Positions 1 through 64,000 of a stretch of DNA of 64,000 nucleotides are shown here, piece after piece. Position 1 is the first letter of the stretch. Every line of letters begins with the position of its first letter. The DNA comes from Nocardioides sp. TRM66260-LWL (GTDB taxonomy: Bacteria; Actinomycetota; Actinomycetes; Propionibacteriales; Nocardioidaceae). Under the pieces are notes generated by a model. The model worked only from the letters and a program-made list of their open reading frames with translations. It ran no database searches and was not told the origin of the DNA. A program made the translations under genes and the position numbers. The stretch is from NCBI RefSeq assembly GCF_020075545.1, contig NZ_JAIQZK010000003.1:62001-126000 (forward strand), given 5' to 3'.

Positions 1-502
1 TGACGTCGGCGGTGCCGTCGAGCAGCCGGGCGACGCCGAAGTCGGTGAGCCGCACCTGCTCGCCGTCGAGCCCGAGCAGGACGTTGGCCGGCTTGACGTC
101 GCGGTGCACCACGCCACCGGCATGCACGGCCGCCAGCGCCCGGGCGAGCGCGCCCCCGACGCTGCGCGCACGCTCCGGATCGAGCGGCCCGTCGCCGAGC
201 GCGGCGGCGAGCGTGGGGCCCGGCACCAGCTCCATCACCAGCCACGGCCGGTCGTCGGTGATGCCGGTGTCGAGGACCGTGACGAGGTGGGGGTGCGAGA
301 GCCGCGCCAGCACCTGCGCCTCGGCGAGGAAGCGGGTGCGCGCCGCCTCGTCCGGGGCGTGCGGGTCGAGCAGCTTGATCGCGACGTCGCGGCCGAGCCG
401 TCGATCGTGACCGCGCCGCACCTCCGACATGCCGCCGCGGGCGATCAGGTCGCCCACCTCGTAGCGATCCCCGAGGACGCGGGGCGAGGCGGTCGTCGAC
501 AC
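1..502 (-). CDS. Serine/threonine protein kinase (Hanks type), C-terminal part cut by window edge
   Basis: About 167 residues are present: the N-lobe and the catalytic loop. A glycine-rich loop (IARGGMSEV) is followed by the ATP-anchoring lysine in VAIKLL, the catalytic loop HRDVKPANVLL and the metal-binding DFG in TDFGVAR. These residues define an active eukaryotic-type kinase, a family that in actinobacteria phosphorylates cell-wall and signalling proteins. The activation segment, C-lobe and any membrane or sensor region lie beyond position 1. The GTG start is set by an AGGAGG box five bases upstream and the kinase fold begins almost at once. The neighbour to the right is divergent. Substrate and topology cannot be told. 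Confidence 0.93.
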   Translation of the reverse strand, partial: MSTTASPRVLGDRYEVGDLIARGGMSEVRRGHDRRLGRDVAIKLLDPHAPDEAARTRFLAEAQVLARLSHPHLVTVLDTGITDDRPWLVMELVPGPTLAAALGDGPLDPERARSVGGALARALAAVHAGGVVHRDVKPANVLLGLDGEQVRLTDFGVARLLDGTADV

Positions 503-703
503 GGGTTCCTCCTGGGTCGTCGGGAGCGGACCCGGGGCTGATGCCCCGTCCGGGCCCTCGGCACGCGTGAGGAGCCCCACGGGTGAGGCGTGGCAGTGCC
601 CGGCCGCGGTCGGATCTGCCGGTCTGGTCCGGGCTGACGCCGAGCCCGCCACGCCGTTAGCGTCCGGGGCGGGGCGGCACGCGCTCCGGGACGGGAGGTC
701 GTC

Positions 704-1126
704 GTGCTCTGGTTCGCCGTCGCGTTCGGGATCATCGGCCTCGCGGGCATCCCGGTCGTCGTCGGGATCGTCGACCTCTGCCGTCCGCCCGTTGCCCGCA
801 GCGCCTGGGCCGGCCTCGCCGTCGGACTGGTCGCGTTCGTGACCGTGGGCTGGCTCAACCTGTGGCCGGTCTACGTCGACGACGGCCGCGTCACCTGCCT
901 GTTCGACCCCACCGCCGAGGTGCTCGGGCCGGAGGGGTCGCGGGCGCTCGTCGACGCGGAGCCCACCGCCCAGGCGCGACGCCTCGGCGCGGACTGCCTC
1001 GACGCCACCCGGCAGCGCTTCTGGGGTGGCGTGGGGCTGACGGTCGCCTCCGGCCTGGTCTGCGTCGCGACCCACCGCCGGCCCCGGGCCTTGGCGTCCC
1101 CGCGCGTCCTCGTCAGGGCGACGTGA
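704..1126 (+). CDS. Small membrane protein of unknown function
   Basis: A 140-residue protein with three hydrophobic stretches, at about residues 2-24, 32-52 and 108-124. A roughly 55-residue loop between the second and third holds two cysteines (VTCLFD and GADCLD) that could form an extracytoplasmic disulfide. I do not recognise a family. The GTG start is preceded by GGGAGG with good spacing. The last 14 bases overlap the 3' end of the convergent gene at 1113-1493. Membrane location is inferred from hydropathy only. Confidence 0.6.
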   Translation: MLWFAVAFGIIGLAGIPVVVGIVDLCRPPVARSAWAGLAVGLVAFVTVGWLNLWPVYVDDGRVTCLFDPTAEVLGPEGSRALVDAEPTAQARRLGADCLDATRQRFWGGVGLTVASGLVCVATHRRPRALASPRVLVRAT

Positions 1127-1493
1127 CCGCCCGATCCGCGGTCGCCGTCGCGAAGCGGCGCGGCACCCAGAGGACCGGGTCGACCGCACGCACCTGACCG
1201 TCCTGCGCGACCACCTCGACGAACGACGAGAACGGCGCAACCGCCTGCCGATAGGTCACCAGCACCCCGGCCGGCGTGCGCCGGGTGCCGGTGACCCGCA
1301 GGTCGCGGAACGGCCGACGGTGGTGGCGGCGCGCGCCGGCCCACGAGCGCAGGCACATCGGCACCGACGCCGCGTGCTCGTCGCAGTACCGGACGCCGGC
1401 CTGCCGGCTCGTGTCGGCCGGCGCCTGCTCGACGAGGTCGCGCAGCACGAGCAGCGTGCCGAGCGCGGCGAGCAACGGCAGGCCACGTCGCAT
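1113..1493 (-). CDS. Small exported or membrane-anchored protein, unknown function
   Basis: A 126-residue protein starting MRRGLPLLAALGTLLVL, a positively charged N-terminus and hydrophobic core typical of a signal peptide or single anchor. The rest is polar, with cysteines in RYCDEH and PMCLRSW and a C-terminal part rich in beta-strand-like patterns (GVLVTYRQAV, SFVEVVAQDGQVRAV). No family is recognised. The ATG at 1493 is preferred over an upstream in-frame ATG because a GAGGGGG box precedes it and the signal-like sequence starts there. It overlaps the convergent gene 704-1126 by 14 bases. Confidence 0.55.
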   Translation of the reverse strand: MRRGLPLLAALGTLLVLRDLVEQAPADTSRQAGVRYCDEHAASVPMCLRSWAGARRHHRRPFRDLRVTGTRRTPAGVLVTYRQAVAPFSSFVEVVAQDGQVRAVDPVLWVPRRFATATADRAVTSP

Positions 1494-1596
1494 GGGCGCC
1501 CCCTCGATCGACCAGCCGGACATCCGGGCTCTCGGACGCTGGGCCCGCGCGGTCGGCGGCCGCATGGCCGGTCCAGCCCGCCCTGGACGCAGCGAC

Positions 1597-1622
1597 GGCC
1601 CCCGCGGAGAACCGCGGGGGCC
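1597..1622 (-). terminator. Hairpin downstream of tRNA-Phe
   Basis: Perfect 11-bp GC stem (GGCCCCCGCGG / CCGCGGGGGCC) with an AGAA loop, 35 bases beyond the 3' end of the minus-strand tRNA. No U tract follows, as is usual in actinobacteria. Confidence 0.6.
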
Positions 1623-1656
1623 GCCTCAAGCTGCAGGTGGAAGCCCTGCGTGCTCG

Positions 1657-1730
1657 TGGGCAGGGGCGGGGTCGAACCGCCGACCTTCCACTTTTCAGGC
1701 GGACGCTCGTACCAACTGAGCTACCTGCCC
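1657..1730 (-). tRNA. tRNA-Phe (anticodon GAA)
   Basis: A 74-nt cloverleaf. It has a 7-bp acceptor stem GGGCAGG/CCTGCCC with discriminator A, a D arm GCTC/GAGC, anticodon stem TCCGC/GTGGA (one G-T pair) around loop CTGAAAA, and a T arm GGCGG-TTCGACC-CCGCC. The anticodon in the loop is GAA. CCA is not encoded. Confidence 0.96.
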
Positions 1731-1835
1731 GAGCGGGCATACCGTACAACAGCGGCGAGACGGCGTCCCAATCGTCCGCCGCCCGTGGGCGCTGGGCCGC
1801 GCGCCACTATGCTGGCGCCGCGCCGTGAGGCGCTG

Positions 1836-1908
1836 GCCCCCATCGTCTAGCGGCCCAGGACCCCGCCCTTTCACGGCGGTAGCGCCGGTTCGAATCCGGT
1901 TGGGGGTG
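1836..1908 (+). tRNA. tRNA-Glu (anticodon TTC)
   Basis: A 73-nt cloverleaf with acceptor GCCCCCA/TGGGGGT (terminal G-T pair), anticodon stem CCGCC/GGCGG around loop CTTTCAC giving anticodon TTC, and a T arm CCGG-TTCGAAT-CCGG. It precedes tRNA-Asp on the same strand. This Glu tRNA also feeds the HemA pathway encoded at the other end of the window. Confidence 0.95.
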
Positions 1909-2035
1909 CTGGTGGACGACGTCCGCGCGGCTTGGCGTGAGGCGGCGCGACCACCTCGTCCGCGGCGGGTTCCGTGCCCGCCGAGGCTCGAATTGGGCGC
2001 GGACGCGCACCTGGGATATGGTTCCCGCGCAGCGA

Positions 2036-2109
2036 GGCCCCGTAGCGCAGTTGGTTAGCGCGCCGCCCTGTCACGGCGGAGGCCGCGGGTTCGAGTCCCG
2101 TCGGGGTCG
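2036..2109 (+). tRNA. tRNA-Asp (anticodon GTC)
   Basis: A 74-nt cloverleaf with acceptor GGCCCCG/CGGGGTC and discriminator G, anticodon stem CCGCC/GGCGG around loop CTGTCAC giving anticodon GTC, and T loop TTCGAGT. It lies 127 bases after tRNA-Glu, probably in the same transcript. Confidence 0.96.
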
Positions 2110-2115
2110 CCAGCG

Positions 2116-2148
2116 ATCAGCCCCGGACCGTCACGGTCCGGGGCTGAT
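2116..2148 (+). terminator. Terminator of the tRNA-Glu/tRNA-Asp unit
   Basis: Strong inverted repeat (ATCAGCCCCGGACCG paired with CGGTCCGGGGCTGAT) with a TCA loop, starting 7 bases after tRNA-Asp. No T run follows. Confidence 0.75.
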
Positions 2149-2189
2149 GTCGTTCCCGGGCCCGCGTCCGGCCCTGGCACGCTGGTCGC

Positions 2190-2546
2190 ATGCCGCTGGA
2201 GATGGACGACGCGCGCTTCGACGCCCTCGTCGACGACGCGCTCGACGCGATCCCCGACGAGCTCGCGCGGCTGGTGCGCAACGTCGTCGTGCTCGTCGAG
2301 GAGCTCCCGCCGGCCGAGGAGCCGCAGGACCTGCTCGGCCTCTACGACGGCGTCGCCCTCACCGAGCGCGACTCCAGCGTGGTGCCCGGTCTGCCCGACC
2401 GCATCCTGATCTTCCGGCGGCCGCTGCTGGAGATGTGCGAGTCCGAGGACGAGCTGGTCGAGGAGGTCCGCATCACCGTCGTGCACGAGGTGGCCCACCA
2501 CTTCGGCATCGACGACGACCGGCTGCACGACCTCGGCTGGGGCTGA
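2190..2546 (+). CDS. Zincin-like metallopeptidase, minimal cytoplasmic form
   Basis: A 118-residue acidic protein of the short zincin family widespread in actinobacteria (PF06262-like). The signature HEVAHHFGIDDDRL near residues 98-111 gives the HExxH zinc motif and the downstream acidic residues typical of this group. Before it, an alpha-helical N-terminus (DALDAIPDELARLVRNVVV) and the strand DRILIFRRPLLEMCE match the family fold. There is no signal peptide, so it acts in the cytoplasm. Substrate is unknown; the family is defined by structure and the metal site. The ATG at 2190 follows the tRNA terminator. It converges on crcB. Confidence 0.82.
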   Translation: MPLEMDDARFDALVDDALDAIPDELARLVRNVVVLVEELPPAEEPQDLLGLYDGVALTERDSSVVPGLPDRILIFRRPLLEMCESEDELVEEVRITVVHEVAHHFGIDDDRLHDLGWG

Positions 2547-2567
2547 GGCCGCGGCGGGATCGGGCGG

Positions 2568-2921
2568 TCAGGCGGCGAGCACGAACCCCAGCGCGCACAG
2601 CGCCAGCCCGAGGGCCAGCGTCCCGCCGGCGTAGGCGAGGCCGAGCAGCGGACGGGTGCGCAGCAGACCGTGCGTCTGCACGGCGAGGCCGGAGTAGGTC
2701 GTCAGGCCGCCGCACAGGCCGGTGCCGAGCAGCGCCAGCGCCGCGCCGTCGAGCGCGAGCCCGGCGAGCAGGCCGAGCAGGAACGAGCCGACCAGGTTCA
2801 CCAGCAGGGTTCCGGCCGGCAGTCCGCCGGACGCGTCGAGCCGCCCGGCGGCGAGGAACCGCAGCGGGGCGCCGACGCCCGCACCGACCGCGACCAGGGC
2901 GCCGTCCACCAGGGCGCTCAT
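2568..2921 (-). CDS. crcB: CrcB/Fluc fluoride channel subunit (second of a pair)
   Basis: A 117-residue, four-helix membrane protein. CrcB landmarks are visible: GAPLRFLAAGRL near the N-terminus, GTLLVNLVGSFLLG (residues about 37-50) and GLCGGLTTYSGLA (about 68-80), which carry the pore polar track and the central break. CrcB channels export toxic fluoride by passive conduction and work as antiparallel dimers. Tandem paralogues such as this pair usually form an obligate heterodimer of opposite topologies. Its ATG overlaps the stop of the upstream crcB copy (ATGA), which implies translational coupling. No fluoride riboswitch leader is visible. Confidence 0.93.
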   Translation of the reverse strand: MSALVDGALVAVGAGVGAPLRFLAAGRLDASGGLPAGTLLVNLVGSFLLGLLAGLALDGAALALLGTGLCGGLTTYSGLAVQTHGLLRTRPLLGLAYAGGTLALGLALCALGFVLAA

Positions 2922-3328
2922 GCGGGCCCCCCGTCGCGGTCCTCGAGGAGGGAGCCGAGCGCCGTGCCGACGACGACCGCCAGCAGCGCCGCGCCGAGCG
3001 AGCCGACCACGTACGCGGCCGCGGTGGCCGCAGCACCGGCGTCGAGCAGGGCCCGGGCCTGCTCGGAGGTGGCCGAGAAGGTGGTCCAGCCGCCGAGCAC
3101 CCCCGCGCCGAGGAACGGCGTCAGCAGCGGACGGTCGTGACCCCGGCGCCGGGCCGCGGCGGCCACGACCGCCGGCAGCAGCGCCAGCAGCAGGCTGCCG
3201 GAGACGTTGATGACGAACGTCGTCCACGGGAAGCCGGTGCCGACGTCGGGCGCCGACTGCAGCAGCGCCCAGCGCGCGACGGCGCCGAGCGCGCCGCCGG
3301 CGGCGACGACGCCGAGCTGCGTCCGCAC
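2918..3328 (-). CDS. crcB: CrcB/Fluc fluoride channel subunit (first of a pair)
   Basis: A 136-residue, four-helix CrcB protein. It shows GGALGAVARWALL, TTFVINVSGSLLLALL and GVLGGWTTFSATSEQ, the equivalent conserved segments of the fluoride channel family. It is longer and more basic in its second loop (AAAARRRGHDRP) than its partner, as expected if the pair inserts in opposite orientations. GTG at 3328 is the only start that places the first helix correctly; it lies 11 bases after the stop of the upstream ATP-binding protein gene, so the three genes probably form one operon. Confidence 0.92.
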   Translation of the reverse strand: MRTQLGVVAAGGALGAVARWALLQSAPDVGTGFPWTTFVINVSGSLLLALLPAVVAAAARRRGHDRPLLTPFLGAGVLGGWTTFSATSEQARALLDAGAAATAAAYVVGSLGAALLAVVVGTALGSLLEDRDGGPA

Positions 3329-3339
3329 CCCGGTGGGCC

Positions 3340-4272
3340 TCAGCTGGCGGCGCTGCGCTGGCTGGTCGAGTGCGCTCCGGAGGCGCTGAAGCGGCGCGGC
3401 TCCTCGCCCTGGGCCTGACGCACGACCTCGCCGAGGTACCACTGCTGGAAGCGCCGCTGCTCGGCCGTGCGGGCCAACGAGAGCAGCCGCTGCTGGTGGC
3501 AGAACTCGTCGGCGAGGTCGAGCAGGTCGATCAGCCGCGCGATCGGCCCGACCAGCGCGCGCGGGATGTCGAGGTCGATGTCGACGACCGGGGCGTCGCT
3601 GGCGAGCGCGTCCTCGATCTGGCGACGCATCGCGCTGGAGCGCACGCCGTCGTCGACGCTGCTGAAGACGCTGACGAGGTCCTCGGCCACGGGGTAGACC
3701 GAGCGGGCGGCGAGCGAGAGCAGCCGCACCTCGCGGCGCAGCTCGTCGAAGTGGTGGGCCAGGCCCAGGAACATCGGGACGGGCACGCCCTCGAGCCGGA
3801 TCGTGACGGGATCGATCGGCGGCTCGGGCGCGCGCCGCTCGACGCCGGTGATGATGCCCTCGGCGCCGTCGCCGGCCTGGATCTCCGCCGCGGGCACGAA
3901 CCACACGATCTTGCCGGCGGCGTCGACGTCAGCGCCCCACGCGTCGGAGCAGCGGGCCACGATCGCCAGGCCGCGGCCGAAGGTCAGCAGCACGTCGTCG
4001 TCGGGCTCGGAGGGACGCGGCAGCTCCGGCGGCTCCTGGGAGGCGTCGCGGATCTCGACCCGCGGGTGCTCCGCGGTGCCGCGCACCCGCACCTGGATCG
4101 GCGGCCGGCCGTGCAGCAGCGCGTTGGTGACGAGCTCGGAGACGCCGAGCTCGGCGCACTCCACGAGGTCGTCGCGTCCGATGGCCCGGCAGGTGTCGAC
4201 GACCCAGCGGCGGGCGTCCTGGACGCCCCGCGGGCTGGCGTCCAGCAGCAGGGCTGGCCGGTTCAGCGGCAC
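3340..4272 (-). CDS. RsbW/SpoIIAB-like ATP-binding protein with an extra C-terminal domain
   Basis: A 310-residue cytoplasmic protein. Residues about 10-130 form a GHKL ATPase of the anti-sigma-kinase type: an N box ELGVSELVTNALLHG, a G1 box VEIRDAS and a G2 box FGRGLAIV. Such domains bind ATP and usually act as serine kinases or anti-sigma factors in partner-switching cascades. Residues about 150-310 are helical (MFLGLAHHFDELRREVRLLSL, RRFQQWYLGEVVRQAQ) and I do not recognise them; a ligand or partner-binding role is only a guess. GTG at 4272 is chosen because GGAG precedes it and the fold begins directly after. It heads the crcB operon. A SigB-like promoter lies upstream, at 4390-4416. Confidence 0.8.
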   Translation of the reverse strand: MPLNRPALLLDASPRGVQDARRWVVDTCRAIGRDDLVECAELGVSELVTNALLHGRPPIQVRVRGTAEHPRVEIRDASQEPPELPRPSEPDDDVLLTFGRGLAIVARCSDAWGADVDAAGKIVWFVPAAEIQAGDGAEGIITGVERRAPEPPIDPVTIRLEGVPVPMFLGLAHHFDELRREVRLLSLAARSVYPVAEDLVSVFSSVDDGVRSSAMRRQIEDALASDAPVVDIDLDIPRALVGPIARLIDLLDLADEFCHQQRLLSLARTAEQRRFQQWYLGEVVRQAQGEEPRRFSASGAHSTSQRSAAS

Positions 4273-4738
4273 GGGCGTGACTCCATCGATCGGGGCCGAG
4301 ACAGAGGTGGCGAGTGGGCGGATGGGACGGGTGGTGCGGTGGTCGCCTGGTTCAGGATGCCCGAGCGCAGATGGCGCGACCGTCGTGACATGCCCGCGCC
4401 ACTGGCACCTAAAACCAGGTGATTGAACATTTTGCTTGGGGTGGCGTGGAACGGAGTCGGCCGTCTCGTCCCCCGGTTGAGGAGTCCGCACACCGGCCCG
4501 CCCTCTAGGGCGAGGGTCGGGCTCGGTTCGGCACTGCCCGTGGGGCTCCGTTCCGAAGGGAGGGGGCGGGAATGTGATCCAGCCCACGGGCATGCATCCG
4601 GGAGGAGGGGGCGTTAGGACACACTGGAGGCCACGCACGACAATGGCGGAGAGGCCGCCAGACCTCCTGCCGCCGGCAGGGATCCGCGCGAGGACGCCCC
4701 CGGCCTCAGGACGTCCCGATGGGAAGGTTCGGTACTCG
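4273..4738. other. 466-bp divergent gap before ndh
   Basis: No convincing gene. The stretch contains an unusually AT-rich patch around 4410-4440, a candidate SigB-type promoter for the leftward operon (4390-4416) and G-rich sequence in front of ndh. No hairpin or riboswitch was recognised. Confidence 0.6.
4390..4416 (-). promoter_or_regulatory. Candidate SigB/SigF-type promoter
   Basis: Minus strand reads GGTTTT, 15 bases, GGGCAT, i.e. GTTT-N16-GGGCAT, close to the actinobacterial SigB/SigF consensus GTTT-N14-17-GGGTAT. It is 118 bases upstream of the RsbW-like gene, which would fit stress-sigma control of its own regulator. The -10 deviates at one base. Confidence 0.4.
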
Positions 4739-6193
4739 ATGACCACTCAGAAGCACCGCGTGGTCGTGATCGGCTCCGGCTTCGGCGGCCTGTTCGGCAC
4801 CAAGGCCCTGCGTCGCTCCGACGTCGAGATCACGATGATCGCGAAGACCACCCACCACCTGTTCCAGCCGCTGCTCTACCAGGTGGCCACGGGCATCCTC
4901 TCCGAGGGCGAGATCGCGCCCCCGACGCGCGAGGTCCTGAGCCGTCAGCGCAACGCGAAGGTGCTGCTCGGCGAGGTCACCGACATCGACCTCGAGGCGC
5001 AGAAGGTCACCTCCCACGTGCTGGGCCGCGAGACCGTCACCGAGTACGACTCCCTGATCGTCGCCGCCGGCGCCGGCCAGTCGTACTTCGGCAACGACCA
5101 CTTCGCCGAGCACGCCCCGGGCATGAAGAACATCGACGACGCGCTCGAGCTGCGCGGTCGCATCTTCGGCGCCTTCGAGCTCGCCGAGATCGGCGCCAGC
5201 CGCGGCGAGGACGTCGACCACCTGCTCACCTTCGTCGTCGTCGGCGCCGGCCCCACCGGCGTCGAGATGGCCGGGCAGATCGCCGAGCTCGCGCACCGCA
5301 CGCTGCGCCGCGACTTCCGCGCGATCAACACCCAGAGCGCCCGCGTCGTCCTCGTCGACGCCGCCCCGCAGGTGCTGCCGCCCTTCGGCGCGCAGCTCGG
5401 CGCGAAGGCGAAGAAGGAGCTCGAGAAGCTCGGCGTCGAGGTCGTCCTCAACGCCATGGTCACCTCGCTCGACGAGCGCGGCCTCGACATGAAGCACAAG
5501 GACGGTCGCACCGAGCGGCTCGAGGCCGTCACCAAGATCTGGGCCGCCGGCGTGCAGGCCAGCCCGCTGGGCAAGCTGCTCGCCGACCAGACCGGCGCCC
5601 CGCTCGACCGCGCCGGCCGCATCGGCGTCAACCCCGACCTGACCCTGCCCGGGCACCCCGAGGTCTTCGTCGTCGGCGACATGATCTCCCTCGACCACCT
5701 GCCCGGCGTGGCGCAGGTCGCGATCCAGGGCGCCAAGTACGCCGCCAAGGAGATCGACGGTCGGCTCAAGGGCAAGCCGGCGCAGGCTCCCTTCAAGTAC
5801 TTCGACAAGGGCTCGATGGCGATCATCAGCCGCTTCCGCGCCGTCGCCATGGTCGGCAAGGTGCGGCTCACCGGCACCGTCGCCTGGCTGATGTGGCTGG
5901 GCGTCCACCTGGTCTACATCACCGGCTTCAAGAACCGCGTCACGGCGTTGCTGCACTGGGCCGTCTCGTTCCTCGGCACCGGGCGCTCCGAGCGCACCGC
6001 CACCGAGCAGCAGATCTTCGGCCGCAACGCGCTCGCGCGGCTCGAGGGCGGCGCCTCCGACCTCGTCTCGCCTCCGGGCGAGTACGACTCCTCCCGCGAG
6101 GAGGGTCAGCGCCGCGAGGAGCTCGAGGCCGTGGCCGCCGAGGAGGCCCGGCTCACGGACGCGAACGAGCGCGGCGTGAAGGTCCGCGCCTGA
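4739..6193 (+). CDS. ndh: Type II NADH dehydrogenase (NDH-2)
   Basis: A 484-residue flavoprotein oxidising NADH and reducing menaquinone at the membrane without pumping protons. The FAD-binding motif VVVIGSGFGGLFG starts at residue about 9, the NADH-binding GxGxxG is in FVVVGAGPTGVEMAG (about 164-178), and FVVGDMISL marks the second FAD contact. The C-terminal hydrophobic segment TVAWLMWLGVHLVYITGF (about 380-397) is the amphipathic/anchoring part of bacterial NDH-2. The ATG at 4739 is preceded by GGGAAGG; longer in-frame starts lack a ribosome site. The gene stands alone, followed by a hairpin shared with the convergent thioesterase. Confidence 0.95.
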   Translation: MTTQKHRVVVIGSGFGGLFGTKALRRSDVEITMIAKTTHHLFQPLLYQVATGILSEGEIAPPTREVLSRQRNAKVLLGEVTDIDLEAQKVTSHVLGRETVTEYDSLIVAAGAGQSYFGNDHFAEHAPGMKNIDDALELRGRIFGAFELAEIGASRGEDVDHLLTFVVVGAGPTGVEMAGQIAELAHRTLRRDFRAINTQSARVVLVDAAPQVLPPFGAQLGAKAKKELEKLGVEVVLNAMVTSLDERGLDMKHKDGRTERLEAVTKIWAAGVQASPLGKLLADQTGAPLDRAGRIGVNPDLTLPGHPEVFVVGDMISLDHLPGVAQVAIQGAKYAAKEIDGRLKGKPAQAPFKYFDKGSMAIISRFRAVAMVGKVRLTGTVAWLMWLGVHLVYITGFKNRVTALLHWAVSFLGTGRSERTATEQQIFGRNALARLEGGASDLVSPPGEYDSSREEGQRREELEAVAAEEARLTDANERGVKVRA

Positions 6194-6223
6194 CGCCTCG
6201 CACCGGCCGCTCGCACCGTCGTC

Positions 6224-6261
6224 GCGCCCCGGCCGCGTCCGCTCAGGACGCGCCGGGGCGC
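6224..6261. terminator. Bidirectional terminator between ndh and thioesterase
   Basis: Inverted repeat with 16 paired bases and one bulge (GCGCCCCGG-C-CGCGTCC versus GGACGCG-CCGGGGCGC). It begins 31 bases after the ndh stop, and its loop and right arm overlap the thioesterase stop codon. Confidence 0.65.
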
Positions 6262-6875
6262 GCCCATGCCGGGAGGATGAACAGGCCCTCGGCCTCCACC
6301 GTGACGCCCTCCGGGCCGATCAGGTGGCCGCGGGCCCAGGTCTTGATGCTCTCGCTCCGCTCGATCCAGGCTTCGCCGCGCAGGTCGCCCAGCGGCGTCG
6401 CCTGTCGGTAGCGCAGGCGCAGCGTGCCGGTCATGCCCGGACGTCCGCCCGCGCCGGCGGCCTGGCCGAGCAGCTGGTCGAGGATCAGCGCCGACACGCC
6501 GCCGTGCACCAGGCCCGGCGGGCCCTCGTACGCGGCACCGAGGTGGAAGTCCGAGACGGCCCGTCCGCTGGGGTCCTCGACGACCACCAGCGGCGGCGCG
6601 AGCGGGTTGCGCAGGCCGATCACGCTGTTGCCCCACGCGCGGCCGCGTCCGGCCTCGCTCATCCGCACGCCGAACGGGCCGTCGAGCTGGCGGCGGCGCA
6701 GGCGGGCCGTGATCGCCTCGATCTCGGCCTGCGCGGCACGCACCTCGTCGAGGTCGACGGTGGTGCGGATGGTCGCGTCGACGAGGTCGCGCACGGCGTC
6801 GGCGAAGGGGCCGAACGTCGCCCGGTGCTCGTCGATCTCGGCGGGGGAGAGGTCCTCGGGGACGTAGCGCGGCAC
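6243..6875 (-). CDS. PaaI-type hotdog thioesterase
   Basis: A 210-residue protein. The C-terminal two thirds is a hotdog thioesterase: YEGPPGLVHGGVSALILDQLLG (residues about 112-133) is the HGG(V/A)xxxxxD segment that holds the acyl-CoA-binding helix and catalytic acid. It is followed by TGTLRLRYRQATPLG. The N-terminal 70 residues form a helical lead (HRATFGPFADAVRDLVDATI) found in actinobacterial members. The family hydrolyses acyl-CoA thioesters; the chain is not predictable. GTG at 6875 begins six bases after a TAGAGT -10 box, so the mRNA is probably leaderless. A KstR-like operator overlaps that promoter, suggesting lipid or steroid-linked control. Confidence 0.85.
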   Translation of the reverse strand: MPRYVPEDLSPAEIDEHRATFGPFADAVRDLVDATIRTTVDLDEVRAAQAEIEAITARLRRRQLDGPFGVRMSEAGRGRAWGNSVIGLRNPLAPPLVVVEDPSGRAVSDFHLGAAYEGPPGLVHGGVSALILDQLLGQAAGAGGRPGMTGTLRLRYRQATPLGDLRGEAWIERSESIKTWARGHLIGPEGVTVEAEGLFILPAWARPGAS

Positions 6876-6881
6876 CCGGGC

Positions 6882-6899
6882 ACTCTAGAACGTGTTCTC
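6882..6899 (-). promoter_or_regulatory. KstR-like operator with overlapping -10 box
   Basis: TAGAACGTGTTCTC at 6886-6899 matches the KstR consensus TNNAACNNGTTNNA at all but the last base. The minus-strand -10 TAGAGT (6882-6887) overlaps its end and sits 6 bases from the thioesterase GTG. A bound TetR-type repressor would block this promoter. Confidence 0.6.
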
Positions 6900-6921
6900 G
6901 TTCTGCGCGGCGACTCGGCCC

Positions 6922-8409
6922 TCAGAGCTCCGGACGGTGGTACCGCAGCGCGGCGAGCAGCTCCTCGGGGTCGACCATCGAGCGGGTGATCTCGAACGGC
7001 GCGATCCCGCGACGGTGGAACAGCAGCCGCCAGCGTCGGCTCGACGGGTCGCCGACGGACTCGATCTGCGTGTAGGTGCTGGCGACGTCGAACTCGTGCC
7101 GCCCGGCCGCGCTGCGCACCTCGAGGCGGCCGCCGTGCAGGCTGAGCCGGGCGACCGGCGACGCGGCGCGGACGGCCCACACGATGCCGGTGAGCACGGC
7201 CAGGCCGAGGGTGACGGCGGCGCTGAGGTCGGTGCCGTCGAGGTAGGCCAGCGTGCCGGCGGCCAGGGTGGCCGCCAGGGACGTCAGCAGGGCGATGGTC
7301 GCGATGCGCCGGCCCGTGGTGCGGGGCGTGAAGTCGATCGACGGCGGCGGGTCGGACGCCACCGGCGGGGTCGCGTGCCGCCAGTCGACCGTGCTCGCGC
7401 GGGCGGGCGCCGGGCGGGGCGCCGGCGGCGTGCGGCGGGCCGCGGTCTCGCGGACCGGCGGCGGCTCCGGGCTCGGGATGGGCGTGCTTTCCGGCTCGGG
7501 CTCGGGCGTGACCTCGGACGTGAGTTCAGGGGTGACGTCGGGCGTGAGCTCGGGCTCGGGGGCGTGCGACTCGGGAGTCGCGGGCGCGCGGCGGACGCGT
7601 CGGGCTCGGGGGTGGCGGGCCGCGGGCGCAGGTGCAGGTGCCGGCTCGATCTGCTCGGCCGTCGGCGGCTCCGGGTCGGCGTCGGCCTCCGGGGCGGCCG
7701 GCGTCTGCGCCGGCGCCGGGAGCTCGGCGTCCGGTACGGGCGGGGCGGGCGGGGCGGGCGCGGCGAAGAAGCGATCGAGCGTCGCTGCGGCGTCGATCTC
7801 CGGCACGGAGTCGGGCTCCGGCGTCGGCTCCGCCGCGGTCGGCTCGGCCACGGGCCGCTCGGGCTCGACCTCTGGCTCGACGACGGGCGTGGTCGCGACG
7901 GGCGCGGCGACGGGTGCGGCGAAGAACCGGTCGAGGGTCGCGGCCGCGTCCACCTCCGGCATGGGCTCGGGGACCGGCGGGGCCGCCGGGGCCTCGGGGG
8001 CCTCCGGGGTGACGTCGGTGGGCTCGAGCAGCTCCAGCACGTCCGGGATCTCGACCGACTCGGCCTCGCGGCGTCGTCCACGGCGTCGTCCGCGACCGGA
8101 CTGCTCCTGCTCGGCCCGCTTGCGCGCCGAGAGCATCAGCACCGGCTCCCACTCGGTGGCGGGGGTCTCGACAGGCTCGACCACCGGGCGGGGCTCGACC
8201 ACCGGGCGGGGCTCGACCGGCGGGCGGGTCTCGATCTCGGGGCGGGGCTCGACCTCCGAGCGGCGCTCGGGCGCGCCCAGCCGCGGCACCCCGAAGGTGC
8301 GCGGACGGGCGGCGACGTCCTCGACGGTGCGCGCGCGATGCTCGAGCCAGCGGTCGACGAGCTCCGTGTCGGAGCCCTCCTCCCGGGGCCCGCCCTCCTC
8401 GTTCCCCAT
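6922..8409 (-). CDS. Pro/Glu-rich protein with two membrane helices and a C-terminal PH-like domain
   Basis: A 495-residue protein in three parts. Residues about 1-360 are disordered and dominated by P, E, A and T. They contain the run VEPRPVVEPRPVVEPVE (about 65-81), a basic patch [10 protein letters not shown], and two near-identical 15-residue motifs, EVDAAATLDRFFAAP (about 152-166) and EIDAAATLDRFFAAP (about 204-218). Residues about 369-390 and 397-415 are transmembrane helices. The last 75 residues (SLHGGRLEVRSAAGRHEFDV...) look like a small PH-type beta domain. The disordered region is probably cytoplasmic and may scaffold a partner through the repeated motif. No close family name is recognised. 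The ATG at 8409 has no clear ribosome site. Confidence 0.7.
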   Translation of the reverse strand: MGNEEGGPREEGSDTELVDRWLEHRARTVEDVAARPRTFGVPRLGAPERRSEVEPRPEIETRPPVEPRPVVEPRPVVEPVETPATEWEPVLMLSARKRAEQEQSGRGRRRGRRREAESVEIPDVLELLEPTDVTPEAPEAPAAPPVPEPMPEVDAAATLDRFFAAPVAAPVATTPVVEPEVEPERPVAEPTAAEPTPEPDSVPEIDAAATLDRFFAAPAPPAPPVPDAELPAPAQTPAAPEADADPEPPTAEQIEPAPAPAPAARHPRARRVRRAPATPESHAPEPELTPDVTPELTSEVTPEPEPESTPIPSPEPPPVRETAARRTPPAPRPAPARASTVDWRHATPPVASDPPPSIDFTPRTTGRRIATIALLTSLAATLAAGTLAYLDGTDLSAAVTLGLAVLTGIVWAVRAASPVARLSLHGGRLEVRSAAGRHEFDVASTYTQIESVGDPSSRRWRLLFHRRGIAPFEITRSMVDPEELLAALRYHRPEL

Positions 8410-8500
8410 GGTCAGCCACGGTACGTCGATCCTCGCGTCCCCGCAGCGAGACCGCGGCGCCGGATGACACACTGCGGCCACAGGTCGTCCACGCGACGGC

Positions 8501-8570
8501 AAACCCCCCCTGTCACCATCACCACCGCAGCCCACACACCCCACACCCCACCCACCCCACACACCACCCG
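8501..8570. repeat. Low-complexity CA/C-rich tract
   Basis: Seventy bases almost devoid of G on the plus strand, rich in CACC and CACACCCC runs, just upstream of the cyclase ribosome site. It may be a spacer or a strand-asymmetric single-stranded region; no coding sense is visible. Confidence 0.6.
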
Positions 8571-8592
8571 GCACGGCCGGACGGGAGGCAGC

Positions 8593-10134
8593 GTGCGCGA
8601 GCAGCCCTTCGGCTCGTTCCTGCTCGGCTCGACGGACCAGTCGCCGCGCCTGCTGCGGATCCGCGTCCAGACGCTGCTGACGATCATCCTGGTGAGCACG
8701 CACCTGATCGGCGCGCTGATCGTCGTCGCGCTCACCGCGTGGGTGCTGCCCTCGCGGCCGACCGGCGACGGCATCCGGCTGGCGCTGTTCATCGCGGTGC
8801 CGGTGTACGTGGGCGTCGCCGTGCTGCTCGGCGTGCTGATCGGCACCCGCGAGTCGCTGCGGACCCTGCGCTGGGTGCAGCGCGGCCGGGTGCCCGACGA
8901 GGCGGAGCGACGTCAGGCGCTCGAGGTCCCGCTGCGGCTCACCACCCTCCAGGGCGGGCTGTGGTTCGGCGCAGTGGTGCTGTTCACCGGGCTGGCCGCG
9001 ATCCTCCAGCCCGACCGGATGATCACCTCCGCGGCCACCGTCGGCCTCGCCGCGATGGTCGTCTGCGCGGTGGCCTACCTGCTCACGGAGTTCACCCTGC
9101 GTCCGGTCAGCGCCCTCGCGCTGCGGGACGCCGACGTCCGGCGGCGTCCGCGCGGCCTGGGCGTCGGCGGCCGGATGGTGATGTTCTGGCTGCTCGGCAC
9201 CGGGGCGCCGATCGTCGGTCTGGTGATCACCTCGATCCTCGTGCTCGGCGGCGAGCCCGTCACCGGACGGCGGCTCGCCCTCGAGGTGCTGGTGCTCGGC
9301 GGCATCGTGCTGGTCTTCGGCTTCCTGGTCACCCTGCTCAACGCGCGGGCCGTGGTCTCGCCGGTCGAGTCGGTGCGCTCGGCCCTCGAGCGCGTCGAGC
9401 GCGGCGACCTCGACACCGACCTCGCGGTGTACGACGCCACCGAGCTGGGTCTGCTGCAGGCCGGCTTCAACCGGATGGCCGCGGGCCTGCGCGAGCGCGA
9501 GCGCCTGCGCGACCTCTTCGGCCGGCACGTCGGACGCGAGGTCGCACAGGCCGCCGCCGCCGGCGAGGTGCGCCTCGGCGGCGAGACCCGGGAGGTCAGC
9601 GTCCTCTTCGTCGACCTCGTCGGCTCGACGACGCTGGCCGCCGACCGCGACCCGGCCGAGGTCGTCGACCTGCTCAACGGCTTCTTCGCCGTGGTGGTCG
9701 AGGAGATCGATCGGCGCGGCGGCATCGTCAACAAGTTCCTCGGCGACGCGGTGCTCGCCGTCTTCGGCGCCCCCGTCGACCTGCCCGACCACGCCACCCG
9801 TGCGCTGTCGGCCGCCCGCGCCATGGCCGATCGGCTGCCCGTCGAGCAGCCCCAGCTGAGCGCCGGCATCGGCGTCTTCACCGGCGCCACGGTGGCCGGC
9901 AACGTCGGCACCGCGCGACGCCTGGAGTACACCGTCATCGGCGACGCCGTGAACGCCGCCGCGCGCCTGGTCGAGCTGGCCAAGCAGGCGCCCGGCGGCA
10001 TCGCGGCCGCGGCCGAGACCCTCGACGCCGCCTCGGACGACGAGCGCGCCTGCTGGCAGGGCTGGCGCACAGGGGACGACGCCGTCGTCCTGCGTGGCCG
10101 CTCCCGCTCGACCGAGGTGTGGGTGCGGGCCTAG
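8593..10134 (+). CDS. Membrane-bound class III adenylate cyclase with HAMP domain
   Basis: A 513-residue protein. Six hydrophobic helices in residues about 25-260 are followed by a HAMP linker (NARAVVSPVESVRSALERVERGDLDTDL) and a cyclase homology domain from about residue 335. The active site is complete: FVDLVGSTTLA supplies the first metal aspartate, NKFLGDAVLAVFG the purine lysine and second aspartate, and VIGDAVNAAARL the adenine aspartate and transition-state Asn/Arg pair. It should make cAMP from ATP on the cytoplasmic face. It belongs to the six-helix-HAMP group known from mycobacteria. GTG at 8593 follows GGGAGG at the right distance. It converges on, and by three bases overlaps, the binding-protein gene. 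Confidence 0.93.
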   Translation: MREQPFGSFLLGSTDQSPRLLRIRVQTLLTIILVSTHLIGALIVVALTAWVLPSRPTGDGIRLALFIAVPVYVGVAVLLGVLIGTRESLRTLRWVQRGRVPDEAERRQALEVPLRLTTLQGGLWFGAVVLFTGLAAILQPDRMITSAATVGLAAMVVCAVAYLLTEFTLRPVSALALRDADVRRRPRGLGVGGRMVMFWLLGTGAPIVGLVITSILVLGGEPVTGRRLALEVLVLGGIVLVFGFLVTLLNARAVVSPVESVRSALERVERGDLDTDLAVYDATELGLLQAGFNRMAAGLRERERLRDLFGRHVGREVAQAAAAGEVRLGGETREVSVLFVDLVGSTTLAADRDPAEVVDLLNGFFAVVVEEIDRRGGIVNKFLGDAVLAVFGAPVDLPDHATRALSAARAMADRLPVEQPQLSAGIGVFTGATVAGNVGTARRLEYTVIGDAVNAAARLVELAKQAPGGIAAAAETLDAASDDERACWQGWRTGDDAVVLRGRSRSTEVWVRA

Positions 10135-10913
10135 GTGCGCGGGCCGGTTTCCCCGGATATCCGGGGAAACTGGACGTTGTCAGGGGAAGTTTCGCCTGAC
10201 AACGTCCAGTTCTCCCTGACCAGTTCGGCCATCGAGGCCGCGTCGACCAGCGACGGGCCGTACCAGGTGAGCAGCCGTCCGCTCACCAGGGCCGTCGGGA
10301 CGCCGAACGCCTCGGGGCCGTCGTCGGCGGTGAAGACGTAGGGCTCGTCGGGGAGCAGCACGACGTCCGGGCGCCGCTTCTCGATCTCCGCGATCTCGAC
10401 CCGCGGATAGCGATCGGCGTCGGCGAAGACGTTCTCCCAGCCCAGCCGCCGGCACAGGTCGGACGTGAAGGTGTCACCGCCGACGACCATCCACGGGTCG
10501 CGCCAGATCGGCACGGCCACCCGCGTCGTCACCGGCGGGAGCGGCCCGCACCAGAGCCGCTCGGCCTCCGCCAGCCACGCGGGCTCGTGGGCGTCGAGCA
10601 GACCGAGCAGGTGGCGGTAGGCGGCGACGGCGTCGGGCACGGTCGCGATGTCGGTGACCTCGACCCGGACGCCCTGCTCCCGCAGCCGCCGCACGTCGAG
10701 CTCGCGGTTCTCCTCCTTGTTCGCCACCACCAGATCGGGGCCGAGCGCGACGATCGCGGCGACGTCGGGGTTCTTGGTGCCGCGCACGCGCGCGACGCCG
10801 CGGGCGTCGAGGTCGGCGGGATGCGTGCACCAGTCGGTGGCGCCGACCAGGGCGACCTCGGGCAGCGTCGCCAGCGCCTCGGTGATCGACGGGACGAGGC
10901 TCACGACGCGCAT
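10131..10913 (-). CDS. Cytoplasmic BtuF/TroA-like binding protein (helical-backbone metal receptor fold)
   Basis: A 260-residue protein with the class III binding-protein fold: MRVVSLVPSITEAL at the N-terminus, the conserved GATDWCTHP loop, GPDLVVANKEEN, the long backbone helix and DPWMVVGGDTFTSDLCRRLG. Members bind cobalamin, haem or metal chelates in ABC uptake, but this one has no signal peptide and no ABC partners nearby, so import is doubtful. Proximity to the B12-dependent icmF suggests a corrinoid-related role; this is inference only. A TAGCCT -10 six bases before the ATG predicts a leaderless mRNA. The last 26 residues (from about ENWTLSGE) are read from repeat copy A and differ from a normal family C-terminus. 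Confidence 0.8.
   Translation of the reverse strand: MRVVSLVPSITEALATLPEVALVGATDWCTHPADLDARGVARVRGTKNPDVAAIVALGPDLVVANKEENRELDVRRLREQGVRVEVTDIATVPDAVAAYRHLLGLLDAHEPAWLAEAERLWCGPLPPVTTRVAVPIWRDPWMVVGGDTFTSDLCRRLGWENVFADADRYPRVEIAEIEKRRPDVVLLPDEPYVFTADDGPEAFGVPTALVSGRLLTWYGPSLVDAASMAELVRENWTLSGETSPDNVQFPRISGETGPRT
10146..10220 (+). repeat. 75-bp composite palindromic repeat, copy A
   Basis: Two adjoining palindromes. GTTTCCCCGGAT/ATCCGGGGAAAC is followed by a 15-bp-armed hairpin CTGGACGTTGTCAGG / CCTGACAACGTCCAG, then a GTCAGGG-type remnant. Same unit as 14833-14907 and 20619-20693. This copy lies inside the 3' end of the gene at 10131-10913 and forms its last codons. Confidence 0.85.
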
Positions 10914-10919
10914 GCGGCC

Positions 10920-10925
10920 AGGCTA
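10920..10925 (-). promoter_or_regulatory. -10 box of leaderless BtuF-like gene
   Basis: TAGCCT on the minus strand, six bases from the ATG at 10913; no Shine-Dalgarno box is present. Confidence 0.5.
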
Positions 10926-11010
10926 GTCAGCCAGGTCGAGGCTCCTGCGGCTTCCGTGACGCGTAGGGCTCCGTCGACGGCTCCATGAGGTGCCGTGCGC
11001 GTCACGGAGC

Positions 11011-11042
11011 GTCGGTTTCCCCGGTCGACCGGGGAAACCGAC
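11011..11042. repeat. 32-bp perfect palindrome related to the 75-bp repeat (partial copy B)
   Basis: Arms GTCGGTTTCCCCGGTC and its exact complement, sharing GGTTTCCCCGG...CCGGGGAAACC with the first palindrome of copies A, C and D but with TCGA instead of ATAT at the centre. It begins 10 bases past the thioesterase stop and may end that transcript. Next to it an 11-bp inverted pair (TCCGTGACGCG / CGCGTCACGGA) flanks about 40 bases at 10956-11009. Confidence 0.75.
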
Positions 11043-11051
11043 AATCGGGCC

Positions 11052-11555
11052 TCAGTGCAGCGCGAGCGCGCCGGACGTGGCGGCCGGGAACGGCAGTGCG
11101 GCGTGCTCGGCGATGCGGGCGTCGAGCGCGGCGGCGACGTCGTCGGGCCAGGGGGCGGTGCGACGGTCGGCGAGGTCGATGTGGAGGAAGATCTCCTCGA
11201 AGGCGCACGAGACGCGCTCGCGGGTGTCGTCGAGGATGTACACGAGCACGTGCGCGGCCCGCTCCGAGCGGCCCAGCAGCCGCACCCGCACCGACATGCG
11301 GTCGCCGGTGCGCAGCTCGTCGAGGTACCAGACGTGGTGCTCGGCGGAGAAGCAGGCGTGGCCGGCCACGAGCGGCCAGTTCTGCGGGATGCCGAGGTCG
11401 ACCAGCGACTCGTCGAGCCCCTCGCTGCCGATGCCGAGGTAGTGGCGGACGTTGAGGTGGCCGTTGCTGTCCTCGAACGCCACCGGCACCGGCTGCTCGG
11501 TGTAGGCGGGCAGAGCGGCGAGCTGCTCGTAGGTCGGGTGCTGGATGCGCGTCAC
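11052..11555 (-). CDS. Hotdog acyl-CoA thioesterase (4HBT-like)
   Basis: A 167-residue protein of the thioesterase-like superfamily. PVPVAFEDSNGHLNVRHYLGIGSEGLDE (residues about 22-49) carries the D-x-N/S-GH-x-N motif of the 4-hydroxybenzoyl-CoA thioesterase type. FSAEHHVWYLDELRTGDRMSVRVRLLG forms the central strands. It should hydrolyse an acyl-CoA, most plausibly a short or branched one given that icmF lies 15 bases upstream on the same strand. GTG at 11555 follows a TAGGGT -10 by eight bases, which lies at the very end of icmF, so it may have its own leaderless promoter as well as read-through. Confidence 0.82.
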   Translation of the reverse strand: MTRIQHPTYEQLAALPAYTEQPVPVAFEDSNGHLNVRHYLGIGSEGLDESLVDLGIPQNWPLVAGHACFSAEHHVWYLDELRTGDRMSVRVRLLGRSERAAHVLVYILDDTRERVSCAFEEIFLHIDLADRRTAPWPDDVAAALDARIAEHAALPFPAATSGALALH

Positions 11556-11563
11556 GACGTCCG

Positions 11564-11569
11564 ACCCTA
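11564..11569 (-). promoter_or_regulatory. -10 box of leaderless thioesterase gene
   Basis: TAGGGT on the minus strand, eight bases before the GTG at 11555, within the gap after icmF. Confidence 0.4.
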
Positions 11570-11570
11570 G

Positions 11571-14500
11571 TCAGACGTTGCGCCGGTAGGCACCCCCGAC
11601 CTCGAAGAACGCCTCGGTGACCTGGCCGAGCGAGCAGACGCGCGCGGCGTCCATGAGCACCGCGAAGACGTTCTCGCCCGACGTCGCCGCCGCCTTGAGT
11701 CGCGCGAGCGCCTGCTGCGCCTCGGTGGCGTGCTCGGCCTGGAAGGCCCGCACCCGCTGCAGCTGGGAGGTCTTCTCGGCCTCGGTGGCTCGGGCCAGCT
11801 CGATCTCCTGCGGCTCGGCCGAGTCGGCGTGCGGGTTGCGGAAGGTGTTGACGCCGATGATCGGCAGGCTGCCGTCGTGCTTGCGGTGCTCGTAGAGCAT
11901 CGACTCGTCCTGGATGCGGCCGCGCTGGTAGCCGGTCTCCATCGCGCCGAGCACGCCGCCGCGCTCGTTGATGCGGTCGAACTCCAGCAGCACGGCCTCC
12001 TCGACGAGGTCGGTGAGCTCGTCGATGACGAACGAGCCCTGCAGCGGGTTCTCGTTCATCGCCAGGCCCCACTCGCGGTTGATGATCAGCTGGATCGCCA
12101 GCGCCCGGCGCACCGACTCCTCGGTGGGGGTGGTGACGGCCTCGTCGTAGGCGTTGGTGTGCAGGCTGTTGGCGTTGTCGTAGATCGCGATCAGCGCCTG
12201 CAGCGTGGTGCGGATGTCGTTGAAGTCCATCTCCTGCGCGTGCAGGGAGCGGCCGGACGTCTGCACGTGGTACTTCAGCTTCTGGCTGCGCTCGCCGGCG
12301 CCGTAGCGCTCCTTCATCGCCACGGCCCAGATGCGCCGCGCGACGCGTCCGATCACCGAGTACTCGGGGTCCATGCCGTTGGAGAAGAAGAACGACAGGT
12401 TGGGCGCGAAGTCGTCGATCGCCATGCCCCGCGCGAGGTAGGACTCGACGTAGGTGAAGCCGTTGGCGAGGGTGAACGCGAGCTGGCTGATGGGGTTCGC
12501 CCCGGCCTCGGCGATGTGGTAGCCCGAGATCGACACCGAGTAGAAGTTGCGGACGTCGTGCTCGATGAACCACTGCTGGATGTCGGCCATGCACCGCAGC
12601 GAGAACTCGGTGGAGAACAGGCAGGTGTTCTGCCCCTGGTCCTCCTTGAGGATGTCGGCCTGGACGGTGCCGCGGACGGTGCGCAGCGCCTCGGCCGGGT
12701 CGACGCCCCGCTCGCGGGCCTGGTCGAGCACGGTGTTGAGGAAGAACGCCAGGACGGTCGGTGCGGGGCCGTTGATCGTCATCGAGACGCTCGTGGTGGG
12801 CGCGAGCAGGTCGAAGCCGGCGTACAGCTCCTTCATGTCCTGCAGCGTCGCCACCGAGACGCCCGAGGTGCCGACCTTGCCGTAGACGTCCGGACGCTCG
12901 TCGGGGTCGCGGCCGTAGAGGGTGACGGAGTCGAAGGCGGTGGAGAGGCGGGTGGCGGGCTGACCCTCGGAGAGCACCTTGAACCGGCGGTTGGTGCGGG
13001 CGGGGTCGCCCTCGCCGGCGAACATGCGGGCGGGGTCCTCGCCCTCGCGCTTGAACGGGAACACGCCGGCGGTGAACGGGAACCGGCCGGGCACGTTCTC
13101 GGCGCGCCAGAACCGGACGAGCTCGCCGTGGTCCTCGTAGCGCGGCAGCGCCACCTTCGGGATCGCGTTGCCCGAGAGCGACGTGCGGCGCGGGGCCGCG
13201 GCGTACTCGGCGACGAGCGCCGGCCAGCCGTCGATCTGGTCGCGGATCTCGCGGGGGAGGTCGGCGCGGGCGTCGGCCAGCAGGGCGTCGATCTCGCTCC
13301 GCTCGGTGAGCTCCTCGGCCACCGACGCGAGGCGCTGGACGCGTCGGGCCGCCGCGGCGAGCTCGGCGGTGCGCGCGTGGTAGCCGCGGACGGTCTCGGA
13401 GATCTCGGCGAGGTACCGCACCCTGCTGGCCGGCACGAGCTGCCGGATGCGGGTGGACGTCTTCTGCCCGACCGGCGCGAGCGTGCCCTCGGCGGCCGGC
13501 AGGCCCTTCTCGACCAGGAGGTCGCGCAGGTGCTGGTAGAGCGCGGTGACGCCGTCGTCGTCGAAGGTGGCCGCCGAGGTGCCGAAGACCGGCATGTCGG
13601 AAGGCTGCTGGCCGAACGCCTCGCGGTTGCGCACCAGCTGGCGCCCGACGTCGCGCAGGGCGTCCTCGGCGCCGCGGCGCTCGAACTTGTTGATCGCCAC
13701 GACGTCGGCGAAGTCGAGCATGTCGATCTTCTCCAGCTGCGAGGCGGCGCCGAACTCCGGCGTCATGACGTAGAGGGAGGCGTCGACGAACGGGACGATC
13801 GCGGCGTCGCCCTGGCCGATGCCGGGGGTCTCGACGATCACCAGGTCGAACCCCGCCGCCCGGACGACGGTGAGCACGTCGTCGAGGTGGTCGGGCAGCT
13901 CGTGGGCGCCGCGGGTGGCGAGCGAGCGGAAGAGGACGCGGTCGCCGTCGAGGCTGTTCATCCGGATGCGGTCGCCGAGCAGCGCCCCGCCGCCCTTGCG
14001 CCGGGTGGGATCGACGGCGATGACCGCGACCCGCAGCTTGTCCTGCTGGTCGACGCGCAGGCGCCGGACGAGCTCGTCGGTGAGCGAGGACTTGCCCGAC
14101 CCGCCGGTGCCGGTGATGCCCAGCACCGGACGGTGCGAGCGGGCGGCGCGCAGGGCGTCCAGCAGCTCGGGTGGGAGCGTGCCGAGCTCGGCGCCGGTGA
14201 TCGCGCGGGACACGGCCAGGCGGTCGCCGGCCAGCACCTGCTCGGCGGTGACCGGGCCCTGCTCCCACAGGTCGAAGTCGCAGTCGCGGACGACGGTGTT
14301 GACCATGCCGGCCAGCCCGAGGCGCTGCCCGTCCTCGGGGGAGAAGATCGTGACGCCGCTGGCCCGGAGCCGCTCGATCTCGGCCGGGACGATCACGCCG
14401 CCGCCGCCGCCCACCACGCGGACGTGCCCGGCGCCGGCCTCGCGCAGCCGCTGGACGAGGTACTCGAAGTACTCGACGTGGCCGCCCTGGTAGCTGGAGA

Positions 14501-14726
14501 CGGCGACGCCCTGGACGTCCTCCTCCAGCGCCGCGTCGACGACCTCCTGCACCGAGCGGTTGTGGCCGAGGTGGATGACCTCGCAGCCCTGGCTCTGGAA
14601 GATCCGCCGCATGATGTTGATCGACGCGTCGTGACCGTCGAACAGGCTGGACGCCGTGACGAGCCGCACGGGGTGCGTCGGGACGTGCAGGGCGGGGGTC
14701 GCGGGGGTGTCGACGGTGTCGGTCAC
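11571..14726 (-). CDS. icmF: Fused isobutyryl-CoA mutase IcmF (B12 domain, G-protein chaperone, mutase)
   Basis: A 1051-residue B12 enzyme interconverting isobutyryl-CoA and n-butyryl-CoA. Residues about 17-150 are the cobalamin domain (SLFDGHDAS with the axial histidine, SSYQGG, VVGGGGG). Residues about 200-420 are a MeaB-like GTPase (GITGTGGSGKSS, VAVIAVDPTRRKGG, VIVETPGIGQGD, NKFE). The remainder is the substrate-binding mutase (STEFSLRCMADIQQW, GYHIAEAGANP, HVQTSGRSLHAQEMDFNDIR). This B12-G-mutase order defines IcmF and separates it from methylmalonyl-CoA mutase. Substrate could also be isovaleryl- or pivalyl-CoA, which depend on few residues. GTG at 14726 follows CGAGGA. Two MarR-type boxes lie upstream and the MarR gene precedes it on the same strand. 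Confidence 0.95.
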   Translation of the reverse strand: MTDTVDTPATPALHVPTHPVRLVTASSLFDGHDASINIMRRIFQSQGCEVIHLGHNRSVQEVVDAALEEDVQGVAVSSYQGGHVEYFEYLVQRLREAGAGHVRVVGGGGGVIVPAEIERLRASGVTIFSPEDGQRLGLAGMVNTVVRDCDFDLWEQGPVTAEQVLAGDRLAVSRAITGAELGTLPPELLDALRAARSHRPVLGITGTGGSGKSSLTDELVRRLRVDQQDKLRVAVIAVDPTRRKGGGALLGDRIRMNSLDGDRVLFRSLATRGAHELPDHLDDVLTVVRAAGFDLVIVETPGIGQGDAAIVPFVDASLYVMTPEFGAASQLEKIDMLDFADVVAINKFERRGAEDALRDVGRQLVRNREAFGQQPSDMPVFGTSAATFDDDGVTALYQHLRDLLVEKGLPAAEGTLAPVGQKTSTRIRQLVPASRVRYLAEISETVRGYHARTAELAAAARRVQRLASVAEELTERSEIDALLADARADLPREIRDQIDGWPALVAEYAAAPRRTSLSGNAIPKVALPRYEDHGELVRFWRAENVPGRFPFTAGVFPFKREGEDPARMFAGEGDPARTNRRFKVLSEGQPATRLSTAFDSVTLYGRDPDERPDVYGKVGTSGVSVATLQDMKELYAGFDLLAPTTSVSMTINGPAPTVLAFFLNTVLDQARERGVDPAEALRTVRGTVQADILKEDQGQNTCLFSTEFSLRCMADIQQWFIEHDVRNFYSVSISGYHIAEAGANPISQLAFTLANGFTYVESYLARGMAIDDFAPNLSFFFSNGMDPEYSVIGRVARRIWAVAMKERYGAGERSQKLKYHVQTSGRSLHAQEMDFNDIRTTLQALIAIYDNANSLHTNAYDEAVTTPTEESVRRALAIQLIINREWGLAMNENPLQGSFVIDELTDLVEEAVLLEFDRINERGGVLGAMETGYQRGRIQDESMLYEHRKHDGSLPIIGVNTFRNPHADSAEPQEIELARATEAEKTSQLQRVRAFQAEHATEAQQALARLKAAATSGENVFAVLMDAARVCSLGQVTEAFFEVGGAYRRNV

Positions 14727-14753
14727 GGGAGGTCCTCGCTGGCCGGGAAGATG

Positions 14754-14799
14754 GTTGGATGTCCAACTATCAGGACTGACGCAATCGTAGGACGTCCAA
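14754..14799. promoter_or_regulatory. Pair of MarR-type operators in front of icmF
   Basis: GTTGGATGTCCAAC (14754-14767, TTGGA-N2-TCCAA palindrome) and TAGGACGTCCAA (14788-14799) have centres 33 bp apart, three helical turns. They lie 28-73 bases upstream of the icmF GTG and downstream of the MarR gene, whose product is the obvious candidate binder. Confidence 0.65.
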
Positions 14800-14832
14800 G
14801 CATCGGTGTGAAGCGCGTCTCGTCACCGACAT

Positions 14833-14907
14833 GTCAGGGGAAGCTGGACGTTGTCAGGCGAAACTTCCCCTGACAACGTCCGGTTTCCCCGGATATCCGG
14901 GGAAACC
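14833..14907 (-). repeat. 75-bp composite palindromic repeat, copy C (inverted orientation)
   Basis: Same unit as copies A and D but on the other strand. It has a GTCAGGGGAAGCTGGAC remnant, the hairpin GGACGTTGTCAGG / CCTGACAACGTCC, then the palindrome GGTTTCCCCGGAT/ATCCGGGGAAACC. It sits between marR and icmF, downstream of the marR stop. Confidence 0.85.
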
Positions 14908-14923
14908 TGCCTCGGCGCCCGCC

Positions 14924-15433
14924 TCAGTCGACGACGTCCCCGCCCGAGGCCCGCAGCTCGCGCAGCAGCCCGGTGAGGGCGACGAGTCGGTCGTGGTCGA
15001 GCCCGGGGGCGGCGAAGACGTCGCGGTTGAGGCCGTCGGTGGCGCGGGCGGCGACCTCGCGGCCGGCGTCGGTGATCGAGGCGAGGACGATGCGCCGGTC
15101 GGTCTCGCCGCGCAGCCGCTCGACGAAGCCCTGCCGCTCGAGTCGGTCGACGGCGCTCGTGACCGACGTGGGGTGCACCTGCAGCAGCGAGCCGAGCTTC
15201 ATCATCGGCATCTGCCCGCGCGAGGAGAACGAGAGCAGCTGCAGCACCTCGTAGCGGGCGAAGGACAGCTCCAGCGGACGCAGGACGGCGTCGATCCGCT
15301 CCATGGCGAGCTGGGTGGTGCGCACGAGCGAGGTCACCATCGCCATGCCGTCGGCGGCGTCGCCCCAGCCGTGGGCCGACCACTGCCGGTGGGCCTCGCG
15401 GATGGGGTCGCGGCGCGGGGTGCTGGGGCTCAT
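14924..15433 (-). CDS. MarR-family transcriptional regulator
   Basis: A 169-residue winged-helix regulator. The DNA-binding part runs RYEVLQLLSFSSRGQMPMMKLGSLL, the recognition helix is in VHPTSVTSAVDRLERQG (residues about 86-102) and the wing in GETDRRIVLASITDAG, with the DxR signature of MarR proteins. Dimerisation helices flank it. MarR proteins are usually repressors released by small acids or acyl-CoAs. The paired TTGGA-N2-TCCAA boxes before the neighbouring icmF are the likely target, with an acyl-CoA as plausible ligand. Its ATG overlaps the stop of the upstream methylase (ATGA), so it is translated from that transcript. Confidence 0.9.
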   Translation of the reverse strand: MSPSTPRRDPIREAHRQWSAHGWGDAADGMAMVTSLVRTTQLAMERIDAVLRPLELSFARYEVLQLLSFSSRGQMPMMKLGSLLQVHPTSVTSAVDRLERQGFVERLRGETDRRIVLASITDAGREVAARATDGLNRDVFAAPGLDHDRLVALTGLLRELRASGGDVVD

Positions 15434-16251
15434 CGGGCGTCAGTCTGGCCGATGCCGGCGGCGGATCGGCGCACCTCCACCGCCACGGCCCCGCGTTCGG
15501 GGTCGCGATGGACGCGTCCGACCAGTCCGCGGGCGGCGGCCAGTCGCAGCAGGACGGGCGCCTGCGCCTCGCCGCACTCGGTGAGCAGCACGCCGTCCGG
15601 ACGCAGCCAGCCGGCGGGCCCGGCGAGCCCGTCGAGCACCCGTCGGTGCAGCGCGAGCCCGTCCGGTCCGCCGTCGAGCGCCCGGGCGGGCTCGTGGTCG
15701 CGCGCCTCGCGGGGCAGGCCGGCCACGGCGTCGCTGGGCACGTACGGCGCGTTGCACAGCACGACGGCGACCCGGCCGCGCAGGCCCGCCGGCACGGCGT
15801 CCCACAGGTCGCCGCACGCCACCCGCTCCGGCGGCAGGAGGCGTCGGGCCAGCGCGACGGCGGCCGGGTCGAGGTCGCCGGCCCACAGGTCGACGCCGGG
15901 CACCCGGCGGACGAGCGCCGCGCCCAGGGCGCCCGCGCCGCAGCACAGGTCGAGCACGACGTCCCCGGGGCGGACGAGCGCGGCCGCCACCTCGACGAGC
16001 AGCGCCGAGCGCTGCCGCGGCACGAAGACGCCGGCCGCCGCGGGCACGCGCACGCCGTCGAAGTCGGTCCAGCCGACCACGGTCTCCAGCGGCTCGCCGG
16101 CGACCCGTCGCGCCAGCCGGGCCGCGAGGTCGTGGGCGTCGGCCGACGCCTCGCGCAGCAGGGCGGCCTCCTCCTCGGCGAACACGCACCCCGCGGCGCG
16201 CAGCGCGTCCACGATCGCCTCGCCCACGGTCGCAGTCTGCCCGGCCGCCAT
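15430..16251 (-). CDS. PrmC/HemK-related methyltransferase with NAPY motif
   Basis: A 273-residue SAM-dependent methyltransferase. VLDLCCGAGALGAAL (residues about 98-112) is motif I, WAGDLDPAAV motif II and VLCNAPYVPS motif IV. True PrmC has NPPY; NAPY with this length is typical of a PrmC-related actinobacterial family annotated as putative protein N5-glutamine methyltransferase (TIGR03704). The N-terminal helical domain is short. It probably methylates an amide or amine side chain, but release factors are not assured as substrates. The 5' end is divergent from the flavin oxidoreductase, with a KstR-like operator in the 50-bp gap. Confidence 0.82.
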   Translation of the reverse strand: MAAGQTATVGEAIVDALRAAGCVFAEEEAALLREASADAHDLAARLARRVAGEPLETVVGWTDFDGVRVPAAAGVFVPRQRSALLVEVAAALVRPGDVVLDLCCGAGALGAALVRRVPGVDLWAGDLDPAAVALARRLLPPERVACGDLWDAVPAGLRGRVAVVLCNAPYVPSDAVAGLPREARDHEPARALDGGPDGLALHRRVLDGLAGPAGWLRPDGVLLTECGEAQAPVLLRLAAARGLVGRVHRDPERGAVAVEVRRSAAGIGQTDAR

Positions 16252-16264
16252 CCCGGTGCAGCAC

Positions 16265-16278
16265 TAGAACGTGTTCTC
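16265..16278. promoter_or_regulatory. KstR-like operator between divergent genes
   Basis: TAGAACGTGTTCTC, identical to the site at 6886-6899, 23 bases before the flavin oxidoreductase GTG and 13 bases before the methylase ATG on the other strand. It matches TNNAACNNGTTNNA except at the last base. Confidence 0.6.
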
Positions 16279-16288
16279 GTTCGCCGCG

Positions 16289-16294
16289 TATCGT
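16289..16294 (+). promoter_or_regulatory. -10 box of leaderless flavin oxidoreductase gene
   Basis: TATCGT ending seven bases before the GTG at 16302; no ribosome-binding site is present. The KstR-like operator lies in the -35 to -10 interval. Confidence 0.5.
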
Positions 16295-16301
16295 CGGGCC
16301 C

Positions 16302-17498
16302 GTGAGCGCTCCCGACGTCTTCGCCCCCGCGACCCTCGGCCCGATCGCCCTGCGCAACCGCACGGTCAAGGCGGCCACCTTCGAGGGCGCGACGCCGGAC
16401 GGCGAGGTGACCGATCGGCTGATCGACTTCCACCTCGCGGTCGCGCGCGGCGGCGTGGGCCTGACGACGGTGGCCTACCTGTCCGTCGCGCCCGAGGGCC
16501 GCACGCACCGCGACGTCATCGTCCTGGAGGAGCGTGCGCTGCCCGGCCTGACCCGCCTGGCCGATGCGGTCAAGGCCACCGGCGCCCGGATCGCCGGCCA
16601 GGTCGGCCACGCGGGGCCGGTGGCCAACGGCCGCTCGAACGGCGTCCACGCGCTCGCGGCGTCCCGCATGCCGAGCCCGCTGTCGATGCAGATGGTGCGC
16701 AGCGCGTCGGAGGCCGACCTCGCCCGCATCACCCGCGCGTACGTCGACGGCGCCCGGCTGCTGGTGCGGGCCGGGTTCGACGTGCTCGAGCTGCACATGG
16801 CCCACAGCTACCTGATCTCCTCCTTCCTCGCGCCCGGCCTGAACCGGCGCAAGGACGCCTGGGGCGGCCCGCTGGAGCACCGCATGCGCCTGGCCCGCCA
16901 GGTCGCGCGCGCCGTGCGCGAGGAGGTGGGCGACGAGGTCGCGATCACCGCCAAGGTCTCCACCGGCGACGGCTTCAAGGGCGGCGTGACGACCGACGAG
17001 GGCCTCGCGCTCGCGCAGGCGCTCGAGGCCGACCGCAGCGTCGACGCGCTCGAGCTCTCGGGCGGCTCGTCGCTGATGAACCCGATGTACCTGTTCCGCG
17101 GCGAGGCGCCGGTCAAGGAGTTCGCCGCGACGATGCCGTGGCTGGTGCGCACCGGCATGCGCACGCCCGTGGGCCGCTCGTTCCTCAGGAGCTACCCGTT
17201 CCAGGAGGCCTACTTCTGGGACCGCGCCGTGCGCTTCCGCGAGGCCGTCGACCTGCCGCTGATCCTGCTCGGCGGCATCGACCGCACCGACACCATGGAG
17301 CGGGCGATGGAGGCCGGCTTCGACCTCGTGGCCATGGGCCGGGCCCTGCTGCGCGAGCCCGACCTGGTCAACCGGCTCGCCGCCGGCCGCGCGGACGCCG
17401 GCGTCTGCGTGCACTGCAACCGGTGCATGCCGACGATCTACTCCGAGGCCGGCACCCACTGCCCGGTGATCGCCGGCCCGACCCTGGCGCGAATCTAG
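16302..17498 (+). CDS. Old-yellow-enzyme-family NADH:flavin oxidoreductase (2,4-dienoyl-CoA reductase-like barrel)
   Basis: A 398-residue TIM-barrel flavoprotein. ATLGPIALRNRTVKAATFEG opens the FMN barrel. QVGHAGPVANGR and FDVLELHMAHSYLISSFLAPGLNRR are the FMN and substrate segments of the dienoyl-CoA reductase group, and LGGIDRTDTMERAMEAGFDLVAMGRALL holds the phosphate site. The C-terminus has CVHCNRCMPTIYSEAGTHC, a four-cysteine pattern like the [4Fe-4S] ligands of FadH, but the NADPH/FAD domains of FadH are absent. It likely reduces an enone or enoyl-CoA. The stop codon lies inside the next KstR-like operator. Lipid or steroid catabolism is inferred from the operators. Confidence 0.86.
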   Translation: MSAPDVFAPATLGPIALRNRTVKAATFEGATPDGEVTDRLIDFHLAVARGGVGLTTVAYLSVAPEGRTHRDVIVLEERALPGLTRLADAVKATGARIAGQVGHAGPVANGRSNGVHALAASRMPSPLSMQMVRSASEADLARITRAYVDGARLLVRAGFDVLELHMAHSYLISSFLAPGLNRRKDAWGGPLEHRMRLARQVARAVREEVGDEVAITAKVSTGDGFKGGVTTDEGLALAQALEADRSVDALELSGGSSLMNPMYLFRGEAPVKEFAATMPWLVRTGMRTPVGRSFLRSYPFQEAYFWDRAVRFREAVDLPLILLGGIDRTDTMERAMEAGFDLVAMGRALLREPDLVNRLAAGRADAGVCVHCNRCMPTIYSEAGTHCPVIAGPTLARI

Positions 17499-17513
17499 AA
17501 CGTGTTCTAGGTT
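17495..17513. promoter_or_regulatory. Perfect KstR-like operator and overlapping -10 box
   Basis: CTAGAACGTGTTCTAG (17495-17510) is a perfect palindrome matching TNNAACNNGTTNNA at every fixed position. It overlaps the upstream TAG stop and the -10 TAGGTT (17508-17513), which ends seven bases before the ATG at 17521. Confidence 0.72.
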
Positions 17514-17520
17514 GTCCGGC

Positions 17521-18642
17521 ATGTCCCAGGTCGTGCCCGAGAAGCCCCTGCGCGTCGTCGTCTGGTCCACCGGGACGGTCGGTCGCCACGCCATCAAGGG
17601 CGTCGACGCCCACCCCGACCTCGAGCTGGTCGGCGTGTGGGTCTCCAATCCGGCGAAGGACGGCAAGGACGCCGGCGAGCTCGCCGAGCTCGGCCGTGAG
17701 CTCGGCGTCGTCGCCACCACCGATCGCGACGCGCTGATCGCGCTGCGGCCCGACGCGATCGTCCACACCGCGATGACCGACGACCGGCCGTTCGAGGCCA
17801 TCGACGACCTGATCTGGATGATCGAGAACGGCGTCAACGTCGTCTCGTCCGGACCCGTGCTGCTGCAGTGGCCCGAGCGGATCCTGCCCGAGGAGATGCT
17901 CGAGCGGATCGACGCCGCCGGCCGGAGGGGCGACGCCTCGCTGCACGTCAACGGCATCGACCCCGGCTTCGCCAACGACGTGCTTCCGCTGGTGATGACC
18001 AGCCTCTCCCAGCGCATCGACGAGGTGCGCGTCATGGAGGTCTGCGACTACTCCACCTACTACCAGCCGGTCGTCATGAGCGACCTCTTCGGCTTCGGCA
18101 AGCCGATGGACCAGCCCGGCTGGCTGTGGCAGCCCGGCATCCTCTCGATGGCCTGGGGCAGCGTCGTGCGTCAGATCGCCGCCGGCCTCGGCGTCACCCT
18201 CGACGAGCCGCTGATCGAGGAGGTCGACCGTCGGCCGGCCGAGCGCGACACCGCCAGCGTCTCCGGCGACATCGCCGCGGGGACGATGGGCGCGGTGCGG
18301 TTCCAGCTGATCGGCGCGGTCGACGGCGTGCCGCGCGTGGTGCTCGAGCACGTCACGCGCACCGACCCCGACACCCACCCCGACTGGGAGCGTCCGCCGG
18401 CCGGCGCCGACGGCTGCTACCGGGTGCGCATCACCGGCGAGCCGGTCATGACGGTCGACCTCGTGCACCACGGCGAGCACGGCGACCACAACGTCAGCGG
18501 CATGATCACCACCGCGCAGCGGCTGATCAACGCGCTCCCGGCCGTCGTCGCCGCCCGTCCCGGCCTGATCACCGTCCTCGACCTCCCGCTCGTCACCGGC
18601 CGCGGCCTCGTGACCGGCTCGACCCGGAAGGACGCCCGATGA
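17521..18642 (+). CDS. DapB-like NAD(P)H-dependent dehydrogenase (amine dehydrogenase family)
   Basis: A 373-residue protein with an N-terminal Rossmann domain: [18 protein letters not shown] (residues about 12-29) is the GxxGxxG site and [32 protein letters not shown] matches the dihydrodipicolinate-reductase N-domain. The C-terminal domain includes [15 protein letters not shown]. Relatives include 2,4-diaminopentanoate dehydrogenase, and uncharacterised copies are common in actinobacterial lipid and steroid gene clusters. It is not DapB itself, being about 100 residues longer and lacking DapB motifs. The mRNA is predicted leaderless from the TAGGTT box inside the operator. Its stop overlaps the SDR start (ATGA). 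Confidence 0.82.
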
Positions 18643-19514
18643 GCATCCTCGACCGCTTCGCCCTCACCGACCACGTCGCCGTCGTGACCGGCGCGGGTCG
18701 CGGCATCGGCGCCGCGACGGCCGTGGCGCTGGCCCAGGCGGGCGCCGACGTGGTCATCTCCGCGCGCACCGCCGCGCAGCTCGACGTCGTCGCCGAGGCG
18801 GTCCGCGCCGCCGGACGCCGGGCGCTCGTCGTCCCGGCCGACCTCGCCGACACCGACGCCGTCGCCGGGCTCGCGCACGCCGCCTTCGAGGAGTTCGGCC
18901 GCCTCGACACGGTCGTCAACAACGTCGGCGGCACGATCCCCAACGCCTTCCTCGACACCGACGTGGCGTACCTGGAGGAGGCGTTCCACTTCAACGTCTC
19001 CACCGCCCACGCGCTCAGCCGCGCGGCCGTCCCGCTGATGCTGCGGCCCCTGCCCGACGGCTCCGGCGACGGCGACGACGCCTCGCGACAGCGCTCGATC
19101 GTGGCGATCTCCTCGATGATGGGCCGCGCCGCTGGCCGCGGGTACCTCGCCTACGGCACGGCGAAGGCCGCGCTGGCGCACTGGGCCCGGCTGGCCGCGA
19201 CCGACCTCGCGCCGCAGGTGCGGGTGAACGGCATCTTCGTCGGCTCGGTGATGACCTCCGCGCTGGAGTTCGTCGCCGCGATGCCCGAGATGATGGACCA
19301 GATGGAGACCAAGACCCCGCTCGGACGCGTCGGCGAGGCCGAGGACATCGCGGCCGGCGTCCTCTACCTGGCCAGCCGTGCGGGCCAGTACGTCACCGGC
19401 AAGCTCCTCGAGATCGACGGCGGCATCCAGCAGCCGAACCTCGACCTCGGCCTGCCCGACCTGCGGCCGCGGGCCGACGAGGCCGCGCCCGCCCCGGCCG
19501 GCAGCCCCGCCTAG
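18639..19514 (+). CDS. Short-chain dehydrogenase/reductase (SDR)
   Basis: A 291-residue classical SDR oxidising or reducing a hydroxyl/keto group. [15 protein letters not shown] (residues about 15-29) is the cofactor TGxxxGxG, NNVGG the structural [14 protein letters not shown] the catalytic serine and [11 protein letters not shown] the YxxxK pair. The residue after the second strand (SARTAAQ, Arg) suggests NADP(H) is possible. A glycine/aspartate-rich insertion ([12 protein letters not shown]) lies before the catalytic strand, and an Ala/Pro-rich tail ends the protein. It is co-transcribed and coupled with the DapB-like gene (ATGA overlap), hence probably in the same pathway. Confidence 0.9.
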
Positions 19515-19517
19515 AGT
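19512..19517 (+). promoter_or_regulatory. -10 box of leaderless metallo-beta-lactamase-fold gene
   Basis: TAGAGT overlapping the SDR stop codon and ending seven bases before the GTG at 19525; no ribosome site is seen. Confidence 0.5.
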
Positions 19518-19524
19518 CGCGGAC

Positions 19525-20610
19525 GTGACCCACGACGCCCCCACGTCCTTCGCCGGCACCCCCACGGCCGCCGCGATCTCTCCCGACTCCGGCCGGCACT
19601 GGAGCGACGAGGGCGCCTGGGAGGTCGAGCCGGGGCTGTGGCGCATCCCGCTGCCGCTGCCGATGGACGGCCTCAAGGCGATCAACGTCTACGCCCTCGC
19701 GGCCGACGACGGCCTGACGCTGGTCGACGGCGGCTGGGCGATCCCGCAGGCCCGCGCGCTGCTCGACGAGTGCCTGCGCTCGGTCGGCTCCGGGTTCGGC
19801 GACATCCGCCGCTTCCTGGTCACCCACATCCACCGCGACCACTACACGATGGCGCGCGTGCTCGGCACCGAGCTGGGCGTCCCGGTCTCGCTCGGTCGCG
19901 GCGACGAGCCCGGCCTGCACCTGCTCAACCACGTCGACGAGCTCGAGCAGAGCCCGTTCCTGCAGGTGCTCGTCACCGCCGGCGCCCACGATCTGGCCGA
20001 GCAGTGGGCCGGGTTCGACGACGGCGAGGTCCCCGATCCCGCCCTGTGGGCCTACCCCGACGTGTGGCTCGAGGGCGACCAGCGCCTCGAGGTGGGCGCC
20101 CGGACGCTCGACGCCGTGCACACCCCCGGCCACACCCCCGGCCACTACGTCTTCGCGGACGCCGCCGGCGGGGTGCTCTTCGCCGGCGACCACGTGCTGC
20201 CGACGATCACGCCGTCGATCGGCTTCACGGTGCCGCCGGTCGAGCAGCCGCTGCGCGACTTCATGGCCTCGCTGACCCGCGTGCGCGCGCTGCCCGACCT
20301 GCGGATCCTGCCCGCCCACGGCCCGGTCGCGCCGTCGTCCCACGCGCGCGTCGACGAGCTGCTGGCGCACCACGAGCGGCGCCTCGAGCAGAGCCTGGCC
20401 GCGCTCGGCGACGCCGAGCTCACCTCGCAGCAGGTCGCGGTGCAGCTGGGGTGGACGCGGCACGAGCGGGCCTTCGCCGAGCTCGACCCCTTCGCCCAGG
20501 GCATGGCCGCGATGGAGACCAAGGCCCACCTCGACCTGCTCGTGGCACGCGGGCAGGCCGAGGTGGGCGCGCCGGTCGACGGCGCGGTGCGCTACCGGGC
20601 TGCGGGCTGA
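19525..20610 (+). CDS. Metallo-beta-lactamase-fold hydrolase
   Basis: A 361-residue metallohydrolase. The binuclear metal motif is intact: THIHRDHY (HxHxDH) at residues about 103-110, HTPGHTPGH about 199-207, GDHVLP for the bridging aspartate and PAHGPV for the last histidine. The first 35 residues are polar and the last 90 form a helical domain (VDELLAHHERRLEQSLAAL) with a winged-helix-like part, as in the LACTB2/glyoxalase-II-like group. It probably cleaves an ester, thioester or lactone; with SDR and DapB-like neighbours, an acyl-CoA or steroid lactone is conceivable. It converges on the phosphodiesterase gene with repeat copy D between them. Confidence 0.85.
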   Translation: MTHDAPTSFAGTPTAAAISPDSGRHWSDEGAWEVEPGLWRIPLPLPMDGLKAINVYALAADDGLTLVDGGWAIPQARALLDECLRSVGSGFGDIRRFLVTHIHRDHYTMARVLGTELGVPVSLGRGDEPGLHLLNHVDELEQSPFLQVLVTAGAHDLAEQWAGFDDGEVPDPALWAYPDVWLEGDQRLEVGARTLDAVHTPGHTPGHYVFADAAGGVLFAGDHVLPTITPSIGFTVPPVEQPLRDFMASLTRVRALPDLRILPAHGPVAPSSHARVDELLAHHERRLEQSLAALGDAELTSQQVAVQLGWTRHERAFAELDPFAQGMAAMETKAHLDLLVARGQAEVGAPVDGAVRYRAAG

Positions 20611-20618
20611 CGCCGGCA

Positions 20619-20693
20619 GGTTTCCCCGGATATCCGGGGAAACCGGACGTTGTCAGGGAGAACTTCCCCTGACAACGTCCAGTTTCCCCTGAC
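20619..20693 (+). repeat. 75-bp composite palindromic repeat, copy D
   Basis: Same orientation as copy A. The perfect 26-bp palindrome (arms GGTTTCCCCGGAT / ATCCGGGGAAACC) is followed by the hairpin GGACGTTGTCAGGG / CCCTGACAACGTCC and GTTTCCCCTGAC. It fills the gap between two convergent genes, 8 bases after one stop and 26 bases before the other. Confidence 0.85.
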
Positions 20694-20719
20694 CAGATCC
20701 CGCAGTTCCGGGCCGAAGC

Positions 20720-21916
20720 TCAGCGCGTCGAGCCCGCGTGCTCCGGGTGACGCCCCCGCGGTCCGTCGACGAACGCGTCGCGCGCCGCGACGGCCAGGTT
20801 CGGCTGGTCGGCGAAGACGGCGTCGAGGCCGGCGCGGAACAGGTCGGTGGCCTCACCGGCGAGGTCACCGTAGGCGTTCGGGTCGGTGCCGACGCGGTGG
20901 TTCGGCGGCAGGAACTGGTTCTCCGCGCGCAGCGTGTACGCGACGACCCGCAGGCCGGCGCGGTGGGCGTCGGCGATCACCGGCGTCGGCGCGCCGGTGC
21001 GGCCCTCGGCGTCGCGCTGCAGCAGCAGGGTCTTGTCGGCGCCGAGCCAGGTGGCGTACCGCGCGACGCCGCGCAGCCCGGCCGGGGTGATCAGGTCGGC
21101 GTAGGTGGTCGGCCGTCCGGCCGCCACGGCGTCGTACGGCGCGCCGCTGGAGTCGACGAGCTGCACCAGCGGCACCGGGGTCATCCGGTGCAGCCGCTTC
21201 AGGTTCCCGACCTCGAAGGACTGGATGATCACCGGGCTGGTGCGCCGGTCGAGGTGGTTGCGCTCGAGCGTGCGCACCAGACGACCCTCCAGCGGCAGGC
21301 CGATCGAGCGGAAGTAGGTGGGGTGCTTGGTCTCGGGCGCGATGCCGATGGTGCGGTGCAGGCGCCGCGACTCGCGCCGCGCCAGGTCGATCACCTGCTG
21401 GAGGGTCGGGATGCGGTAGCGGCCGTCGTAGGCGGTGTTGGCCGGACGGACCTGCGGCAGCCGCTCCTTGGCGCGCAGGGTCTCGAGCTCGGCGTAGGTG
21501 AAGTCCTCGGTGAACCACCCGGTCACCTGCCGGCCGTCGATGGTCTTGGTGGTGCGGCGGTCGGCGAACTCGGGGTGGTCGGCGACATCGGTGGTGCCGC
21601 CGATCTCGTTCTCGTGCCGCGCGACGAGCACGCCGTCCCTGGTCGACACCAGGTCGGGCTCGATGTAGTCGGCGCCCTGGGCGATCGCCAGCCGGTAGGA
21701 GGCCAGCGTGTGCTCGGGGCGGTAGCCGGACGCGCCGCGGTGGCCGATCACCAGCGGCGTCGTCCGGTGGTGCCCGTGCGACGCGGCGCCGGAGGCGGGC
21801 CGCGCGTCGGCCGGGACGGTCGCCAGCGACGGCAGGACGGTGGCGGCGGCGAGGGCCGCCAGCAGCGGGGCGAGGCGCGTGCGGGCGCGCCGGGACGGGT
21901 GACTCCGAGTCGTCAT
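20720..21916 (-). CDS. Secreted glycerophosphodiester phosphodiesterase
   Basis: A 398-residue GDPD-family enzyme. Residues about 1-40 are an arginine-rich signal peptide (RRARTRLAPLLAALAAATVLP, cleavage near ADARPASG). IGHRGASGYRPEHTLASYRLA (about 58-78) is the catalytic HRG...E motif, YIEPDLVSTRDGVLVARHEN the E.D metal site and second histidine, and PETKHPTYF and QSFEV later conserved strands. It should hydrolyse glycerophosphodiesters outside the cell to glycerol-3-phosphate and an alcohol, supplying phosphate and carbon. Length matches the GlpQ type. ATG at 21916 follows GGGGG. Repeat D lies past its stop. Confidence 0.92.
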   Translation of the reverse strand: MTTRSHPSRRARTRLAPLLAALAAATVLPSLATVPADARPASGAASHGHHRTTPLVIGHRGASGYRPEHTLASYRLAIAQGADYIEPDLVSTRDGVLVARHENEIGGTTDVADHPEFADRRTTKTIDGRQVTGWFTEDFTYAELETLRAKERLPQVRPANTAYDGRYRIPTLQQVIDLARRESRRLHRTIGIAPETKHPTYFRSIGLPLEGRLVRTLERNHLDRRTSPVIIQSFEVGNLKRLHRMTPVPLVQLVDSSGAPYDAVAAGRPTTYADLITPAGLRGVARYATWLGADKTLLLQRDAEGRTGAPTPVIADAHRAGLRVVAYTLRAENQFLPPNHRVGTDPNAYGDLAGEATDLFRAGLDAVFADQPNLAVAARDAFVDGPRGRHPEHAGSTR

Positions 21917-21972
21917 GCCCCCGACGTCACCAGGCCCAGGTGACGGGCGCGGGACGTCGCGGTGAACGGGCG

Positions 21973-22887
21973 CTACGCGACCGCGCGGCCGGCGAGGAAG
22001 TCGACCGTCTGGGTCCACGCGTGCGCCGCCTCGGGGATGGCCGGCAGCAGCGGGTAGACGTGGATCAGCCCCGGCTCCTCCCGGTAGGTGAGGTCCCAGC
22101 CGGCCTCGGCCGCCCGCGCGGCCAGCAGGCGGCACCCGGGCAGCAGCACGTCGCGGGTGCCGCACAGCAGCAGGGTGGACGGCAGGTCGCGCAGGTCGCC
22201 CAGGCCGGGGGAGACCTCCGGCCGGTCGAGATCGGCCGGCCCGCCGGCCCACCACTCGGCGTAGACCGTCAGCTTGCTCAGCCGCAGCCACGGGTCGCGC
22301 GCGGCGAACCAGGGCGTCGACGGGGTCGAGGTGGTGAGGTCGACCCAGGGCGCGAGCAGCAGCAGGCGGTCGGCCTGGGGGCCGCCGGCGTCGCGCAGCG
22401 ACTGCGCCACCGCGAGCGCGAGGTTGCCGCCGGCGGAGTCGCCGCCCAGCAGCGTCGAGCCGTGCTCGCTCCAGCGCGCGGTGAGGCGCACCAGGGCGTC
22501 GTGGGAGTCGCGCCAGGTGTGCTCGGGCGCCAGCGGGTAGTCGGGCAGGACGATCCGCGCCCCGAGGTGGCGTCCGAGCCGCTCGGCGTAGCGCACGTGG
22601 AAGCCGTCGATGCCGCCGACGAAGCCGCCGCCGTGCATCCACACCACGGTGCGACGCGGCCGCGTACCCCGCGGCGTCAGGACGTGCACGGGGAAGCCGT
22701 CGGCGTGGTCGATGGTCACCTCGTAGCGACGGCGCAGGCCCGGGACGAGACGGGTCGGCAGGGCGTGGTCGCGGGTGGCGTGCCAGCGCTCGAAGCGCGC
22801 GCGCTCCTGCTCCACGGAGTCGAGCTCGGTGGAGTGACGCAGCCGCGGCACGGCGACGGCGAGGAGCTGGTGACGCAGGCTCGGCAC
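21973..22887 (-). CDS. Alpha/beta-hydrolase esterase of the HGGGF (hormone-sensitive lipase) family
   Basis: A 304-residue alpha/beta hydrolase. WMHGGGFVGG is the oxyanion HGGG motif, GGDSAGGNLA the nucleophile elbow (GDSAG), and the acid and histidine are expected in GTRDVLLPG and GLIHVYPLL. This is family IV, which hydrolyses short or medium acyl esters. GTG at 22887 is chosen; an upstream in-frame ATG at 22989 would overlap the divergent TetR gene and its promoter and adds a basic, disordered 34-residue stretch. No signal peptide. Confidence 0.85.
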   Translation of the reverse strand: MPSLRHQLLAVAVPRLRHSTELDSVEQERARFERWHATRDHALPTRLVPGLRRRYEVTIDHADGFPVHVLTPRGTRPRRTVVWMHGGGFVGGIDGFHVRYAERLGRHLGARIVLPDYPLAPEHTWRDSHDALVRLTARWSEHGSTLLGGDSAGGNLALAVAQSLRDAGGPQADRLLLLAPWVDLTTSTPSTPWFAARDPWLRLSKLTVYAEWWAGGPADLDRPEVSPGLGDLRDLPSTLLLCGTRDVLLPGCRLLAARAAEAGWDLTYREEPGLIHVYPLLPAIPEAAHAWTQTVDFLAGRAVA

Positions 22888-22974
22888 GGCCCGAGTCAAG
22901 CAGCGTCCGGGCCCCCGGCGGTCGGGCTCGACCCGGTCGTGTCTGAACCGTGACCCCGGCGGGCGATCCGGCTC

Positions 22975-22980
22975 TACGCT
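22975..22980 (+). promoter_or_regulatory. -10 box of leaderless TetR gene
   Basis: TACGCT ending seven bases before the ATG at 22988, without a ribosome site. Confidence 0.5.
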
Positions 22981-22987
22981 CCGGTCC

Positions 22988-23623
22988 ATGAGCCAGTCCT
23001 CGGAGCCCGGAGCCGTCGCGCCGGTCGCGTGGCGCGAGTACGACGCGCCCGCGCTGCCCCGGGTGCTGCAGGCGGCGCTGGCGGCATTCGTCGAGCACGG
23101 CTACCACGGCACGTCGGTGCGCGACCTGGCCCGCGCCAGCGGGCTCTCGGTGCCGGGGCTCTACCACCACCATCCGTCGAAGCAGGCGATCCTGGTCGAG
23201 CTGATGGAGGCCACGATGGCCGAGCTGCTCGCCCGCAGCCGGGCGGCGCTCGCCGAGGCCGGGGACGACCCCGAGGCCCGCTTCGACCTCGTCGTCGAGT
23301 CGCTGCTGCGCTTCCACATGGCGCGGCGCGCGCAGGCGTTCGTCGGGTCCTCGGAGCTGCGCAGCCTCGAGCCGGACGCGCGGGCGCGGATCGTCGCGCT
23401 GCGCGACGAGCAGCAGGCGATGGTGCGCGAGGCGATCGAGACCTGCGTCGCGGCGGGACGCTTCGCCACCCCGCACGCCGGCGACGTCGCGCGCGCGATC
23501 TCGACGCTGGCCATCGGCGTGGCCGGCTGGTACCGCGAGGACGGTCCGCAGGCGGCCGACGAGGTCGTGCGCCGGCAGCTGGGGCTCGCGCGGGCCATGG
23601 TGCTCCCGGCGTCGGACCGCTAG
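22988..23623 (+). CDS. TetR-family transcriptional regulator
   Basis: A 211-residue TetR regulator. LQAALAAFVEHGYHGTSVRDLARASGLSVPGLYHHHPSKQAIL, summarised by the helix-turn-helix core SVRDLARASGLSVPGLYHHH (residues about 43-62), is the DNA-binding domain. The remaining helices form a ligand pocket, as in acyl-CoA-responsive members. The perfect palindrome 15 bases past its stop and upstream of the acyl-CoA dehydrogenase is its likely operator. The GTG- and ATG-started neighbours run in the same direction. A ligand such as the dehydrogenase's acyl-CoA substrate is inferred. Confidence 0.92.
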   Translation: MSQSSEPGAVAPVAWREYDAPALPRVLQAALAAFVEHGYHGTSVRDLARASGLSVPGLYHHHPSKQAILVELMEATMAELLARSRAALAEAGDDPEARFDLVVESLLRFHMARRAQAFVGSSELRSLEPDARARIVALRDEQQAMVREAIETCVAAGRFATPHAGDVARAISTLAIGVAGWYREDGPQAADEVVRRQLGLARAMVLPASDR

Positions 23624-23637
23624 TCTCGTCGGCACCG

Positions 23638-23655
23638 ACCGAGCGATCGCTCGGT
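23638..23655. promoter_or_regulatory. Perfect 18-bp palindromic operator (TetR type)
   Basis: ACCGAGCGATCGCTCGGT is its own reverse complement. It lies between the TetR gene and the acyl-CoA dehydrogenase, and its right end overlaps TACTGT, a probable -10, so binding would block transcription. Confidence 0.7.
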
Positions 23656-23677
23656 ACTGTGGATCCCAGGAGTCGCC

Positions 23678-24895
23678 GTGACCGTCCCCGTCCTGCCCGC
23701 CGCTCCCGTCGAGGACCGCGCCGCCGAGATCGAGGCGCTGGTCGCCCGCACGCGGACGTTCGTCCGCGAGGTCGTCCTGCCGGTGGAGGACGCCCACGAC
23801 GGCGACGTCGAGGCGGCCGGCGGCGAGACGCTGCGGGTGCGGCTGCAGGCGGCGGCGCGGGAGGCGGCGGTGCTGGCGCCGCACGCGCCGGTGGAGTTCG
23901 GCGGCCTGGGGCTGTCGATGGTGGAGCGGGCGGCGGTGTTCGAGGAGGCCGGGTACGGGCTGTTCGGGCCGCTGGCCACGCACGTCGCGGCGCCGGACGA
24001 GGGCAACGTGCACCTGCTCGACCACGTGGCGACCGCGGCGCAGCGGGAGCGGTTCCTGGCGCCGCTGGCGCGGGCGGAGGTGCGCTCGGCGTTCGCGATG
24101 ACCGAGCCGGCGCCCGGCGCGGGCGCGGACCCGTCGATGCTGACCACGCGGGCCACGCGGGTCGACGGCGGGTGGACGATCTCGGGCCGCAAGTGGTTCA
24201 TCACCGGCGCGGACGGCGCGGCGTTCTTCATCGTCATGGCCCGGACCTCCGGCGAGCCCGGCGGTGCGGGCGGGGCGACGATGTTCCTGGTGCCGGCCGG
24301 CACACCGGGCCTGGAGGTGGTGCGGCACGTCGGGACGGTCGACCGCGCGATGCTGGGCGGGCACTGCGAGCTGGCGCTGACGGACGTCTTCGTCCCGGAC
24401 GACGACGTGCTCGGCGGCGTCGACGAGGGGTTCCGCTACGCGCAGGTGCGGCTGGGTCCGGCGCGGATGACGCACGTGATGCGGTGGACGGGCGCGGCGC
24501 GGCGGGCGCACGAGGTGGCGGTCGCGCACGTGGCGGGACGTCGGGCGTTCGGGTCGCGGCTGGCGGACCTGGGCCTGATGCAGCAGCTGATCGCCGACAA
24601 CGAGATCGACCTGGCCGCGACGCGGGCGCTGCTGCTCGAGGCGTGCCGGGCGCTGGACGCGGGCGGACGGGCGTCGAAGGAGACCTCGATCGCCAAGACG
24701 TTCGCGGCCGAGGCGCTCGACCGGGTGGCCGACCGCGCGCAGCAGATGTGCGGCGGGCTCGGGGTCTCGACCGAGCTGCCGGTGGCGCGGATCGCGCGGG
24801 AGCTGCGTCCGTTCCGCATCTACGACGGGCCCTCGGAGGTGCACCGCTGGTCGATCGCCAAGCGGGCGGTCCGCGCGATCGCCGGCGACGCGTGA
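23678..24895 (+). CDS. Acyl-CoA dehydrogenase
   Basis: A 405-residue FAD enzyme introducing an alpha,beta double bond into an acyl-CoA. SAFAMTEPAPGAGADPS is the FAD/substrate loop, WTISGRKWFITGADGA a beta-domain strand, and the C-terminal helices contain QQMCGGLGVSTELPVARIARELR and RIYDGPSEVHRWSIAKRAV with the catalytic-region glycine and aspartate typical of long-chain and ACAD10/11-like forms. The GTG start follows CCAGGAG. It is coupled with the kinase-like gene downstream (GTGA overlap). The pair mirrors the ACAD10/11 combination of a dehydrogenase and an APH-type domain, proposed to process 4-hydroxyacyl-CoAs; same role here is inference. Confidence 0.92.
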   Translation: MTVPVLPAAPVEDRAAEIEALVARTRTFVREVVLPVEDAHDGDVEAAGGETLRVRLQAAAREAAVLAPHAPVEFGGLGLSMVERAAVFEEAGYGLFGPLATHVAAPDEGNVHLLDHVATAAQRERFLAPLARAEVRSAFAMTEPAPGAGADPSMLTTRATRVDGGWTISGRKWFITGADGAAFFIVMARTSGEPGGAGGATMFLVPAGTPGLEVVRHVGTVDRAMLGGHCELALTDVFVPDDDVLGGVDEGFRYAQVRLGPARMTHVMRWTGAARRAHEVAVAHVAGRRAFGSRLADLGLMQQLIADNEIDLAATRALLLEACRALDAGGRASKETSIAKTFAAEALDRVADRAQQMCGGLGVSTELPVARIARELRPFRIYDGPSEVHRWSIAKRAVRAIAGDA

Positions 24896-25962
24896 GCACG
24901 CTCGTCGACTCCCCGCTGTCGGACGCCGAGCTGGCGGCGGTCGCGGGCGTCCTGCGCGGGGCGGGGACGCCGGTGTCCGGCCCCCTCTCGGCGCGGCTGA
25001 TCGCGGGCGGCCGGTCGAACCTCACCTACCGGCTGGCCGACGAGGTCTCGGGCGCCGCGTGGGTGATGCGCACGCCGCCGCGCGCGGGGCGCACCCCCTC
25101 GGCGCACGACGTCGCCCGGGAGTGGCGGATCGTCTCGGCCCTCGACGGCGCCCCGGGCCGTCCGGTGCCGGTGCCGTCGGCGGTGGCGGTGTGCGAGGAC
25201 GAGTCGCTGATCGGGCTGCCGTTCGCGGTGTGCGGGTTCGTCGAGGGTGTGACGGTGCAGTCGCGGGCCGACCTCGAGGCCCTGGACGCTTCGGTGCGCG
25301 AGGCCGCGGTCGCGGCGCTGGTGGCGACGCTGGCCGCGCTGCACGCCGTCGAGCCGGCGTCCGTCGGGCTCGGCGACCTCGGGCGTCCCGACGGGTACGC
25401 CGCGCGTCAGCTGCGCCGGTGGGGCGGCCAGTGGGACCTCGTCGGCGCCGGTGCGCCGGACGCCGTGCGCGCCGACGCCGCTCGGCTGGTCGCGGCGCTG
25501 GGCGAGGCGCTGCCGCGGCAGGCCGCGTCGGGTCTGGTGCACGGCGACTACCGCATCGACAACACCCTGCTGCGCCTCGGCACCGTCGAGGCACCCGCGA
25601 CGCAGGTGGCGGCGGTCGTCGACTGGGAGCTCTCGACCCTGGGCGACCCGGTGGCCGACGTCGCGATGATGGCGGTCTACCGGCTGCCGGCCTTCGACCT
25701 GGTGATGGGCGAGCCCACCGCCTGGACCTCCGACCTGCTGCCCGACGTCGACGCCCTCGCCGAGGCGTACGAGGCGGCCGGCGGGGCGCGGCTGGTCGAC
25801 TGGGACGCCCACCTGGCGCTGGCCTGCCTGAAGATCGCGGTGATCGCGGCCGGCATCGAGCATCGCCACCGCGCCGCCGGCGGCCACCCCGACGACGTCA
25901 CCGCCCGGGCCGGGCAGGCCGTCGGGCCCTACCTGGCCGAGGGGCTCGCGCGTCTGACCTGA
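24892..25962 (+). CDS. APH-like phosphotransferase (ACAD10/11 kinase-domain type)
   Basis: A 356-residue protein-kinase-like phosphotransferase. LIAGGRSNLTYRL is the nucleotide loop, SGLVHGDYRIDNTLLR the catalytic HGDxxxxN (residues about 213-228) and VVDWELSTLGDPVADVAMM the metal-binding DWE/D. These form a complete active site. In ACAD10/11 the homologous domain phosphorylates 4-hydroxyacyl-CoA so that the dehydrogenase domain can eliminate phosphate; the genetic coupling (GTG overlapping the dehydrogenase TGA) suggests a split version of the same system. It is not an aminoglycoside resistance enzyme by context. It converges on the HxlR gene. Confidence 0.88.
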   Translation: MSTLVDSPLSDAELAAVAGVLRGAGTPVSGPLSARLIAGGRSNLTYRLADEVSGAAWVMRTPPRAGRTPSAHDVAREWRIVSALDGAPGRPVPVPSAVAVCEDESLIGLPFAVCGFVEGVTVQSRADLEALDASVREAAVAALVATLAALHAVEPASVGLGDLGRPDGYAARQLRRWGGQWDLVGAGAPDAVRADAARLVAALGEALPRQAASGLVHGDYRIDNTLLRLGTVEAPATQVAAVVDWELSTLGDPVADVAMMAVYRLPAFDLVMGEPTAWTSDLLPDVDALAEAYEAAGGARLVDWDAHLALACLKIAVIAAGIEHRHRAAGGHPDDVTARAGQAVGPYLAEGLARLT

Positions 25963-25969
25963 CGCCGCG

Positions 25970-26494
25970 TCAGGCCGACCCGGCGCGCCGGAGGCGCAGC
26001 TCGGCGAGCGGCACCGGGTGTCCCGACTCGCAGCGCACCTCGGCGTGCACGGCCGCGCCGCACTCGTCGTGGACGAGGTCGAGCGGCGGCCGGCCGGACG
26101 ACGTCAGGTGCCGGCCGCCCCACTCGAAGAGGCCGAGGACGACGGGCGCGAGGTCGAGGCCCATCGGCGTCAGGCGGTACTCGTGCCGGGTGCGCTGGCC
26201 GGGCTCGCGGTAGGGCTCGCGGCGCAGGATGCCGGCCTCGGTGAGCTCCTTGAGGCGGGCCGCGGCGACGGCCGGGGTGATCTCGACGCGTGCGGCGAAG
26301 TCGTCGAAGCGGGTGGTGCCGTAGAAGGCCTCGCGGACGATCAGCATCGCCGAGCGGGTGCCGACGACGCCGAGCGCGCGGGCGATGGGGCAGCGGTCGC
26401 CGGGACGGAAGGCGTCGCGGTCGGCGAGCTCGCCCTCGAGTCGTGCCGCCTCGGCGGGCTCGGTGGGCCCGGCGGATCCGACGGTTGCGGACAT
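25970..26494 (-). CDS. HxlR-family transcriptional regulator
   Basis: A 174-residue winged-helix regulator. CPIARALGVVGTRSAMLIVREAFYGTTRFDDFA includes the conserved CPI...WxLLIL-like start of HxlR proteins. The recognition helix is in ITPAVAAARLKELTEAGI and the wing in EYRLTPMGLDLAPVVLGL. The C-terminal extension has HDECGAAVHAEVRCESGH, a Cys/His cluster that could bind metal or sense thiol oxidation, as some HxlR members sense reactive species through cysteine. It is divergent from an efflux pump, its likely target. ATG at 26494 follows GAGGAGGG. Confidence 0.88.
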   Translation of the reverse strand: MSATVGSAGPTEPAEAARLEGELADRDAFRPGDRCPIARALGVVGTRSAMLIVREAFYGTTRFDDFAARVEITPAVAAARLKELTEAGILRREPYREPGQRTRHEYRLTPMGLDLAPVVLGLFEWGGRHLTSSGRPPLDLVHDECGAAVHAEVRCESGHPVPLAELRLRRAGSA

Positions 26495-26515
26495 CGTCCC
26501 TCCTCACTTGTGCTG

Positions 26516-26537
26516 AGCATAGTCAGGCTACTACCTT
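26516..26537. promoter_or_regulatory. Overlapping divergent promoters and HxlR-type operator
   Basis: TAGT-N6-ACTA (26520-26533) lies between the two genes. The minus-strand -10 TATGCT (26516-26521) and the plus-strand -10 TACCTT (26532-26537, seven bases before the MFS ATG) both touch it, so one bound dimer would cover both promoters. Confidence 0.5.
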
Positions 26538-26544
26538 GCTGGCT

Positions 26545-27957
26545 ATGTCAGATCAGACCCAGGTGCCGGAGCAGCGCGGACGGGGCATCGTCCTCGCGGT
26601 CCTCTCGGCCGCCGCGTTCGTCGCGAGCCTCGACCTCTTCATCGTCAACGTGGCCTTCGAGCAGATCGGCGCCGACCTCGACGCCTCGCTCGCCGACCTC
26701 TCCTGGGTGCTCAACGCCTACGCGATCCTCTACGCCGCGCTGCTCGTCCCCGCCGGACGCCTGGCCGACCGGTACGGCCGCAAGGGCGCCTTCCTCGCCG
26801 GCCTGGCGCTGTTCACCCTCGCCAGCGTCGCCTGCGCCGCCGCCCCCGACGTCTGGACGCTCGTGGCCGCCCGGGCCGTCCAGGCGCTGGGCGCCGCCGT
26901 GCTGACCCCGGCCAGCCTGGGGCTGGTCGTCGCCGCCGCGCCGCCGGAGCGCCGCGCGGCCTGGATCCGCACCTGGGCGGCCACCGGCGCGCTCGCGGCC
27001 GCGTTCGGCCCGGCCGTCGGCGGGGTGCTGGTCGAGGCGTCCTGGCAGTGGGTGTTCCTGGTGAACGTGCCGATCGGCCTCGCCGCGCTGGTCGTCGCCG
27101 CGCTGGTCGTCGAGCCCAGTCGCGACGACGCCGCGACCCGTCTGCCCGACCTGCTCGGCGCCGCCGCGCTCGCGATCTCCGTCGGCGCGCTGACGCTCGC
27201 GCTCGTCGAGGGCGACCCGTGGGGCTGGGGCTCGGCCCGGGTGGTCGGCGCCTTCGTCGTCGCGGCGCTCGCGCTGGTCGCGTTCGTCGCCTCCTCGGCG
27301 CGCCACGCCGAGCCGGTCATCGACCCCGCGCTGCTGCGGGTGCCGGCCTTCCGGTGGTCGAACGTCACCTCGCTGCTCTTCGCCGCCCCGTTCGCGGCCG
27401 CCCTGCTCGTCTCGGTGCTCTGGCTGCAGCTGGTGTGGGGCTACTCGCCGATCCGCACCGGCCTGGCGATCGCGCCCGGCCCGCTCATGGTGCCGGTGTT
27501 CGCCGCCGTCGCGCACCGGCTCACCGCGCGGGTGCCGGTCGGCTGGGTCGTGGCGCTGGGCTGCGTGCTCTTCGCCGCCGGCACGCTGCTCACGGCCGCG
27601 TCGGTCACCACCGAGCCGGCCTACGCGACGACGCTCATGCCGGGCTGGCTGATCGGCGGCGCCGGGGTCGGGCTCGCGCTGCCGAACATCCTCTCCTCGG
27701 CCACCGCCGACCTGCCGCCGTCGCGCGCCGCCACCGGCAGCGCGGTGGTGGCGATGACGCGTCAGCTCGGCACGGCGTTCGGCGTCACCCTCGTCGTCGT
27801 GCTGCTCGGCACTCCCGCCCCCGGTGAGGTGCTCGACGCCTTCCACCGGGTCTGGTGGGCGCTGGCCGGCGTCATGCTGCTCGCCGCCGTCAGCGCGCCG
27901 CTGCTCACGCCCGGACGCCGTTCGGCACCGGCCGTCGCGGCCCCGGTCGCGGCCTGA
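26545..27957 (+). CDS. MFS drug-efflux transporter, 14-helix DHA2 type
   Basis: A 470-residue inner-membrane proton antiporter of the EmrB/QacA group. SLDLFIVNVAFEQIG is motif D1 in helix 1, GRLADRYGRKGAFLAG the motif A loop, AARAVQALGAAVLTPASLGLV motif B/C and GPAVGGVLVEASWQWVFLVNVPIG the motif C region typical of exporters. About fourteen hydrophobic helices can be counted. It probably extrudes lipophilic toxic compounds. Control by the divergent HxlR protein is likely. The mRNA is predicted leaderless (TACCTT seven bases before ATG). It ends two bases before the convergent second MFS gene. Confidence 0.92.
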   Translation: MSDQTQVPEQRGRGIVLAVLSAAAFVASLDLFIVNVAFEQIGADLDASLADLSWVLNAYAILYAALLVPAGRLADRYGRKGAFLAGLALFTLASVACAAAPDVWTLVAARAVQALGAAVLTPASLGLVVAAAPPERRAAWIRTWAATGALAAAFGPAVGGVLVEASWQWVFLVNVPIGLAALVVAALVVEPSRDDAATRLPDLLGAAALAISVGALTLALVEGDPWGWGSARVVGAFVVAALALVAFVASSARHAEPVIDPALLRVPAFRWSNVTSLLFAAPFAAALLVSVLWLQLVWGYSPIRTGLAIAPGPLMVPVFAAVAHRLTARVPVGWVVALGCVLFAAGTLLTAASVTTEPAYATTLMPGWLIGGAGVGLALPNILSSATADLPPSRAATGSAVVAMTRQLGTAFGVTLVVVLLGTPAPGEVLDAFHRVWWALAGVMLLAAVSAPLLTPGRRSAPAVAAPVAA

Positions 27958-27959
27958 GG

Positions 27960-29336
27960 TCAGGCGGTGCGGCGGGCCACGAGCGTCGCGCCGGCCGCGG
28001 CCAGGGTGGCCAGACCGAAGGCGGCGGGGAACGCGGCGTCCGAGCCGAGCCCGCCGATCGCGGTGAAGGCCAGGCCGCCGAGCGCGATCCAGGTGGCCGA
28101 GGAGACGGTGTCGCCCATCGTCGCGGCGGCGCTGTTGCGGCCGCGCTCGTCCTCCGCCGACGCGGCCAGCACGGCGGTCGAGACCCGCGGGTAGGCCAGG
28201 CCCATGCCCGCGCCGCCGGCGACCCAGAGCAGCGGCACCGCCCACGGGCCGACGTGCAGCGCGGCGATCGCCAGCTGCCCGGCGACGCCGACGAGCACGA
28301 GCGCGGTGCCGACGCGGAAGGCGGTCGTGTCCGGCAGCCGCGCGCCCAGGCGTCCCTGCACCTGCGAGCCGGACGCCCACCCGATCGTCCCGACGGTCAG
28401 GGCGAGCCCGGCCAGCCACGGCTTCGCGTCGTAGCGGGTCTGCAGGAGGTACGGCACGTAGATCTCGGCGAGGAAGAAGCCGGCCGCCATGAGGCCGCGC
28501 ATCGCGATCACCGCCGGCAGGCCCCGCGCCGCGCGCAGGGTGCCGACGGGCAGCAGCGGCCGCAGCGCCAGGAGGGTCACCAGGACGCCGAGTCCGGCGA
28601 CGAGCGCGCCGAGGACGTCCTCGGCCTGGCCGCCGAGGTCGATGGCCACGACGCTCGCGGCGACGACGACCGCCAGGGCCAGGCGGCGTCCGCTGTCGGG
28701 CTCGCGCTCGGCCACCTCGGACCGGCGCCCGTGCGTGCGCAGGGCCGGCAGCAGCAGCGCCGTGGCGCCGGCCGCGACGGCGATGACGCCGAGGAACACC
28801 CACCGCCAGCCGACGGTGTCGGCCACCGCGCCCGCCAGCAGCGGACCGATCAGCGCGGGCAGCACCCAGGCCGCCGCGAACGCCCCGAAGACGCGCGGAC
28901 GGTCCACCGGGTCGAACACCTCGGCCACGAGCACGTAGAGCGTCACGGTCAGCGCGCCGCCGCCGATGCCCTGGAGCAGCCGCGCGGCCACGAACGTCCC
29001 GATGTCGGGCGCGAGCCCGGCCAGCAGGAGCCCCAGGCCGAAGACGCCGACGGCCGCCAGCAGCGGTGCGCCGGGGCCGCGGCGGTCGGCCGCGAGCCCG
29101 CCGAGCACCGTGCCGATGACGCTGGAGGCGAGCGCGATCGAGAACGCCACGGAGTACCAGGAGCGGCCGTCGAGCTCGGTGGTGACGGTGACCATCACGG
29201 TCGTCACCGCCAGCTGCTCGAAGGCCGCGAGGAAGACCAGGCTCACCGCGCCGAGGGTCGTCACCAGGTAGCGCGGGGCGAGGAGCGAGGTGCCGACGAC
29301 GGCCGCGCCCGCCCGTGCCTCGCCGTCGATCGCCAC
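27960..29336 (-). CDS. MFS transporter (14-helix type, second copy)
   Basis: A 458-residue membrane transporter. Helix 1 (LGAVSLVFLAAFEQLAVTTVMVTV) leads to LGGLAADRRGPGAPLLAA, a motif A variant without the usual second arginine spacing, and RLLQGIGGGALTVTLYVLVAE and GPLLAGAVADTVGWRWVFLGV resemble exporter motifs B and C. It lacks the aspartate of D1 seen in the neighbour. Substrate is unknown. GTG at 29336 is preceded by CACAGT six bases away, a weak leaderless-type -10. Convergent with the DHA2 pump. Confidence 0.87.
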   Translation of the reverse strand: MAIDGEARAGAAVVGTSLLAPRYLVTTLGAVSLVFLAAFEQLAVTTVMVTVTTELDGRSWYSVAFSIALASSVIGTVLGGLAADRRGPGAPLLAAVGVFGLGLLLAGLAPDIGTFVAARLLQGIGGGALTVTLYVLVAEVFDPVDRPRVFGAFAAAWVLPALIGPLLAGAVADTVGWRWVFLGVIAVAAGATALLLPALRTHGRRSEVAEREPDSGRRLALAVVVAASVVAIDLGGQAEDVLGALVAGLGVLVTLLALRPLLPVGTLRAARGLPAVIAMRGLMAAGFFLAEIYVPYLLQTRYDAKPWLAGLALTVGTIGWASGSQVQGRLGARLPDTTAFRVGTALVLVGVAGQLAIAALHVGPWAVPLLWVAGGAGMGLAYPRVSTAVLAASAEDERGRNSAAATMGDTVSSATWIALGGLAFTAIGGLGSDAAFPAAFGLATLAAAGATLVARRTA

Positions 29337-29406
29337 CTCGCCACTGTGCCACCGGGGCCGCAGCCGCCACGCATCGGACGACGTCCCGGCCGCGGCGTCC
29401 GCTGCC

Positions 29407-29412
29407 TACTGT
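29407..29412 (+). promoter_or_regulatory. -10 box of leaderless enoyl-CoA hydratase gene
   Basis: TACTGT ending seven bases before the ATG at 29420; no ribosome site. Confidence 0.5.
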
Positions 29413-29419
29413 GGCGGCC

Positions 29420-30202
29420 ATGACCGGCTCGAGCTCCCCCGTCTCCTACGCGTTCGCCGACGGCTGCGCGCGGCTCACCCTCGACGACGCCGACCGCGGC
29501 AACCCCGTCAACCCCGCCTCGGTGGAGGCGCTGCTCGACGGTCTCCGTCGCGCCGACGCCGACGGCGCACGGGTGATCGTGCTCGCCAGCACCGGCCGGT
29601 TCTTCAGCGTCGGCGGCGACCTCGGGGCGTTCGGCTCCGCGCCCGACATGGCGCGCTTCATCGACGACCTCGCCGAGGCGCTGCACCGCGTCGTCTCCGA
29701 GCTGGTGCGCTCCGACGCCGTCGTCGTCTCGGCGGTGCAGGGGATGGCCGCGGGGGCCGGGTTCCCGCTGGCCGCGGCGGCCGACCTGGTCGTCGCCGCC
29801 GACACCGCCCGCTTCACCCTCGGCTACACCAAGATCGGGCTCTCGGTCGATGGCGGCACCTCGCTGCTCAGCCACACCCTCGGGCTCCACCGCATGCTCC
29901 GGCTCGCGCTGCTCAACGACGTCCTCTCGGCGCAGGAGGCGCTGGACGCCGGACTCGTCGCCCGCGTCGTCCCCGCCGACGGGCTCGACGCCGCGGTCGA
30001 CGAGGTCGTCGCCACCCTGCTCGCCGGCTCCCGCGGCTCCCTCGCCGCCACCAAGCGGCTGCTGCGCACCGCCGTCGAGGACGCCCCCGAGGCCCGCCTG
30101 CGTGCCGAGACCCTCGCCATCCGCGAGCGCGCCGGCAGTGCGGACGGCCGCGAGGGCGTCACCGCGTTCCTCGAGAAGCGGCCGCCGGTCTTCGGCGCCT
30201 GA
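29420..30202 (+). CDS. Enoyl-CoA hydratase/isomerase family protein
   Basis: A 260-residue crotonase-fold protein. RFFSVGGDLGAFGSA (residues about 60-74) is the first oxyanion-hole strand and VQGMAAGAGFPLAAAADLVVAA the second, with the conserved GxxxGxG. The position normally holding the first hydratase glutamate is in FTLGYTKIGLSVDGGTS, where Asp/Gly appear instead, as in many isomerase-like or unassigned members. So hydration itself is not certain. It acts on an acyl-CoA in the cytoplasm. Single gene, upstream of tRNA-Lys. Confidence 0.87.
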   Translation: MTGSSSPVSYAFADGCARLTLDDADRGNPVNPASVEALLDGLRRADADGARVIVLASTGRFFSVGGDLGAFGSAPDMARFIDDLAEALHRVVSELVRSDAVVVSAVQGMAAGAGFPLAAAADLVVAADTARFTLGYTKIGLSVDGGTSLLSHTLGLHRMLRLALLNDVLSAQEALDAGLVARVVPADGLDAAVDEVVATLLAGSRGSLAATKRLLRTAVEDAPEARLRAETLAIRERAGSADGREGVTAFLEKRPPVFGA

Positions 30203-30260
30203 TCAGCGCTCGGTCGGCGGCTGATCGGCGGACGCCCGTCGAGCGGGCCGGTCGGAGCGG

Positions 30261-30333
30261 TAGGCCCTGTCGGGCTCGAACCGACGACACTCGGATTAAA
30301 AGTCCGGTGCTCTACCAACTGAGCTAAGGGCCC
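30261..30333 (-). tRNA. tRNA-Lys (anticodon TTT)
   Basis: A 73-nt cloverleaf with acceptor GGGCCCT/AGGGCCT (first pair G-T) and discriminator A, anticodon loop CTTTTAA giving TTT, and T arm GTCGG-TTCGAGC-CCGAC. The outermost anticodon-stem pair is a C-A mismatch. CCA not encoded. Confidence 0.95.
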
Positions 30334-31098
30334 GTTCGCGGCGGCTGCCGCATCCTCACTCTAGGAGACGTCGTCGCCGGGCTCTGGCGCCGGCCCGACG
30401 CGCGTGCGGGCGAGCCGCGGCGCGTGCTGAACATCCGCTCGCAGCACGACGACTGGCGAGCGGCCCTCGCCTACGCCCGCCGACTGCCCGGGGTCGATGC
30501 CGGCCGACTGGTCCTCTGGGGCACCTCGTTCGGCGGCGGTCATGCGCTGCGGATCGCGTCCGAGGATCGCGGCGTCGCCGCCGTGATCGCCCAGGTGCCG
30601 CACGTCAGCGGTCCGGCGTCGGTGTTCTCCCAGCCCCCGCGGCTCGTCGCCCGGCTGATCGCCGCGGGGCTCCGTGACCAGGCCCGCGCCGCCGTGGGCC
30701 GGGCGCCGTACCGGGTGCCCGCGGCCGGGTACCCCGGCGATCTCGCCATGATGACCTCGCCCGACGCGGCGCCGATGGCCATCCGCCTGGCCGGCGACCT
30801 CTACGAGCAGCTGCTGCCGGCGAACGACGTCGCCGCGCGGATCGCGCTGCGGGTGCCGTTCTACTCACCGGGCCGGCGGGCCGCGAAGGTGCTCGCCCCG
30901 ACGCTCGTCCAGATCGCGAGCGGCGACACCGTCACGCCCGTCGAGGTCGCGCTCAAGGCGGGACGGCGCCTGCCCGACGGCGAGATCCGCACCTACGAGT
31001 GCCAGCACTTCGAGCCCTACCTCGACCCGTACTTCGAGACCGTCGTCGGCGACCAGCTCGACTTCCTGCGGCGGCGGGTGCCGTCGGGGCTCGCCTGA
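30334..31098 (+). pseudogene. N-terminally truncated alpha/beta hydrolase
   Basis: The open frame starts directly at the 5' end of tRNA-Lys and contains the second half of an alpha/beta hydrolase of the dienelactone-hydrolase/Xaa-Pro-peptidase-like type. GEPRRVLNIRSQHDDWRAALAYAR is where family members reach about residue 90, followed by the nucleophile elbow VLWGTSFGGGHAL, the acid strand in TLVQIASGDTVTPVE and the histidine in YECQHFEPYLDPYF. The usual first strands, with the oxyanion HGFG loop, are missing. A GTG at 30424 could still be used to make a 224-residue remnant, but it has no ribosome site. Probably a decayed gene created by a deletion ending at the tRNA. Confidence 0.72.
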
Positions 31099-31156
31099 GG
31101 CCCGCGTCCCTCCGCCTGCGTTGGCGTCCGCGCCCTCGATCGGGGAGGGTGGCGGC

Positions 31157-31585
31157 ATGGGCGCAGGTGCGAGGGGCGTGGTCGTCGCGGCGGTCGTCGC
31201 CCTGGCGATCGCCGAGCCGGTCGCGTTGTTCCCCGTGCACGCCTCGCTGGCGAGACACGTGGCCGTCTGGGCTCTCGACGAGTGCTCGGACGCCGCTGTG
31301 GCGACGGCACAGGACGTCGCCGCCACGGTGGCGGACGAGCTGCCCGGCCGCACGGACCCGGTACGCGTGAGCGGGACCTGCGGGGACGTTCCGAATCGGA
31401 TCGTCACGACCACGACGTCCCTCGAGCGGCGATCACTGAGCGCCGATCTGCGGCAGCGGTGGCGGTGCCGGTGGGCCGCCGGCGCGCTGCCGCCGATGCT
31501 CGACTGCGCGGATCTCGGCGGCCACGTCGCGTGGATCACCATCGACGAGGCCGGTGGGGTGCTCGTGGAGCCGTACGGGTCGTAG
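31157..31585 (+). CDS. Small exported or membrane-anchored protein, unknown function
   Basis: A 142-residue protein with an N-terminal hydrophobic segment (GVVVAAVVALAIAEPVALFPV) and four cysteines spread over the remainder (DECSD, GTCGD, WRCRW, LDCAD), suggesting two disulfides outside the membrane. No family recognised. ATG at 31157 follows GGGGAGGG. Its last 153 bases overlap, on the opposite strand, the 3' end of the HNH gene, so either this gene or the HNH tail is the less certain one. Confidence 0.5.
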   Translation: MGAGARGVVVAAVVALAIAEPVALFPVHASLARHVAVWALDECSDAAVATAQDVAATVADELPGRTDPVRVSGTCGDVPNRIVTTTTSLERRSLSADLRQRWRCRWAAGALPPMLDCADLGGHVAWITIDEAGGVLVEPYGS

Positions 31586-32911
31586 CCCGGTGAGCAGGGG
31601 CCTCGCGCGAGCTCGATGCTGGCTCCCGGTGGGCGTGGTGATGCGGATGGCGTGGGGTGCGCCGGGTGCCCGTGGCTCGGGTGGTTCGTGGTGCCATCCG
31701 GGTTCTTCCTTGACCTGGTTGCAGGTGATGCAGAGGCCTTGGGCGTTGGCGTAGGAGGTGGGGCCGCCGTCGGCGTGGCGGCGGACATGGTCGATCTGTC
31801 GGATCGGTGCGTTGCAGTAGGGGGTGCGGCACCAGCGGTCGCGCAGGGTGATGAGCTCGGCGAGTCCGGGTGGGAAGGTCCGGGAGCGGGAGTCCATCGC
31901 GACCAGGGCCCCGGTGTCGGGGTGGGCGAAGAGTCGCTTCACGGCGACCTTCTGGCCGGCGTCGAGGGCGGAGCGGATCCAGCGGCGGGCCAGCTCGGCG
32001 GGCAGGCCGTCGGCCTGGATGGTGCCGGACGGGTCGACCAGCGTCGCCGTGCCATCAGCCTCATCGCCAGGAGCGCGGAAGAGGTCGTCGGCGGCCACCA
32101 CGAGCCGCAGCTGCACCGGCTCCGGCAGTCCGTTCGTGGAGGCGTCACGCCCGGTGAGCCGCGCGACGAGGAGGTCGGCCATCACGGTGGACTCGGCGTC
32201 CGCGCTGCCGGTCTCCCCGGCCGCGACCGCTGACGTGGCGGCGGCCTTGAGCGCGGCGAGGCAGGCGACGCCGTCGCGGATCGGGAGGGCGGCGTGCAGG
32301 TGGACCAGGTGGTCGCGTCCGGGCCGCAGGGTGACGCGGCGTCCGCCTTCGGCGTGCCGGATCTGCGCCACCACACCGGCGGGATCGAGCCGCGCGGCGT
32401 GGCCACGGACGAGGGAGCCGAGCTCCCGGTCGCCCAGCCGTGCGGCGTGGTCGGGGTCGCCGCACACGGCGGCGTCGATCGTCTGCCGCTGTTCCAGGGA
32501 CAGCATGGCGGTGCCCGAGGCGACCATCCGGGCCCGCTCCAGCGGCAGCCGCCCCGCCTGACAGGCCGCCCAGGTCGCGGGCAACTCGACAGGCAGCACC
32601 AGCGCCAGAGAGACGAACGCCCGCCCCTGGTGCGGGGAGACCCGCCGCGCGAGCCCGACCTCCGCACCCACCGAGGCCCGCAGCCGCGACAGCCGGGTCA
32701 GCTGCTCGTCCCGCGACAGCGTCCGCCGCGGCGGGCGCTCGGCCTCCCGCACCTGCACCAGCGCCGCAGCAAGCCGCACCTGCCGGGCCCGCAGGGCGTT
32801 GACCGCGTCCTCCAGCAGCCCGATCTCCTCCACCAGCCCCGCCGCACCAGGCGGCAACGACCGCCCGGCCACCGTGGCCGGCAGCTGCTGAAGCATCCCG
32901 AGATCGAACAC
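31433..32911 (-). CDS. DUF222 protein with C-terminal HNH endonuclease domain
   Basis: A 492-residue protein of the actinobacterial DUF222-HNH family, often multi-copy and possibly linked to short mobile sequences. Residues about 1-340 are the helical DUF222 region. The HNH domain is RWCRTPYCNAPIRQIDHVRRHADGGPTSYANAQGLCITCNQVKE-like, with key residues C, C, D-H, N and CxxC at about 375-415. It should cut DNA with one metal; biological role is unsettled. After the HNH end about 50 extra residues, Pro/Arg-rich, run antisense to the exported-protein gene. GTG at 32911 has no clear ribosome site. Confidence 0.85.
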   Translation of the reverse strand: MFDLGMLQQLPATVAGRSLPPGAAGLVEEIGLLEDAVNALRARQVRLAAALVQVREAERPPRRTLSRDEQLTRLSRLRASVGAEVGLARRVSPHQGRAFVSLALVLPVELPATWAACQAGRLPLERARMVASGTAMLSLEQRQTIDAAVCGDPDHAARLGDRELGSLVRGHAARLDPAGVVAQIRHAEGGRRVTLRPGRDHLVHLHAALPIRDGVACLAALKAAATSAVAAGETGSADAESTVMADLLVARLTGRDASTNGLPEPVQLRLVVAADDLFRAPGDEADGTATLVDPSGTIQADGLPAELARRWIRSALDAGQKVAVKRLFAHPDTGALVAMDSRSRTFPPGLAELITLRDRWCRTPYCNAPIRQIDHVRRHADGGPTSYANAQGLCITCNQVKEEPGWHHEPPEPRAPGAPHAIRITTPTGSQHRARARPLLTGLRPVRLHEHPTGLVDGDPRDVAAEIRAVEHRRQRAGGPPAPPPLPQIGAQ

Positions 32912-32976
32912 GTGCTCGATTCTACGTGGAATGAGTCAGGAAAGGAACAGGAAATCCACCGCGAATGCGCTCGAGG

Positions 32977-33001
32977 CTATTTCCACAGCTGGTGGAAATA
33001 G
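32977..33001. repeat. AT-rich inverted repeat upstream of the HNH gene
   Basis: CTATTTCCAC, five-base loop AGCTG, GTGGAAATAG: a perfect 10-bp stem in the lowest-GC patch of the neighbourhood, 66 bases before the HNH GTG and 135 before the VOC ATG. It could be an operator for either or an element end. Confidence 0.55.
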
Positions 33002-33135
33002 GTGCTGAAATCAGTCCTGTGGACGACAACTGGCCGATGCCCGGGGCGATCGACGCCCCCGCCGACACTTCCGCAGCTCGCCGGCCGGCGAGATGATCGT
33101 CCCGCGGCACCGCCGCCCCGATCCCAGGAGACCCA

Positions 33136-33495
33136 ATGACCTTCACCCTCGGCCGTGCCGCGCCGACCATCTCCGTGTCCGACGTCGACCGCGCGCTCGC
33201 CTTCTACGTCGGCGTGCTCGGCCTGCAGGAGACGTTCCGCAACGGCCAGCCGACGTCCTTCGTCATCGTCGAGCGCGGCGCCACCGAGCTGCACCTCGCC
33301 CTCGAGCCGGGTCACCGCGGGGGCGAGCAGAACGTCGCCCACCTCATGGTCGAGGGCCCCGACGCCCTGCACGAGCACCTCGTCGCGCACGGCGTCCCCA
33401 TCGTCGGCGAGCTCCGCGACGCCGACTACGGCATGCGCACGTTCGTCATGGCCGACCCCGACGGCAACCGGATCGACGTCGGCGCCGACCTCTGA
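33136..33495 (+). CDS. VOC-superfamily (glyoxalase/bleomycin-resistance-like) protein
   Basis: A 119-residue single-module VOC protein with paired beta-alpha-beta-beta-beta units: APTISVSDVDRALAFYVGVLGLQETFRNG and ELHLALEPGHRGGEQNVAHL, ending MADPDGNRIDVGADL with the final conserved DPDGN. Metal ligands would be a histidine in LHLALEPGH or HLMV and the glutamate/aspartate near the end. VOC proteins range from lyases and dioxygenases to drug-binding proteins, so function is open. ATG follows CCAGGAGACCCA, a clear ribosome site. Confidence 0.85.
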   Translation: MTFTLGRAAPTISVSDVDRALAFYVGVLGLQETFRNGQPTSFVIVERGATELHLALEPGHRGGEQNVAHLMVEGPDALHEHLVAHGVPIVGELRDADYGMRTFVMADPDGNRIDVGADL

Positions 33496-33529
33496 TCCCG
33501 TCCCGGACCGTGGCGGCGGCCGCGCGCGC

Positions 33530-34242
33530 ATGAGAGCCTCGGGCATGCTCTCGGCCCCCCGCGCCCGCCGTCTCTCCCTCGCCGCGACGGCGGTGATCGC
33601 CCTCGCGGTCCCGTCGCTGGGCGTCCCGACCGCGCAGGCCGCGCAGGCCGCGCAGTCCCCGAGGATCACCGGCCGCCAGGTGGTCTACACCCACCTCGAC
33701 GCCCGACATGACGCCTACGGCGTCACCGACTACGAGGACGGGACCCGCGCGGTCACCACCCACGGCACCGGCGACGACCTCAGCCGTCTGACGATCGTCT
33801 CCGACGGCACGACCCTCCAGGCCAACCTCACCACCCGGACCGACGGGCTCGAGGACTTCGACGCCTCGGTGCGCATCGCGACGGCGGCCGGCCGGGTCTA
33901 CTACGTCAGGGACGTGCTCACCACGGACACCTTCCGCGACGAGTTCCGGATCGTCCGCAAGGGGAGTCGCGGCAGCGCCTGCGAGGGCGGCCGCGCCTAC
34001 CGCGTCGACGCCGGCATCGTCCTGCGGGTGCCCCTGGTCTGCCTCGGCGATCCGACGCAGATCCGCGTCGGCGCCACGACCTGGGCATCTTCCCGGTGAG
34101 CAAGGGCGGTGGCGTCTGGGGCGAGACGGTCTCCTACGACGACGCCCTGCGCACCGGTCCGTCGGCGTCGGCGCTCGCGAACCGCAGCGCCTCCCCGCCG
34201 CGCCGAGGCCCCGCGATGTCGGGCCCCTTCACGGTGCGCTGA
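33530..34242 (+). pseudogene. Secreted protein of unknown function, interrupted by a frameshift near 34081
   Basis: Signal peptide at the start (LSLAATAVIALAVPSLGVPTAQA), then a beta-rich domain (VVYTHLDARHDAYGVTDYEDGTRAV, VRIATAAGRVYYVRDVL) with two cysteines (SACEGG, PLVCLGD). The frame stops at 34099 as TTWASSR, 189 residues. One base lost in the C run at 34080-34081 would continue it: read from 34081 the sequence gives LGIFPVSKGGGVWGETVSYDD and on to a TGA at 34240-34242, about 48 more residues with good coding character. Either a real frameshift or a base-calling error. Start may instead be the ATG at 33545. No family recognised. Confidence 0.6.
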
Positions 34243-34336
34243 CGGGAAGCCGACCGGCGGCGCCGCGGGACCCCAGCAGGTCGCGGCGCCCACCGCCGGC
34301 CCGCCCTTCGATGGGGCGCCCTCAGGTGGGCCTGCC

Positions 34337-34342
34337 TACCGT
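34337..34342 (+). promoter_or_regulatory. -10 box of leaderless VOC gene
   Basis: TACCGT ending six bases before the ATG at 34349. Confidence 0.45.
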
Positions 34343-34348
34343 CGCGAC

Positions 34349-34771
34349 ATGACCGTCTCCATCACCGGCGTCCACCACGTCCGCCTCACCGTCCGCGACC
34401 TCGCCGCCTCCCGCGCCTTCTACGACGCGGTCTTCGGCTGGGACGTCGCCTACGAGCTGCCGCCGGACGCCGACGAGGCCACGCGCGAGCAGCTGTGGTT
34501 CCTCTTCGGCGGGGTCATCTACGCGATCCCGGGCGGGCTCTTCGGGCTGCGTCCCGTCGCGCCCGCCGACGACGCGTTCTCCGAGGACCGCGTCGGCCTC
34601 GACCACGTCTCCTTCGCGCTCGCCGACCGTCACGACCTCGAGCAGGCAGCCGCGCACCTCGACGGGCTCGGCATCGAGCACGGCGGCGTCAAGGACGCCG
34701 GCGGCATCGCGATCCTGGAGCTGCGCGACCCCGACGGCATCGCGCTGGAGCTCTCCGCCCCGGCCGAGTGA
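34349..34771 (+). CDS. VOC-superfamily protein (glyoxalase fold)
   Basis: A 140-residue VOC protein. ITGVHHVRLTVRDLAASRAFYDAVFGWDVAYELP gives the first module with a candidate metal histidine (HHVRL). GLDHVSFALADRHDLEQAAAHLDGLGIEHG opens the second, and LELRDPDGIALEL carries the terminal glutamate. Ligand residues His...His...Glu suggest a metal-binding member, lyase or dioxygenase. Only 25 bases separate it from lhgO, but each has its own -10 box, so they are probably separate leaderless transcripts. Confidence 0.85.
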   Translation: MTVSITGVHHVRLTVRDLAASRAFYDAVFGWDVAYELPPDADEATREQLWFLFGGVIYAIPGGLFGLRPVAPADDAFSEDRVGLDHVSFALADRHDLEQAAAHLDGLGIEHGGVKDAGGIAILELRDPDGIALELSAPAE

Positions 34772-34783
34772 CGCCGCACCGGC

Positions 34784-34789
34784 TAGGTT
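34784..34789 (+). promoter_or_regulatory. -10 box of leaderless lhgO
   Basis: TAGGTT ending seven bases before the GTG at 34797. Confidence 0.5.
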
Positions 34790-34796
34790 CGGGGCC

Positions 34797-36032
34797 GTGA
34801 AGCCGGCCGATCTCCTCGTCGTCGGCGCGGGCCTCGTCGGCCTGGCCACCGCCCGCGAGCACCTGCTGCGCCACCCGGGCGCGCAGGTGGTGGTGGTCGA
34901 GCAGGAGGCCGCCGTCGCCGCCCACCAGACCGGCCGCAACTCCGGCGTCGTGCACGGCGGCATCTACTACCAGCCGGGCTCGCTCAAGGCGCGGCTGTGC
35001 GTCGAGGGCGCCCGCGACCTCTACGCCTACTGCGAGGAGCACCGCCTCCCGCACGAGCGCTGCGGCAAGCTGATCGTCGCGCTCGGCGAGCACGAGCGCG
35101 GCCGGCTCGACGAGCTCGAGCGACGCGGCCGCGCCAACCGGGTGCCGGGCCTGCGCCGGGTCGAGGGGCTCGGGGCGATCCGCGAGATCGAGCCGTCGGC
35201 CACCGGCATCGCGGCGCTGCACGCGCCGAACACGGGCATCGTCGACTACGCCGCCGTGGCCCGCGCGGTGCACGCCGAGCTGCTCACGCTCGGGGCGGAC
35301 GTCCGGCTCGCCACCCGGGTCGAGGGTCTCGCGCCGCACGTGGCCGGCGCGGTCGTGCGCACCTCCGCGGGTGACGTCGTGGCGCGCCGCGTCGTGGTCT
35401 GCGCCGGCCTGTGGTCCGACCGCCTGGCGCGGGCGGCGGGCGCGCCGGCCGATCCCCGCATCGTCCCCTTCCGCGGGGCCTACCTCGCGCTGCGCCCCGA
35501 GGCCGTCGCGGCGCGTCCCGTGCGCGGCATGGTCTACCCGGTGCCCGACCCCGACCTGCCGTTCCTCGGCGTCCACGTCACCCGGCACCTGGCGTCCCCG
35601 GGCGACGGCGGACGCGGCGCGGTGCTGCTCGGCCCGACGGCGATGCTCGTCCCGGCGCGCGACGCCTACCGGCTCACCGACCCCCGCTCCTGGCGACCGC
35701 GCGACGCCGCGGAGACGCTGGCCTGGCCGGGCACCTGGCACGTCGCGCGGCGCTTCTGGCGCACCGGCGTGCACGAGCTGCGGATGGCCGTCGACCGCCG
35801 CGCCTTCGTCGCCGAGGCCGCCCGCTACGTGCCGGGCCTCACCGTCGACGACCTCGAGGACGGCGTGTGGAGCGCGGGCGTGCGCGCGCAGGCGGTCGGC
35901 CGCGACGGCGCGCTGGTCGACGACTTCGTGCTCTCGCGGCTCGGGCCGGTCGTGTTCGTCCGCAACGCGCCCTCGCCGGCGGCGACGTCGGCGTTCGCGC
36001 TGGCCCGCGAGCTGCTCGACCGCGTGGGCTGA
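34797..36032 (+). CDS. lhgO: L-2-hydroxyglutarate oxidase/dehydrogenase
   Basis: A 411-residue FAD enzyme of the DAO fold. DLLVVGAGLVGLATAREHL (residues about 5-23) is the dinucleotide motif and VVVEQEAAVAAHQTGRNSGVVHGGIYYQPGSLKA is the highly diagnostic LhgO segment (HQTGRNSGVxHxGxYY). GIVDYAAVARA, VVVCAGLWSDRLA and PFRGAYLAL follow the family order. It oxidises L-2-hydroxyglutarate to 2-oxoglutarate, passing electrons to quinone or oxygen, as a metabolite-repair step. GTG start with -10 seven bases away indicates a leaderless mRNA. Confidence 0.92.
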   Translation: MKPADLLVVGAGLVGLATAREHLLRHPGAQVVVVEQEAAVAAHQTGRNSGVVHGGIYYQPGSLKARLCVEGARDLYAYCEEHRLPHERCGKLIVALGEHERGRLDELERRGRANRVPGLRRVEGLGAIREIEPSATGIAALHAPNTGIVDYAAVARAVHAELLTLGADVRLATRVEGLAPHVAGAVVRTSAGDVVARRVVVCAGLWSDRLARAAGAPADPRIVPFRGAYLALRPEAVAARPVRGMVYPVPDPDLPFLGVHVTRHLASPGDGGRGAVLLGPTAMLVPARDAYRLTDPRSWRPRDAAETLAWPGTWHVARRFWRTGVHELRMAVDRRAFVAEAARYVPGLTVDDLEDGVWSAGVRAQAVGRDGALVDDFVLSRLGPVVFVRNAPSPAATSAFALARELLDRVG

Positions 36033-36040
36033 CCCCCCAT

Positions 36041-36105
36041 CCGTTCGGGTGGGGCGCCGGACGCGGCCGCGTGCGGACAGGGCCACCCGAGGGTGGCCCG
36101 AACGG
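36041..36105 (+). terminator. Nested inverted repeat after lhgO
   Basis: An inner perfect hairpin GGGCCACC-CGAG-GGTGGCCC (36080-36099) lies within a wider pair CCGTTCGGG (36041-36049) / CCCGAACGG (36097-36105). Likely terminator; the alternative pairing could be regulatory. Confidence 0.55.
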
Positions 36106-36124
36106 GTCACTTCGGGACGCAACC

Positions 36125-36150
36125 GTTTGGTCTCACCGATCATCGGGCAG
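36125..36150 (+). promoter_or_regulatory. Candidate SigB/SigF-type promoter
   Basis: GTTT at 36125-36128, 16 bases, then GGGCAG at 36145-36150: the same arrangement as the candidate before the RsbW-like gene. The start point would fall near 36157, upstream of the small acidic protein gene. Confidence 0.4.
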
Positions 36151-36196
36151 TCTGGAGGGGGTGAACGAACACCCGTCTTTAGCCTTGGAGGGCCCG

Positions 36197-36352
36197 GTGC
36201 ACGACCAGTTCGACGTGACGCTCGAGGATGCCGACCTGCTCGGCGAGGTCGAGCTGACCACGAACCTGATCATCGCGGCCAGCGAGTCCGACGAGCACCT
36301 CACCGAGGCCGAGATCGACGCGATCCTCGGCCTCCTCCCCGAGCACGACTGA
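36197..36352 (+). CDS. Small acidic conserved-looking protein
   Basis: A 51-residue protein, strongly acidic and alpha-helical: FDVTLEDADLLGEVELTTNL, then ESDEHLTEAEIDAILGLL. It resembles a short helix-turn-helix adaptor rather than an enzyme and has no cysteine, signal or membrane helix. The GTG at 36197 is preferred because GGAGGG lies four bases before it; a GTG at 36161 in the same frame would add 12 residues. A SigB-like promoter upstream suggests stress expression. I cannot name a function. Confidence 0.6.
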   Translation: MHDQFDVTLEDADLLGEVELTTNLIIAASESDEHLTEAEIDAILGLLPEHD

Positions 36353-36378
36353 CCCCCTCTCTGCTCCCTTGAGACCCC

Positions 36379-36397
36379 TACCCCCCAGGGGTATGTT
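36379..36397 (+). promoter_or_regulatory. CsoR operator overlapping the csoR -10 box
   Basis: TACCCCCCAGGGGTA (36379-36393) is the typical CsoR site with a G/C run flanked by TA. It overlaps TATGTT (36392-36397), whose end is six bases before the GTG of csoR, so Cu-free CsoR would shut the leaderless promoter. Confidence 0.75.
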
Positions 36398-36403
36398 CGA
36401 GGT

Positions 36404-36706
36404 GTGAGCGACGACCTCCCCCACCACCACGGCTACATCAGCCGCAAGGACGACTACCTCAAGCGGCTGCGCCGCATCGAGGGCCAGACCCGCGGGCTGC
36501 AGCGGATGGTCGAGGACGAGGCGTACTGCATCGACATCCTCACCCAGGTCAGCGCCCTGACGAAGGCGCTCCAGGCCGTCTCGCTCGGCCTGCTGGAGGA
36601 CCACCTCGCGCATTGCGTCGTCGACGCCGCCCGCGCGGGCGAGGACGAGGGCGCCGTCAAGGTCGCCGAGGCCGTCGCCGCCATCACCCGACTCGTGCGC
36701 TCCTGA
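36404..36706 (+). CDS. csoR: Copper-sensing repressor CsoR
   Basis: A 100-residue, all-helical CsoR/RcnR-family repressor. The Cu(I) ligands Cys-His-Cys are visible in EAYCIDIL and EDHLAHC (C, H and C at about residues 44, 69 and 73). RLRRIEGQTRGLQRMVED is the conserved DNA-binding first helix. Copper binding releases it from DNA. The histidine-rich N-terminus (LPHHHGYIS) may add metal affinity. A matching operator covers its promoter. It leads the copZ-copA genes, forming a copper export module. Confidence 0.94.
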   Translation: MSDDLPHHHGYISRKDDYLKRLRRIEGQTRGLQRMVEDEAYCIDILTQVSALTKALQAVSLGLLEDHLAHCVVDAARAGEDEGAVKVAEAVAAITRLVRS

Positions 36707-36735
36707 CGCGCACGCCCAGCATCGAGGAGACCTGC

Positions 36736-36942
36736 ATGTCCACGACCAGCACCTGGACCGTCACCGGCATGACCTGCGGCCACTGCGTCGCCTCCGTCAC
36801 CGAGGAGCTCACCGAGCTGCCGGGTGTCGAGGCGGTCGACGTGACCCTCGAGACCGGCGCCGTCGTCGTCACCTCCAGCGAGCCGCTGGAGCGCGGCCAG
36901 GTCGAGGCCGCCGTGGCCGAGGCCGGCTACGCCCTGGCCTGA
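36736..36942 (+). CDS. copZ: CopZ-like copper chaperone (heavy-metal-associated domain)
   Basis: A 68-residue single HMA domain. [18 protein letters not shown] holds the Cu(I)-binding MxCxxC motif at residues about 12-17, followed by the ferredoxin-like strands [15 protein letters not shown] and the terminal GYALA. It delivers Cu(I) to the adjacent P-type ATPase and possibly to CsoR. Clear ribosome site GAGGAGA; 29 bases after csoR. Confidence 0.93.
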
Positions 36943-36949
36943 GCGCGCC

Positions 36950-39199
36950 ATGACCGAGCCGACCACCGCGCCGACGGCCACGGGCACCACGCACGACGTC
37001 GAGCTCGCGATCACCGGCATGACCTGCGCCTCCTGCGCGCACCGCATCGAGCGCAAGCTGGGGAAGCTGGACGGGGTCAGCGCCGAGGTCAACTACGCCA
37101 CCGAGCGCGCTCTGGTCACCGCCCCGTCCGCGATCGACGCGGACGCGCTGGTCGCGGCCGTCGAGGCCGCCGGGTACCAGGCCGTCGTCACGCCGCCTCC
37201 CGGCGCGCAGCCGGACGGCGGGGACGACGTCGACGCCGCGACCGACGCCCTGCGTCGCCGGCTGGTCGTCAGCGCCGTGCTCTCGGCGCCGGTGATCGCG
37301 CTCGCCATGGTGCCGGCGTGGCAGGTCGACGGCTGGCAGTGGCTCTCCCTCGCGCTCGCGACGCCGGTGGTGGCCTGGGGCGGCTGGCCCTTCCACGCCG
37401 CGGCCGCCCGGCACCTGCGCCACCGCACTGCGACGATGGACACCCTCGTCTCGATGGGCGTCCTGGCCGCCTTCGGCTGGTCCCTCGTGGCGCTGCTCTT
37501 CGGCCACGCCGGCGAGATCGGCATGCGCCACGGCTTCTCCCTGACCCTCCAGCGCGACGACGGCCTCGGCGAGATCTACCTCGAGGCCGCCACCGGCGTC
37601 ACCACGTTCCTGCTGGCGGGCCGCTTCCTGGAGCGCACCGCCCGGCGCCGCGCCGGCGCCGCGCTCCGGTCGCTGGCCGCCCTGGGCGTCCGTGAGGTCG
37701 AGGTGGTGGCCGACGACGCCAGCACCGGTCTGCTCCCCGCCGACCGGCTGCGCGTGGGCCAGCGCTTCGTCGTCCGCCCCGGCGAGCGGGTCGCCACCGA
37801 CGGCGTCGTCGAGACCGGCACGTCGGCCGTCGACGCCTCCATGCTCACCGGCGAGCCCGTGCCGGTCGAGGTCGGGCCCGGCGACGTCGTCGTCGGCGGC
37901 ACCGTCAACGCGGGCGGACGCCTGCTCGTCCGCGCCACGCGGGTCGGCTCCGACACCGCCCTGGCCCGCATGGTGCGCCTGGTCGAGGAGGCGCAGACCC
38001 GCAAGGCCGCGGTGCAGCGGCTCGTCGACCGCATCGCCGGGGTGTTCGTGCCGATCGTGCTGGTCGTCGCCCTCGGCACGCTCCTGGGCTGGGGGCTGCT
38101 CGGCGGCTCCTGGACGCTCGCGCTCAGCGCGGCCGTGGCCGTGCTGGTCGTCGCCTGCCCGTGCGCCCTCGGCCTGGCCACCCCCACCGCGCTCCTGGTC
38201 GGCACCGGCCGGGGCGCCCAGCTCGGCGTCCTGCTGCGCGGTGCGCCGGCGCTCGAGCAGGCCCAGCGCATCGACGTCGTCGTGCTCGACAAGACCGGCA
38301 CCCTCACCACCGGCGTGATGACGCTGCACGACGTCGTGCCCGCGCCGGGCGTCGAGCGGGACGAGCTGCTGCGCCGCGCCGCCGCCGTCGAGGCGGGGTC
38401 CGAGCACCCGGTCGGACGCGCGATCGCCGGCGCCGTCGAGACCGCGTCCGAGGTCGACGACTTCGCCGCCCTGCCGGGCCTCGGCGTGCGGGCGCGGTTC
38501 GACGGGCTCGAGGTCGTCGCCGGACGGGCCGCCCTGCTCCGCGAGCGCGGTCTCGCCGTGCCGCCGGAGGTCGACGCCGCCCGCGAGCGCGCCGAGGCCG
38601 CCGGACGGGTGGCCGTGCTGGTCGGCTGGGACGGTCGGGCGCGCGGGGTGCTCGAGGTCGCCGACGCCGTGCGGCCCACCTCCCGCGAGGCGGTCGAGCG
38701 GCTGCGCGCCCTCGGCCTGCGCCCCGTCGTCCTCACCGGCGATCACGAGCGGGCCGCGCTGCGGGTCGCCGCCGAGGTCGGCGTGCCGGCCGAGGACGTC
38801 GTCGCGGGCGTGCTGCCCGAGGGCAAGGTCGAGGCGGTGCGCGCGCTCCAGCGGCAGGGCCACGCCGTGGCGATGGTCGGCGACGGCGTCAACGACGCCG
38901 CCGCGCTGGCGAGCGCCGACCTCGGCATCGCGCTCGGCAGCGGCGCCGCGATCGCGGCGGAGGCCGCCGACGTGACGGTCGTCCGCGGCGACCTGCTGCT
39001 CGTCGTCGACGCCGTCCGGCTGGCGCGGCGCACGCTCGCGGTGATCCGCTCCAACCTCTTCTGGGCCTTCGCCTACAATGTCGCCGCGATCCCGCTGGCG
39101 GTGGCGGGGCTGGTGAGCCCGATGATCGCCGGCGGCGCGATGGCCGCCTCGTCGGTGCTGGTCGTCACCAACAGCCTGCGGCTGCGCCGCTTCCGCTGA
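36950..39199 (+). CDS. copA: Copper-exporting P1B-type ATPase
   Basis: A 749-residue heavy-metal ATPase. One N-terminal HMA domain ([15 protein letters not shown], about residues 24-38) is followed by paired helices, TGEPVPVE of the actuator domain, the Cu(I) pore motif [24 protein letters not shown] with the phosphorylated aspartate, SEHPVGRAI (the HP motif), VLTGDH and [17 protein letters not shown]-terminal helices include [13 protein letters not shown] and [15 protein letters not shown], with the Asn/Met/Ser residues of copper specificity. It pumps Cu(I) out of the cytoplasm. It begins seven bases after copZ, in the same CsoR-controlled operon. Confidence 0.96.
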
Positions 39200-39208
39200 C
39201 GCCCGACG

Positions 39209-40288
39209 TCAGCAGGTGGCGAAGAGCACGGGGCCGTCGGAGAGGTCGGAGAGCACGTAGTTCTCCGGCTTCGGCTTGAGCTCCATCGTCACGACCTTCC
39301 CGCGGGCCTCGACGGTGCCGAGCGAGAACCGCTCCGGGAAGTCACCGCCCTGGCCGGGCGCCTCGCCCGAGGCCAGCCGCGCCCGGGTGGGCGCGTTCTC
39401 CTTCGCCTGCTGGTCGTTCTCGAAGCCGAACGCCACGGCGACGCTGCGGTCGCGGCGCAGCACCATCGCGTACGACGCGAGCGGCGAGATCGGCCCGGCG
39501 GCGCGGACGAGCTCCTCGCCGCGGGCCTTGTCGTCCGGGTCGGCCTGGCCCATCGCCAGCTCCTCGCAGACGTAGGAGCCGGCGAACACCGTGGCGGCCA
39601 TCGGATCGGGGTCGCCCACCGCGTCCAGCACGTCGTCGACCTGGCTGTCGTGGTCGTCGAGTCCCGCCACGGTCTCGGCGAGGTAGTCGGGCCGGTTGCT
39701 GAAGAGCACCAGGTGGCGCTTCTCGTCGAACGCGACGTGCTGCAGCAGCGGGCTGGTGTCCTGCCCGAGCCGCAGGCCGATCTGGCCGAGCAGGTCCGGG
39801 CCGCCCTTCCAGACCCGATCGGCGCCCGGACGCTGGTAGCCCAGGGCGGCGAGCCGGTCGCCGAGGTCGTCGATGCTGACGTCGTCGTCGAGCCGGTCGA
39901 TCTCGACGGCGCCGCGGGGCCCCTGCGCGAGCAGCTCCCAGGCCAGCGTCGCGGGGGAGAAGCCGAAGCCCTCCTGGAGGATCGGCACGAGGTCGGTGAG
40001 GGCCGAGCGCGACGTCGCGTCGGTCGGGTAGGCCTTGCGGAGGAACTCCTGCACCTCCTCGGAGCTGGAGTCCTTGCCGACGTCGGAGCCGACCTCGGCG
40101 CGCACCGCCCGCCAGTCGGTCCAGGAGAACCGGACGGTGTCGGCCGGCGCCATCCGCACCGCCGCCTGCAGCGCGGTGCGCGAGGTGCCCCACCAGCCGA
40201 GCTGACGGGTGACGAGCAGCCCGGCGACCAGCGCCAGCACGACCGCCGCGCCGATGAGGGCGAGGCCCCGGCGGCTCCTCCACGCCAC
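39209..40288 (-). CDS. Membrane-anchored extracytoplasmic protein, unknown function
   Basis: A 359-residue protein with one N-terminal helix (RRGLALIGAAVVLALVAGLLV) and a large, mixed alpha/beta, presumably external domain. Notable stretches are DTVRFSWTDWRAVRAEVG, LGDRLAALGYQRPGADRVWKGG and RHLVLFSNRPDYLAETV, and the pattern resembles DUF3352-like substrate-independent surface proteins. I do not claim the family. Two cysteines (YVCEEL and the final FATC) may pair. GTG at 40288 is chosen because AGGAG precedes it by eight bases; an upstream in-frame start at 40360 overlaps the divergent Nudix gene. Confidence 0.65.
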   Translation of the reverse strand: MAWRSRRGLALIGAAVVLALVAGLLVTRQLGWWGTSRTALQAAVRMAPADTVRFSWTDWRAVRAEVGSDVGKDSSSEEVQEFLRKAYPTDATSRSALTDLVPILQEGFGFSPATLAWELLAQGPRGAVEIDRLDDDVSIDDLGDRLAALGYQRPGADRVWKGGPDLLGQIGLRLGQDTSPLLQHVAFDEKRHLVLFSNRPDYLAETVAGLDDHDSQVDDVLDAVGDPDPMAATVFAGSYVCEELAMGQADPDDKARGEELVRAAGPISPLASYAMVLRRDRSVAVAFGFENDQQAKENAPTRARLASGEAPGQGGDFPERFSLGTVEARGKVVTMELKPKPENYVLSDLSDGPVLFATC

Positions 40289-40350
40289 GCGCGTGCTCCT
40301 GTCCTCGAGCCCGCTGCCGCGGGCGGCGCGGGGGATGTGAGACTGACGCC

Positions 40351-41229
40351 ATGGTCGCACGGGGGGAGATCCTCGCCGCGGGCGCTGTCGTGCTGCGGCC
40401 CCGCGAGGTGCTGCTCGTGCACCGGCCCCGCTACGACGACTGGTCGTTCCCCAAGGGCAAGCTCGATCGCGGCGAGCACCGCGCCGCCGCCGCCGTGCGC
40501 GAGGTCGAGGAGGAGACCGGCCTGCGGGTGCGGCTCGGACGGCCGCTGCTGCGGCAGCGCTACGACGTCGCCGGACGCGCCAAGTCGGTCGACTACTGGA
40601 TCGCCCGGCCGGTCGGTGACGACGACGTCGCGGGCTTCGAGCCCACCGAGGAGATCGACCAGGTGGCCTGGGTCGAGCGCGACAAGGCGCTCGACCTGCT
40701 CACCTACGCCCGCGACCGCGACGTGCTGCAGCGCGCCGTCGAGGTGCGCAAGCGGACGAGCGCCGTCGTCGTGCTGCGCCACGCCACGGCCCGCGCCCGC
40801 CGCACCTGGCGGGGCGACGACCGGCTGCGGCCCCTGCTCGCGACCGGCCGGGTCGACGCCGCACGCCTGGTCCCGCTGCTCGCTGCCTTCGCCCCGGACG
40901 AGGTGCTCACCTCGCCCAGCACCCGTTGCCGCGAGACGATCGCGCCGCTCACCGCGGCCACCGACCTGCGTCCGCGCGCCGAGCCCCTGCTCGCCGAGGG
41001 CGCGGGCGAGGCCCGCGAGGTGCGGACCCTCGTCGCCCGGGAGGTCGACGCCGCCGAGGCGGCGCGCCGCACGCTGCTGGTGTGCAGCCACCGCCCCGTC
41101 CTGCCGCACGTGTTCGCCGGCCTCGGCCTGGACGACCCCGGGCTCGCCCCCGGAGAGCTGCTGGTCGTGCACCGTCGGCACGGGCGGGTGGTCGACGTCG
41201 AGCGGCACGGTCCCCGCGAGCCCACGTGA
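40351..41229 (+). CDS. Two-domain Nudix hydrolase plus histidine phosphatase (MutT1-like)
   Basis: A 292-residue fusion. Residues about 5-130 are a Nudix domain with the box GKLDRGEHRAAAAVREVEEETGL (G, E, REVEEE, G in correct spacing). Residues about 145-285 are a histidine-phosphatase domain: VVVLRHATARARRTW holds the catalytic RHA and SPSTRCRETIAPL the second arginine, with CSHRPVLPHVF the late histidine. Mycobacterial MutT1 with the same layout hydrolyses 8-oxo-GTP and diadenosine polyphosphates to protect DNA. Same role is likely. It is upstream of, but separately promoted from, the pst operon. Confidence 0.9.
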   Translation: MVARGEILAAGAVVLRPREVLLVHRPRYDDWSFPKGKLDRGEHRAAAAVREVEEETGLRVRLGRPLLRQRYDVAGRAKSVDYWIARPVGDDDVAGFEPTEEIDQVAWVERDKALDLLTYARDRDVLQRAVEVRKRTSAVVVLRHATARARRTWRGDDRLRPLLATGRVDAARLVPLLAAFAPDEVLTSPSTRCRETIAPLTAATDLRPRAEPLLAEGAGEAREVRTLVAREVDAAEAARRTLLVCSHRPVLPHVFAGLGLDDPGLAPGELLVVHRRHGRVVDVERHGPREPT

Positions 41230-41308
41230 GGCGGTGCGGAGCCGGTCCAGGGCCAGTCCGGCCGGGCCGATCCGACCAGCTGCGCATCGTCAAGCGATTC
41301 CGACGTTT

Positions 41309-41390
41309 CTTCACCGAGTTCACGTGATGTACGCCTGCCGACCCGTCTTTGTACGGCGTCCGGACATGTCTGGTTTCCCTCCCGTTCACC
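41309..41390. promoter_or_regulatory. PHO-box-like repeats upstream of pstS
   Basis: CTTCACCGAGTTCACG (41309-41324) holds two TTCAC units 9 bases apart, and GTTCACC recurs at 41384-41390. These resemble PhoP/RegX3 half-sites, though the 9-base spacing is not the usual 11. A TAGGTT box near 41422 is a possible -10. The rest of the 267-bp gap holds nothing else recognisable. Confidence 0.4.
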
Positions 41391-41496
41391 GAGGGCGCCG
41401 GGTCCGGTCACCTGCGCTGCCTAGGTTGCGCGAGATCGACCCGACCAGAGACTCCGCCATGGGGTCGACCCCGATCTGATCTCAGGAGAGACGAAC

Positions 41497-42603
41497 GTGA
41501 TCCGCTCTTCCATCCGCCGTGGCCTCGTGCCCGGCGTCGCCGCCCTCGCCCTCGCGCTCTCGGCCTGCGGTGCCGGCAACGACACGTCCTCGGCCGGCGA
41601 CGGCGCGTCCGGCGGCAGCGGCCTGTCCGGCCAGCTCAACGGCGGCGGCGCCACCTCGCAGGAGAAGGCCCAGGAGGCCTGGCGCGCCGGCTTCCAGAGC
41701 GCCAACTCCGGCGTCACGGTCAACTACGACGGCGTCGGCTCCGGCGACGGCCGCAAGAACTTCATCTCCGGCGCCTTCGCGTTCGCCGGCACCGACTCCG
41801 CCATCAACGACGACGAGGGCGAGCTCTCGGCCGCCGCGAAGAACTGCGCGAGCGACGTCGTCCAGGTGCCGGGCTACGTCAGCCCGATCGCCGTGGCGTT
41901 CAACCTGCCCGGCATCACCTCGCTCAACCTGAGCGCTGACGTCATCACCGGCATCTTCGACGGCTCGATCACCCAGTGGAACGACCCGAAGATCGCCGCC
42001 GAGAACGACGGCGTGCAGCTGCCCGACACCAAGATCGTGCCGGTGCACCGCTCCGACAAGTCGGGCACCACCAAGAACTTCACCGACTACCTGAGCAAGG
42101 CCGGCGGCTGGAAGCCCGAGGCCGACGACACCTGGCCCTCCAGCGTCTCCGGCGGCGAGGCCGCCAAGGGCACCTCCGGCGTGGTCGGCCTGATCACCGA
42201 CAACGAGGGCTACGTCGGCTACGCCGACAACTCCGCGGTGGCCGACCTCGGCAAGGCCTCGATCAAGGTCGGCGACGCGTTCGTCGCCCCGAGCGAGGAG
42301 GGCGCGGCCAAGGCGCTCTCGGTCTCCAAGCTCGCCAACGAGGGCTCCAAGACCGACCTCGCCTACGACATCGATCGCACCACCACCGAGGCCGACGCCT
42401 ACCCGCTGATCCTGGTGTCGTACCTGCTGGCGTGCCAGTCCTACGCCGACGCCGACACCGGCAAGCTGGTCAAGGCCTACTTCGAGTACATCGTCTCCGA
42501 CGAGGGCCAGAAGGCCGCCGAGGCCCAGGCCGGCTCCGCGCCGCTCGACGCCACGGTCGCCGAGAAGGCCCAGGCGATCGTCGCCGGCATCACCACCAAG
42601 TGA
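41497..42603 (+). CDS. pstS: Phosphate-binding lipoprotein PstS
   Basis: A 368-residue periplasmic-type binding protein, lipid-anchored through LALALSACGAGN (lipobox LSAC, residues about 20-23). GGGATSQEKAQEAWRAGF, FAGTDSAIND and VHRSDKSGTTKNFTDYL contain the phosphate-contacting T/S, D and R-S-x-S/D-GT residues of PstS. Captures inorganic phosphate with high affinity for the PstCAB permease. Ribosome site CAGGAGAG precedes the GTG. A strong hairpin follows, which would lower expression of the downstream permease relative to PstS. Confidence 0.95.
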   Translation: MIRSSIRRGLVPGVAALALALSACGAGNDTSSAGDGASGGSGLSGQLNGGGATSQEKAQEAWRAGFQSANSGVTVNYDGVGSGDGRKNFISGAFAFAGTDSAINDDEGELSAAAKNCASDVVQVPGYVSPIAVAFNLPGITSLNLSADVITGIFDGSITQWNDPKIAAENDGVQLPDTKIVPVHRSDKSGTTKNFTDYLSKAGGWKPEADDTWPSSVSGGEAAKGTSGVVGLITDNEGYVGYADNSAVADLGKASIKVGDAFVAPSEEGAAKALSVSKLANEGSKTDLAYDIDRTTTEADAYPLILVSYLLACQSYADADTGKLVKAYFEYIVSDEGQKAAEAQAGSAPLDATVAEKAQAIVAGITTK

Positions 42604-42610
42604 GCCACCG

Positions 42611-42643
42611 ACGGCCCCGACCCGCGACCCGGGTCGGGGCCGT
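42611..42643 (+). terminator. Attenuating hairpin between pstS and pstC
   Basis: Perfect 14-bp arms ACGGCCCCGACCCG / CGGGTCGGGGCCGT with a five-base loop, 8 bases past the pstS stop. Fits the common excess of PstS mRNA over pstCAB. Confidence 0.7.
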
Positions 42644-42676
42644 CGTCCCGTCCGCACCAGGAGCCGCAGGAGCCCC

Positions 42677-43636
42677 GTGAGCGCCACCCAGACCCCGCCG
42701 AAGGCCGACGACACCGGCCTCACGTCCTCACGCCCCCACGGCCGCGGCGACCGCGTCTTCCGCGGCATCGCCGTCGCCAGCGGCCTGGTGATCATGCTGG
42801 CCCTCGCCGGCGTGTTCGTCTTCCTCGCGATCGAGGGCCTCCCCGCCGTCTCGCTGGACGCCGGCGCCTACGAGCCGGCCACGAGCTTCCTCGGCTACGT
42901 CGGCCCGCTCGTCTTCGGCACCGTGCTCGCCGCGCTCATCGCGCTGCTCGTGGCGGTGCCGTTCGCGATCGGCATCGCGCTGTTCATCAGCCACTACGCG
43001 CCGCGGCGGCTCGCCGCGCCGGTGGCCTACCTGATCGACCTGCTGGCGGCCGTCCCGTCGGTCGTCTACGGCCTCTGGGGCGGACGCGAGCTGGCGAAGA
43101 ACATCGCCGGCTTCCAGTCGTGGCTGCACGACTGGTTCGGCTGGCTGCCGTTCTTCGCCGGCCCGCCGTCGGCGTCCGGCCGCACGATCCTCACCGCCGG
43201 CCTCGTGCTGGCGATCATGGTGCTGCCGATCACCACGGCGATCTGCCGCGAGGTCTTCGCCCGCACCCCGCGCCTGAACGAGGAGGCCGCGCTGGCGCTC
43301 GGCGCCACGCGCTGGGAGATGGTCCGCTACGCGGTCTTCCCCTACGCCCGCTCCGGCATGATCTCCGGCGTCATGCTCGGCCTGGGTCGCGCGCTCGGCG
43401 AGACGATGGCGGTCGCGATGGTCCTCTCGGCCTCGCCGATCGTCACGCTCAACCTGATCTCCACCGAGAACCCCGCGACGATCGCCTCGAACATCGCGGT
43501 CAACTACGCCGAGTCGACGCCCGAGCAGCAGGCCCTGCTGATCGCGACGGGCCTGGTGCTCTTCGCCTTCACCTTCGGCGTCAACTTCCTGGCCCGCTAC
43601 GTCGCCGGCCGCAGCGATCGGAGGATGGCCAAGTGA
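42677..43636 (+). CDS. pstC: Phosphate ABC permease PstC
   Basis: A 319-residue membrane permease with six helices. GIAVASGLVIMLALAGVFVFLAIEG is the first, the LAALIALLVAVPFAIGIALFISHYAP region the second, and EEAALALGATRWEMVRYAVFPYARSG near residue 210 is the cytoplasmic EAA loop that contacts PstB. Forms the transport channel with PstA. GTG at 42677 is preceded by GGAGCC. Its TGA overlaps the GTG of pstA. Confidence 0.95.
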   Translation: MSATQTPPKADDTGLTSSRPHGRGDRVFRGIAVASGLVIMLALAGVFVFLAIEGLPAVSLDAGAYEPATSFLGYVGPLVFGTVLAALIALLVAVPFAIGIALFISHYAPRRLAAPVAYLIDLLAAVPSVVYGLWGGRELAKNIAGFQSWLHDWFGWLPFFAGPPSASGRTILTAGLVLAIMVLPITTAICREVFARTPRLNEEAALALGATRWEMVRYAVFPYARSGMISGVMLGLGRALGETMAVAMVLSASPIVTLNLISTENPATIASNIAVNYAESTPEQQALLIATGLVLFAFTFGVNFLARYVAGRSDRRMAK

Positions 43637-44703
43637 GCACCCCCACCCTCGACCCCGGGGTCGCGCCCGGCCGCACCGCCGTCGCGCTCACCGAGCCGCG
43701 GCTGCCGTCGTGGGCGCCGGTGCTGGTCGGCGTCGCCGCCGTCGGCGTCGGCGCGCTGCTGTGGATCCTCGGCGCGTCGGTGGCCGTCGGCGTCCTCGCG
43801 GCGCTCGTCGTCTTCCTCGTCGCGCTGCCGGGCTGGTCGGCGGCGGTCGAGAGCCGCCGGGCCGCGGCCGACCGCCTGGCCACCAGCCTGGTGTGGAGCA
43901 CCTTCGCCGTCGCGATGATCCCGCTGGTCTGGCTGGTGTTCACGGTGCTCCGCGAGGGGCTCTCGACGATCAACGTCCAGTTCCTCACCTACCAGATGCG
44001 CAACGTCATCGGCGACCAGCAGGGCGGCCTCTACCACGCGCTGATCGGCACGCTGCTGGTCACCGGCATGGCCATGCTGATCTCGGTGCCGATCGGCATC
44101 TTCGCCGCGATCTACCTCGTCGAGTACGGCCGCGGCACCCGGCTGGCCCGGGTCCTGACGTTCCTGGTCGACGTGATGACCGGCATCCCCTCGATCGTCG
44201 CCGGCCTCTTCGCGCTCGCCCTGTTCGTGCTGATCTTCGGCCCGTCCATCCGGTTCGGCTTCGGCGGCTCGGTGGCGCTCTCGCTGCTGATGATCCCGAC
44301 GGTCGTGCGCTCCACCGAGGAGATGCTGCGCCTGGTGCCCGCGGACCTGCGCGAGGCGTCCTACGCCCTCGGCGTGCCCAAGTGGCGCACGATCCTGCGG
44401 GTCGTCCTGCCGACCGCGCTCGGCGGCATCGTCACCGGCGTCGTGCTCGCCGTCTCCCGCATCATCGGCGAGACCGCGCCGCTGCTGGTCGTCGCCGGCG
44501 CCACCGACAGCGTCAACACCAACCTCTTCGAGGGCCGGATGACCACCCTCCCGGTGTTCATCTACCAGCAGTTCTCGCTCGCCACGCCCAAGGGCCTCAG
44601 CTACGCCTGGGGCGGCGCGCTCGTGCTGATCGCCATCGTCATGATCCTCAACATCGTCGCCCGCATCATCGGCCGGGTCTTCGCCCCGAAGACCGGTCGC
44701 TGA
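43633..44703 (+). CDS. pstA: Phosphate ABC permease PstA
   Basis: A 356-residue permease, longer than the usual 290-300 because of a roughly 60-residue N-terminal section with two extra hydrophobic stretches (VLVGVAAVGVGALLWILGA and VAVGVLAALVVFLVALPGW), a form seen in actinobacteria. LREASYALGVPKWRTILRVVLPTALGGI is the EAA loop. Pairs with PstC. The GTG start overlaps the pstC stop (GTGA). Confidence 0.94.
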   Translation: MSTPTLDPGVAPGRTAVALTEPRLPSWAPVLVGVAAVGVGALLWILGASVAVGVLAALVVFLVALPGWSAAVESRRAAADRLATSLVWSTFAVAMIPLVWLVFTVLREGLSTINVQFLTYQMRNVIGDQQGGLYHALIGTLLVTGMAMLISVPIGIFAAIYLVEYGRGTRLARVLTFLVDVMTGIPSIVAGLFALALFVLIFGPSIRFGFGGSVALSLLMIPTVVRSTEEMLRLVPADLREASYALGVPKWRTILRVVLPTALGGIVTGVVLAVSRIIGETAPLLVVAGATDSVNTNLFEGRMTTLPVFIYQQFSLATPKGLSYAWGGALVLIAIVMILNIVARIIGRVFAPKTGR

Positions 44704-44730
44704 CCGCCCAGCCCAGAGAGCACCCACACC

Positions 44731-45510
<780 letters not shown>

Positions 45511-45538
45511 GCCCCGACCTCACCCCTCCGACCTCACC

Positions 45539-45574
45539 CCTCCGGCCGCCCGGCCTCGTCCCGGCGGCCGGAGG
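45539..45574 (+). terminator. Terminator of the pst operon
   Basis: Arms CCTCCGGCCGCC / GGCGGCCGGAGG around a 12-base loop, 29 bases after the pstB stop; preceded by a tandem CTCACCCCTCCG repeat. Confidence 0.7.
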
Positions 45575-45586
45575 CGTCTGCGGGGC

Positions 45587-45592
45587 TAGGTT
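45587..45592 (+). promoter_or_regulatory. -10 box of leaderless PRODH-like gene
   Basis: TAGGTT ending seven bases before the ATG at 45600. Confidence 0.5.
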
Positions 45593-45599
45593 GGGACGC

Positions 45600-46346
45600 A
45601 TGGCCGTCACCGCCGCGCTCGTCCGTCGCCCGCCGGTCGTGGCGAACGCGGCCGAGGTCGTCGACGTCGTGGCCGAGCTGCACGCGCGCGGCCTGGCGGC
45701 GAGCCTGGAGCACCGGGACCCGGGCGATCCCGCGGCGTCGACCGCGCTGCTCGCGGCCCTCGGGACGGCGGGCCTCGCGCGCGGCGTGGACGTCTCCGCG
45801 CGGGTCGACGTGCTGGCGCCGGAGGAGCTCGCGGCGCTCTGCTCCGCCGTGCGCCAGGTCGGCGCGACGGTGACGCTCGACCCCGGCGAGGCGGTCGATC
45901 CCGGCCGGGCGCTCGAGCTCCTGGGTGCGCTGCGCCGCGACCACCCCGACCTCGGCGTCGTCCTGCGCGCCCGGCTGCGTCGCACCGAGGACGACTGCCG
46001 CCAGCTCGCCTACGAGGGCTCGCGGGTGCGGCTGCGCAAGGGCGCGCGACGACCGGGCGGCGACGGCGTCCACGCCGACCGGCACCAGGTCGATCTCGCC
46101 TACGTGCGCTGCCTGCGGGTGCTGCTCGAGGGAGCCGGCCACCCCGTCGTCGCCACCCGGGACGACCGGCTGCTCGCGATCGCGCGCTCGCTGGCCGGAC
46201 GCGCCGATCGTGCCCCCGGCACCTACGAGCTGCAGCTGCGGCACGGCGTGGGCCAGGCCGAGCAGGAGCGGCTGGCCGCCGCGGGGGAGCGCGTGCGGGT
46301 GCACGTGCCGTGGGGCTCCGCCTCGCGGTGGACGCCCGCGACCTGA
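45600..46346 (+). CDS. Degenerate proline-dehydrogenase-like protein
   Basis: A 248-residue protein that follows the FAD-binding barrel of proline dehydrogenase but lacks key parts. Recognisable are LGVVLRARLRRTEDDCRQLA, VRLRKGARRP (normally VRLxKGAY), HPVVATRDDRLLAIA (ATHD) and YELQLRHGV...RVRVHVPWG (normally YVPYG). The N-terminus is about 45 residues short, and the frame ends at SASRWTPAT where the proline-binding helix with RRxxER should follow. FAD binding is doubtful and substrate binding improbable. It sits 47 bases before proC, the opposing step of the proline cycle. Frame is intact, so it may have a non-catalytic role. Confidence 0.68.
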   Translation: MAVTAALVRRPPVVANAAEVVDVVAELHARGLAASLEHRDPGDPAASTALLAALGTAGLARGVDVSARVDVLAPEELAALCSAVRQVGATVTLDPGEAVDPGRALELLGALRRDHPDLGVVLRARLRRTEDDCRQLAYEGSRVRLRKGARRPGGDGVHADRHQVDLAYVRCLRVLLEGAGHPVVATRDDRLLAIARSLAGRADRAPGTYELQLRHGVGQAEQERLAAAGERVRVHVPWGSASRWTPAT

Positions 46347-46393
46347 CATCCTTCGCCTCGTCCCCGGAACCCCGACAGGGAGCGAGACCCGCC

Positions 46394-47206
46394 GTGAGTG
46401 CTGACGCCCAGACCGCCATCCTCGGCGCCGGGGTGATGGGCGAGACCCTGCTGTCGGGTCTCGTCCGCGCCGGCCGTCGCGTCGACCGCCTGCTGGTCGG
46501 CGAGAAGCGCGCCGAGCGCGCCGCCGAGCTCGAGGAGCGCTACGGGGTGGCGGTGCTCGGCAACCGCGCCGCCGCCGAGCGGGCCACGACGATCGCCCTG
46601 GTCGTCAAGCCGCAGGACATGGCCGAGCTGCTCGCCGAGATCGCGCCCGCGCTCGGCCCGGGCCGGCTGCTGGTCTCGCTCGCGGCCGGCATCACCACCG
46701 CCTGGATCGAGGAGCGGGTGCCCGAGGGCGTCGCGGTCGTGCGGGTCATGCCGAACACGCCGGCCCTGGTCGACGAGGGCATGGCGGCGGTCTCGCCCGG
46801 CTCGCACGTCAGCGAGGAGCAGCTCGCGGAGGCCGAGGGCCTGCTCTCCAGCGTGGGCCGCGTCGTACGCGTGCCGGAGCGTCAGCAGGACGCGGTCACC
46901 GCGGTGTCCGGCTCGGGGCCGGCGTACCTCTTCTACGTGGTGGAGTCGATGATCGAGGCGGGCGTGCACCTGGGCCTGCCGCGCACCACGGCCAGCGAGC
47001 TGGTCGTCCAGACGCTCGTGGGCTCGGCGAAGATGCTGCGCGAAACCGGCACGCACCCCACCGTCCTGCGCGAGCAGGTGACCAGTCCGGCCGGCACCAC
47101 CGCGGCCGCCCTGCGCGAGCTCGAGGCACACGGCGTCCGGGCGGCGTTCCTGGGGGCGATGGAGGCCGCGCGCGACCGGTCGCGGGAGCTCGCCGGCGGC
47201 TCCTGA
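46394..47206 (+). CDS. proC: Pyrroline-5-carboxylate reductase
   Basis: A 270-residue enzyme making proline from pyrroline-5-carboxylate with NAD(P)H. TAILGAGVMGETLLSGLVRAG (residues about 5-25) is the Rossmann motif, VVKPQDM and MPNTPALVDEGM the conserved active-site strands, and TAVSGSGPAYLFYVVESM and LREQVTSPAGTTAAALREL the dimer-forming helical signature. Length is normal. GTG at 46394 follows AGGGAGCGAG. It lies behind the PRODH-like gene. Confidence 0.95.
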   Translation: MSADAQTAILGAGVMGETLLSGLVRAGRRVDRLLVGEKRAERAAELEERYGVAVLGNRAAAERATTIALVVKPQDMAELLAEIAPALGPGRLLVSLAAGITTAWIEERVPEGVAVVRVMPNTPALVDEGMAAVSPGSHVSEEQLAEAEGLLSSVGRVVRVPERQQDAVTAVSGSGPAYLFYVVESMIEAGVHLGLPRTTASELVVQTLVGSAKMLRETGTHPTVLREQVTSPAGTTAAALRELEAHGVRAAFLGAMEAARDRSRELAGGS

Positions 47207-47285
47207 GGGCGGGCGGACGCCCTGCGCCGACGACCCGTCGCGGGAGGGTGGTCTGGACAGATGCAAGCCGACACGCCGCTCAGGG

Positions 47286-47336
47286 GGTGGGGAAGTTGTT
47301 CAACTCTTCCCCACCAGTCACACCAGGCCCTATTCT
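47286..47336 (+). promoter_or_regulatory. Palindrome and -10 box upstream of the HTH gene
   Basis: GGTGGGGAAG / CTTCCCCACC arms (47286-47315) enclose TTG-TT-CAA, then TATTCT (47331-47336), a good -10. The palindrome occupies the -35 area and may be an autoregulatory site; it could also end the proC transcript. Confidence 0.5.
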
Positions 47337-47407
47337 CACGCCTACGTGGCCGCTGCCGCGCCGGTGGGGAAGCCGGCGCACGTGCCGCACAAGAAAGACG
47401 GTGCCCC

Positions 47408-47611
47408 ATGGTGACCCCTCCCTCTGACATCGGCGACGGCCAGTTCCTGACCATCGCCGAGGTCGCTGCCCGTGTCCGCGTCTCGAAGATGACCGTCTAC
47501 CGCCTCGTGCACAACGGAGACCTCCCGGCGGTGCGCGTCGGTCGTTCGTTCCGCGTGCTCGAGAAGGACGTCGACGAGTACATCCGCAAGAGCTTCTACG
47601 ACGCGGGCTGA
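47408..47611 (+). CDS. Excisionase-type helix-turn-helix DNA-binding protein
   Basis: A 67-residue MerR/Xis-like winged-helix protein. FLTIAEVAARVRVSKMTVYRLVHNGDLPAVRVGRSFRV (residues about 12-49) is the full HTH plus wing, ending DVDEYIRKSFYDAG. The same small protein is conserved next to proC in many actinobacteria and is related to, but not, BldC. In Streptomyces a similar excisionase-like gene lies near bldN and is a BldD target; an equivalent developmental role is inference. ATG at 47408 has only a weak ribosome site. Confidence 0.88.
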   Translation: MVTPPSDIGDGQFLTIAEVAARVRVSKMTVYRLVHNGDLPAVRVGRSFRVLEKDVDEYIRKSFYDAG

Positions 47612-47628
47612 GCCGCCGCACGCCCGCC

Positions 47629-47669
47629 GGACGCCCCCGCCGACCTCGCGCAGGTCGACGGGGGCGTCC
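47629..47669 (+). terminator. Terminator after the HTH gene
   Basis: GGACGCCCCCG...GACCT pairs with AGGTC...CGGGGGCGTCC, loop CGCGC, 17 bases past the stop. Confidence 0.7.
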
Positions 47670-47782
47670 GCCGTTCGCGGCCCGATTCTGCGCCCCCCGG
47701 CGCGCCGGATAGGCTGTCTCGGTCCGCCGACCCGACCATTCGGGTCCTCGTCGCGCGGCAACCGCTGTGAAAGGCACATTTC

Positions 47783-47884
47783 GTGGGTTCTGTCATCAAG
47801 AAGCGCCGCAAGCGCATGGCGAAGAAGAAGCACCGCAAGCTGCTGAAGAAGACGCGCGTCCAGCGTCGCAAGCTCGGCAAGTAA
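47783..47884 (+). CDS. Small ribosomal protein bS22 (AURKAIP1/COX24-type)
   Basis: A 33-residue, extremely basic protein: [20 protein letters not shown] and then [13 protein letters not shown]. It matches the actinobacterial 30S protein bS22 found near the decoding centre in mycobacterial ribosomes. GTG at 47783 follows GAAAGG; a TAGGCT -10 lies near 47710. Highly expressed small genes of this kind are easily missed by gene finders. Confidence 0.93.
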
Positions 47885-47923
47885 GCCGCAGCGGCATCTC
47901 CTTCGTCCCCGAGCGGAGCGCGC

Positions 47924-48964
47924 ATGGGCAGGGTCGTCCTCGTCACCGGGGTCTCCCGTGACCTCGGACGCTCGGTCGCGCGCTCGCTCGCCGGCGCCCC
48001 CGGCATCGGCCGGGTCATCGGCGTCGACGTCGTCCCGCCGCGCGGCGACGTCGGCGACGTCTCCTTCGTGCGGGCCGACATCCGCACCCCGGTGATCGCG
48101 AAGATCATCGCCAAGGAGGACGTCGACACCGTCGTCCACATGAGCGTCATCGCGACCCCCGGCCCCGGGAGCAACCGCAACGCGATGAAGGAGCTCAACG
48201 TCATCGGGACGATGCAGCTGCTGGCGGCCTGCCAGCGCGCGGAGTCCGTGCGGCACCTCGTCGTGAAGTCGACGACCACCGTCTACGGCGCGAGCAACCG
48301 CGACCCCGCCATGTTCACCGAGGACATGGAGCCCCGCCGCGCCCCGCGCACCGGGTACGCCAAGGACGTCGCCGAGATCGAGGGCTACGTGCGCGGCTTC
48401 GGCCGGCGCCGCCCCGACGTGCGGGTCACGATGCTGCGCTGCGCCAACGTGATCGGCCCGCACGTCGACAGCCCGATCACCTCCTACTTCCGGCTGCCGG
48501 TGGTGCCGACGGTGCTCGGCTACGACGCGCGCCTGCAGTTCCTGCACGAGGACGACCTGCACGGCGTCCTCCAGCACGCCGTGCAGCACGACGTGGCCGG
48601 CACCTTCAACGTGGCCGGCGGCGGCGTCCTCATGCTCAGCCAGGCCCTGCGCCGGCTCCAGCGGCCCAGCGTCTCGCTGCCCGGCCCGGCCGTCGGGCGC
48701 CTCGGCAGCGTCCTGAAGTCGGCGCGGCTGGCCGACTTCAGCCCCGAGCAGCTCGCCTTCCTCACCTACGGACGCGGCGTCGACACCACGCGCATGCGCA
48801 CGGTGCTCGGCTACGAGCCGCGCTTCGACACCGCGGCCGCCTTCGCCGACTTCGCCCGCCTGCTGCCGGTCACCGGCGGTCGCACCGAGCGGGCGCTCGC
48901 GCGGGTCGCCGAGGCCCTGCCCGATCCCTCGACCCCGTCCCTCGCGGAGGCACGCCATGGGTGA
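47924..48964 (+). CDS. NAD-dependent epimerase/dehydratase (extended SDR fold, atypical active site)
   Basis: A 346-residue protein with the NAD motif VLVTGVSRDLGRSVARSL (residues about 5-22), VVHMSV and VYGASNRDP as in sugar epimerases. The catalytic position reads TGYAKDVAEIE: tyrosine is there but lysine is at +2 and not at +4, so the usual YxxxK is absent. QFLHEDDLHGVLQHAV and GTFNVAGGGVL follow the family. The substrate is unknown. Its 3' end overlaps the acyltransferase by 8 bases, a conserved actinobacterial pair suggesting a lipid or glycolipid role. Confidence 0.8.
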   Translation: MGRVVLVTGVSRDLGRSVARSLAGAPGIGRVIGVDVVPPRGDVGDVSFVRADIRTPVIAKIIAKEDVDTVVHMSVIATPGPGSNRNAMKELNVIGTMQLLAACQRAESVRHLVVKSTTTVYGASNRDPAMFTEDMEPRRAPRTGYAKDVAEIEGYVRGFGRRRPDVRVTMLRCANVIGPHVDSPITSYFRLPVVPTVLGYDARLQFLHEDDLHGVLQHAVQHDVAGTFNVAGGGVLMLSQALRRLQRPSVSLPGPAVGRLGSVLKSARLADFSPEQLAFLTYGRGVDTTRMRTVLGYEPRFDTAAAFADFARLLPVTGGRTERALARVAEALPDPSTPSLAEARHG

Positions 48965-50159
48965 CGCCGAGATCATCCCGATCGGCACGCGCGGTCGTCC
49001 CGGCCGCGGCGCCGGCACCCAGCCGTCGTCGGCGGCCCGCAGCCTGGCGCCCGGCGCGCGCCGCAAGCCGCGCGCCGCCGAGCCGGAGCCCGTCGAGCCC
49101 AAGGCCGCTGCGGCCGAGACCCCGGACGACGCCGCCCCCGAGGCGGCGGCCCCCGAGCCTGCCGCACCCCTGCTCGGAGCGGTCGGCTCGCCGGTCGCCG
49201 GTCCGGCCGCGCCCGAGCCCGCCGAGCGTCCGGCGGTCCGCACCCACGACCGCGGGCCCTACGCCCACATCCCGGCCGCCGAGCTGCTCGCCGCCCTCCA
49301 GGGCGCGGCCCGCGAGCTCTTCGGCGAGGAGTGGGAGATCCAGCTCGCCCGGTTCCTCGCCTTCCTGCGCCGCCGGCTCACCGGCGAGTACGCCGTCGAC
49401 GAGTACGGCTTCGACGCCGAGATGACCCAGCAGCTGTTCATGACCGCCCTGCGGCCGATCGCGCAGCGCTGGTTCCGCATCGACGTGCGCGGCGTCGAGA
49501 ACATCCCCACCACCGGCGGCGCGCTGGTGGTCTCGAACCACTCCGGCACGGTGCCGATCGACGGCCTGATGACGATGGTCTCGATCCACGACCACACCGG
49601 GCGGTTCCTGCGACCCCTGGGCGCCGACCTCGTCTTCCGGATGCCCGTCGTCAGCGCCCTGGCCCGCAAGGGCGGCGCGACGCTGGCGTGCGCCGAGGAC
49701 GCCGAGCGCATGCTGTCGGGCGGCGAGCTCGTCGGCGTGTGGCCCGAGGGCTTCAAGGGCATCGGCAAGCCCTACTCGCAGCGGTACAAGCTGCAGCGCT
49801 TCGGCCGTGGCGGCTTCGTCTCGGCGGCGCTGCGCACCGGCGTCCCGATCGTCCCGCTGAGCGTCGTCGGCGCCGAGGAGATCTACCCGCTGGTCGGCAA
49901 CATCCCCTCGCTCGCGCGGCTGCTCGGCGTCCCGTACATCCCGATCACCCCGACGTTCCCGCTGCTCGGCCCGCTGGGCCTGGTGCCGCTGCCGTCGAAG
50001 TGGCTGATGGAGTTCGGCGAGCCGATCCGCACCGACGAGTACGACGCCGGCGCCGCCGACGACCCCATGCTGGTCTTCAACGTCACCGACCAGGTGCGCG
50101 AGACGATCCAGCAGACCCTGTACTCGCTGCTGATGCAGCGCGAGTCGGTCTTCCGCTGA
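48957..50159 (+). CDS. PlsC-type lysophospholipid acyltransferase with disordered N-terminus
   Basis: A 400-residue protein. Residues about 1-105 are Ala/Pro/Glu-rich and disordered. The rest is a PlsC-like acyltransferase: LVVSNHSGTVPIDGLM carries the catalytic histidine and aspartate (HX6D here, a spacing used by this actinobacterial group), FRMPVVSALARKGGATLACAED is block II, VWPEGFKGIGKPYSQRYKLQRFGRGGF block III, and VPIVPLSVVGAEEIYPLV block IV. It should transfer an acyl chain to a glycerophospholipid or related polar lipid at the membrane. Overlap with the epimerase gene implies a common transcript. Confidence 0.87.
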   Translation: MGDAEIIPIGTRGRPGRGAGTQPSSAARSLAPGARRKPRAAEPEPVEPKAAAAETPDDAAPEAAAPEPAAPLLGAVGSPVAGPAAPEPAERPAVRTHDRGPYAHIPAAELLAALQGAARELFGEEWEIQLARFLAFLRRRLTGEYAVDEYGFDAEMTQQLFMTALRPIAQRWFRIDVRGVENIPTTGGALVVSNHSGTVPIDGLMTMVSIHDHTGRFLRPLGADLVFRMPVVSALARKGGATLACAEDAERMLSGGELVGVWPEGFKGIGKPYSQRYKLQRFGRGGFVSAALRTGVPIVPLSVVGAEEIYPLVGNIPSLARLLGVPYIPITPTFPLLGPLGLVPLPSKWLMEFGEPIRTDEYDAGAADDPMLVFNVTDQVRETIQQTLYSLLMQRESVFR

Positions 50160-50174
50160 GCGTCGCGCCCGACC

Positions 50175-51371
50175 TCAGCGTCGGGTCGGGAGCCCGCCGA
50201 GGGTGCCGTCGGCGTCGGGGTCGAGCAGCTCGTTGACCCCGTCGACCACGCCCTGCAGCGGCTTGCTGGTGGCGCTGGGCCGCGGGGTGGAGCCGGTCGT
50301 GCTGGACGGCTTGACTCCGAGCAGCTGGCCGAGGCCCTCGCGGATCGGGTCGCGCGTCGGCGCCGACGTCGGCAGTCCGGGGGACGTCGGAGCCTCGGCC
50401 CCGCTGGTCGGCAGGCTGAGGCCGCCGCCGGTGCTGGACCCGGACTCCGGACGTGCGGGCGTCGACGACGCCGGCCGGCTCGGACGCGCGGGCGGGGCGT
50501 CGACCGGCGTGGTCGAGGTGCGCGGCTCGGGCACGAGGGCGCCGAGGGCGTCGGCCGCCTGCTGGGCGCCCTGGGCGAGCCAGCGCGGGACGTCGACGAT
50601 GCCCGGACCGGTGCACGTGGTGCACGCCTGCGAGGCCTGGGTGTCGATGCCGGTGAGCAGCGAGCCGGCCGAGACGAGGGCGTCCCGCGCGTCGACCGGG
50701 ATCGCCGAGGCGAGCTGGTCGAGCAGGCTGAGGCTCTGCGCCGCGAACGTCCGCAGCGTCTCGAGCTCGGCGTCGTCGACGCCGCCGGCGGGGGACATGA
50801 GCAGACTGGACGCCTCGGAGGTCTGGGCGTTGAAGTCGGAGAGCGTGGAGCGGATGTCGTCGGGGTCGGCGCCGGCGGCGGTGAGGGCGTCGAGCTCGGA
50901 GAGCCGCTCGGCCGCGTTGCGCAGCAGGACCTCGCCCTTGGCGTCGTCGCCCGAGGCGACGGTGGCCCGGGTGTCCTCGATGACCCGCTTCACCGGGTAG
51001 AGGACGTCGCCGGGCAGGGCGCTCTCGGAGGCCATGGCCATCGAGGCGGTGCCGCCGATGATCGCCAGACCGCCGACCGCGGCGGCGAGCCGACGGTCGC
51101 GGGCCGAGCGGCGCGGCGCGACCGTGAGTCGGTCGGCGACGCTCGGCTCGGGGGCGAGCGGGACGAGCTCGGTGGCGGCGGCCGCCAGCAGTCGCTCGCG
51201 CAGGGAGCCGACGAACTCGGGTCGCGCCTCGACGGGGGCCACCGCGCGCAGGCTGGCGGTCAGCGCCAGCAGGTCGGCGTCGCGGTGCCGCTCGGCAGGG
51301 GCGGCGGAGGGCGCGTCGACCAGGGCGGCGAACGCCTCGGCGCGGCGCTGGGACGGGAGGACCGGGCTCAT
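50175..51371 (-). CDS. rsbN: RsbN-like membrane anti-sigma factor (DUF5667)
   Basis: A 398-residue single-pass protein. The cytoplasmic N-terminus of about 95 residues (QRRAEAFAALVDAPSA...RPEFVGSLRERLLAAAATEL) precedes one membrane helix (LAAAVGGLAIIGGTASMAMA). The external DUF5667 region opens with ALPGDVLYPVKRVIEDTRATVAS, and a Ser/Thr/Pro-rich tail ends the protein. This is the layout of Streptomyces RsbN, which holds sigma-BldN at the membrane. It lies 118 bases downstream of the bldN-like gene on the same strand, as in Streptomyces. Two nearby cysteines (QACTTCTGPG) may be redox active or bind metal. Assignment rests on layout and neighbour. Confidence 0.82.
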   Translation of the reverse strand: MSPVLPSQRRAEAFAALVDAPSAAPAERHRDADLLALTASLRAVAPVEARPEFVGSLRERLLAAAATELVPLAPEPSVADRLTVAPRRSARDRRLAAAVGGLAIIGGTASMAMASESALPGDVLYPVKRVIEDTRATVASGDDAKGEVLLRNAAERLSELDALTAAGADPDDIRSTLSDFNAQTSEASSLLMSPAGGVDDAELETLRTFAAQSLSLLDQLASAIPVDARDALVSAGSLLTGIDTQASQACTTCTGPGIVDVPRWLAQGAQQAADALGALVPEPRTSTTPVDAPPARPSRPASSTPARPESGSSTGGGLSLPTSGAEAPTSPGLPTSAPTRDPIREGLGQLLGVKPSSTTGSTPRPSATSKPLQGVVDGVNELLDPDADGTLGGLPTRR

Positions 51372-51489
51372 CGCGTCACGCTCCTCGGGTCGGCCGGCCG
51401 GTGGGCCGGGAAGGTGTGGGACGGCCGGTGGGCCGTGCATCGGGGCAACGAGCGATCGGTCGCGGAGGTTACGGCCGGAGCGAGAGGGG

Positions 51490-52281
51490 TCATCCGCGCA
51501 TCCCCTCCGGCATGAGCTTGGCGAGGTTGCGGACCCCGCGCAGCTGGAGCTGCTTGACCGCGCCCTCGGAGCGGCCGAGCACCGCGGCGGTCTCCGCGAT
51601 GCTCATGCCCTGCAGGAAGCGCATGATCAGGCAGTCGCGCTGCTCGTCGGGCAGGCGGGTGAGCGCCTCGAGGAGGATCTCGTTGGTGACGCTCGCCAGC
51701 ACGGTGGCCTCGGGGCTCTCCGTGGCGTCGTCGTGCTGGCTCATGTCCTCGGTGGTGAGCTCGAGGCGCGTGCGTCCGGCCTTGAAGTGGTCGGTGGCGA
51801 GGTTGCGGGCGATGGTCATCAGCCAGGCGCCGAAGTCCTTGCCCTGCCAGCGGAAGCCCTGCATCGAGCGCAGGGCGCGGAAGAAGGTCTCGGACGTGAG
51901 GTCCTCGGCCACGACCGCGGAGCGGGTGCGGTAGAAGAGGAAGCGGTAGACCGAGCCCTGGTAGTGGTCGTAGAGCAGGCCGAACGCGTCGGCGTCGCCG
52001 CCGCGCGCGAGCTCGACCAGCGCGATCAGGCGGGTGCGCTCCTCCTCGGAGACCTCCGAGGACGCGGCGAGCTCGGCGTCCCCGAAGCCGGGCCCGCCCG
52101 GCTCGGGCGCACCGGCCGCGACGTCGGCGACAGCCTCGGTGAGCAGCCACCCGGACGATCGGCGGGCGCCGGCCGGAGCGCCGAGCGGCACCCCCGCGAG
52201 GACGGGGGCGGGCGCGAGGACCGCGAGCACGGCGGCGCGGAGGTCGGCGAGCCCGCGAGCGAGATCGTGACGCTGCTGCAT
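51490..52281 (-). CDS. bldN: ECF-type RNA polymerase sigma factor, BldN/AdsA-like
   Basis: A 263-residue sigma factor. Region 2 is ADAFGLLYDHYQGSVYRFLFYR...AEDLTSETFFRALRSMQGFRWQGKDFGAWLMTIARN (about residues 100-155), and region 4 is LTRLPDEQRDCLIMRFLQGMSIAETAAVLGRSEGAVKQLQLRGVRNL. The wording closely follows Streptomyces BldN (FTWQGRDFGAWLVTIARNL type). An N-terminal extension of about 85 residues (MQQRHDLARGLADLRAAVL...) resembles the pro-sequence of BldN, removed during development there. It probably directs a surface or morphology regulon with RsbN as antagonist. The ATG is fixed by GGGAGGG seven bases upstream. Confidence 0.88.
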   Translation of the reverse strand: MQQRHDLARGLADLRAAVLAVLAPAPVLAGVPLGAPAGARRSSGWLLTEAVADVAAGAPEPGGPGFGDAELAASSEVSEEERTRLIALVELARGGDADAFGLLYDHYQGSVYRFLFYRTRSAVVAEDLTSETFFRALRSMQGFRWQGKDFGAWLMTIARNLATDHFKAGRTRLELTTEDMSQHDDATESPEATVLASVTNEILLEALTRLPDEQRDCLIMRFLQGMSIAETAAVLGRSEGAVKQLQLRGVRNLAKLMPEGMRG

Positions 52282-52388
52282 CGGCCAACCCTCCCCCCGG
52301 TCAGACCTACCCTCGGCACGATCGTACGGCGGCTGAGTGATCTTCACCATGGAAACGGCGAATGCCCCGGGAGGCACCGCCGCGGACG

Positions 52389-53309
52389 TCAGCGCCGGCG
52401 GACGCGGACGCCGGCCGCGACCGCCCCGGTGGCGGCGCCCGCCAGCGCCCCGGCGATCAGCCCGGCGCGTGCGGCCTTGCGTCCGTTGCGGTAGTCGCGG
52501 ATCCGCCAGCCCTGCTCGCGGGCGTGGGCCCGCAGGCGGTGGTCGGGGTTGACCGCGCAGGGGTCGCCGACCAGGCCGAGCAGCGGCAGGTCGTTGGCGG
52601 AGTCGGAGTACGCCGAGCAGCGGGCGAGGTCGAGGCCCTCCCGCGCGGCGAGCGCCCGCACCGCCTCGGCCTTCGCCGGGCCGTGCAGCATGTCGCCCAC
52701 CAGCCGGCCGGTGTAGACGCCGTCGACGTGCTCGGCGACCGTGCCCATCGCCCCGGTCAGGCCGAGCCGGCGGGCGATGATCTGCGCGATCTCGATGGGG
52801 GCGGCCGTCACCAGCCACACGCGCTGGCCGCGGTCGAGGTGCAGCTGCGCCAGCGCCCGGGTGCCGGGCCAGATGCGGTGGGCCATGCCCTCGTCGAAGA
52901 TCTCCTCGCTGAGCTCCTGGAGCTCGGCGACGGTGTGGCCGGCGATGAACGACAGCGCGGAGGCCCGCGCCTCGGCCACGTGCTCGGGGTCCTCGACCCC
53001 GACGACGCGGAAGTACGCCTGCTTCCACGCTGCGCCGAGGAGGTCGCGGGTGGTGAAGAACTCGCGCCGGTGGAGGCCGCGGGCGAGGTGGAAGATGCTC
53101 GCGCCCTGCATGAGCGTGTTGTCGACGTCGAAGAAGGCCGCCGAGGCCGGGTCGGCGGGGGCGTCGAGCGAGGCCTCGACCTCCGCGGCCGCGGCCGCGG
53201 CCTCGCCGGCGAGGCGGGAGCGCTGCTGCAGGTCGGGCAGCCGGCGCCGCTCGCGGCTGACCGGGTCGGCGCGCTGCGGCCGCTCGAGGCCCTCGTCCGG
53301 CGTCGTCAC
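52389..53309 (-). CDS. HAD-superfamily phosphatase (HAD-IB, SerB/CicA type)
   Basis: A 306-residue hydrolase. [15 protein letters not shown] holds the catalytic DxDx[11 protein letters not shown] the threonine of motif [18 protein letters not shown] the lysine of motif III and [18 protein letters not shown] the acidic motif IV. The cap domain is helical. The C-terminus ends in a glycine/alanine helix ([20 protein letters not shown]) that may touch the membrane. It dephosphorylates a small metabolite, perhaps a lysophospholipid or phosphoserine-like substrate. GTG at 53309 is preferred over 53318 because a TAGGGT -10 lies seven bases upstream. Conserved neighbour of bldN in actinobacteria. Confidence 0.85.
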
Positions 53310-53316
53310 GGCCGCC

Positions 53317-53322
53317 ACCCTA
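53317..53322 (-). promoter_or_regulatory. -10 box of leaderless HAD gene
   Basis: TAGGGT on the minus strand ending seven bases before the GTG at 53309. Confidence 0.45.
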
Positions 53323-53361
53323 GTGCGCCCGCCCGCCGCCGCGACATGGAAGGATCCCGTC

Positions 53362-54987
53362 ATGGCGACCGCCCCCACGAACCTCGCCGACCTGCTCGCC
53401 CGCGCGGCGCAGGAGGCGCCCGACGCCGTCGCGATCACGCCCGTGCCGGCGCCCGGCTCGACCGACGCGCCCGCCCGTCCGCTCACCTGGGCGACCCTCG
53501 AGGACGAGGTCGGCCGGGTCGCCACGGGCTTGGGCGCCGCGGGCCTGGTGGCCGGGCACCGGGTGCTGCTGTGCCTGGGCAACCGGCCCGAGCACGTGGT
53601 CGCCCACCTCGCCGCGCTGCGCGCGCAGGCGATCGTCGTGCCGACCAACCCACGCGGCTCGGTCACCGAGATCGCCCGGGTGCTCGCCGATGCCGCGCCG
53701 CGGCTGGCGATCGTCGAGCCCGCCACCGCGCCGCTGCTGCGGGCCGCCGTCGAGGAGCTCGAGGCCGACTTCCCCGACGCCGTGCGTCCGCGGCTGGTCG
53801 TCGTCGACCGCGAGGGCGAGCGGCTGGACCTGCGGCCCGCCGAGCGCACGTGGTCGCAGCTGCGGGCCGACCGCGCCCGCGTCCTCCCGGCCCTGCAGGA
53901 CCCCGAGCGGATCGCCGCGCTGCTCTACACCAGCGGCACCACCGGCCGGCCGCGCGGCGCGATGCTCAGCCACCGCGCCCTGCTGGCCAACGTCGAGCAG
54001 CTCGCCGCGGCGGAGCCCCCGCTGATCGGACCGGACGACGTCGTGCTCGGCGCCCTGCCGCTCTTCCACGTCTACGGCCTCAACGCGGTGCTCGGCACCG
54101 TGCTGCGCCAGCGCGCCCGCCTGGTGCTGCTCGAGCGGTTCGACGCCGTGGAGGCCCTCGACGTGGTCGCCGCCGAGGGCTGCACGGTGCTGCCGCTCGC
54201 GCCGCCGGTCTTCGCCCAGTGGCGGCGTCTCGACGACGACGGCGGCGACCTGCGCGCGCGCCTGGCCGGGGTGCGGCTGCTGCTCTCGGGCTCCGCGCCG
54301 CTCTCGGCCGAGGTCACCGAGGACCTCTCCGCCCGCGCCGGCGTCGCGGTGCACCAGGGCTACGGGCTCACCGAGGCCGCGCCGGTGGTGACCAGCACGC
54401 TGCTGAGCGAGCGGGCAAGACCCGGATCGGTCGGCGCGCCGCTGCCGGGCATCGAGCTGCGCCTGGTCGACGAGACCGGACGCGTGGTGCGCGACCCGCA
54501 GGAGGCCGGCGAGGTGGGCGTCCGCGGCGCCAACCTCTTCTCCGGCTACTGGCCCGACGGCGCCGACGGCCCGGACGCCGACGGCTGGTGGGGCACCGGC
54601 GACGTCGGCTACCTCGACCCCGATGGCGACCTCGTGCTGGTCGACCGGCTCGGCGAGCTGATCATCGTCTCGGGCTTCAACGTCTACCCCGCCGAGGTCG
54701 AGGACGTCGTCCGCGAGGTGCCCGGGGTGGCGGAGGCGGCCGTCATCGGCGTGCCCGACGAGGCCACCGGCGAGGCGGTCGTCGCCTACGTGCGCCCGCT
54801 GGCCGGCCACGGGGCCTACGAGCTCGAGGCGGCGGTCCTCGCGCGCTGCGCCGTCCGGCTGGCGCGGTTCAAGCGCCCGGCCCGCGTGGAGGTCGTCGAC
54901 GAGCTGCCGCACACCGTCACCGGCAAGGTGCAGCGCGGCCGGCTCCGGGCGTACGAGCGGCGCCGCGCGACGGGGCTGCTGGAGTGA
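53362..54987 (+). CDS. Long-chain acyl-CoA ligase (AMP-forming)
   Basis: A 541-residue ANL-superfamily adenylating enzyme. The P-loop-like [20 protein letters not shown] (residues about 190-209), [54 protein letters not shown] and [12 protein letters not shown] give all core motifs and the catalytic C-terminal lysine. It activates a fatty or other carboxylic acid to its CoA thioester; chain length cannot be told. ATG follows GGAAGGA. It is coupled to the glutaredoxin gene by a GTGA overlap, a pairing also seen elsewhere in actinobacteria. Confidence 0.9.
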
Positions 54988-55238
54988 GCGGGGAGCCGCG
55001 CGTCCGGCTGTACTCCCGGCCCGGCTGCCACCTGTGCGACGACGCCCGCGCCGTGATCGCGGCCGTCTGCGCGGAGCTCGGCGAGGCCTTCGACGAGGTG
55101 AGCATCGACGACGACCCCGCGCTGCAGGAGCGCTTCGGCCACGAGATCCCCGTGACCTTCGTCGACGGCCGCCAGCACGACTTCTGGCGCGTCGACCCCG
55201 TGCGGCTGCGGCGCGCGCTCGGCGGCGCGACCGGCTGA
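54984..55238 (+). CDS. Glutaredoxin-like protein (DUF836/NrdH-like)
   Basis: An 84-residue thioredoxin-fold protein. RLYSRPGCHLCDDARAVI carries the redox CxxC motif (residues about 15-18), and HEIPVTFVDGRQH the cis-proline and substrate strand. It reduces disulfides in the cytoplasm. The partner is unknown; no glutathione dependence can be inferred in an actinomycete, so mycothiol or thioredoxin reductase are likely donors. GTG overlaps the acyl-CoA ligase stop. Confidence 0.88.
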   Translation: MSGEPRVRLYSRPGCHLCDDARAVIAAVCAELGEAFDEVSIDDDPALQERFGHEIPVTFVDGRQHDFWRVDPVRLRRALGGATG

Positions 55239-55317
55239 GCGGACGTCCGGCACACCCCGCCGGATGTCACTCATCTCACGTGTGCTAGCCGCTCGCCCGG
55301 ACGGTCGTCCGCGCGTT

Positions 55318-55346
55318 TTGTTCTCACGTTCACAAACTCCTACAGT
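55318..55346 (+). promoter_or_regulatory. Rex operator overlapping the rex-hem promoter
   Basis: TTGTTCTCACGTTCACAA (55318-55335) fits the Rex operator TTGTGA-N6-TCACAA with one fully matching half. The first six bases double as a -35 and TACAGT (55341-55346) is a -10 at 17-bp spacing, so Rex would block its own operon when NADH is low. Confidence 0.75.
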
Positions 55347-55412
55347 GGCAGACGCCGTCGGCGATCCCGGGCCGCTCAGAGCCCCGCCCCGGCTGGGTAT
55401 GGAGAAGACGCA

Positions 55413-56147
55413 GTGACCGCACGGACTTCCGCCGAGACCGCCCGGGACATCCCCGAGGCCACGGTCGCGCGACTCCCCGTGTACCTGCGAGCCCTCACCT
55501 CCCTCTCGGAGGCCGGCACGGCCACCTGCTCCAGCGAGGAGCTCGCCGCGGCGGCGGGCGTCAACAGCGCCAAGCTCCGCAAGGACCTCTCGCACCTGGG
55601 CAGCTACGGCACCCGCGGCGTCGGGTACGACGTCGAGTACCTGCGCTACCAGATCGCGCGCGAGATCGGCGTGACGCAGGACTGGCCGGTCGTCATCGTC
55701 GGCATCGGCAACCTCGGCCACGCGCTCGCGAACTTCTCGGGCTTCCGCAGCCGCGGCTTCCGGGTCGTCGCGCTGCTCGACGCCGACCCGCGCCTGCACG
55801 ACACCACGATCGGCGACCTGCCGGTGCGCCCCTTCGACCAGCTCGAGCCGCTCGTCCACAAGCACGCGGTCGCCATCGGCGTCATCGCGACGCCGGCCCA
55901 CGCGGCCCAGGCGGTCGCCGACGCCATGGTGGGCGCCGGCATCCGCAGCATCCTGAACTTCGCGCCGACCGTGCTCGCGGTGCCCGAGGGCGTCGACGTC
56001 CGCAAGGTCGACCTCTCGATCGAGCTGCAGATCCTCGCCTACCACGAGTCCCGCAAGACCCCCGGCGTCGCCGACGTCGTCCCGCCCGCCGCCCGCCCCG
56101 AGATCGACGGCGTCGACGACGACGCCGCAGAGGAGGTCATCGCGTGA
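55413..56147 (+). CDS. rex: Redox-sensing repressor Rex
   Basis: A 244-residue repressor. Residues about 1-85 are the winged helix (LSEAGTATCSSEELAAAAGVNSAKLRKDLSHLGSYGTRGVGYDVEYL). From about 87, VVIVGIGNLGHALANFSGF is the NADH-binding GxGxxG, followed by GIVATPA-like IGVIATPAHAAQAVADAMVGAG and a domain-swapped C-terminal helix. High NADH releases it from DNA. Leading the hem genes, it links haem synthesis to redox state. The GTG at 55413 starts at the expected place for the family. Stop overlaps hemA (GTGA). Confidence 0.95.
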   Translation: MTARTSAETARDIPEATVARLPVYLRALTSLSEAGTATCSSEELAAAAGVNSAKLRKDLSHLGSYGTRGVGYDVEYLRYQIAREIGVTQDWPVVIVGIGNLGHALANFSGFRSRGFRVVALLDADPRLHDTTIGDLPVRPFDQLEPLVHKHAVAIGVIATPAHAAQAVADAMVGAGIRSILNFAPTVLAVPEGVDVRKVDLSIELQILAYHESRKTPGVADVVPPAARPEIDGVDDDAAEEVIA

Positions 56148-57424
56148 GCGTCCTGGTGGTGGGCATCTCCCACAACTCCGCGCCCGTCAGCCTGCTCGAG
56201 CGGGTCGCGCTCGACGCCGACGGCGTGCAGAAGATGATCCACGCGGTCGCGGCGGCCGAGCACGTCGTCGAGGCCACCGTCATCTCCACCTGCAACCGCA
56301 TCGAGCTCTACGCCGAGGTCGACCGGTTCCACGGCTCGGTCGAGGAGCTCTCCCGGCTGCTGGTCGACAAGGCCGGCGAGACCACCGAGGCGATGCTCCC
56401 TCACCTGTACGTGCACTACGACGACGGCGCGGTGGGCCACCTGTTCCGGGTCGCCTCGGGGCTGGACTCGATGGCGCTGGGCGAGGGGCAGATCCTCGGC
56501 CAGGCGCGCGAGGCGCTGCGGCTGGGCCAGGAGCTCGGCACCGTCGGCCCGGCGCTCAACGTGCTCTTCCAGCAGGCCCTGCGGGTGGGCAAGCGCTCGC
56601 ACGCCGAGACCGACATCGACCGCGCCGCGCCCTCGCTGGTCACCGCGGCGCTGGAGCGGGCGGGCGACGTCGCCGGACGCCGGGTGGTCGTGCTCGGCGC
56701 CGGCTCGATGGCCGGCCTGGCCGTCGCGACGGTGAGCCGGCAGGGCGCCGGCGAGATCGTCGTCCTGAACCGCACCCCCGAGCGGGCCGAGCGGCTCGCC
56801 CGCGAGTACGCCGCGCGTCCGGCCGGGCTCGACCGGCTCGACGCCGAGCTCGCCCGGGCCGACCTGCTCATCTCCTGCACCGGCTCGGCCGGCGCCGTGG
56901 TCTCCGCCGAGCAGGTGCGCGCGGCCGTCGCCGACGGCCGCTCGCTGGCGGTCGTCGACCTCGCGCTGCCGCGCGACGTCGAGGACGGCGTCGCCGCGCT
57001 GCCCGGCGTGACGCTGGTGGGCCTCGCCGAGCTCGCCGAGGATGTCCACGCCGGCGGCGCCGCGGGCGAGGTCGAGGCGGTGCGCGAGATCGTCACCCAG
57101 GAGGTCGCGGCCTTCCTCGCCGCCCGCCGCCAGGCGAGCGTGACGCCCACCGTCGTCGCCCTGCGCTCGATGGCCACCTCGGTGGTCGACGCCGAGATGG
57201 CGCGCCTCGACGGACGCCTGCCCGACCTCGACGAGCGCGCCCGCGCCGAGGTGCTGCAGACCATGCGCCGCGTGGCCGACAAGCTGCTGCACGAGCCCAC
57301 CGTCCGCGTCCGCGAGCTGGCCAACGAGACCGGCGCGGTGTCGTACGCCGCCGCGCTGGCCGAGCTGTTCGCGCTCGACCCCGAGGCCGTCACCGCGGTC
57401 ACCCGCCCGGGCGGCGTCGCATGA
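56144..57424 (+). CDS. hemA: Glutamyl-tRNA reductase
   Basis: A 426-residue enzyme reducing Glu-tRNA(Glu) to glutamate-1-semialdehyde with NADPH, the first step of haem synthesis. VVGISHNSAPVSLLERVAL opens the catalytic domain, STCNRIELYAEVD contains the nucleophilic cysteine, GEGQILGQAREAL the conserved core, and VVVLGAGSMAGLAVATVSRQG the NADPH domain (about residues 180-200). A helical dimerisation domain ends the protein. Translationally coupled to rex and hemC. Confidence 0.96.
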   Translation: MSVLVVGISHNSAPVSLLERVALDADGVQKMIHAVAAAEHVVEATVISTCNRIELYAEVDRFHGSVEELSRLLVDKAGETTEAMLPHLYVHYDDGAVGHLFRVASGLDSMALGEGQILGQAREALRLGQELGTVGPALNVLFQQALRVGKRSHAETDIDRAAPSLVTAALERAGDVAGRRVVVLGAGSMAGLAVATVSRQGAGEIVVLNRTPERAERLAREYAARPAGLDRLDAELARADLLISCTGSAGAVVSAEQVRAAVADGRSLAVVDLALPRDVEDGVAALPGVTLVGLAELAEDVHAGGAAGEVEAVREIVTQEVAAFLAARRQASVTPTVVALRSMATSVVDAEMARLDGRLPDLDERARAEVLQTMRRVADKLLHEPTVRVRELANETGAVSYAAALAELFALDPEAVTAVTRPGGVA

Positions 57425-58380
57425 GCGCGCCCGTGCGGCTCGGCACCCGGCGCTCGGCCCTCGCCACCACCCAGTCCGGTCACGTCGCCGAGCTGCTCCG
57501 CGCACACCTGGGACGCGAGGTCGAGCTGGTCGAGATCACCACCGACGGCGACCGCTCGCAGGCGGCCGGCACCTCGCTGGTCGGCAGCGCCGGCACCGGC
57601 GTCTTCGTCAGCGCGCTGCGCGACGCCCTGCTCGCCGGCGAGGTCGACGTCGCCGTCCACTCGCTCAAGGACCTGCCCACCTACCCCTGCCCCGGCATCG
57701 CGCTCGCCGCGATCCCCGGCCGCGAGGACCCGCGCGACGTCGTCGTCGCGCGCGACGGCCTGACCCTCGGCGAGCTCCCCCCGGGCTCGCGGGTCGGCAC
57801 CGGCTCCCCGCGACGCGCCGCGCAGCTGCACGCGCTCGGCCTCGGCGTCGAGGTGCTGGCCGTGCGGGGCAACGTCGACACCCGGGTCGGCAAGGTCCGC
57901 AGCGGCGAGCTCGACGCCGTGGTGCTCGCCCGCGCGGGCCTGGCCCGGCTGGGCCGGCTCGACGACGTCACCGAGGTGCTCGACCCGCTGCAGATGCTCC
58001 CGGCCCCCGGCCAGGGCGCGCTCGCGATCGAGTGCCGCGAGGGCGAGCTCGCCGTCGCGATCGCGGGTCTCGACGACGCCCACGCCCGGGCCGCCGTCAC
58101 CGCGGAGCGCGCGGTGCTGGCCACCCTCGAGGGCGGCTGCTCGGCCCCGATCGGCGCGCTCGCCGAGGTGGTCGAGGGCGAGGACGGGGACGAGCTCTGG
58201 GTGCGGGCCGTGGTGCTCTCACCCGACGGGGGTCTCTCGGTGCGGATGTCCGCCACCGGGGACCCCGCCGACGCCGCCGGCGTCGGCACCCGGTTGGCGA
58301 GCCAGATGCTCGACGACGGGGCAGGACAGCTGGGCCAGCCAGGTCCGGTCGCCGACGACGCAGAAGGTGCGATGAGATGA
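57421..58380 (+). CDS. hemC: Porphobilinogen deaminase (hydroxymethylbilane synthase)
   Basis: A 319-residue enzyme joining four porphobilinogens. [33 protein letters not shown] (with the catalytic aspartate region), [11 protein letters not shown] and [31 protein letters not shown] are the classical motifs. [14 protein letters not shown] holds the cysteine that binds the dipyrromethane cofactor. ATG overlaps the hemA stop. Confidence 0.96.
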
Positions 58381-59978
58381 CGAGCAGCCAGACCACGACG
58401 CGCGGGTGGGTCTCCTTCGTGGGAGCCGGCCCCGGCGACCCGGAGCTGCTGACGGTCCGCGCGGCCGAGCTGATCCGGCGCGCCGACGTCGTCGTCACCG
58501 AGGCGCCCGACCACGTCGACCTGCTCGCGTCCCTGGGCGTGGAGGTCGAGGTCGTCGACGGCGGCTTCGGCGAGGACGGCCAGCCGCTGACCCACGCCGC
58601 CCGGGCCAAGGTCGTCGTCAAGCAGGCCAAGCGCGGCCTGCGGGTCGTGCGCCTGATGACCGGCGACCCCTTCCTCTACGCCTCCGGCCCCGAGGAGGCG
58701 CAGGCCTGCGTCAAGGCCTGCATCGGCTTCGAGGTCGTGCCGGGCGTGTCCTCGGTCAGCGCCGTGCCGGCCTACGCCGGGGTGCCGCTGACCACCAAGG
58801 ACCACCGCGAGATGGCCGTCGTCACCTGCGGCGAGCGGGTCGACTGGAGCCGCTACGCCGACGACCGCACCCTCGTCCTGCTCTCCGCGGTGGGCCAGAT
58901 CGGCGAGATCGCCCAGGCGCTGATCGCCGCCGGACGCCCCGAGACCACGCCGGTCTCGATGACCCGGGTCGGCACCACCACCGAGCAGACCACCGTCACC
59001 TCGACCCTCGCCCACATCGCCGCCGACGCCCGCGCGGCCCGCATGGCCCCGCCGGCGATCACCGTCGTCGGCGCGGTCGTCGACCTGCGCGAGACGCTGT
59101 CGTGGTTCGAGACCAAGCCGCTGTTCGGCTGGCGCGTGCTGGTGCCGCGCACCAAGGACCAGGCGGGCCCGGTCTCCGCGCGGCTGCGCGGGTACGGCGC
59201 GGTGCCCGAGGAGGTGCCGACGATCTCGGTCGAGCCGCCGCGCAACCCGCAGCAGATGGACAAGGCCGTGCGCGGCCTGGTCGAGGGCCGCTACGAGTGG
59301 ATCGCCTTCACCTCGGTGAACGCCGTGCGCGCCGTGCGCGAGAAGTTCGAGGAGTACGGCCTCGACGCCCGCGCCTTCTCGGGCCTGAAGATCGCCGCGG
59401 TCGGCGACAAGACCGCCCAGGCCATCGCGGCGTGGGGCCTGCGGGCCGACCTCGTGCCGACCGGCGAGCAGTCGGCCGCCGGCCTGCTCGAGGTGTGGCC
59501 GGAGTTCGACGAGGTGCTCGACCCGATCAACCGGGTGTTCCTGCCCCGCGCCGACATCGCGACCGAGAACCTCGTCGCCGGCCTGATCGACCTCGGCTGG
59601 GAGTGCGACGACGTCACCGCCTACCGCACCGTGCGGGCCGCGCCGCCGCCGGCCGAGACCCGCGACGCGATCAAGGCCGGCCGGTTCGACGCCGTCGTCT
59701 TCACCTCGTCCTCGACCGTGCGCAACCTGGTCGGCATCGCCGGCAAGCCGCACCCCTCGACGATCATCGCGGTGATCGGCCCGGCGACGGCGAAGACCGC
59801 CGAGGAGCACGGCCTGCGGGTCGACGTGCTCTCGCCGAAACCGGACGTCGAGGTGCTGGTCGACGCGCTCGCCGACTTCGGCGCGAGCCGTCGGGCGGCG
59901 CTGGTGGAGGCCGGTCAGCCGGTCACCCGGCCCTCGGAGCGCAAGCCGGCCGCGCGCCGGAAGTCGACCGCCCGATGA
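58377..59978 (+). CDS. hemD: Fused uroporphyrinogen-III C-methyltransferase and uroporphyrinogen-III synthase
   Basis: A 533-residue bifunctional protein in the actinobacterial arrangement. Residues about 8-255 are the CobA-like SAM methylase ([55 protein letters not shown]). Residues about 265-515 are HemD ([52 protein letters not shown]). HemD makes uroporphyrinogen III and CobA can divert it to precorrin-2. Some CobA-like domains in this fusion lack activity; the motifs here look complete but this is not proof. Overlaps hemC and hemB by four bases each. Confidence 0.94.
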
Positions 59979-60979
59979 CGCAGCAGCCCGACGTCCCCGA
60001 GATCGCGCGGCCGCTGGTGCGGCCGCGGCGGCTGCGCACCACCCCGGCGCTGCGGCGGATGGTCGCCGAGACCTCGCTGGAGGCGCGGCAGCTGGTGCTG
60101 CCGCTCTTCGTCCGCGAGGGCCTGGCCGAGCCGCAGCCGATCTCCTCGATGCCCGGCGTCGTGCAGCACACGCGCTCGTCGCTGCTGGGCGCGGTCAGCG
60201 AGGCCGCCGAGCTCGGCCTCGGCGGCGTGATGCTCTTCGGCATCCCGGAGCGCAAGGACGCCGTCGGCTCGGGCGCCGTCGACCCCGCGGGCATCCTCAA
60301 CCTCGCCATCACCGACGTGGTCGCCGAGGTGGGCGACGCGCTGACCGTGATGAGCGACCTGTGCCTCGACGAGTTCACCGACCACGGCCACTGCGGCGTG
60401 CTCACGCCCGACGGACGGGTCGACAACGACCGCACCCTCGAGATCTACGCGGAGATGGCGCGCGCCCAGGCGCACGCCGGCGTCGACATGGTAGGGCCGT
60501 CCGGCATGATGGACGGCCAGGTGCGGGTGATCCGTCAGGCCCTCGACGCCGCCGAGCACACCGACGTCTCGATCCTCGCCTACTCCGCGAAGTACGCCTC
60601 GGCGTTCTACGGGCCCTTCCGCGAGGCCGTCGACTCCAGCCTCCAGGGCGATCGCCGCACCTACCAGCAGGACGCCGCGAACGGCCTGGAGGGCGTCCGG
60701 GAGGCGCTGCTCGACGTCGCCGAGGGCGCCGACCTGGTGATGGTCAAGCCCGCGCTGGCCTACCTCGACGTGCTGCGCCGCGTGCGCGACGCCGTCGACG
60801 TGCCGGTGGCGGCGTACAACATCTCGGGGGAGTACGCGATGGTCGAGGCCGCCGCCGCCCACGGGTGGATCGACCGCGAGGCCGCGATCCTCGAGACGCT
60901 CACCTCGATCCGCCGCGCCGGCGCCGACGTCGTGCTCACCTACTGGGCGAGCGAGGTCGCACGGCTGCTCGCGCGCTGA
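59975..60979 (+). CDS. hemB: Delta-aminolevulinic acid dehydratase (porphobilinogen synthase)
   Basis: A 334-residue enzyme condensing two aminolevulinates. The two Schiff-base lysines are in [17 protein letters not shown] and [13 protein letters not shown]. The metal segment reads [16 protein letters not shown] with Asp in place of the second zinc cysteine, the variant found in magnesium-dependent or mixed types. LPLFVREG and [10 protein letters not shown] are further signatures. Last gene of the rex-hem operon, closed by a perfect palindromic terminator. Confidence 0.96.
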
Positions 60980-60989
60980 GCGAGAGCGC

Positions 60990-61025
60990 ATCGGGCCCCG
61001 GACGAGATCTCGTCCGGGGCCCGAT
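60990..61025. terminator. 36-bp perfect palindrome, bidirectional terminator
   Basis: Arms ATCGGGCCCCGGACGAGA and exact complement, no unpaired centre, 10 bases past hemB and 15 from the stop of the convergent transglycosylase gene. Confidence 0.8.
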
Positions 61026-61039
61026 CTGCGTCAGGGGCG

Positions 61040-62293
61040 TCAGCCCTTGGTGGTGTACCGCTTCACGCACTGGTCGTACGGGTCGTTGCCGTCGAGCAGG
61101 TTGTTGACGTAGCCGTCGAGCGTGCACTGCAGCAGCGCCTGGGTGAGCGAGAGCAGACCGTCGACCGGCTTGACGCCCGTGCTGGGCAGGGCCGGGATCG
61201 TCGGGGTCGGCAGGCCGGGGACGCCGAGGCCGCCCTTCGGGCCGTCGCCGGAGCCGGAGCCGCCGCCGGTGCCCGGCGAGGGCGAGGCGGAGGGGCTCGG
61301 CGAGGGCGAGGAGGACGGGTCGGGCTCGGTCGGCGAGCCGGCCTGCGCGCCGCCGCCGGTGGTGCCGCCGGAGCCGCTGGGGCGGACCTTCGTCGGGGTG
61401 CCGCCGCGGCTGGGCGAGGCGCTCGGGGTGGAGCGGACGGGCGCGAGGTAGCCGGCGGCCGAGACCGTGTTCGGGACGGCGGTGTAATCGCCCGACGCGT
61501 AGGCGTCCATGATCCGCAGCACGAGGTCGACGTAGGACTTCGAGTGGTTGTAGCGGAACACCGCGGCCTCCTGGCCGGCGGTCGTGGAGAGGTCGTCGCT
61601 GCCCGAGCACAGGTAGACGGCGGTCGCGAGGGCGGCGTCGTCGATGTCCTGGGGGTTGCGCTGGCCGTCGTCGTCGGCGTCGACGCCGACCACCGACCAG
61701 GTCGAGGGGATGAACTGCATCGGGCCGACGGCGTGGTCGTAGACGCGGTCGCGGTCGAGCGCGCCGGCGTCGGTGTCGGTGACCTTCGTGGTGCCCTTGC
61801 GGCCGTCGAGGGCGGGGCCGTAGATGCCCGGCGTGGCGACGCCCTGGTCGTTCAGCACGTTGCCGCCGAAGCGGCCGTGGTTCGACTCCACGCGTCCGAT
61901 CGCGGCGACGAGCTGCCAGGTGAGGTTGCAGGACGGGTCGGCGGCGTTGATGACCGACTCGGCGCGCTGGTAAGCGGCCAGGGCGACGGCCGGGATGCCG
62001 GCGGTGGTGGAGCGAGCGACCACCTCGGAGAAGTCGGCCCCGCCGACGCCGCCGGCCTGCCGCACGCCGGCCACGCCGGGCGCGATCTCGTCGGGCGCCG
62101 AGACCGACGCGGGCGCCTCGATCGCCTGGCTCGGCACCGTGGCCGGCGCCTCGACGTCGGCGGCGGGCGCGGCCGGGGCCGCGACGACGACCCCGCCGCC
62201 GGACGTGGCCAGGCTCGCCGTCCAGGCGGTCGAGAGCAGGGCGAGCGGCACGAGCGTCGCGGCGCGACGTGTGGCGATCCGGCGGATGGGCAT
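61040..62293 (-). CDS. Secreted lytic murein transglycosylase (SLT fold)
   Basis: A 417-residue secreted protein. MPIRRIATRRAATLVPLALL begins a signal peptide (to about residue 35). The catalytic domain has LVAAIGRVESNHGRFGG with the glutamate of the SLT fold, then GVATPGIYGPALDG, HAVGPMQFIPSTWSVVG and AVFRYNHSKSYVDLVLRIMDAY, the standard order. After it come a Ser/Pro/Gly linker and a C-terminal part with two cysteines (LQCTLDG, DQCVKRY). It cleaves peptidoglycan glycan strands to anhydromuropeptides. ATG at 62293 is fixed by GGGAGAA; longer in-frame starts are discarded. No ydaO-type riboswitch is visible in its 5' region. Confidence 0.88.
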   Translation of the reverse strand: MPIRRIATRRAATLVPLALLSTAWTASLATSGGGVVVAAPAAPAADVEAPATVPSQAIEAPASVSAPDEIAPGVAGVRQAGGVGGADFSEVVARSTTAGIPAVALAAYQRAESVINAADPSCNLTWQLVAAIGRVESNHGRFGGNVLNDQGVATPGIYGPALDGRKGTTKVTDTDAGALDRDRVYDHAVGPMQFIPSTWSVVGVDADDDGQRNPQDIDDAALATAVYLCSGSDDLSTTAGQEAAVFRYNHSKSYVDLVLRIMDAYASGDYTAVPNTVSAAGYLAPVRSTPSASPSRGGTPTKVRPSGSGGTTGGGAQAGSPTEPDPSSSPSPSPSASPSPGTGGGSGSGDGPKGGLGVPGLPTPTIPALPSTGVKPVDGLLSLTQALLQCTLDGYVNNLLDGNDPYDQCVKRYTTKG

Positions 62294-62517
62294 TCGTTTC
62301 TCCCTGACGATGCGTGGTGCGGTCATGGCGGGCCGAGCGCGCCGCCGCTCCCTCAAGCGCCGGCACCCCGTCTGTGACGTGTGCAACGAAGCATCGCACC
62401 GATCCGTTACGCCCGTCACGTCCTCCCGCTCCTCGGATGCCCCTGGGGGTGTGATCTCGGGCTCGTCGGAGGGCCGCCGATGCGGCCGGAGGTTGGCCGG
62501 AGCGCGATGATGGAGAC

Positions 62518-63876
62518 GTGTCAGCGCCGACCGCTCCCCGCAGCAGCCAGACCAGCACGCCCGTGCGCGACCCGGAGGCGTCCCGCGCGCTGTTCGAGCG
62601 CGCCGTCGCGGTGACGCCCGGCGGCGTCAACTCGCCCGTGCGCGCGTTCAACGCGGTCGGCGGAACCCCGCGCTTCATCGCCTCCGCGCAGGGTGCGTGG
62701 CTCACCGACGTCGACGGCCACGAGTACGTCGACCTGATCTGCTCGTGGGGGCCGATGCTGCTCGGTCACGCGCACCCCGAGGTGCAGGCGGCGGTGCAGG
62801 CGGCGGTCGCGCGCGGCACGTCCTACGGCACCCCGACGACGCCCGAGGTCGAGCTGGCCGAGGAGATCGTGGCGCGCACGCCGGTCGAGCGGGTGCGCTT
62901 CACCTCCTCGGGCACCGAGGCCACGATGTCGGCCATCCGGCTCGCGCGCGGCTTCACCGGCCGCGACGTCGTGATCAAGTTCGCCGGCTGCTACCACGGC
63001 CACGTCGACGCCCTGCTGGCCTCGGCCGGCTCGGGTCTGGCGACCCTGGCGGTGCCCGGCACCCCCGGCGTCCCCGAGTCGGCCACCGGGCTCACCGTCG
63101 TCCTGCCGTACAACGACCGCGCGGCCGTCGAGGCCGCCTTCGCCGAGCACGGCGACCGCGTGGCCTGCCTGATCACCGAGGCCGCGGCCGGCAACATGGG
63201 CGTGGTGCCGCCGGAGCCCGGCTTCAACGCGTTCCTCTCCGAGATCTGCCGGCGCCACGGCGCCCTGTTCGTCACCGACGAGGTGATGACCGGCTTCCGC
63301 GCCACCCGGCAGGGCTACTGGGGCATCGACGGCGCCGTCGAGGGCTGGACGCCCGACCTGGTCACCTTCGGCAAGGTGATGGGCGGGGGCTTCCCGGCGG
63401 CCGCGTTCGGCGGCCGCGCCGACGTCATGGGCCGGCTGGCTCCCGAGGGGCCGGTCTACCAGGCCGGGACGCTCTCGGGGAACCCGATCGCCACCACCGC
63501 GGGCCTCACCACGCTGCGCCTGGCCGACGACGAGGTCTACGCGCACATCGACGCCGCCGCCACGACGATCAAGGCCGCGGTCTCCGAGGCGCTGAGCGCG
63601 GAGGGCGTCGCCCACACCGTGCAGTCGGCCGGGACGATGTTCTCGGTCTTCCTGACCGATGGCCCGGTGCGCGACTTCGCGGACGCCTCGCGCACCGACA
63701 CCGCCGCCTACGCCGCCTTCTTCCACGCGATGCTCGAGCGGAACGTCTACCTGCCGCCGTCGGCGTACGAGGCCTGGTTCCTCTCCAGCGCCCACGACGA
63801 CCGGGCGATCTCGACCGTGCTCGACGCCCTGCCCGCGGCCGCCCGCGCCGCGGCCGCCGCCGGAGGTGCCGCATGA
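62518..63876 (+). CDS. hemL: Glutamate-1-semialdehyde 2,1-aminomutase
   Basis: A 452-residue PLP enzyme making 5-aminolevulinate, the step after Hem[22 protein letters not shown] is the N-terminal gate, [16 protein letters not shown] the phosphate-binding segment, [15 protein letters not shown] a diagnostic HemL motif, and [11 protein letters not shown] (about residue 285) holds the PLP lysine. Homologous to aminotransferases but with all HemL marks. It is separated from the rex-hem operon by the transglycosylase gene and has its own promoter region; the GTG at 62518 has a GGAGA immediately before it. Confidence 0.95.
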
Positions 63877-64000
63877 CCGCCTCGACCCCCGTGGTCGCCA
63901 CGACCGTCCACCTGCTGCGCCACGGCGAGGTGCACAACCCGGAGGGCGTGCTCTACGGACGCCGTCCGGGCTTCCACCTCTCCGAGCTCGGTCGCCGCAT
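63873..64000 (+). CDS. Histidine phosphatase family protein, cut by window edge
   Basis: The first 42 residues are seen. [29 protein letters not shown] carries the catalytic LRHGE, the second conserved arginine and LSELG, the start of the phosphoglycerate-mutase-like fold. Its ATG overlaps the hemL stop (ATGA), so it is co-translated; in actinobacteria this gene follows hemL and is often annotated phosphoglycerate mutase. Substrate unknown. Confidence 0.85.

Follow-up and report, generated by a model that had tools for sequence, protein, structure and literature searches.

The gene in front of proC in Nocardioides sp. TRM66260-LWL is probably a non-catalytic remnant of a proline dehydrogenase (PRODH), rendered redundant by a second PRODH of the genome and held mainly by cis-acting signals in its DNA. 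In our reading of the sequence, the best-supported retained part is indeed the DNA, namely the gene's own promoter and, in its 3' end, an element that resembles a promoter for proC. The window, which is the whole stretch of 64,000 nucleotides analysed here, comprises bases 62001-126000 of contig 10 in a genome of 3.9 Mb (Table 1). Its 248-codon open reading frame (ORF) matches Pfam PF01619 (Pro_dh) over residues 61-241 with 46.9 bits against a cut-off of 27 bits, which places it by descent in the proline dehydrogenase superfamily, and its matches in the PDB are the PRODHs of Thermus and Deinococcus, over residues 85-240. Intact proC follows after 47 nt. The earlier note on this DNA rightly recognized a PRODH-like gene before proC, but the interval that it gave (45600-47206) spans both genes. 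The searches brought up no close relative of the species; among the matches listed, the nearest proC is 86% identical. The gene before the degenerate ORF (44731-45510), which we take to be pstB-like, has only matches of 28-32% among the other 152 loci of the survey described below, in the stretch fetched for each, and a rearrangement may therefore have occurred just upstream. A count of five loci with pstB before proC was discarded, since one of them is the window itself and the other four reach only this identity; as the ORF next after these four ATPase genes resembles, by eye, the one preceding PRODH in N. cremeus, they are other ABC ATPases.

Table 1. Features of the degenerate PRODH-proC locus, in window coordinates.
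Feature	Position	Strand	Basis
-10 element TAGGTT, leaderless promoter of the degenerate PRODH gene	45587..45592	+	TANNNT statistics
Degenerate PRODH-like ORF, 248 aa	45600..46346	+	Pfam, PDB matches, alignment, AlphaFold2, Foldseek
Arg68 codon, aligned with the Lys of SLKLS (alignment gap close by)	45801..45803	+	
RLRKGAR, degenerate RLCKGAY (Tyr to Arg)	46029..46049	+	
VATRDDR, degenerate VATHDPR (His to Arg)	46149..46169	+	
Out-of-frame helix alpha8 remnant (likely), RLAVDARDLTSFASS	46319..46363	+	Shuffle-tested resemblance, DNA string inside
ACCTGACATCCTTC, conserved 3' element, proposed proC promoter	46341..46354	+	Conservation; function inferred
proC, intact, 270 aa, GTG start	46394..47206	+	

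The damage to the protein extends to positions that matter for catalysis. The Lys column of SLKLS, which we take to be the catalytic Lys of the literature, holds Arg in the window copy and Lys in 135/135 complete canonical copies; KGAY, whose Tyr we take to be the Tyr described at the substrate site, has become KGAR. Moreover, the Gln of the LQ motif is replaced by Arg, ATHD reads ATRD, the Tyr of PYG is Trp, and helix alpha8 is missing from the frame together with both residues of its Arg pair. The active-site Lys, the KGAY Tyr and the alpha8 Arg pair, three marks of a functional PRODH, are all absent, while the LDMED Asp, the KGA Lys and the E.Q motif survive. Of the two barrel motifs that the earlier note described as kept, RLRKGA (46029-46046) and VATRDDR are present, but both are damaged compared with RLCKGAY and VATHDPR; the lack of an RRxxER helix in the frame was borne out. 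The N-terminal part is absent only as regards the helical arm, and not as regards the barrel: the AlphaFold2 model contains all eight strands, alpha8 being the sole barrel helix missing, and has a pLDDT of 90 and a pTM of 0.87, although its input alignment included intact relatives, which would favor a confident barrel. Foldseek returned PRODH structures at the top, with TM scores of 0.78-0.84 normalized to the model's length, so the (beta-alpha)8 barrel of PRODH type is found in the predicted structure. The window copy shares this fold and its sequence with the monofunctional PRODHs of Thermus thermophilus (2g37/2ekg/5m42) and Deinococcus radiodurans (4h6q/4h6r), but, unlike them, is without catalytic Lys, KGAY Tyr, ATHD His, arm and alpha8. 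With catalytic residues gone and the fold, as predicted, kept, it has one mark of a pseudoenzyme; with arm and alpha8 lost relative to intact orthologues, and a likely out-of-frame remnant behind the stop, it also has one of a pseudogene. The NCBIfam equivalog ProDh_Thermus does not discriminate here, since an intact relative (250 bits) also falls below the cut-off of 500 bits, as does the window copy (68 bits).

The active-site Lys is described as common to all PRODHs (PMC13155685), and a Thermus PRODH variant without the arm and the last 22 residues, Arg288 and Arg289 included, is described as forming catalytically impaired dimers (PMC6017737). The Thermus deltaABC protein of the latter paper resembles the window copy in that arm and Arg pair of alpha8 are absent; however, it is a laboratory construct with its other active-site residues intact, and the window copy has lost those too. 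It is extremely improbable that the window gene encodes a proline or imino-acid dehydrogenase that still works, through an unusual active site: the predicted barrel and the kept LDMED Asp, KGA Lys and E.Q motif would suit such an enzyme, whereas the loss of the active-site Lys, KGAY Tyr, ATHD His and both alpha8 Arg residues, and the impairment of the Thermus variant, argue against it. We conclude with high confidence that the window protein would no longer oxidize proline. Its non-catalytic nature has good support, both from the loss of active-site residues and from the presence of an intact PRODH elsewhere in the genome, for which the earlier note had proposed a search.

This other PRODH, on contig 12, has all motifs and adjoins a P5C dehydrogenase (TIGR01236, 780 bits; L196:2971-6883). 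Beside the pair, on the opposite strand, lies an ORF whose appearance, judged by eye, suggests a PucR/CdaR-type regulator. A second PRODH match occurs in 10/10 surveyed genomes with a degenerate copy vs 16/135 with an intact one (Fisher 6e-9, without removal of kinship and with the 16/135 counted by hand; one of the ten, G216, has a single PRODH match in the Pfam search). Such a second PRODH next to P5C dehydrogenase would make the proC-linked copy redundant.

The survey of PRODH-like genes beside proC that the earlier note called for was carried out on 153 loci, i.e., the window and 152 genomes, these being the genomes with a listed proC place plus G104, G228 and G035, located through the PRODH match (proC has a match in 194/196 genomes, and the survey covers those just defined; G186 is cut by a contig end and G035 is without proC on its stretch). 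A PRODH-like gene is found at 146/153 loci and none upstream of proC at 7. Scoring at 19 positions including the key residues, the active-site set is intact in 136/153 loci (135 complete copies and G186, canonical as far as the contig goes), and degenerate in nine relatives and the window; a tenth degenerate relative, G144, was added later and stands outside this tally. In the genus as a whole, 211/215 genomes have a Pro_dh match, and the loci read outside it, three of the same family and eight of the same order, are canonical in 11/11 cases. A profile of the degenerate copies run against 294 genomes of the family placed eight degenerate copies at the top. N. cremeus (L003) exemplifies the ordinary arrangement, with a full PRODH (SLKLS, LDMED, KGAY, ATHD, RRLAERP) directly before proC. 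The window shares with it the place before proC, the leaderless promoter and the 3' element, and differs in length (248 vs about 310 aa), in its lost active site, in the 47 nt from stop to proC and in having pstB upstream instead of an ABC-2-like ORF; aligned with N. cremeus and other near PRODH copies, it has 43-48% identity. Judged by sequence comparison, the window gene is the degraded form of the PRODH that normally precedes proC in the genus. The earlier note saw in the position before the opposing enzyme a sign of a special role. With an intact PRODH there in 136/153 loci the position is inherited and gives no such hint by itself. Two further arrangements were seen. In G112 (L057) some 1.6 kb separate an intact PRODH from the proC downstream of it, yet the place immediately ahead of proC is taken by a stub that carries the 3' element, a layout reminiscent of an insertion; in another genus of the family (G331:C41:11952-12875) a PRODH reads with one in-frame TAG.

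The degenerate copies of the relatives form a clade (G174, G106, G160, G208, G155, G216, G166, G104, G228 and G144; L044-L050, L054, L055, L203). Like the window copy, they have lost the Lys and the KGAY Tyr, have a second PRODH match, stand before proC and carry the 3' element; in contrast to the window copy, whose end looks frame-shifted, 9/10 keep the frame to the end, and 7/9 overlap the start of proC by 4 nt vs 5/135 canonical copies. The copy of G216 is frame-shifted, and that of G174 carries a 27-residue insertion near the C-terminus. The proC tree places G102, G014 and G182 within the degenerate group (98/96); in these three, deletion has left only stubs of PRODH. Pairwise dN/dS within the clade is 0.27-0.69 (36 pairs), vs 0.03-0.49 for pairs among 12 hand-picked canonical genes; for proC, these 36 pairs give 0.05-0.26. 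The two tested clade copies, G106 and G166, look as constrained as working enzymes. The PRODH tree groups the window copy with this clade (97/100). A shared origin is nevertheless the less favored reading: the window branch is very long, its place is unresolved in the PRODH tree without the degenerates, the proC tree puts the window outside the clade, and AU tests do not reject this separation (p 0.21 and 0.16). Separate origins are probably to be preferred, as far as these trees go.

The open frame of the window gene, called intact in the earlier note, is a 248-aa ORF as described but constitutes weak evidence of retention, since the frame is open already from 43710, 71% of 24 simulations of neutral decay at GC* 0.95 stay free of stops, and the C-terminus has the look of a frameshift. 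In the window, the match to the DNA profile of intact genes ends at 46311; behind the stop, the out-of-frame RLAVDARDLTSFASS aligns with the canonical RLAERPQNLTFFARS of relatives. The protein score of this alignment is weak alone, being equalled by 43/1000 shuffles and 11/320 other window stretches, and so is the ungapped DNA score (4/150 random stretches as good). However, ACCTGACATCCTTC differs at a single position from ACCTGWCATTCTTC, the string in the 3' end of canonical genes, and lies at the expected place, which makes homology of the out-of-frame end to the canonical alpha8 region likely. With up to two mismatches allowed, 0.05 matches to ACCTGWCATTCTTC are expected in the window and two were found; the other, also with one mismatch, is at 12387-12400 on the opposite strand. 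Helix alpha8 was probably lost through a frameshift, and compensated frameshifts inside the ORF received no support.

The rates of change along the window branch (dN 0.45, dS 0.40, dN/dS 1.14; 20 nearest genomes by proC) contrast with those of canonical branches (dN 0.079, dS 0.189) and of the window's own proC (dN 0.084, dS 0.252). Simulations of neutral change that keep GC3 near 0.95 give a dN/dS near 2, 24% identity and a second-position GC of 0.84, while the window copy, with a GC3 of 0.952, has a second-position GC of 0.548 and is 46.5% identical to a consensus drawn from 20 near relatives. At each of three GC settings, none of 200 neutral runs had replacements as conservative as those of the window copy. 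The share of hydrophobic positions kept is 0.80, a value reached by 5, 1 and 0 of 200 neutral runs at the three settings, vs neutral means of 0.65-0.69 and 0.90-0.95 in six constrained or intact copies; the ratio of second- to first-position changes (1.05, neutral 1.16-1.27) is indistinguishable from neutral. The window copy lies between neutral simulations and constrained genes, and the dN/dS of 1.14 together with the conservative replacements points to a constrained past with relaxation for at least part of the branch. The conservative replacements may stem from an older constrained phase or from present constraint.

The second of these options bears on a retained pseudoenzyme, a bare PRODH barrel that would bind FAD, P5C, proline or ProC and tune proline metabolism, much as the earlier note had suggested in proposing a binding or regulatory role. 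The non-catalytic part of that proposal stands. The confident predicted barrel and the conservative replacements are consistent with the rest, as are, in the sister clade, the frames kept in 9/10 copies, the apparent constraint on both tested copies and the 4-nt overlap with proC in 7/9; in addition, FAD binding was unaffected by arm truncation in Thermus PRODH (PMC6017737). Against it stand the branch dN/dS of 1.14, the frame-shifted C-terminal end, and, in relatives, the frameshift of G216 and the three deletions to stubs, which are the kind of random decay that the earlier note would have counted against its own proposal, even if two clade copies look constrained. We consider a retained pseudoenzyme possible but unlikely; the idea is weakened for the window copy and has a stronger standing in the sister clade.

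The DNA signals seem to be better preserved than the protein. The leaderless promoter recognized in the earlier note is supported: TAGGTT ends 7 nt before the ATG, is the only TANNNT between 45501 and 46400, and belongs to a class present 5-9 nt before the start in 102/107 genes with a clean start vs 11/3060 random positions. A sigma-70 consensus scan of 45300-47500 gave nothing. The window and each of the nine surveyed degenerates retain the upstream TANNNT; the stubs of G102, G014 and G182 lack it, so the upstream promoter is not indispensable.

The second signal, ACCTGACATCCTTC, has the core CTGnnAnnnT at 46343-46352 and includes the stop TGA of the degenerate ORF. CTGnnAnnnT is found within 130 nt before proC in 11/11 degenerate copies (the window, G144 and the other nine) vs 12/1700 background windows; TANNNT is absent from this interval in all eleven. 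Among the 7 loci without PRODH, four have CTGnnAnnnT, two have TANNNT instead and G145 has neither. In the canonical genes the element is visible in codon usage (134 canonical genes with proC for codon -11; tail test: 34/135). Codon -11 is TCA or ACA in 70/134, whereas elsewhere in these PRODH and proC genes TCA makes up 56/4394 Ser codons and ACA 52/5138 Thr codons, and the third position of this column is the most A/T-rich of all PRODH columns (0.55 vs a mean of 0.03). CTG precedes codon -11 in 70/70 genes with TCA or ACA vs 28/64 others, and a TANNNT lies between codon -11 and proC in 2/70 of the former vs 38/64 of the latter (Fisher 7e-14); on the tree, this trade-off keeps its direction in most pairings, with only five independent pairs available, and falls short of significance. 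Among the nine degenerates, the eight with an intact frame have AGA (five) or TCA (three) as this codon, although these genes otherwise use AGA for 2/446 Arg codons and TCA for 0/210 Ser codons. Nucleotide conservation at this place goes beyond that of the protein, as would be expected of a proC promoter in the 3' end of PRODH. Another genus of the family has the element in 3/3 loci, other families in 0/6. As an observation on the stubs, the rare-codon element CTGWCATTCTTC of the last PRODH codons, which resembles a proC promoter, is kept there after deletion of the gene.

We infer from this conservation that the 3' element is an extended -10 promoter of proC. TGATCT often follows CTGWCA at 16 nt, and CTGWCA could on that account be a -35 box, which we regard as less likely. 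A translated leader, whose frame would stay open only to bring ribosomes to proC, would suit the 7/9 degenerates with a 4-nt overlap (5/135 canonical); it does not fit the window with its 47-nt gap and is not favored. The 3' element also bears on the two remaining readings of the gene. In G102 it is all that is left, the codons to either side having disappeared, which speaks against a retained protein. Plain decay, in which the gene would be a functionless pseudogene awaiting deletion, fits the branch dN/dS near 1, the truncation and frameshift and the losses in relatives; it is nonetheless improbable, given a 3' element in every degenerate copy and in stubs, far above background, and the upstream -10 kept in the window and nine surveyed degenerates.

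The preferred reading, a redundant remnant held mainly by its DNA signals, can be put as follows (Table 1). Active-site residues, the N-terminal arm and, by a probable frameshift, alpha8 were lost from the redundant copy, and the remnant would stay through its own leaderless promoter and the proC-serving promoter-like element in its last codons. The window protein is most likely decaying and stands before proC by inheritance. A broader proposal, which we put forward as doubtful, is that PRODH pseudoenzymes arose at least twice before proC in one genus given a second PRODH in the genome, act as proteins on ProC or the handling of P5C, and have a coding end that doubles as a proC promoter. In the literature searched, no PRODH pseudoenzyme was found and no paper contained both 'proline dehydrogenase' and 'pseudoenzyme'.

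In all, about 15 relatives display the stepwise loss of an enzyme, from dead in frame to frame-shifted to stub, while the promoter-like element in its last codons survives, which offers a testable case for why broken genes linger beside needed ones. In GC-rich genomes, this cautions against assigning a role to every degenerate frame that is open, and the sister clade provides a natural set in which PRODH pseudoenzymes may be tested.
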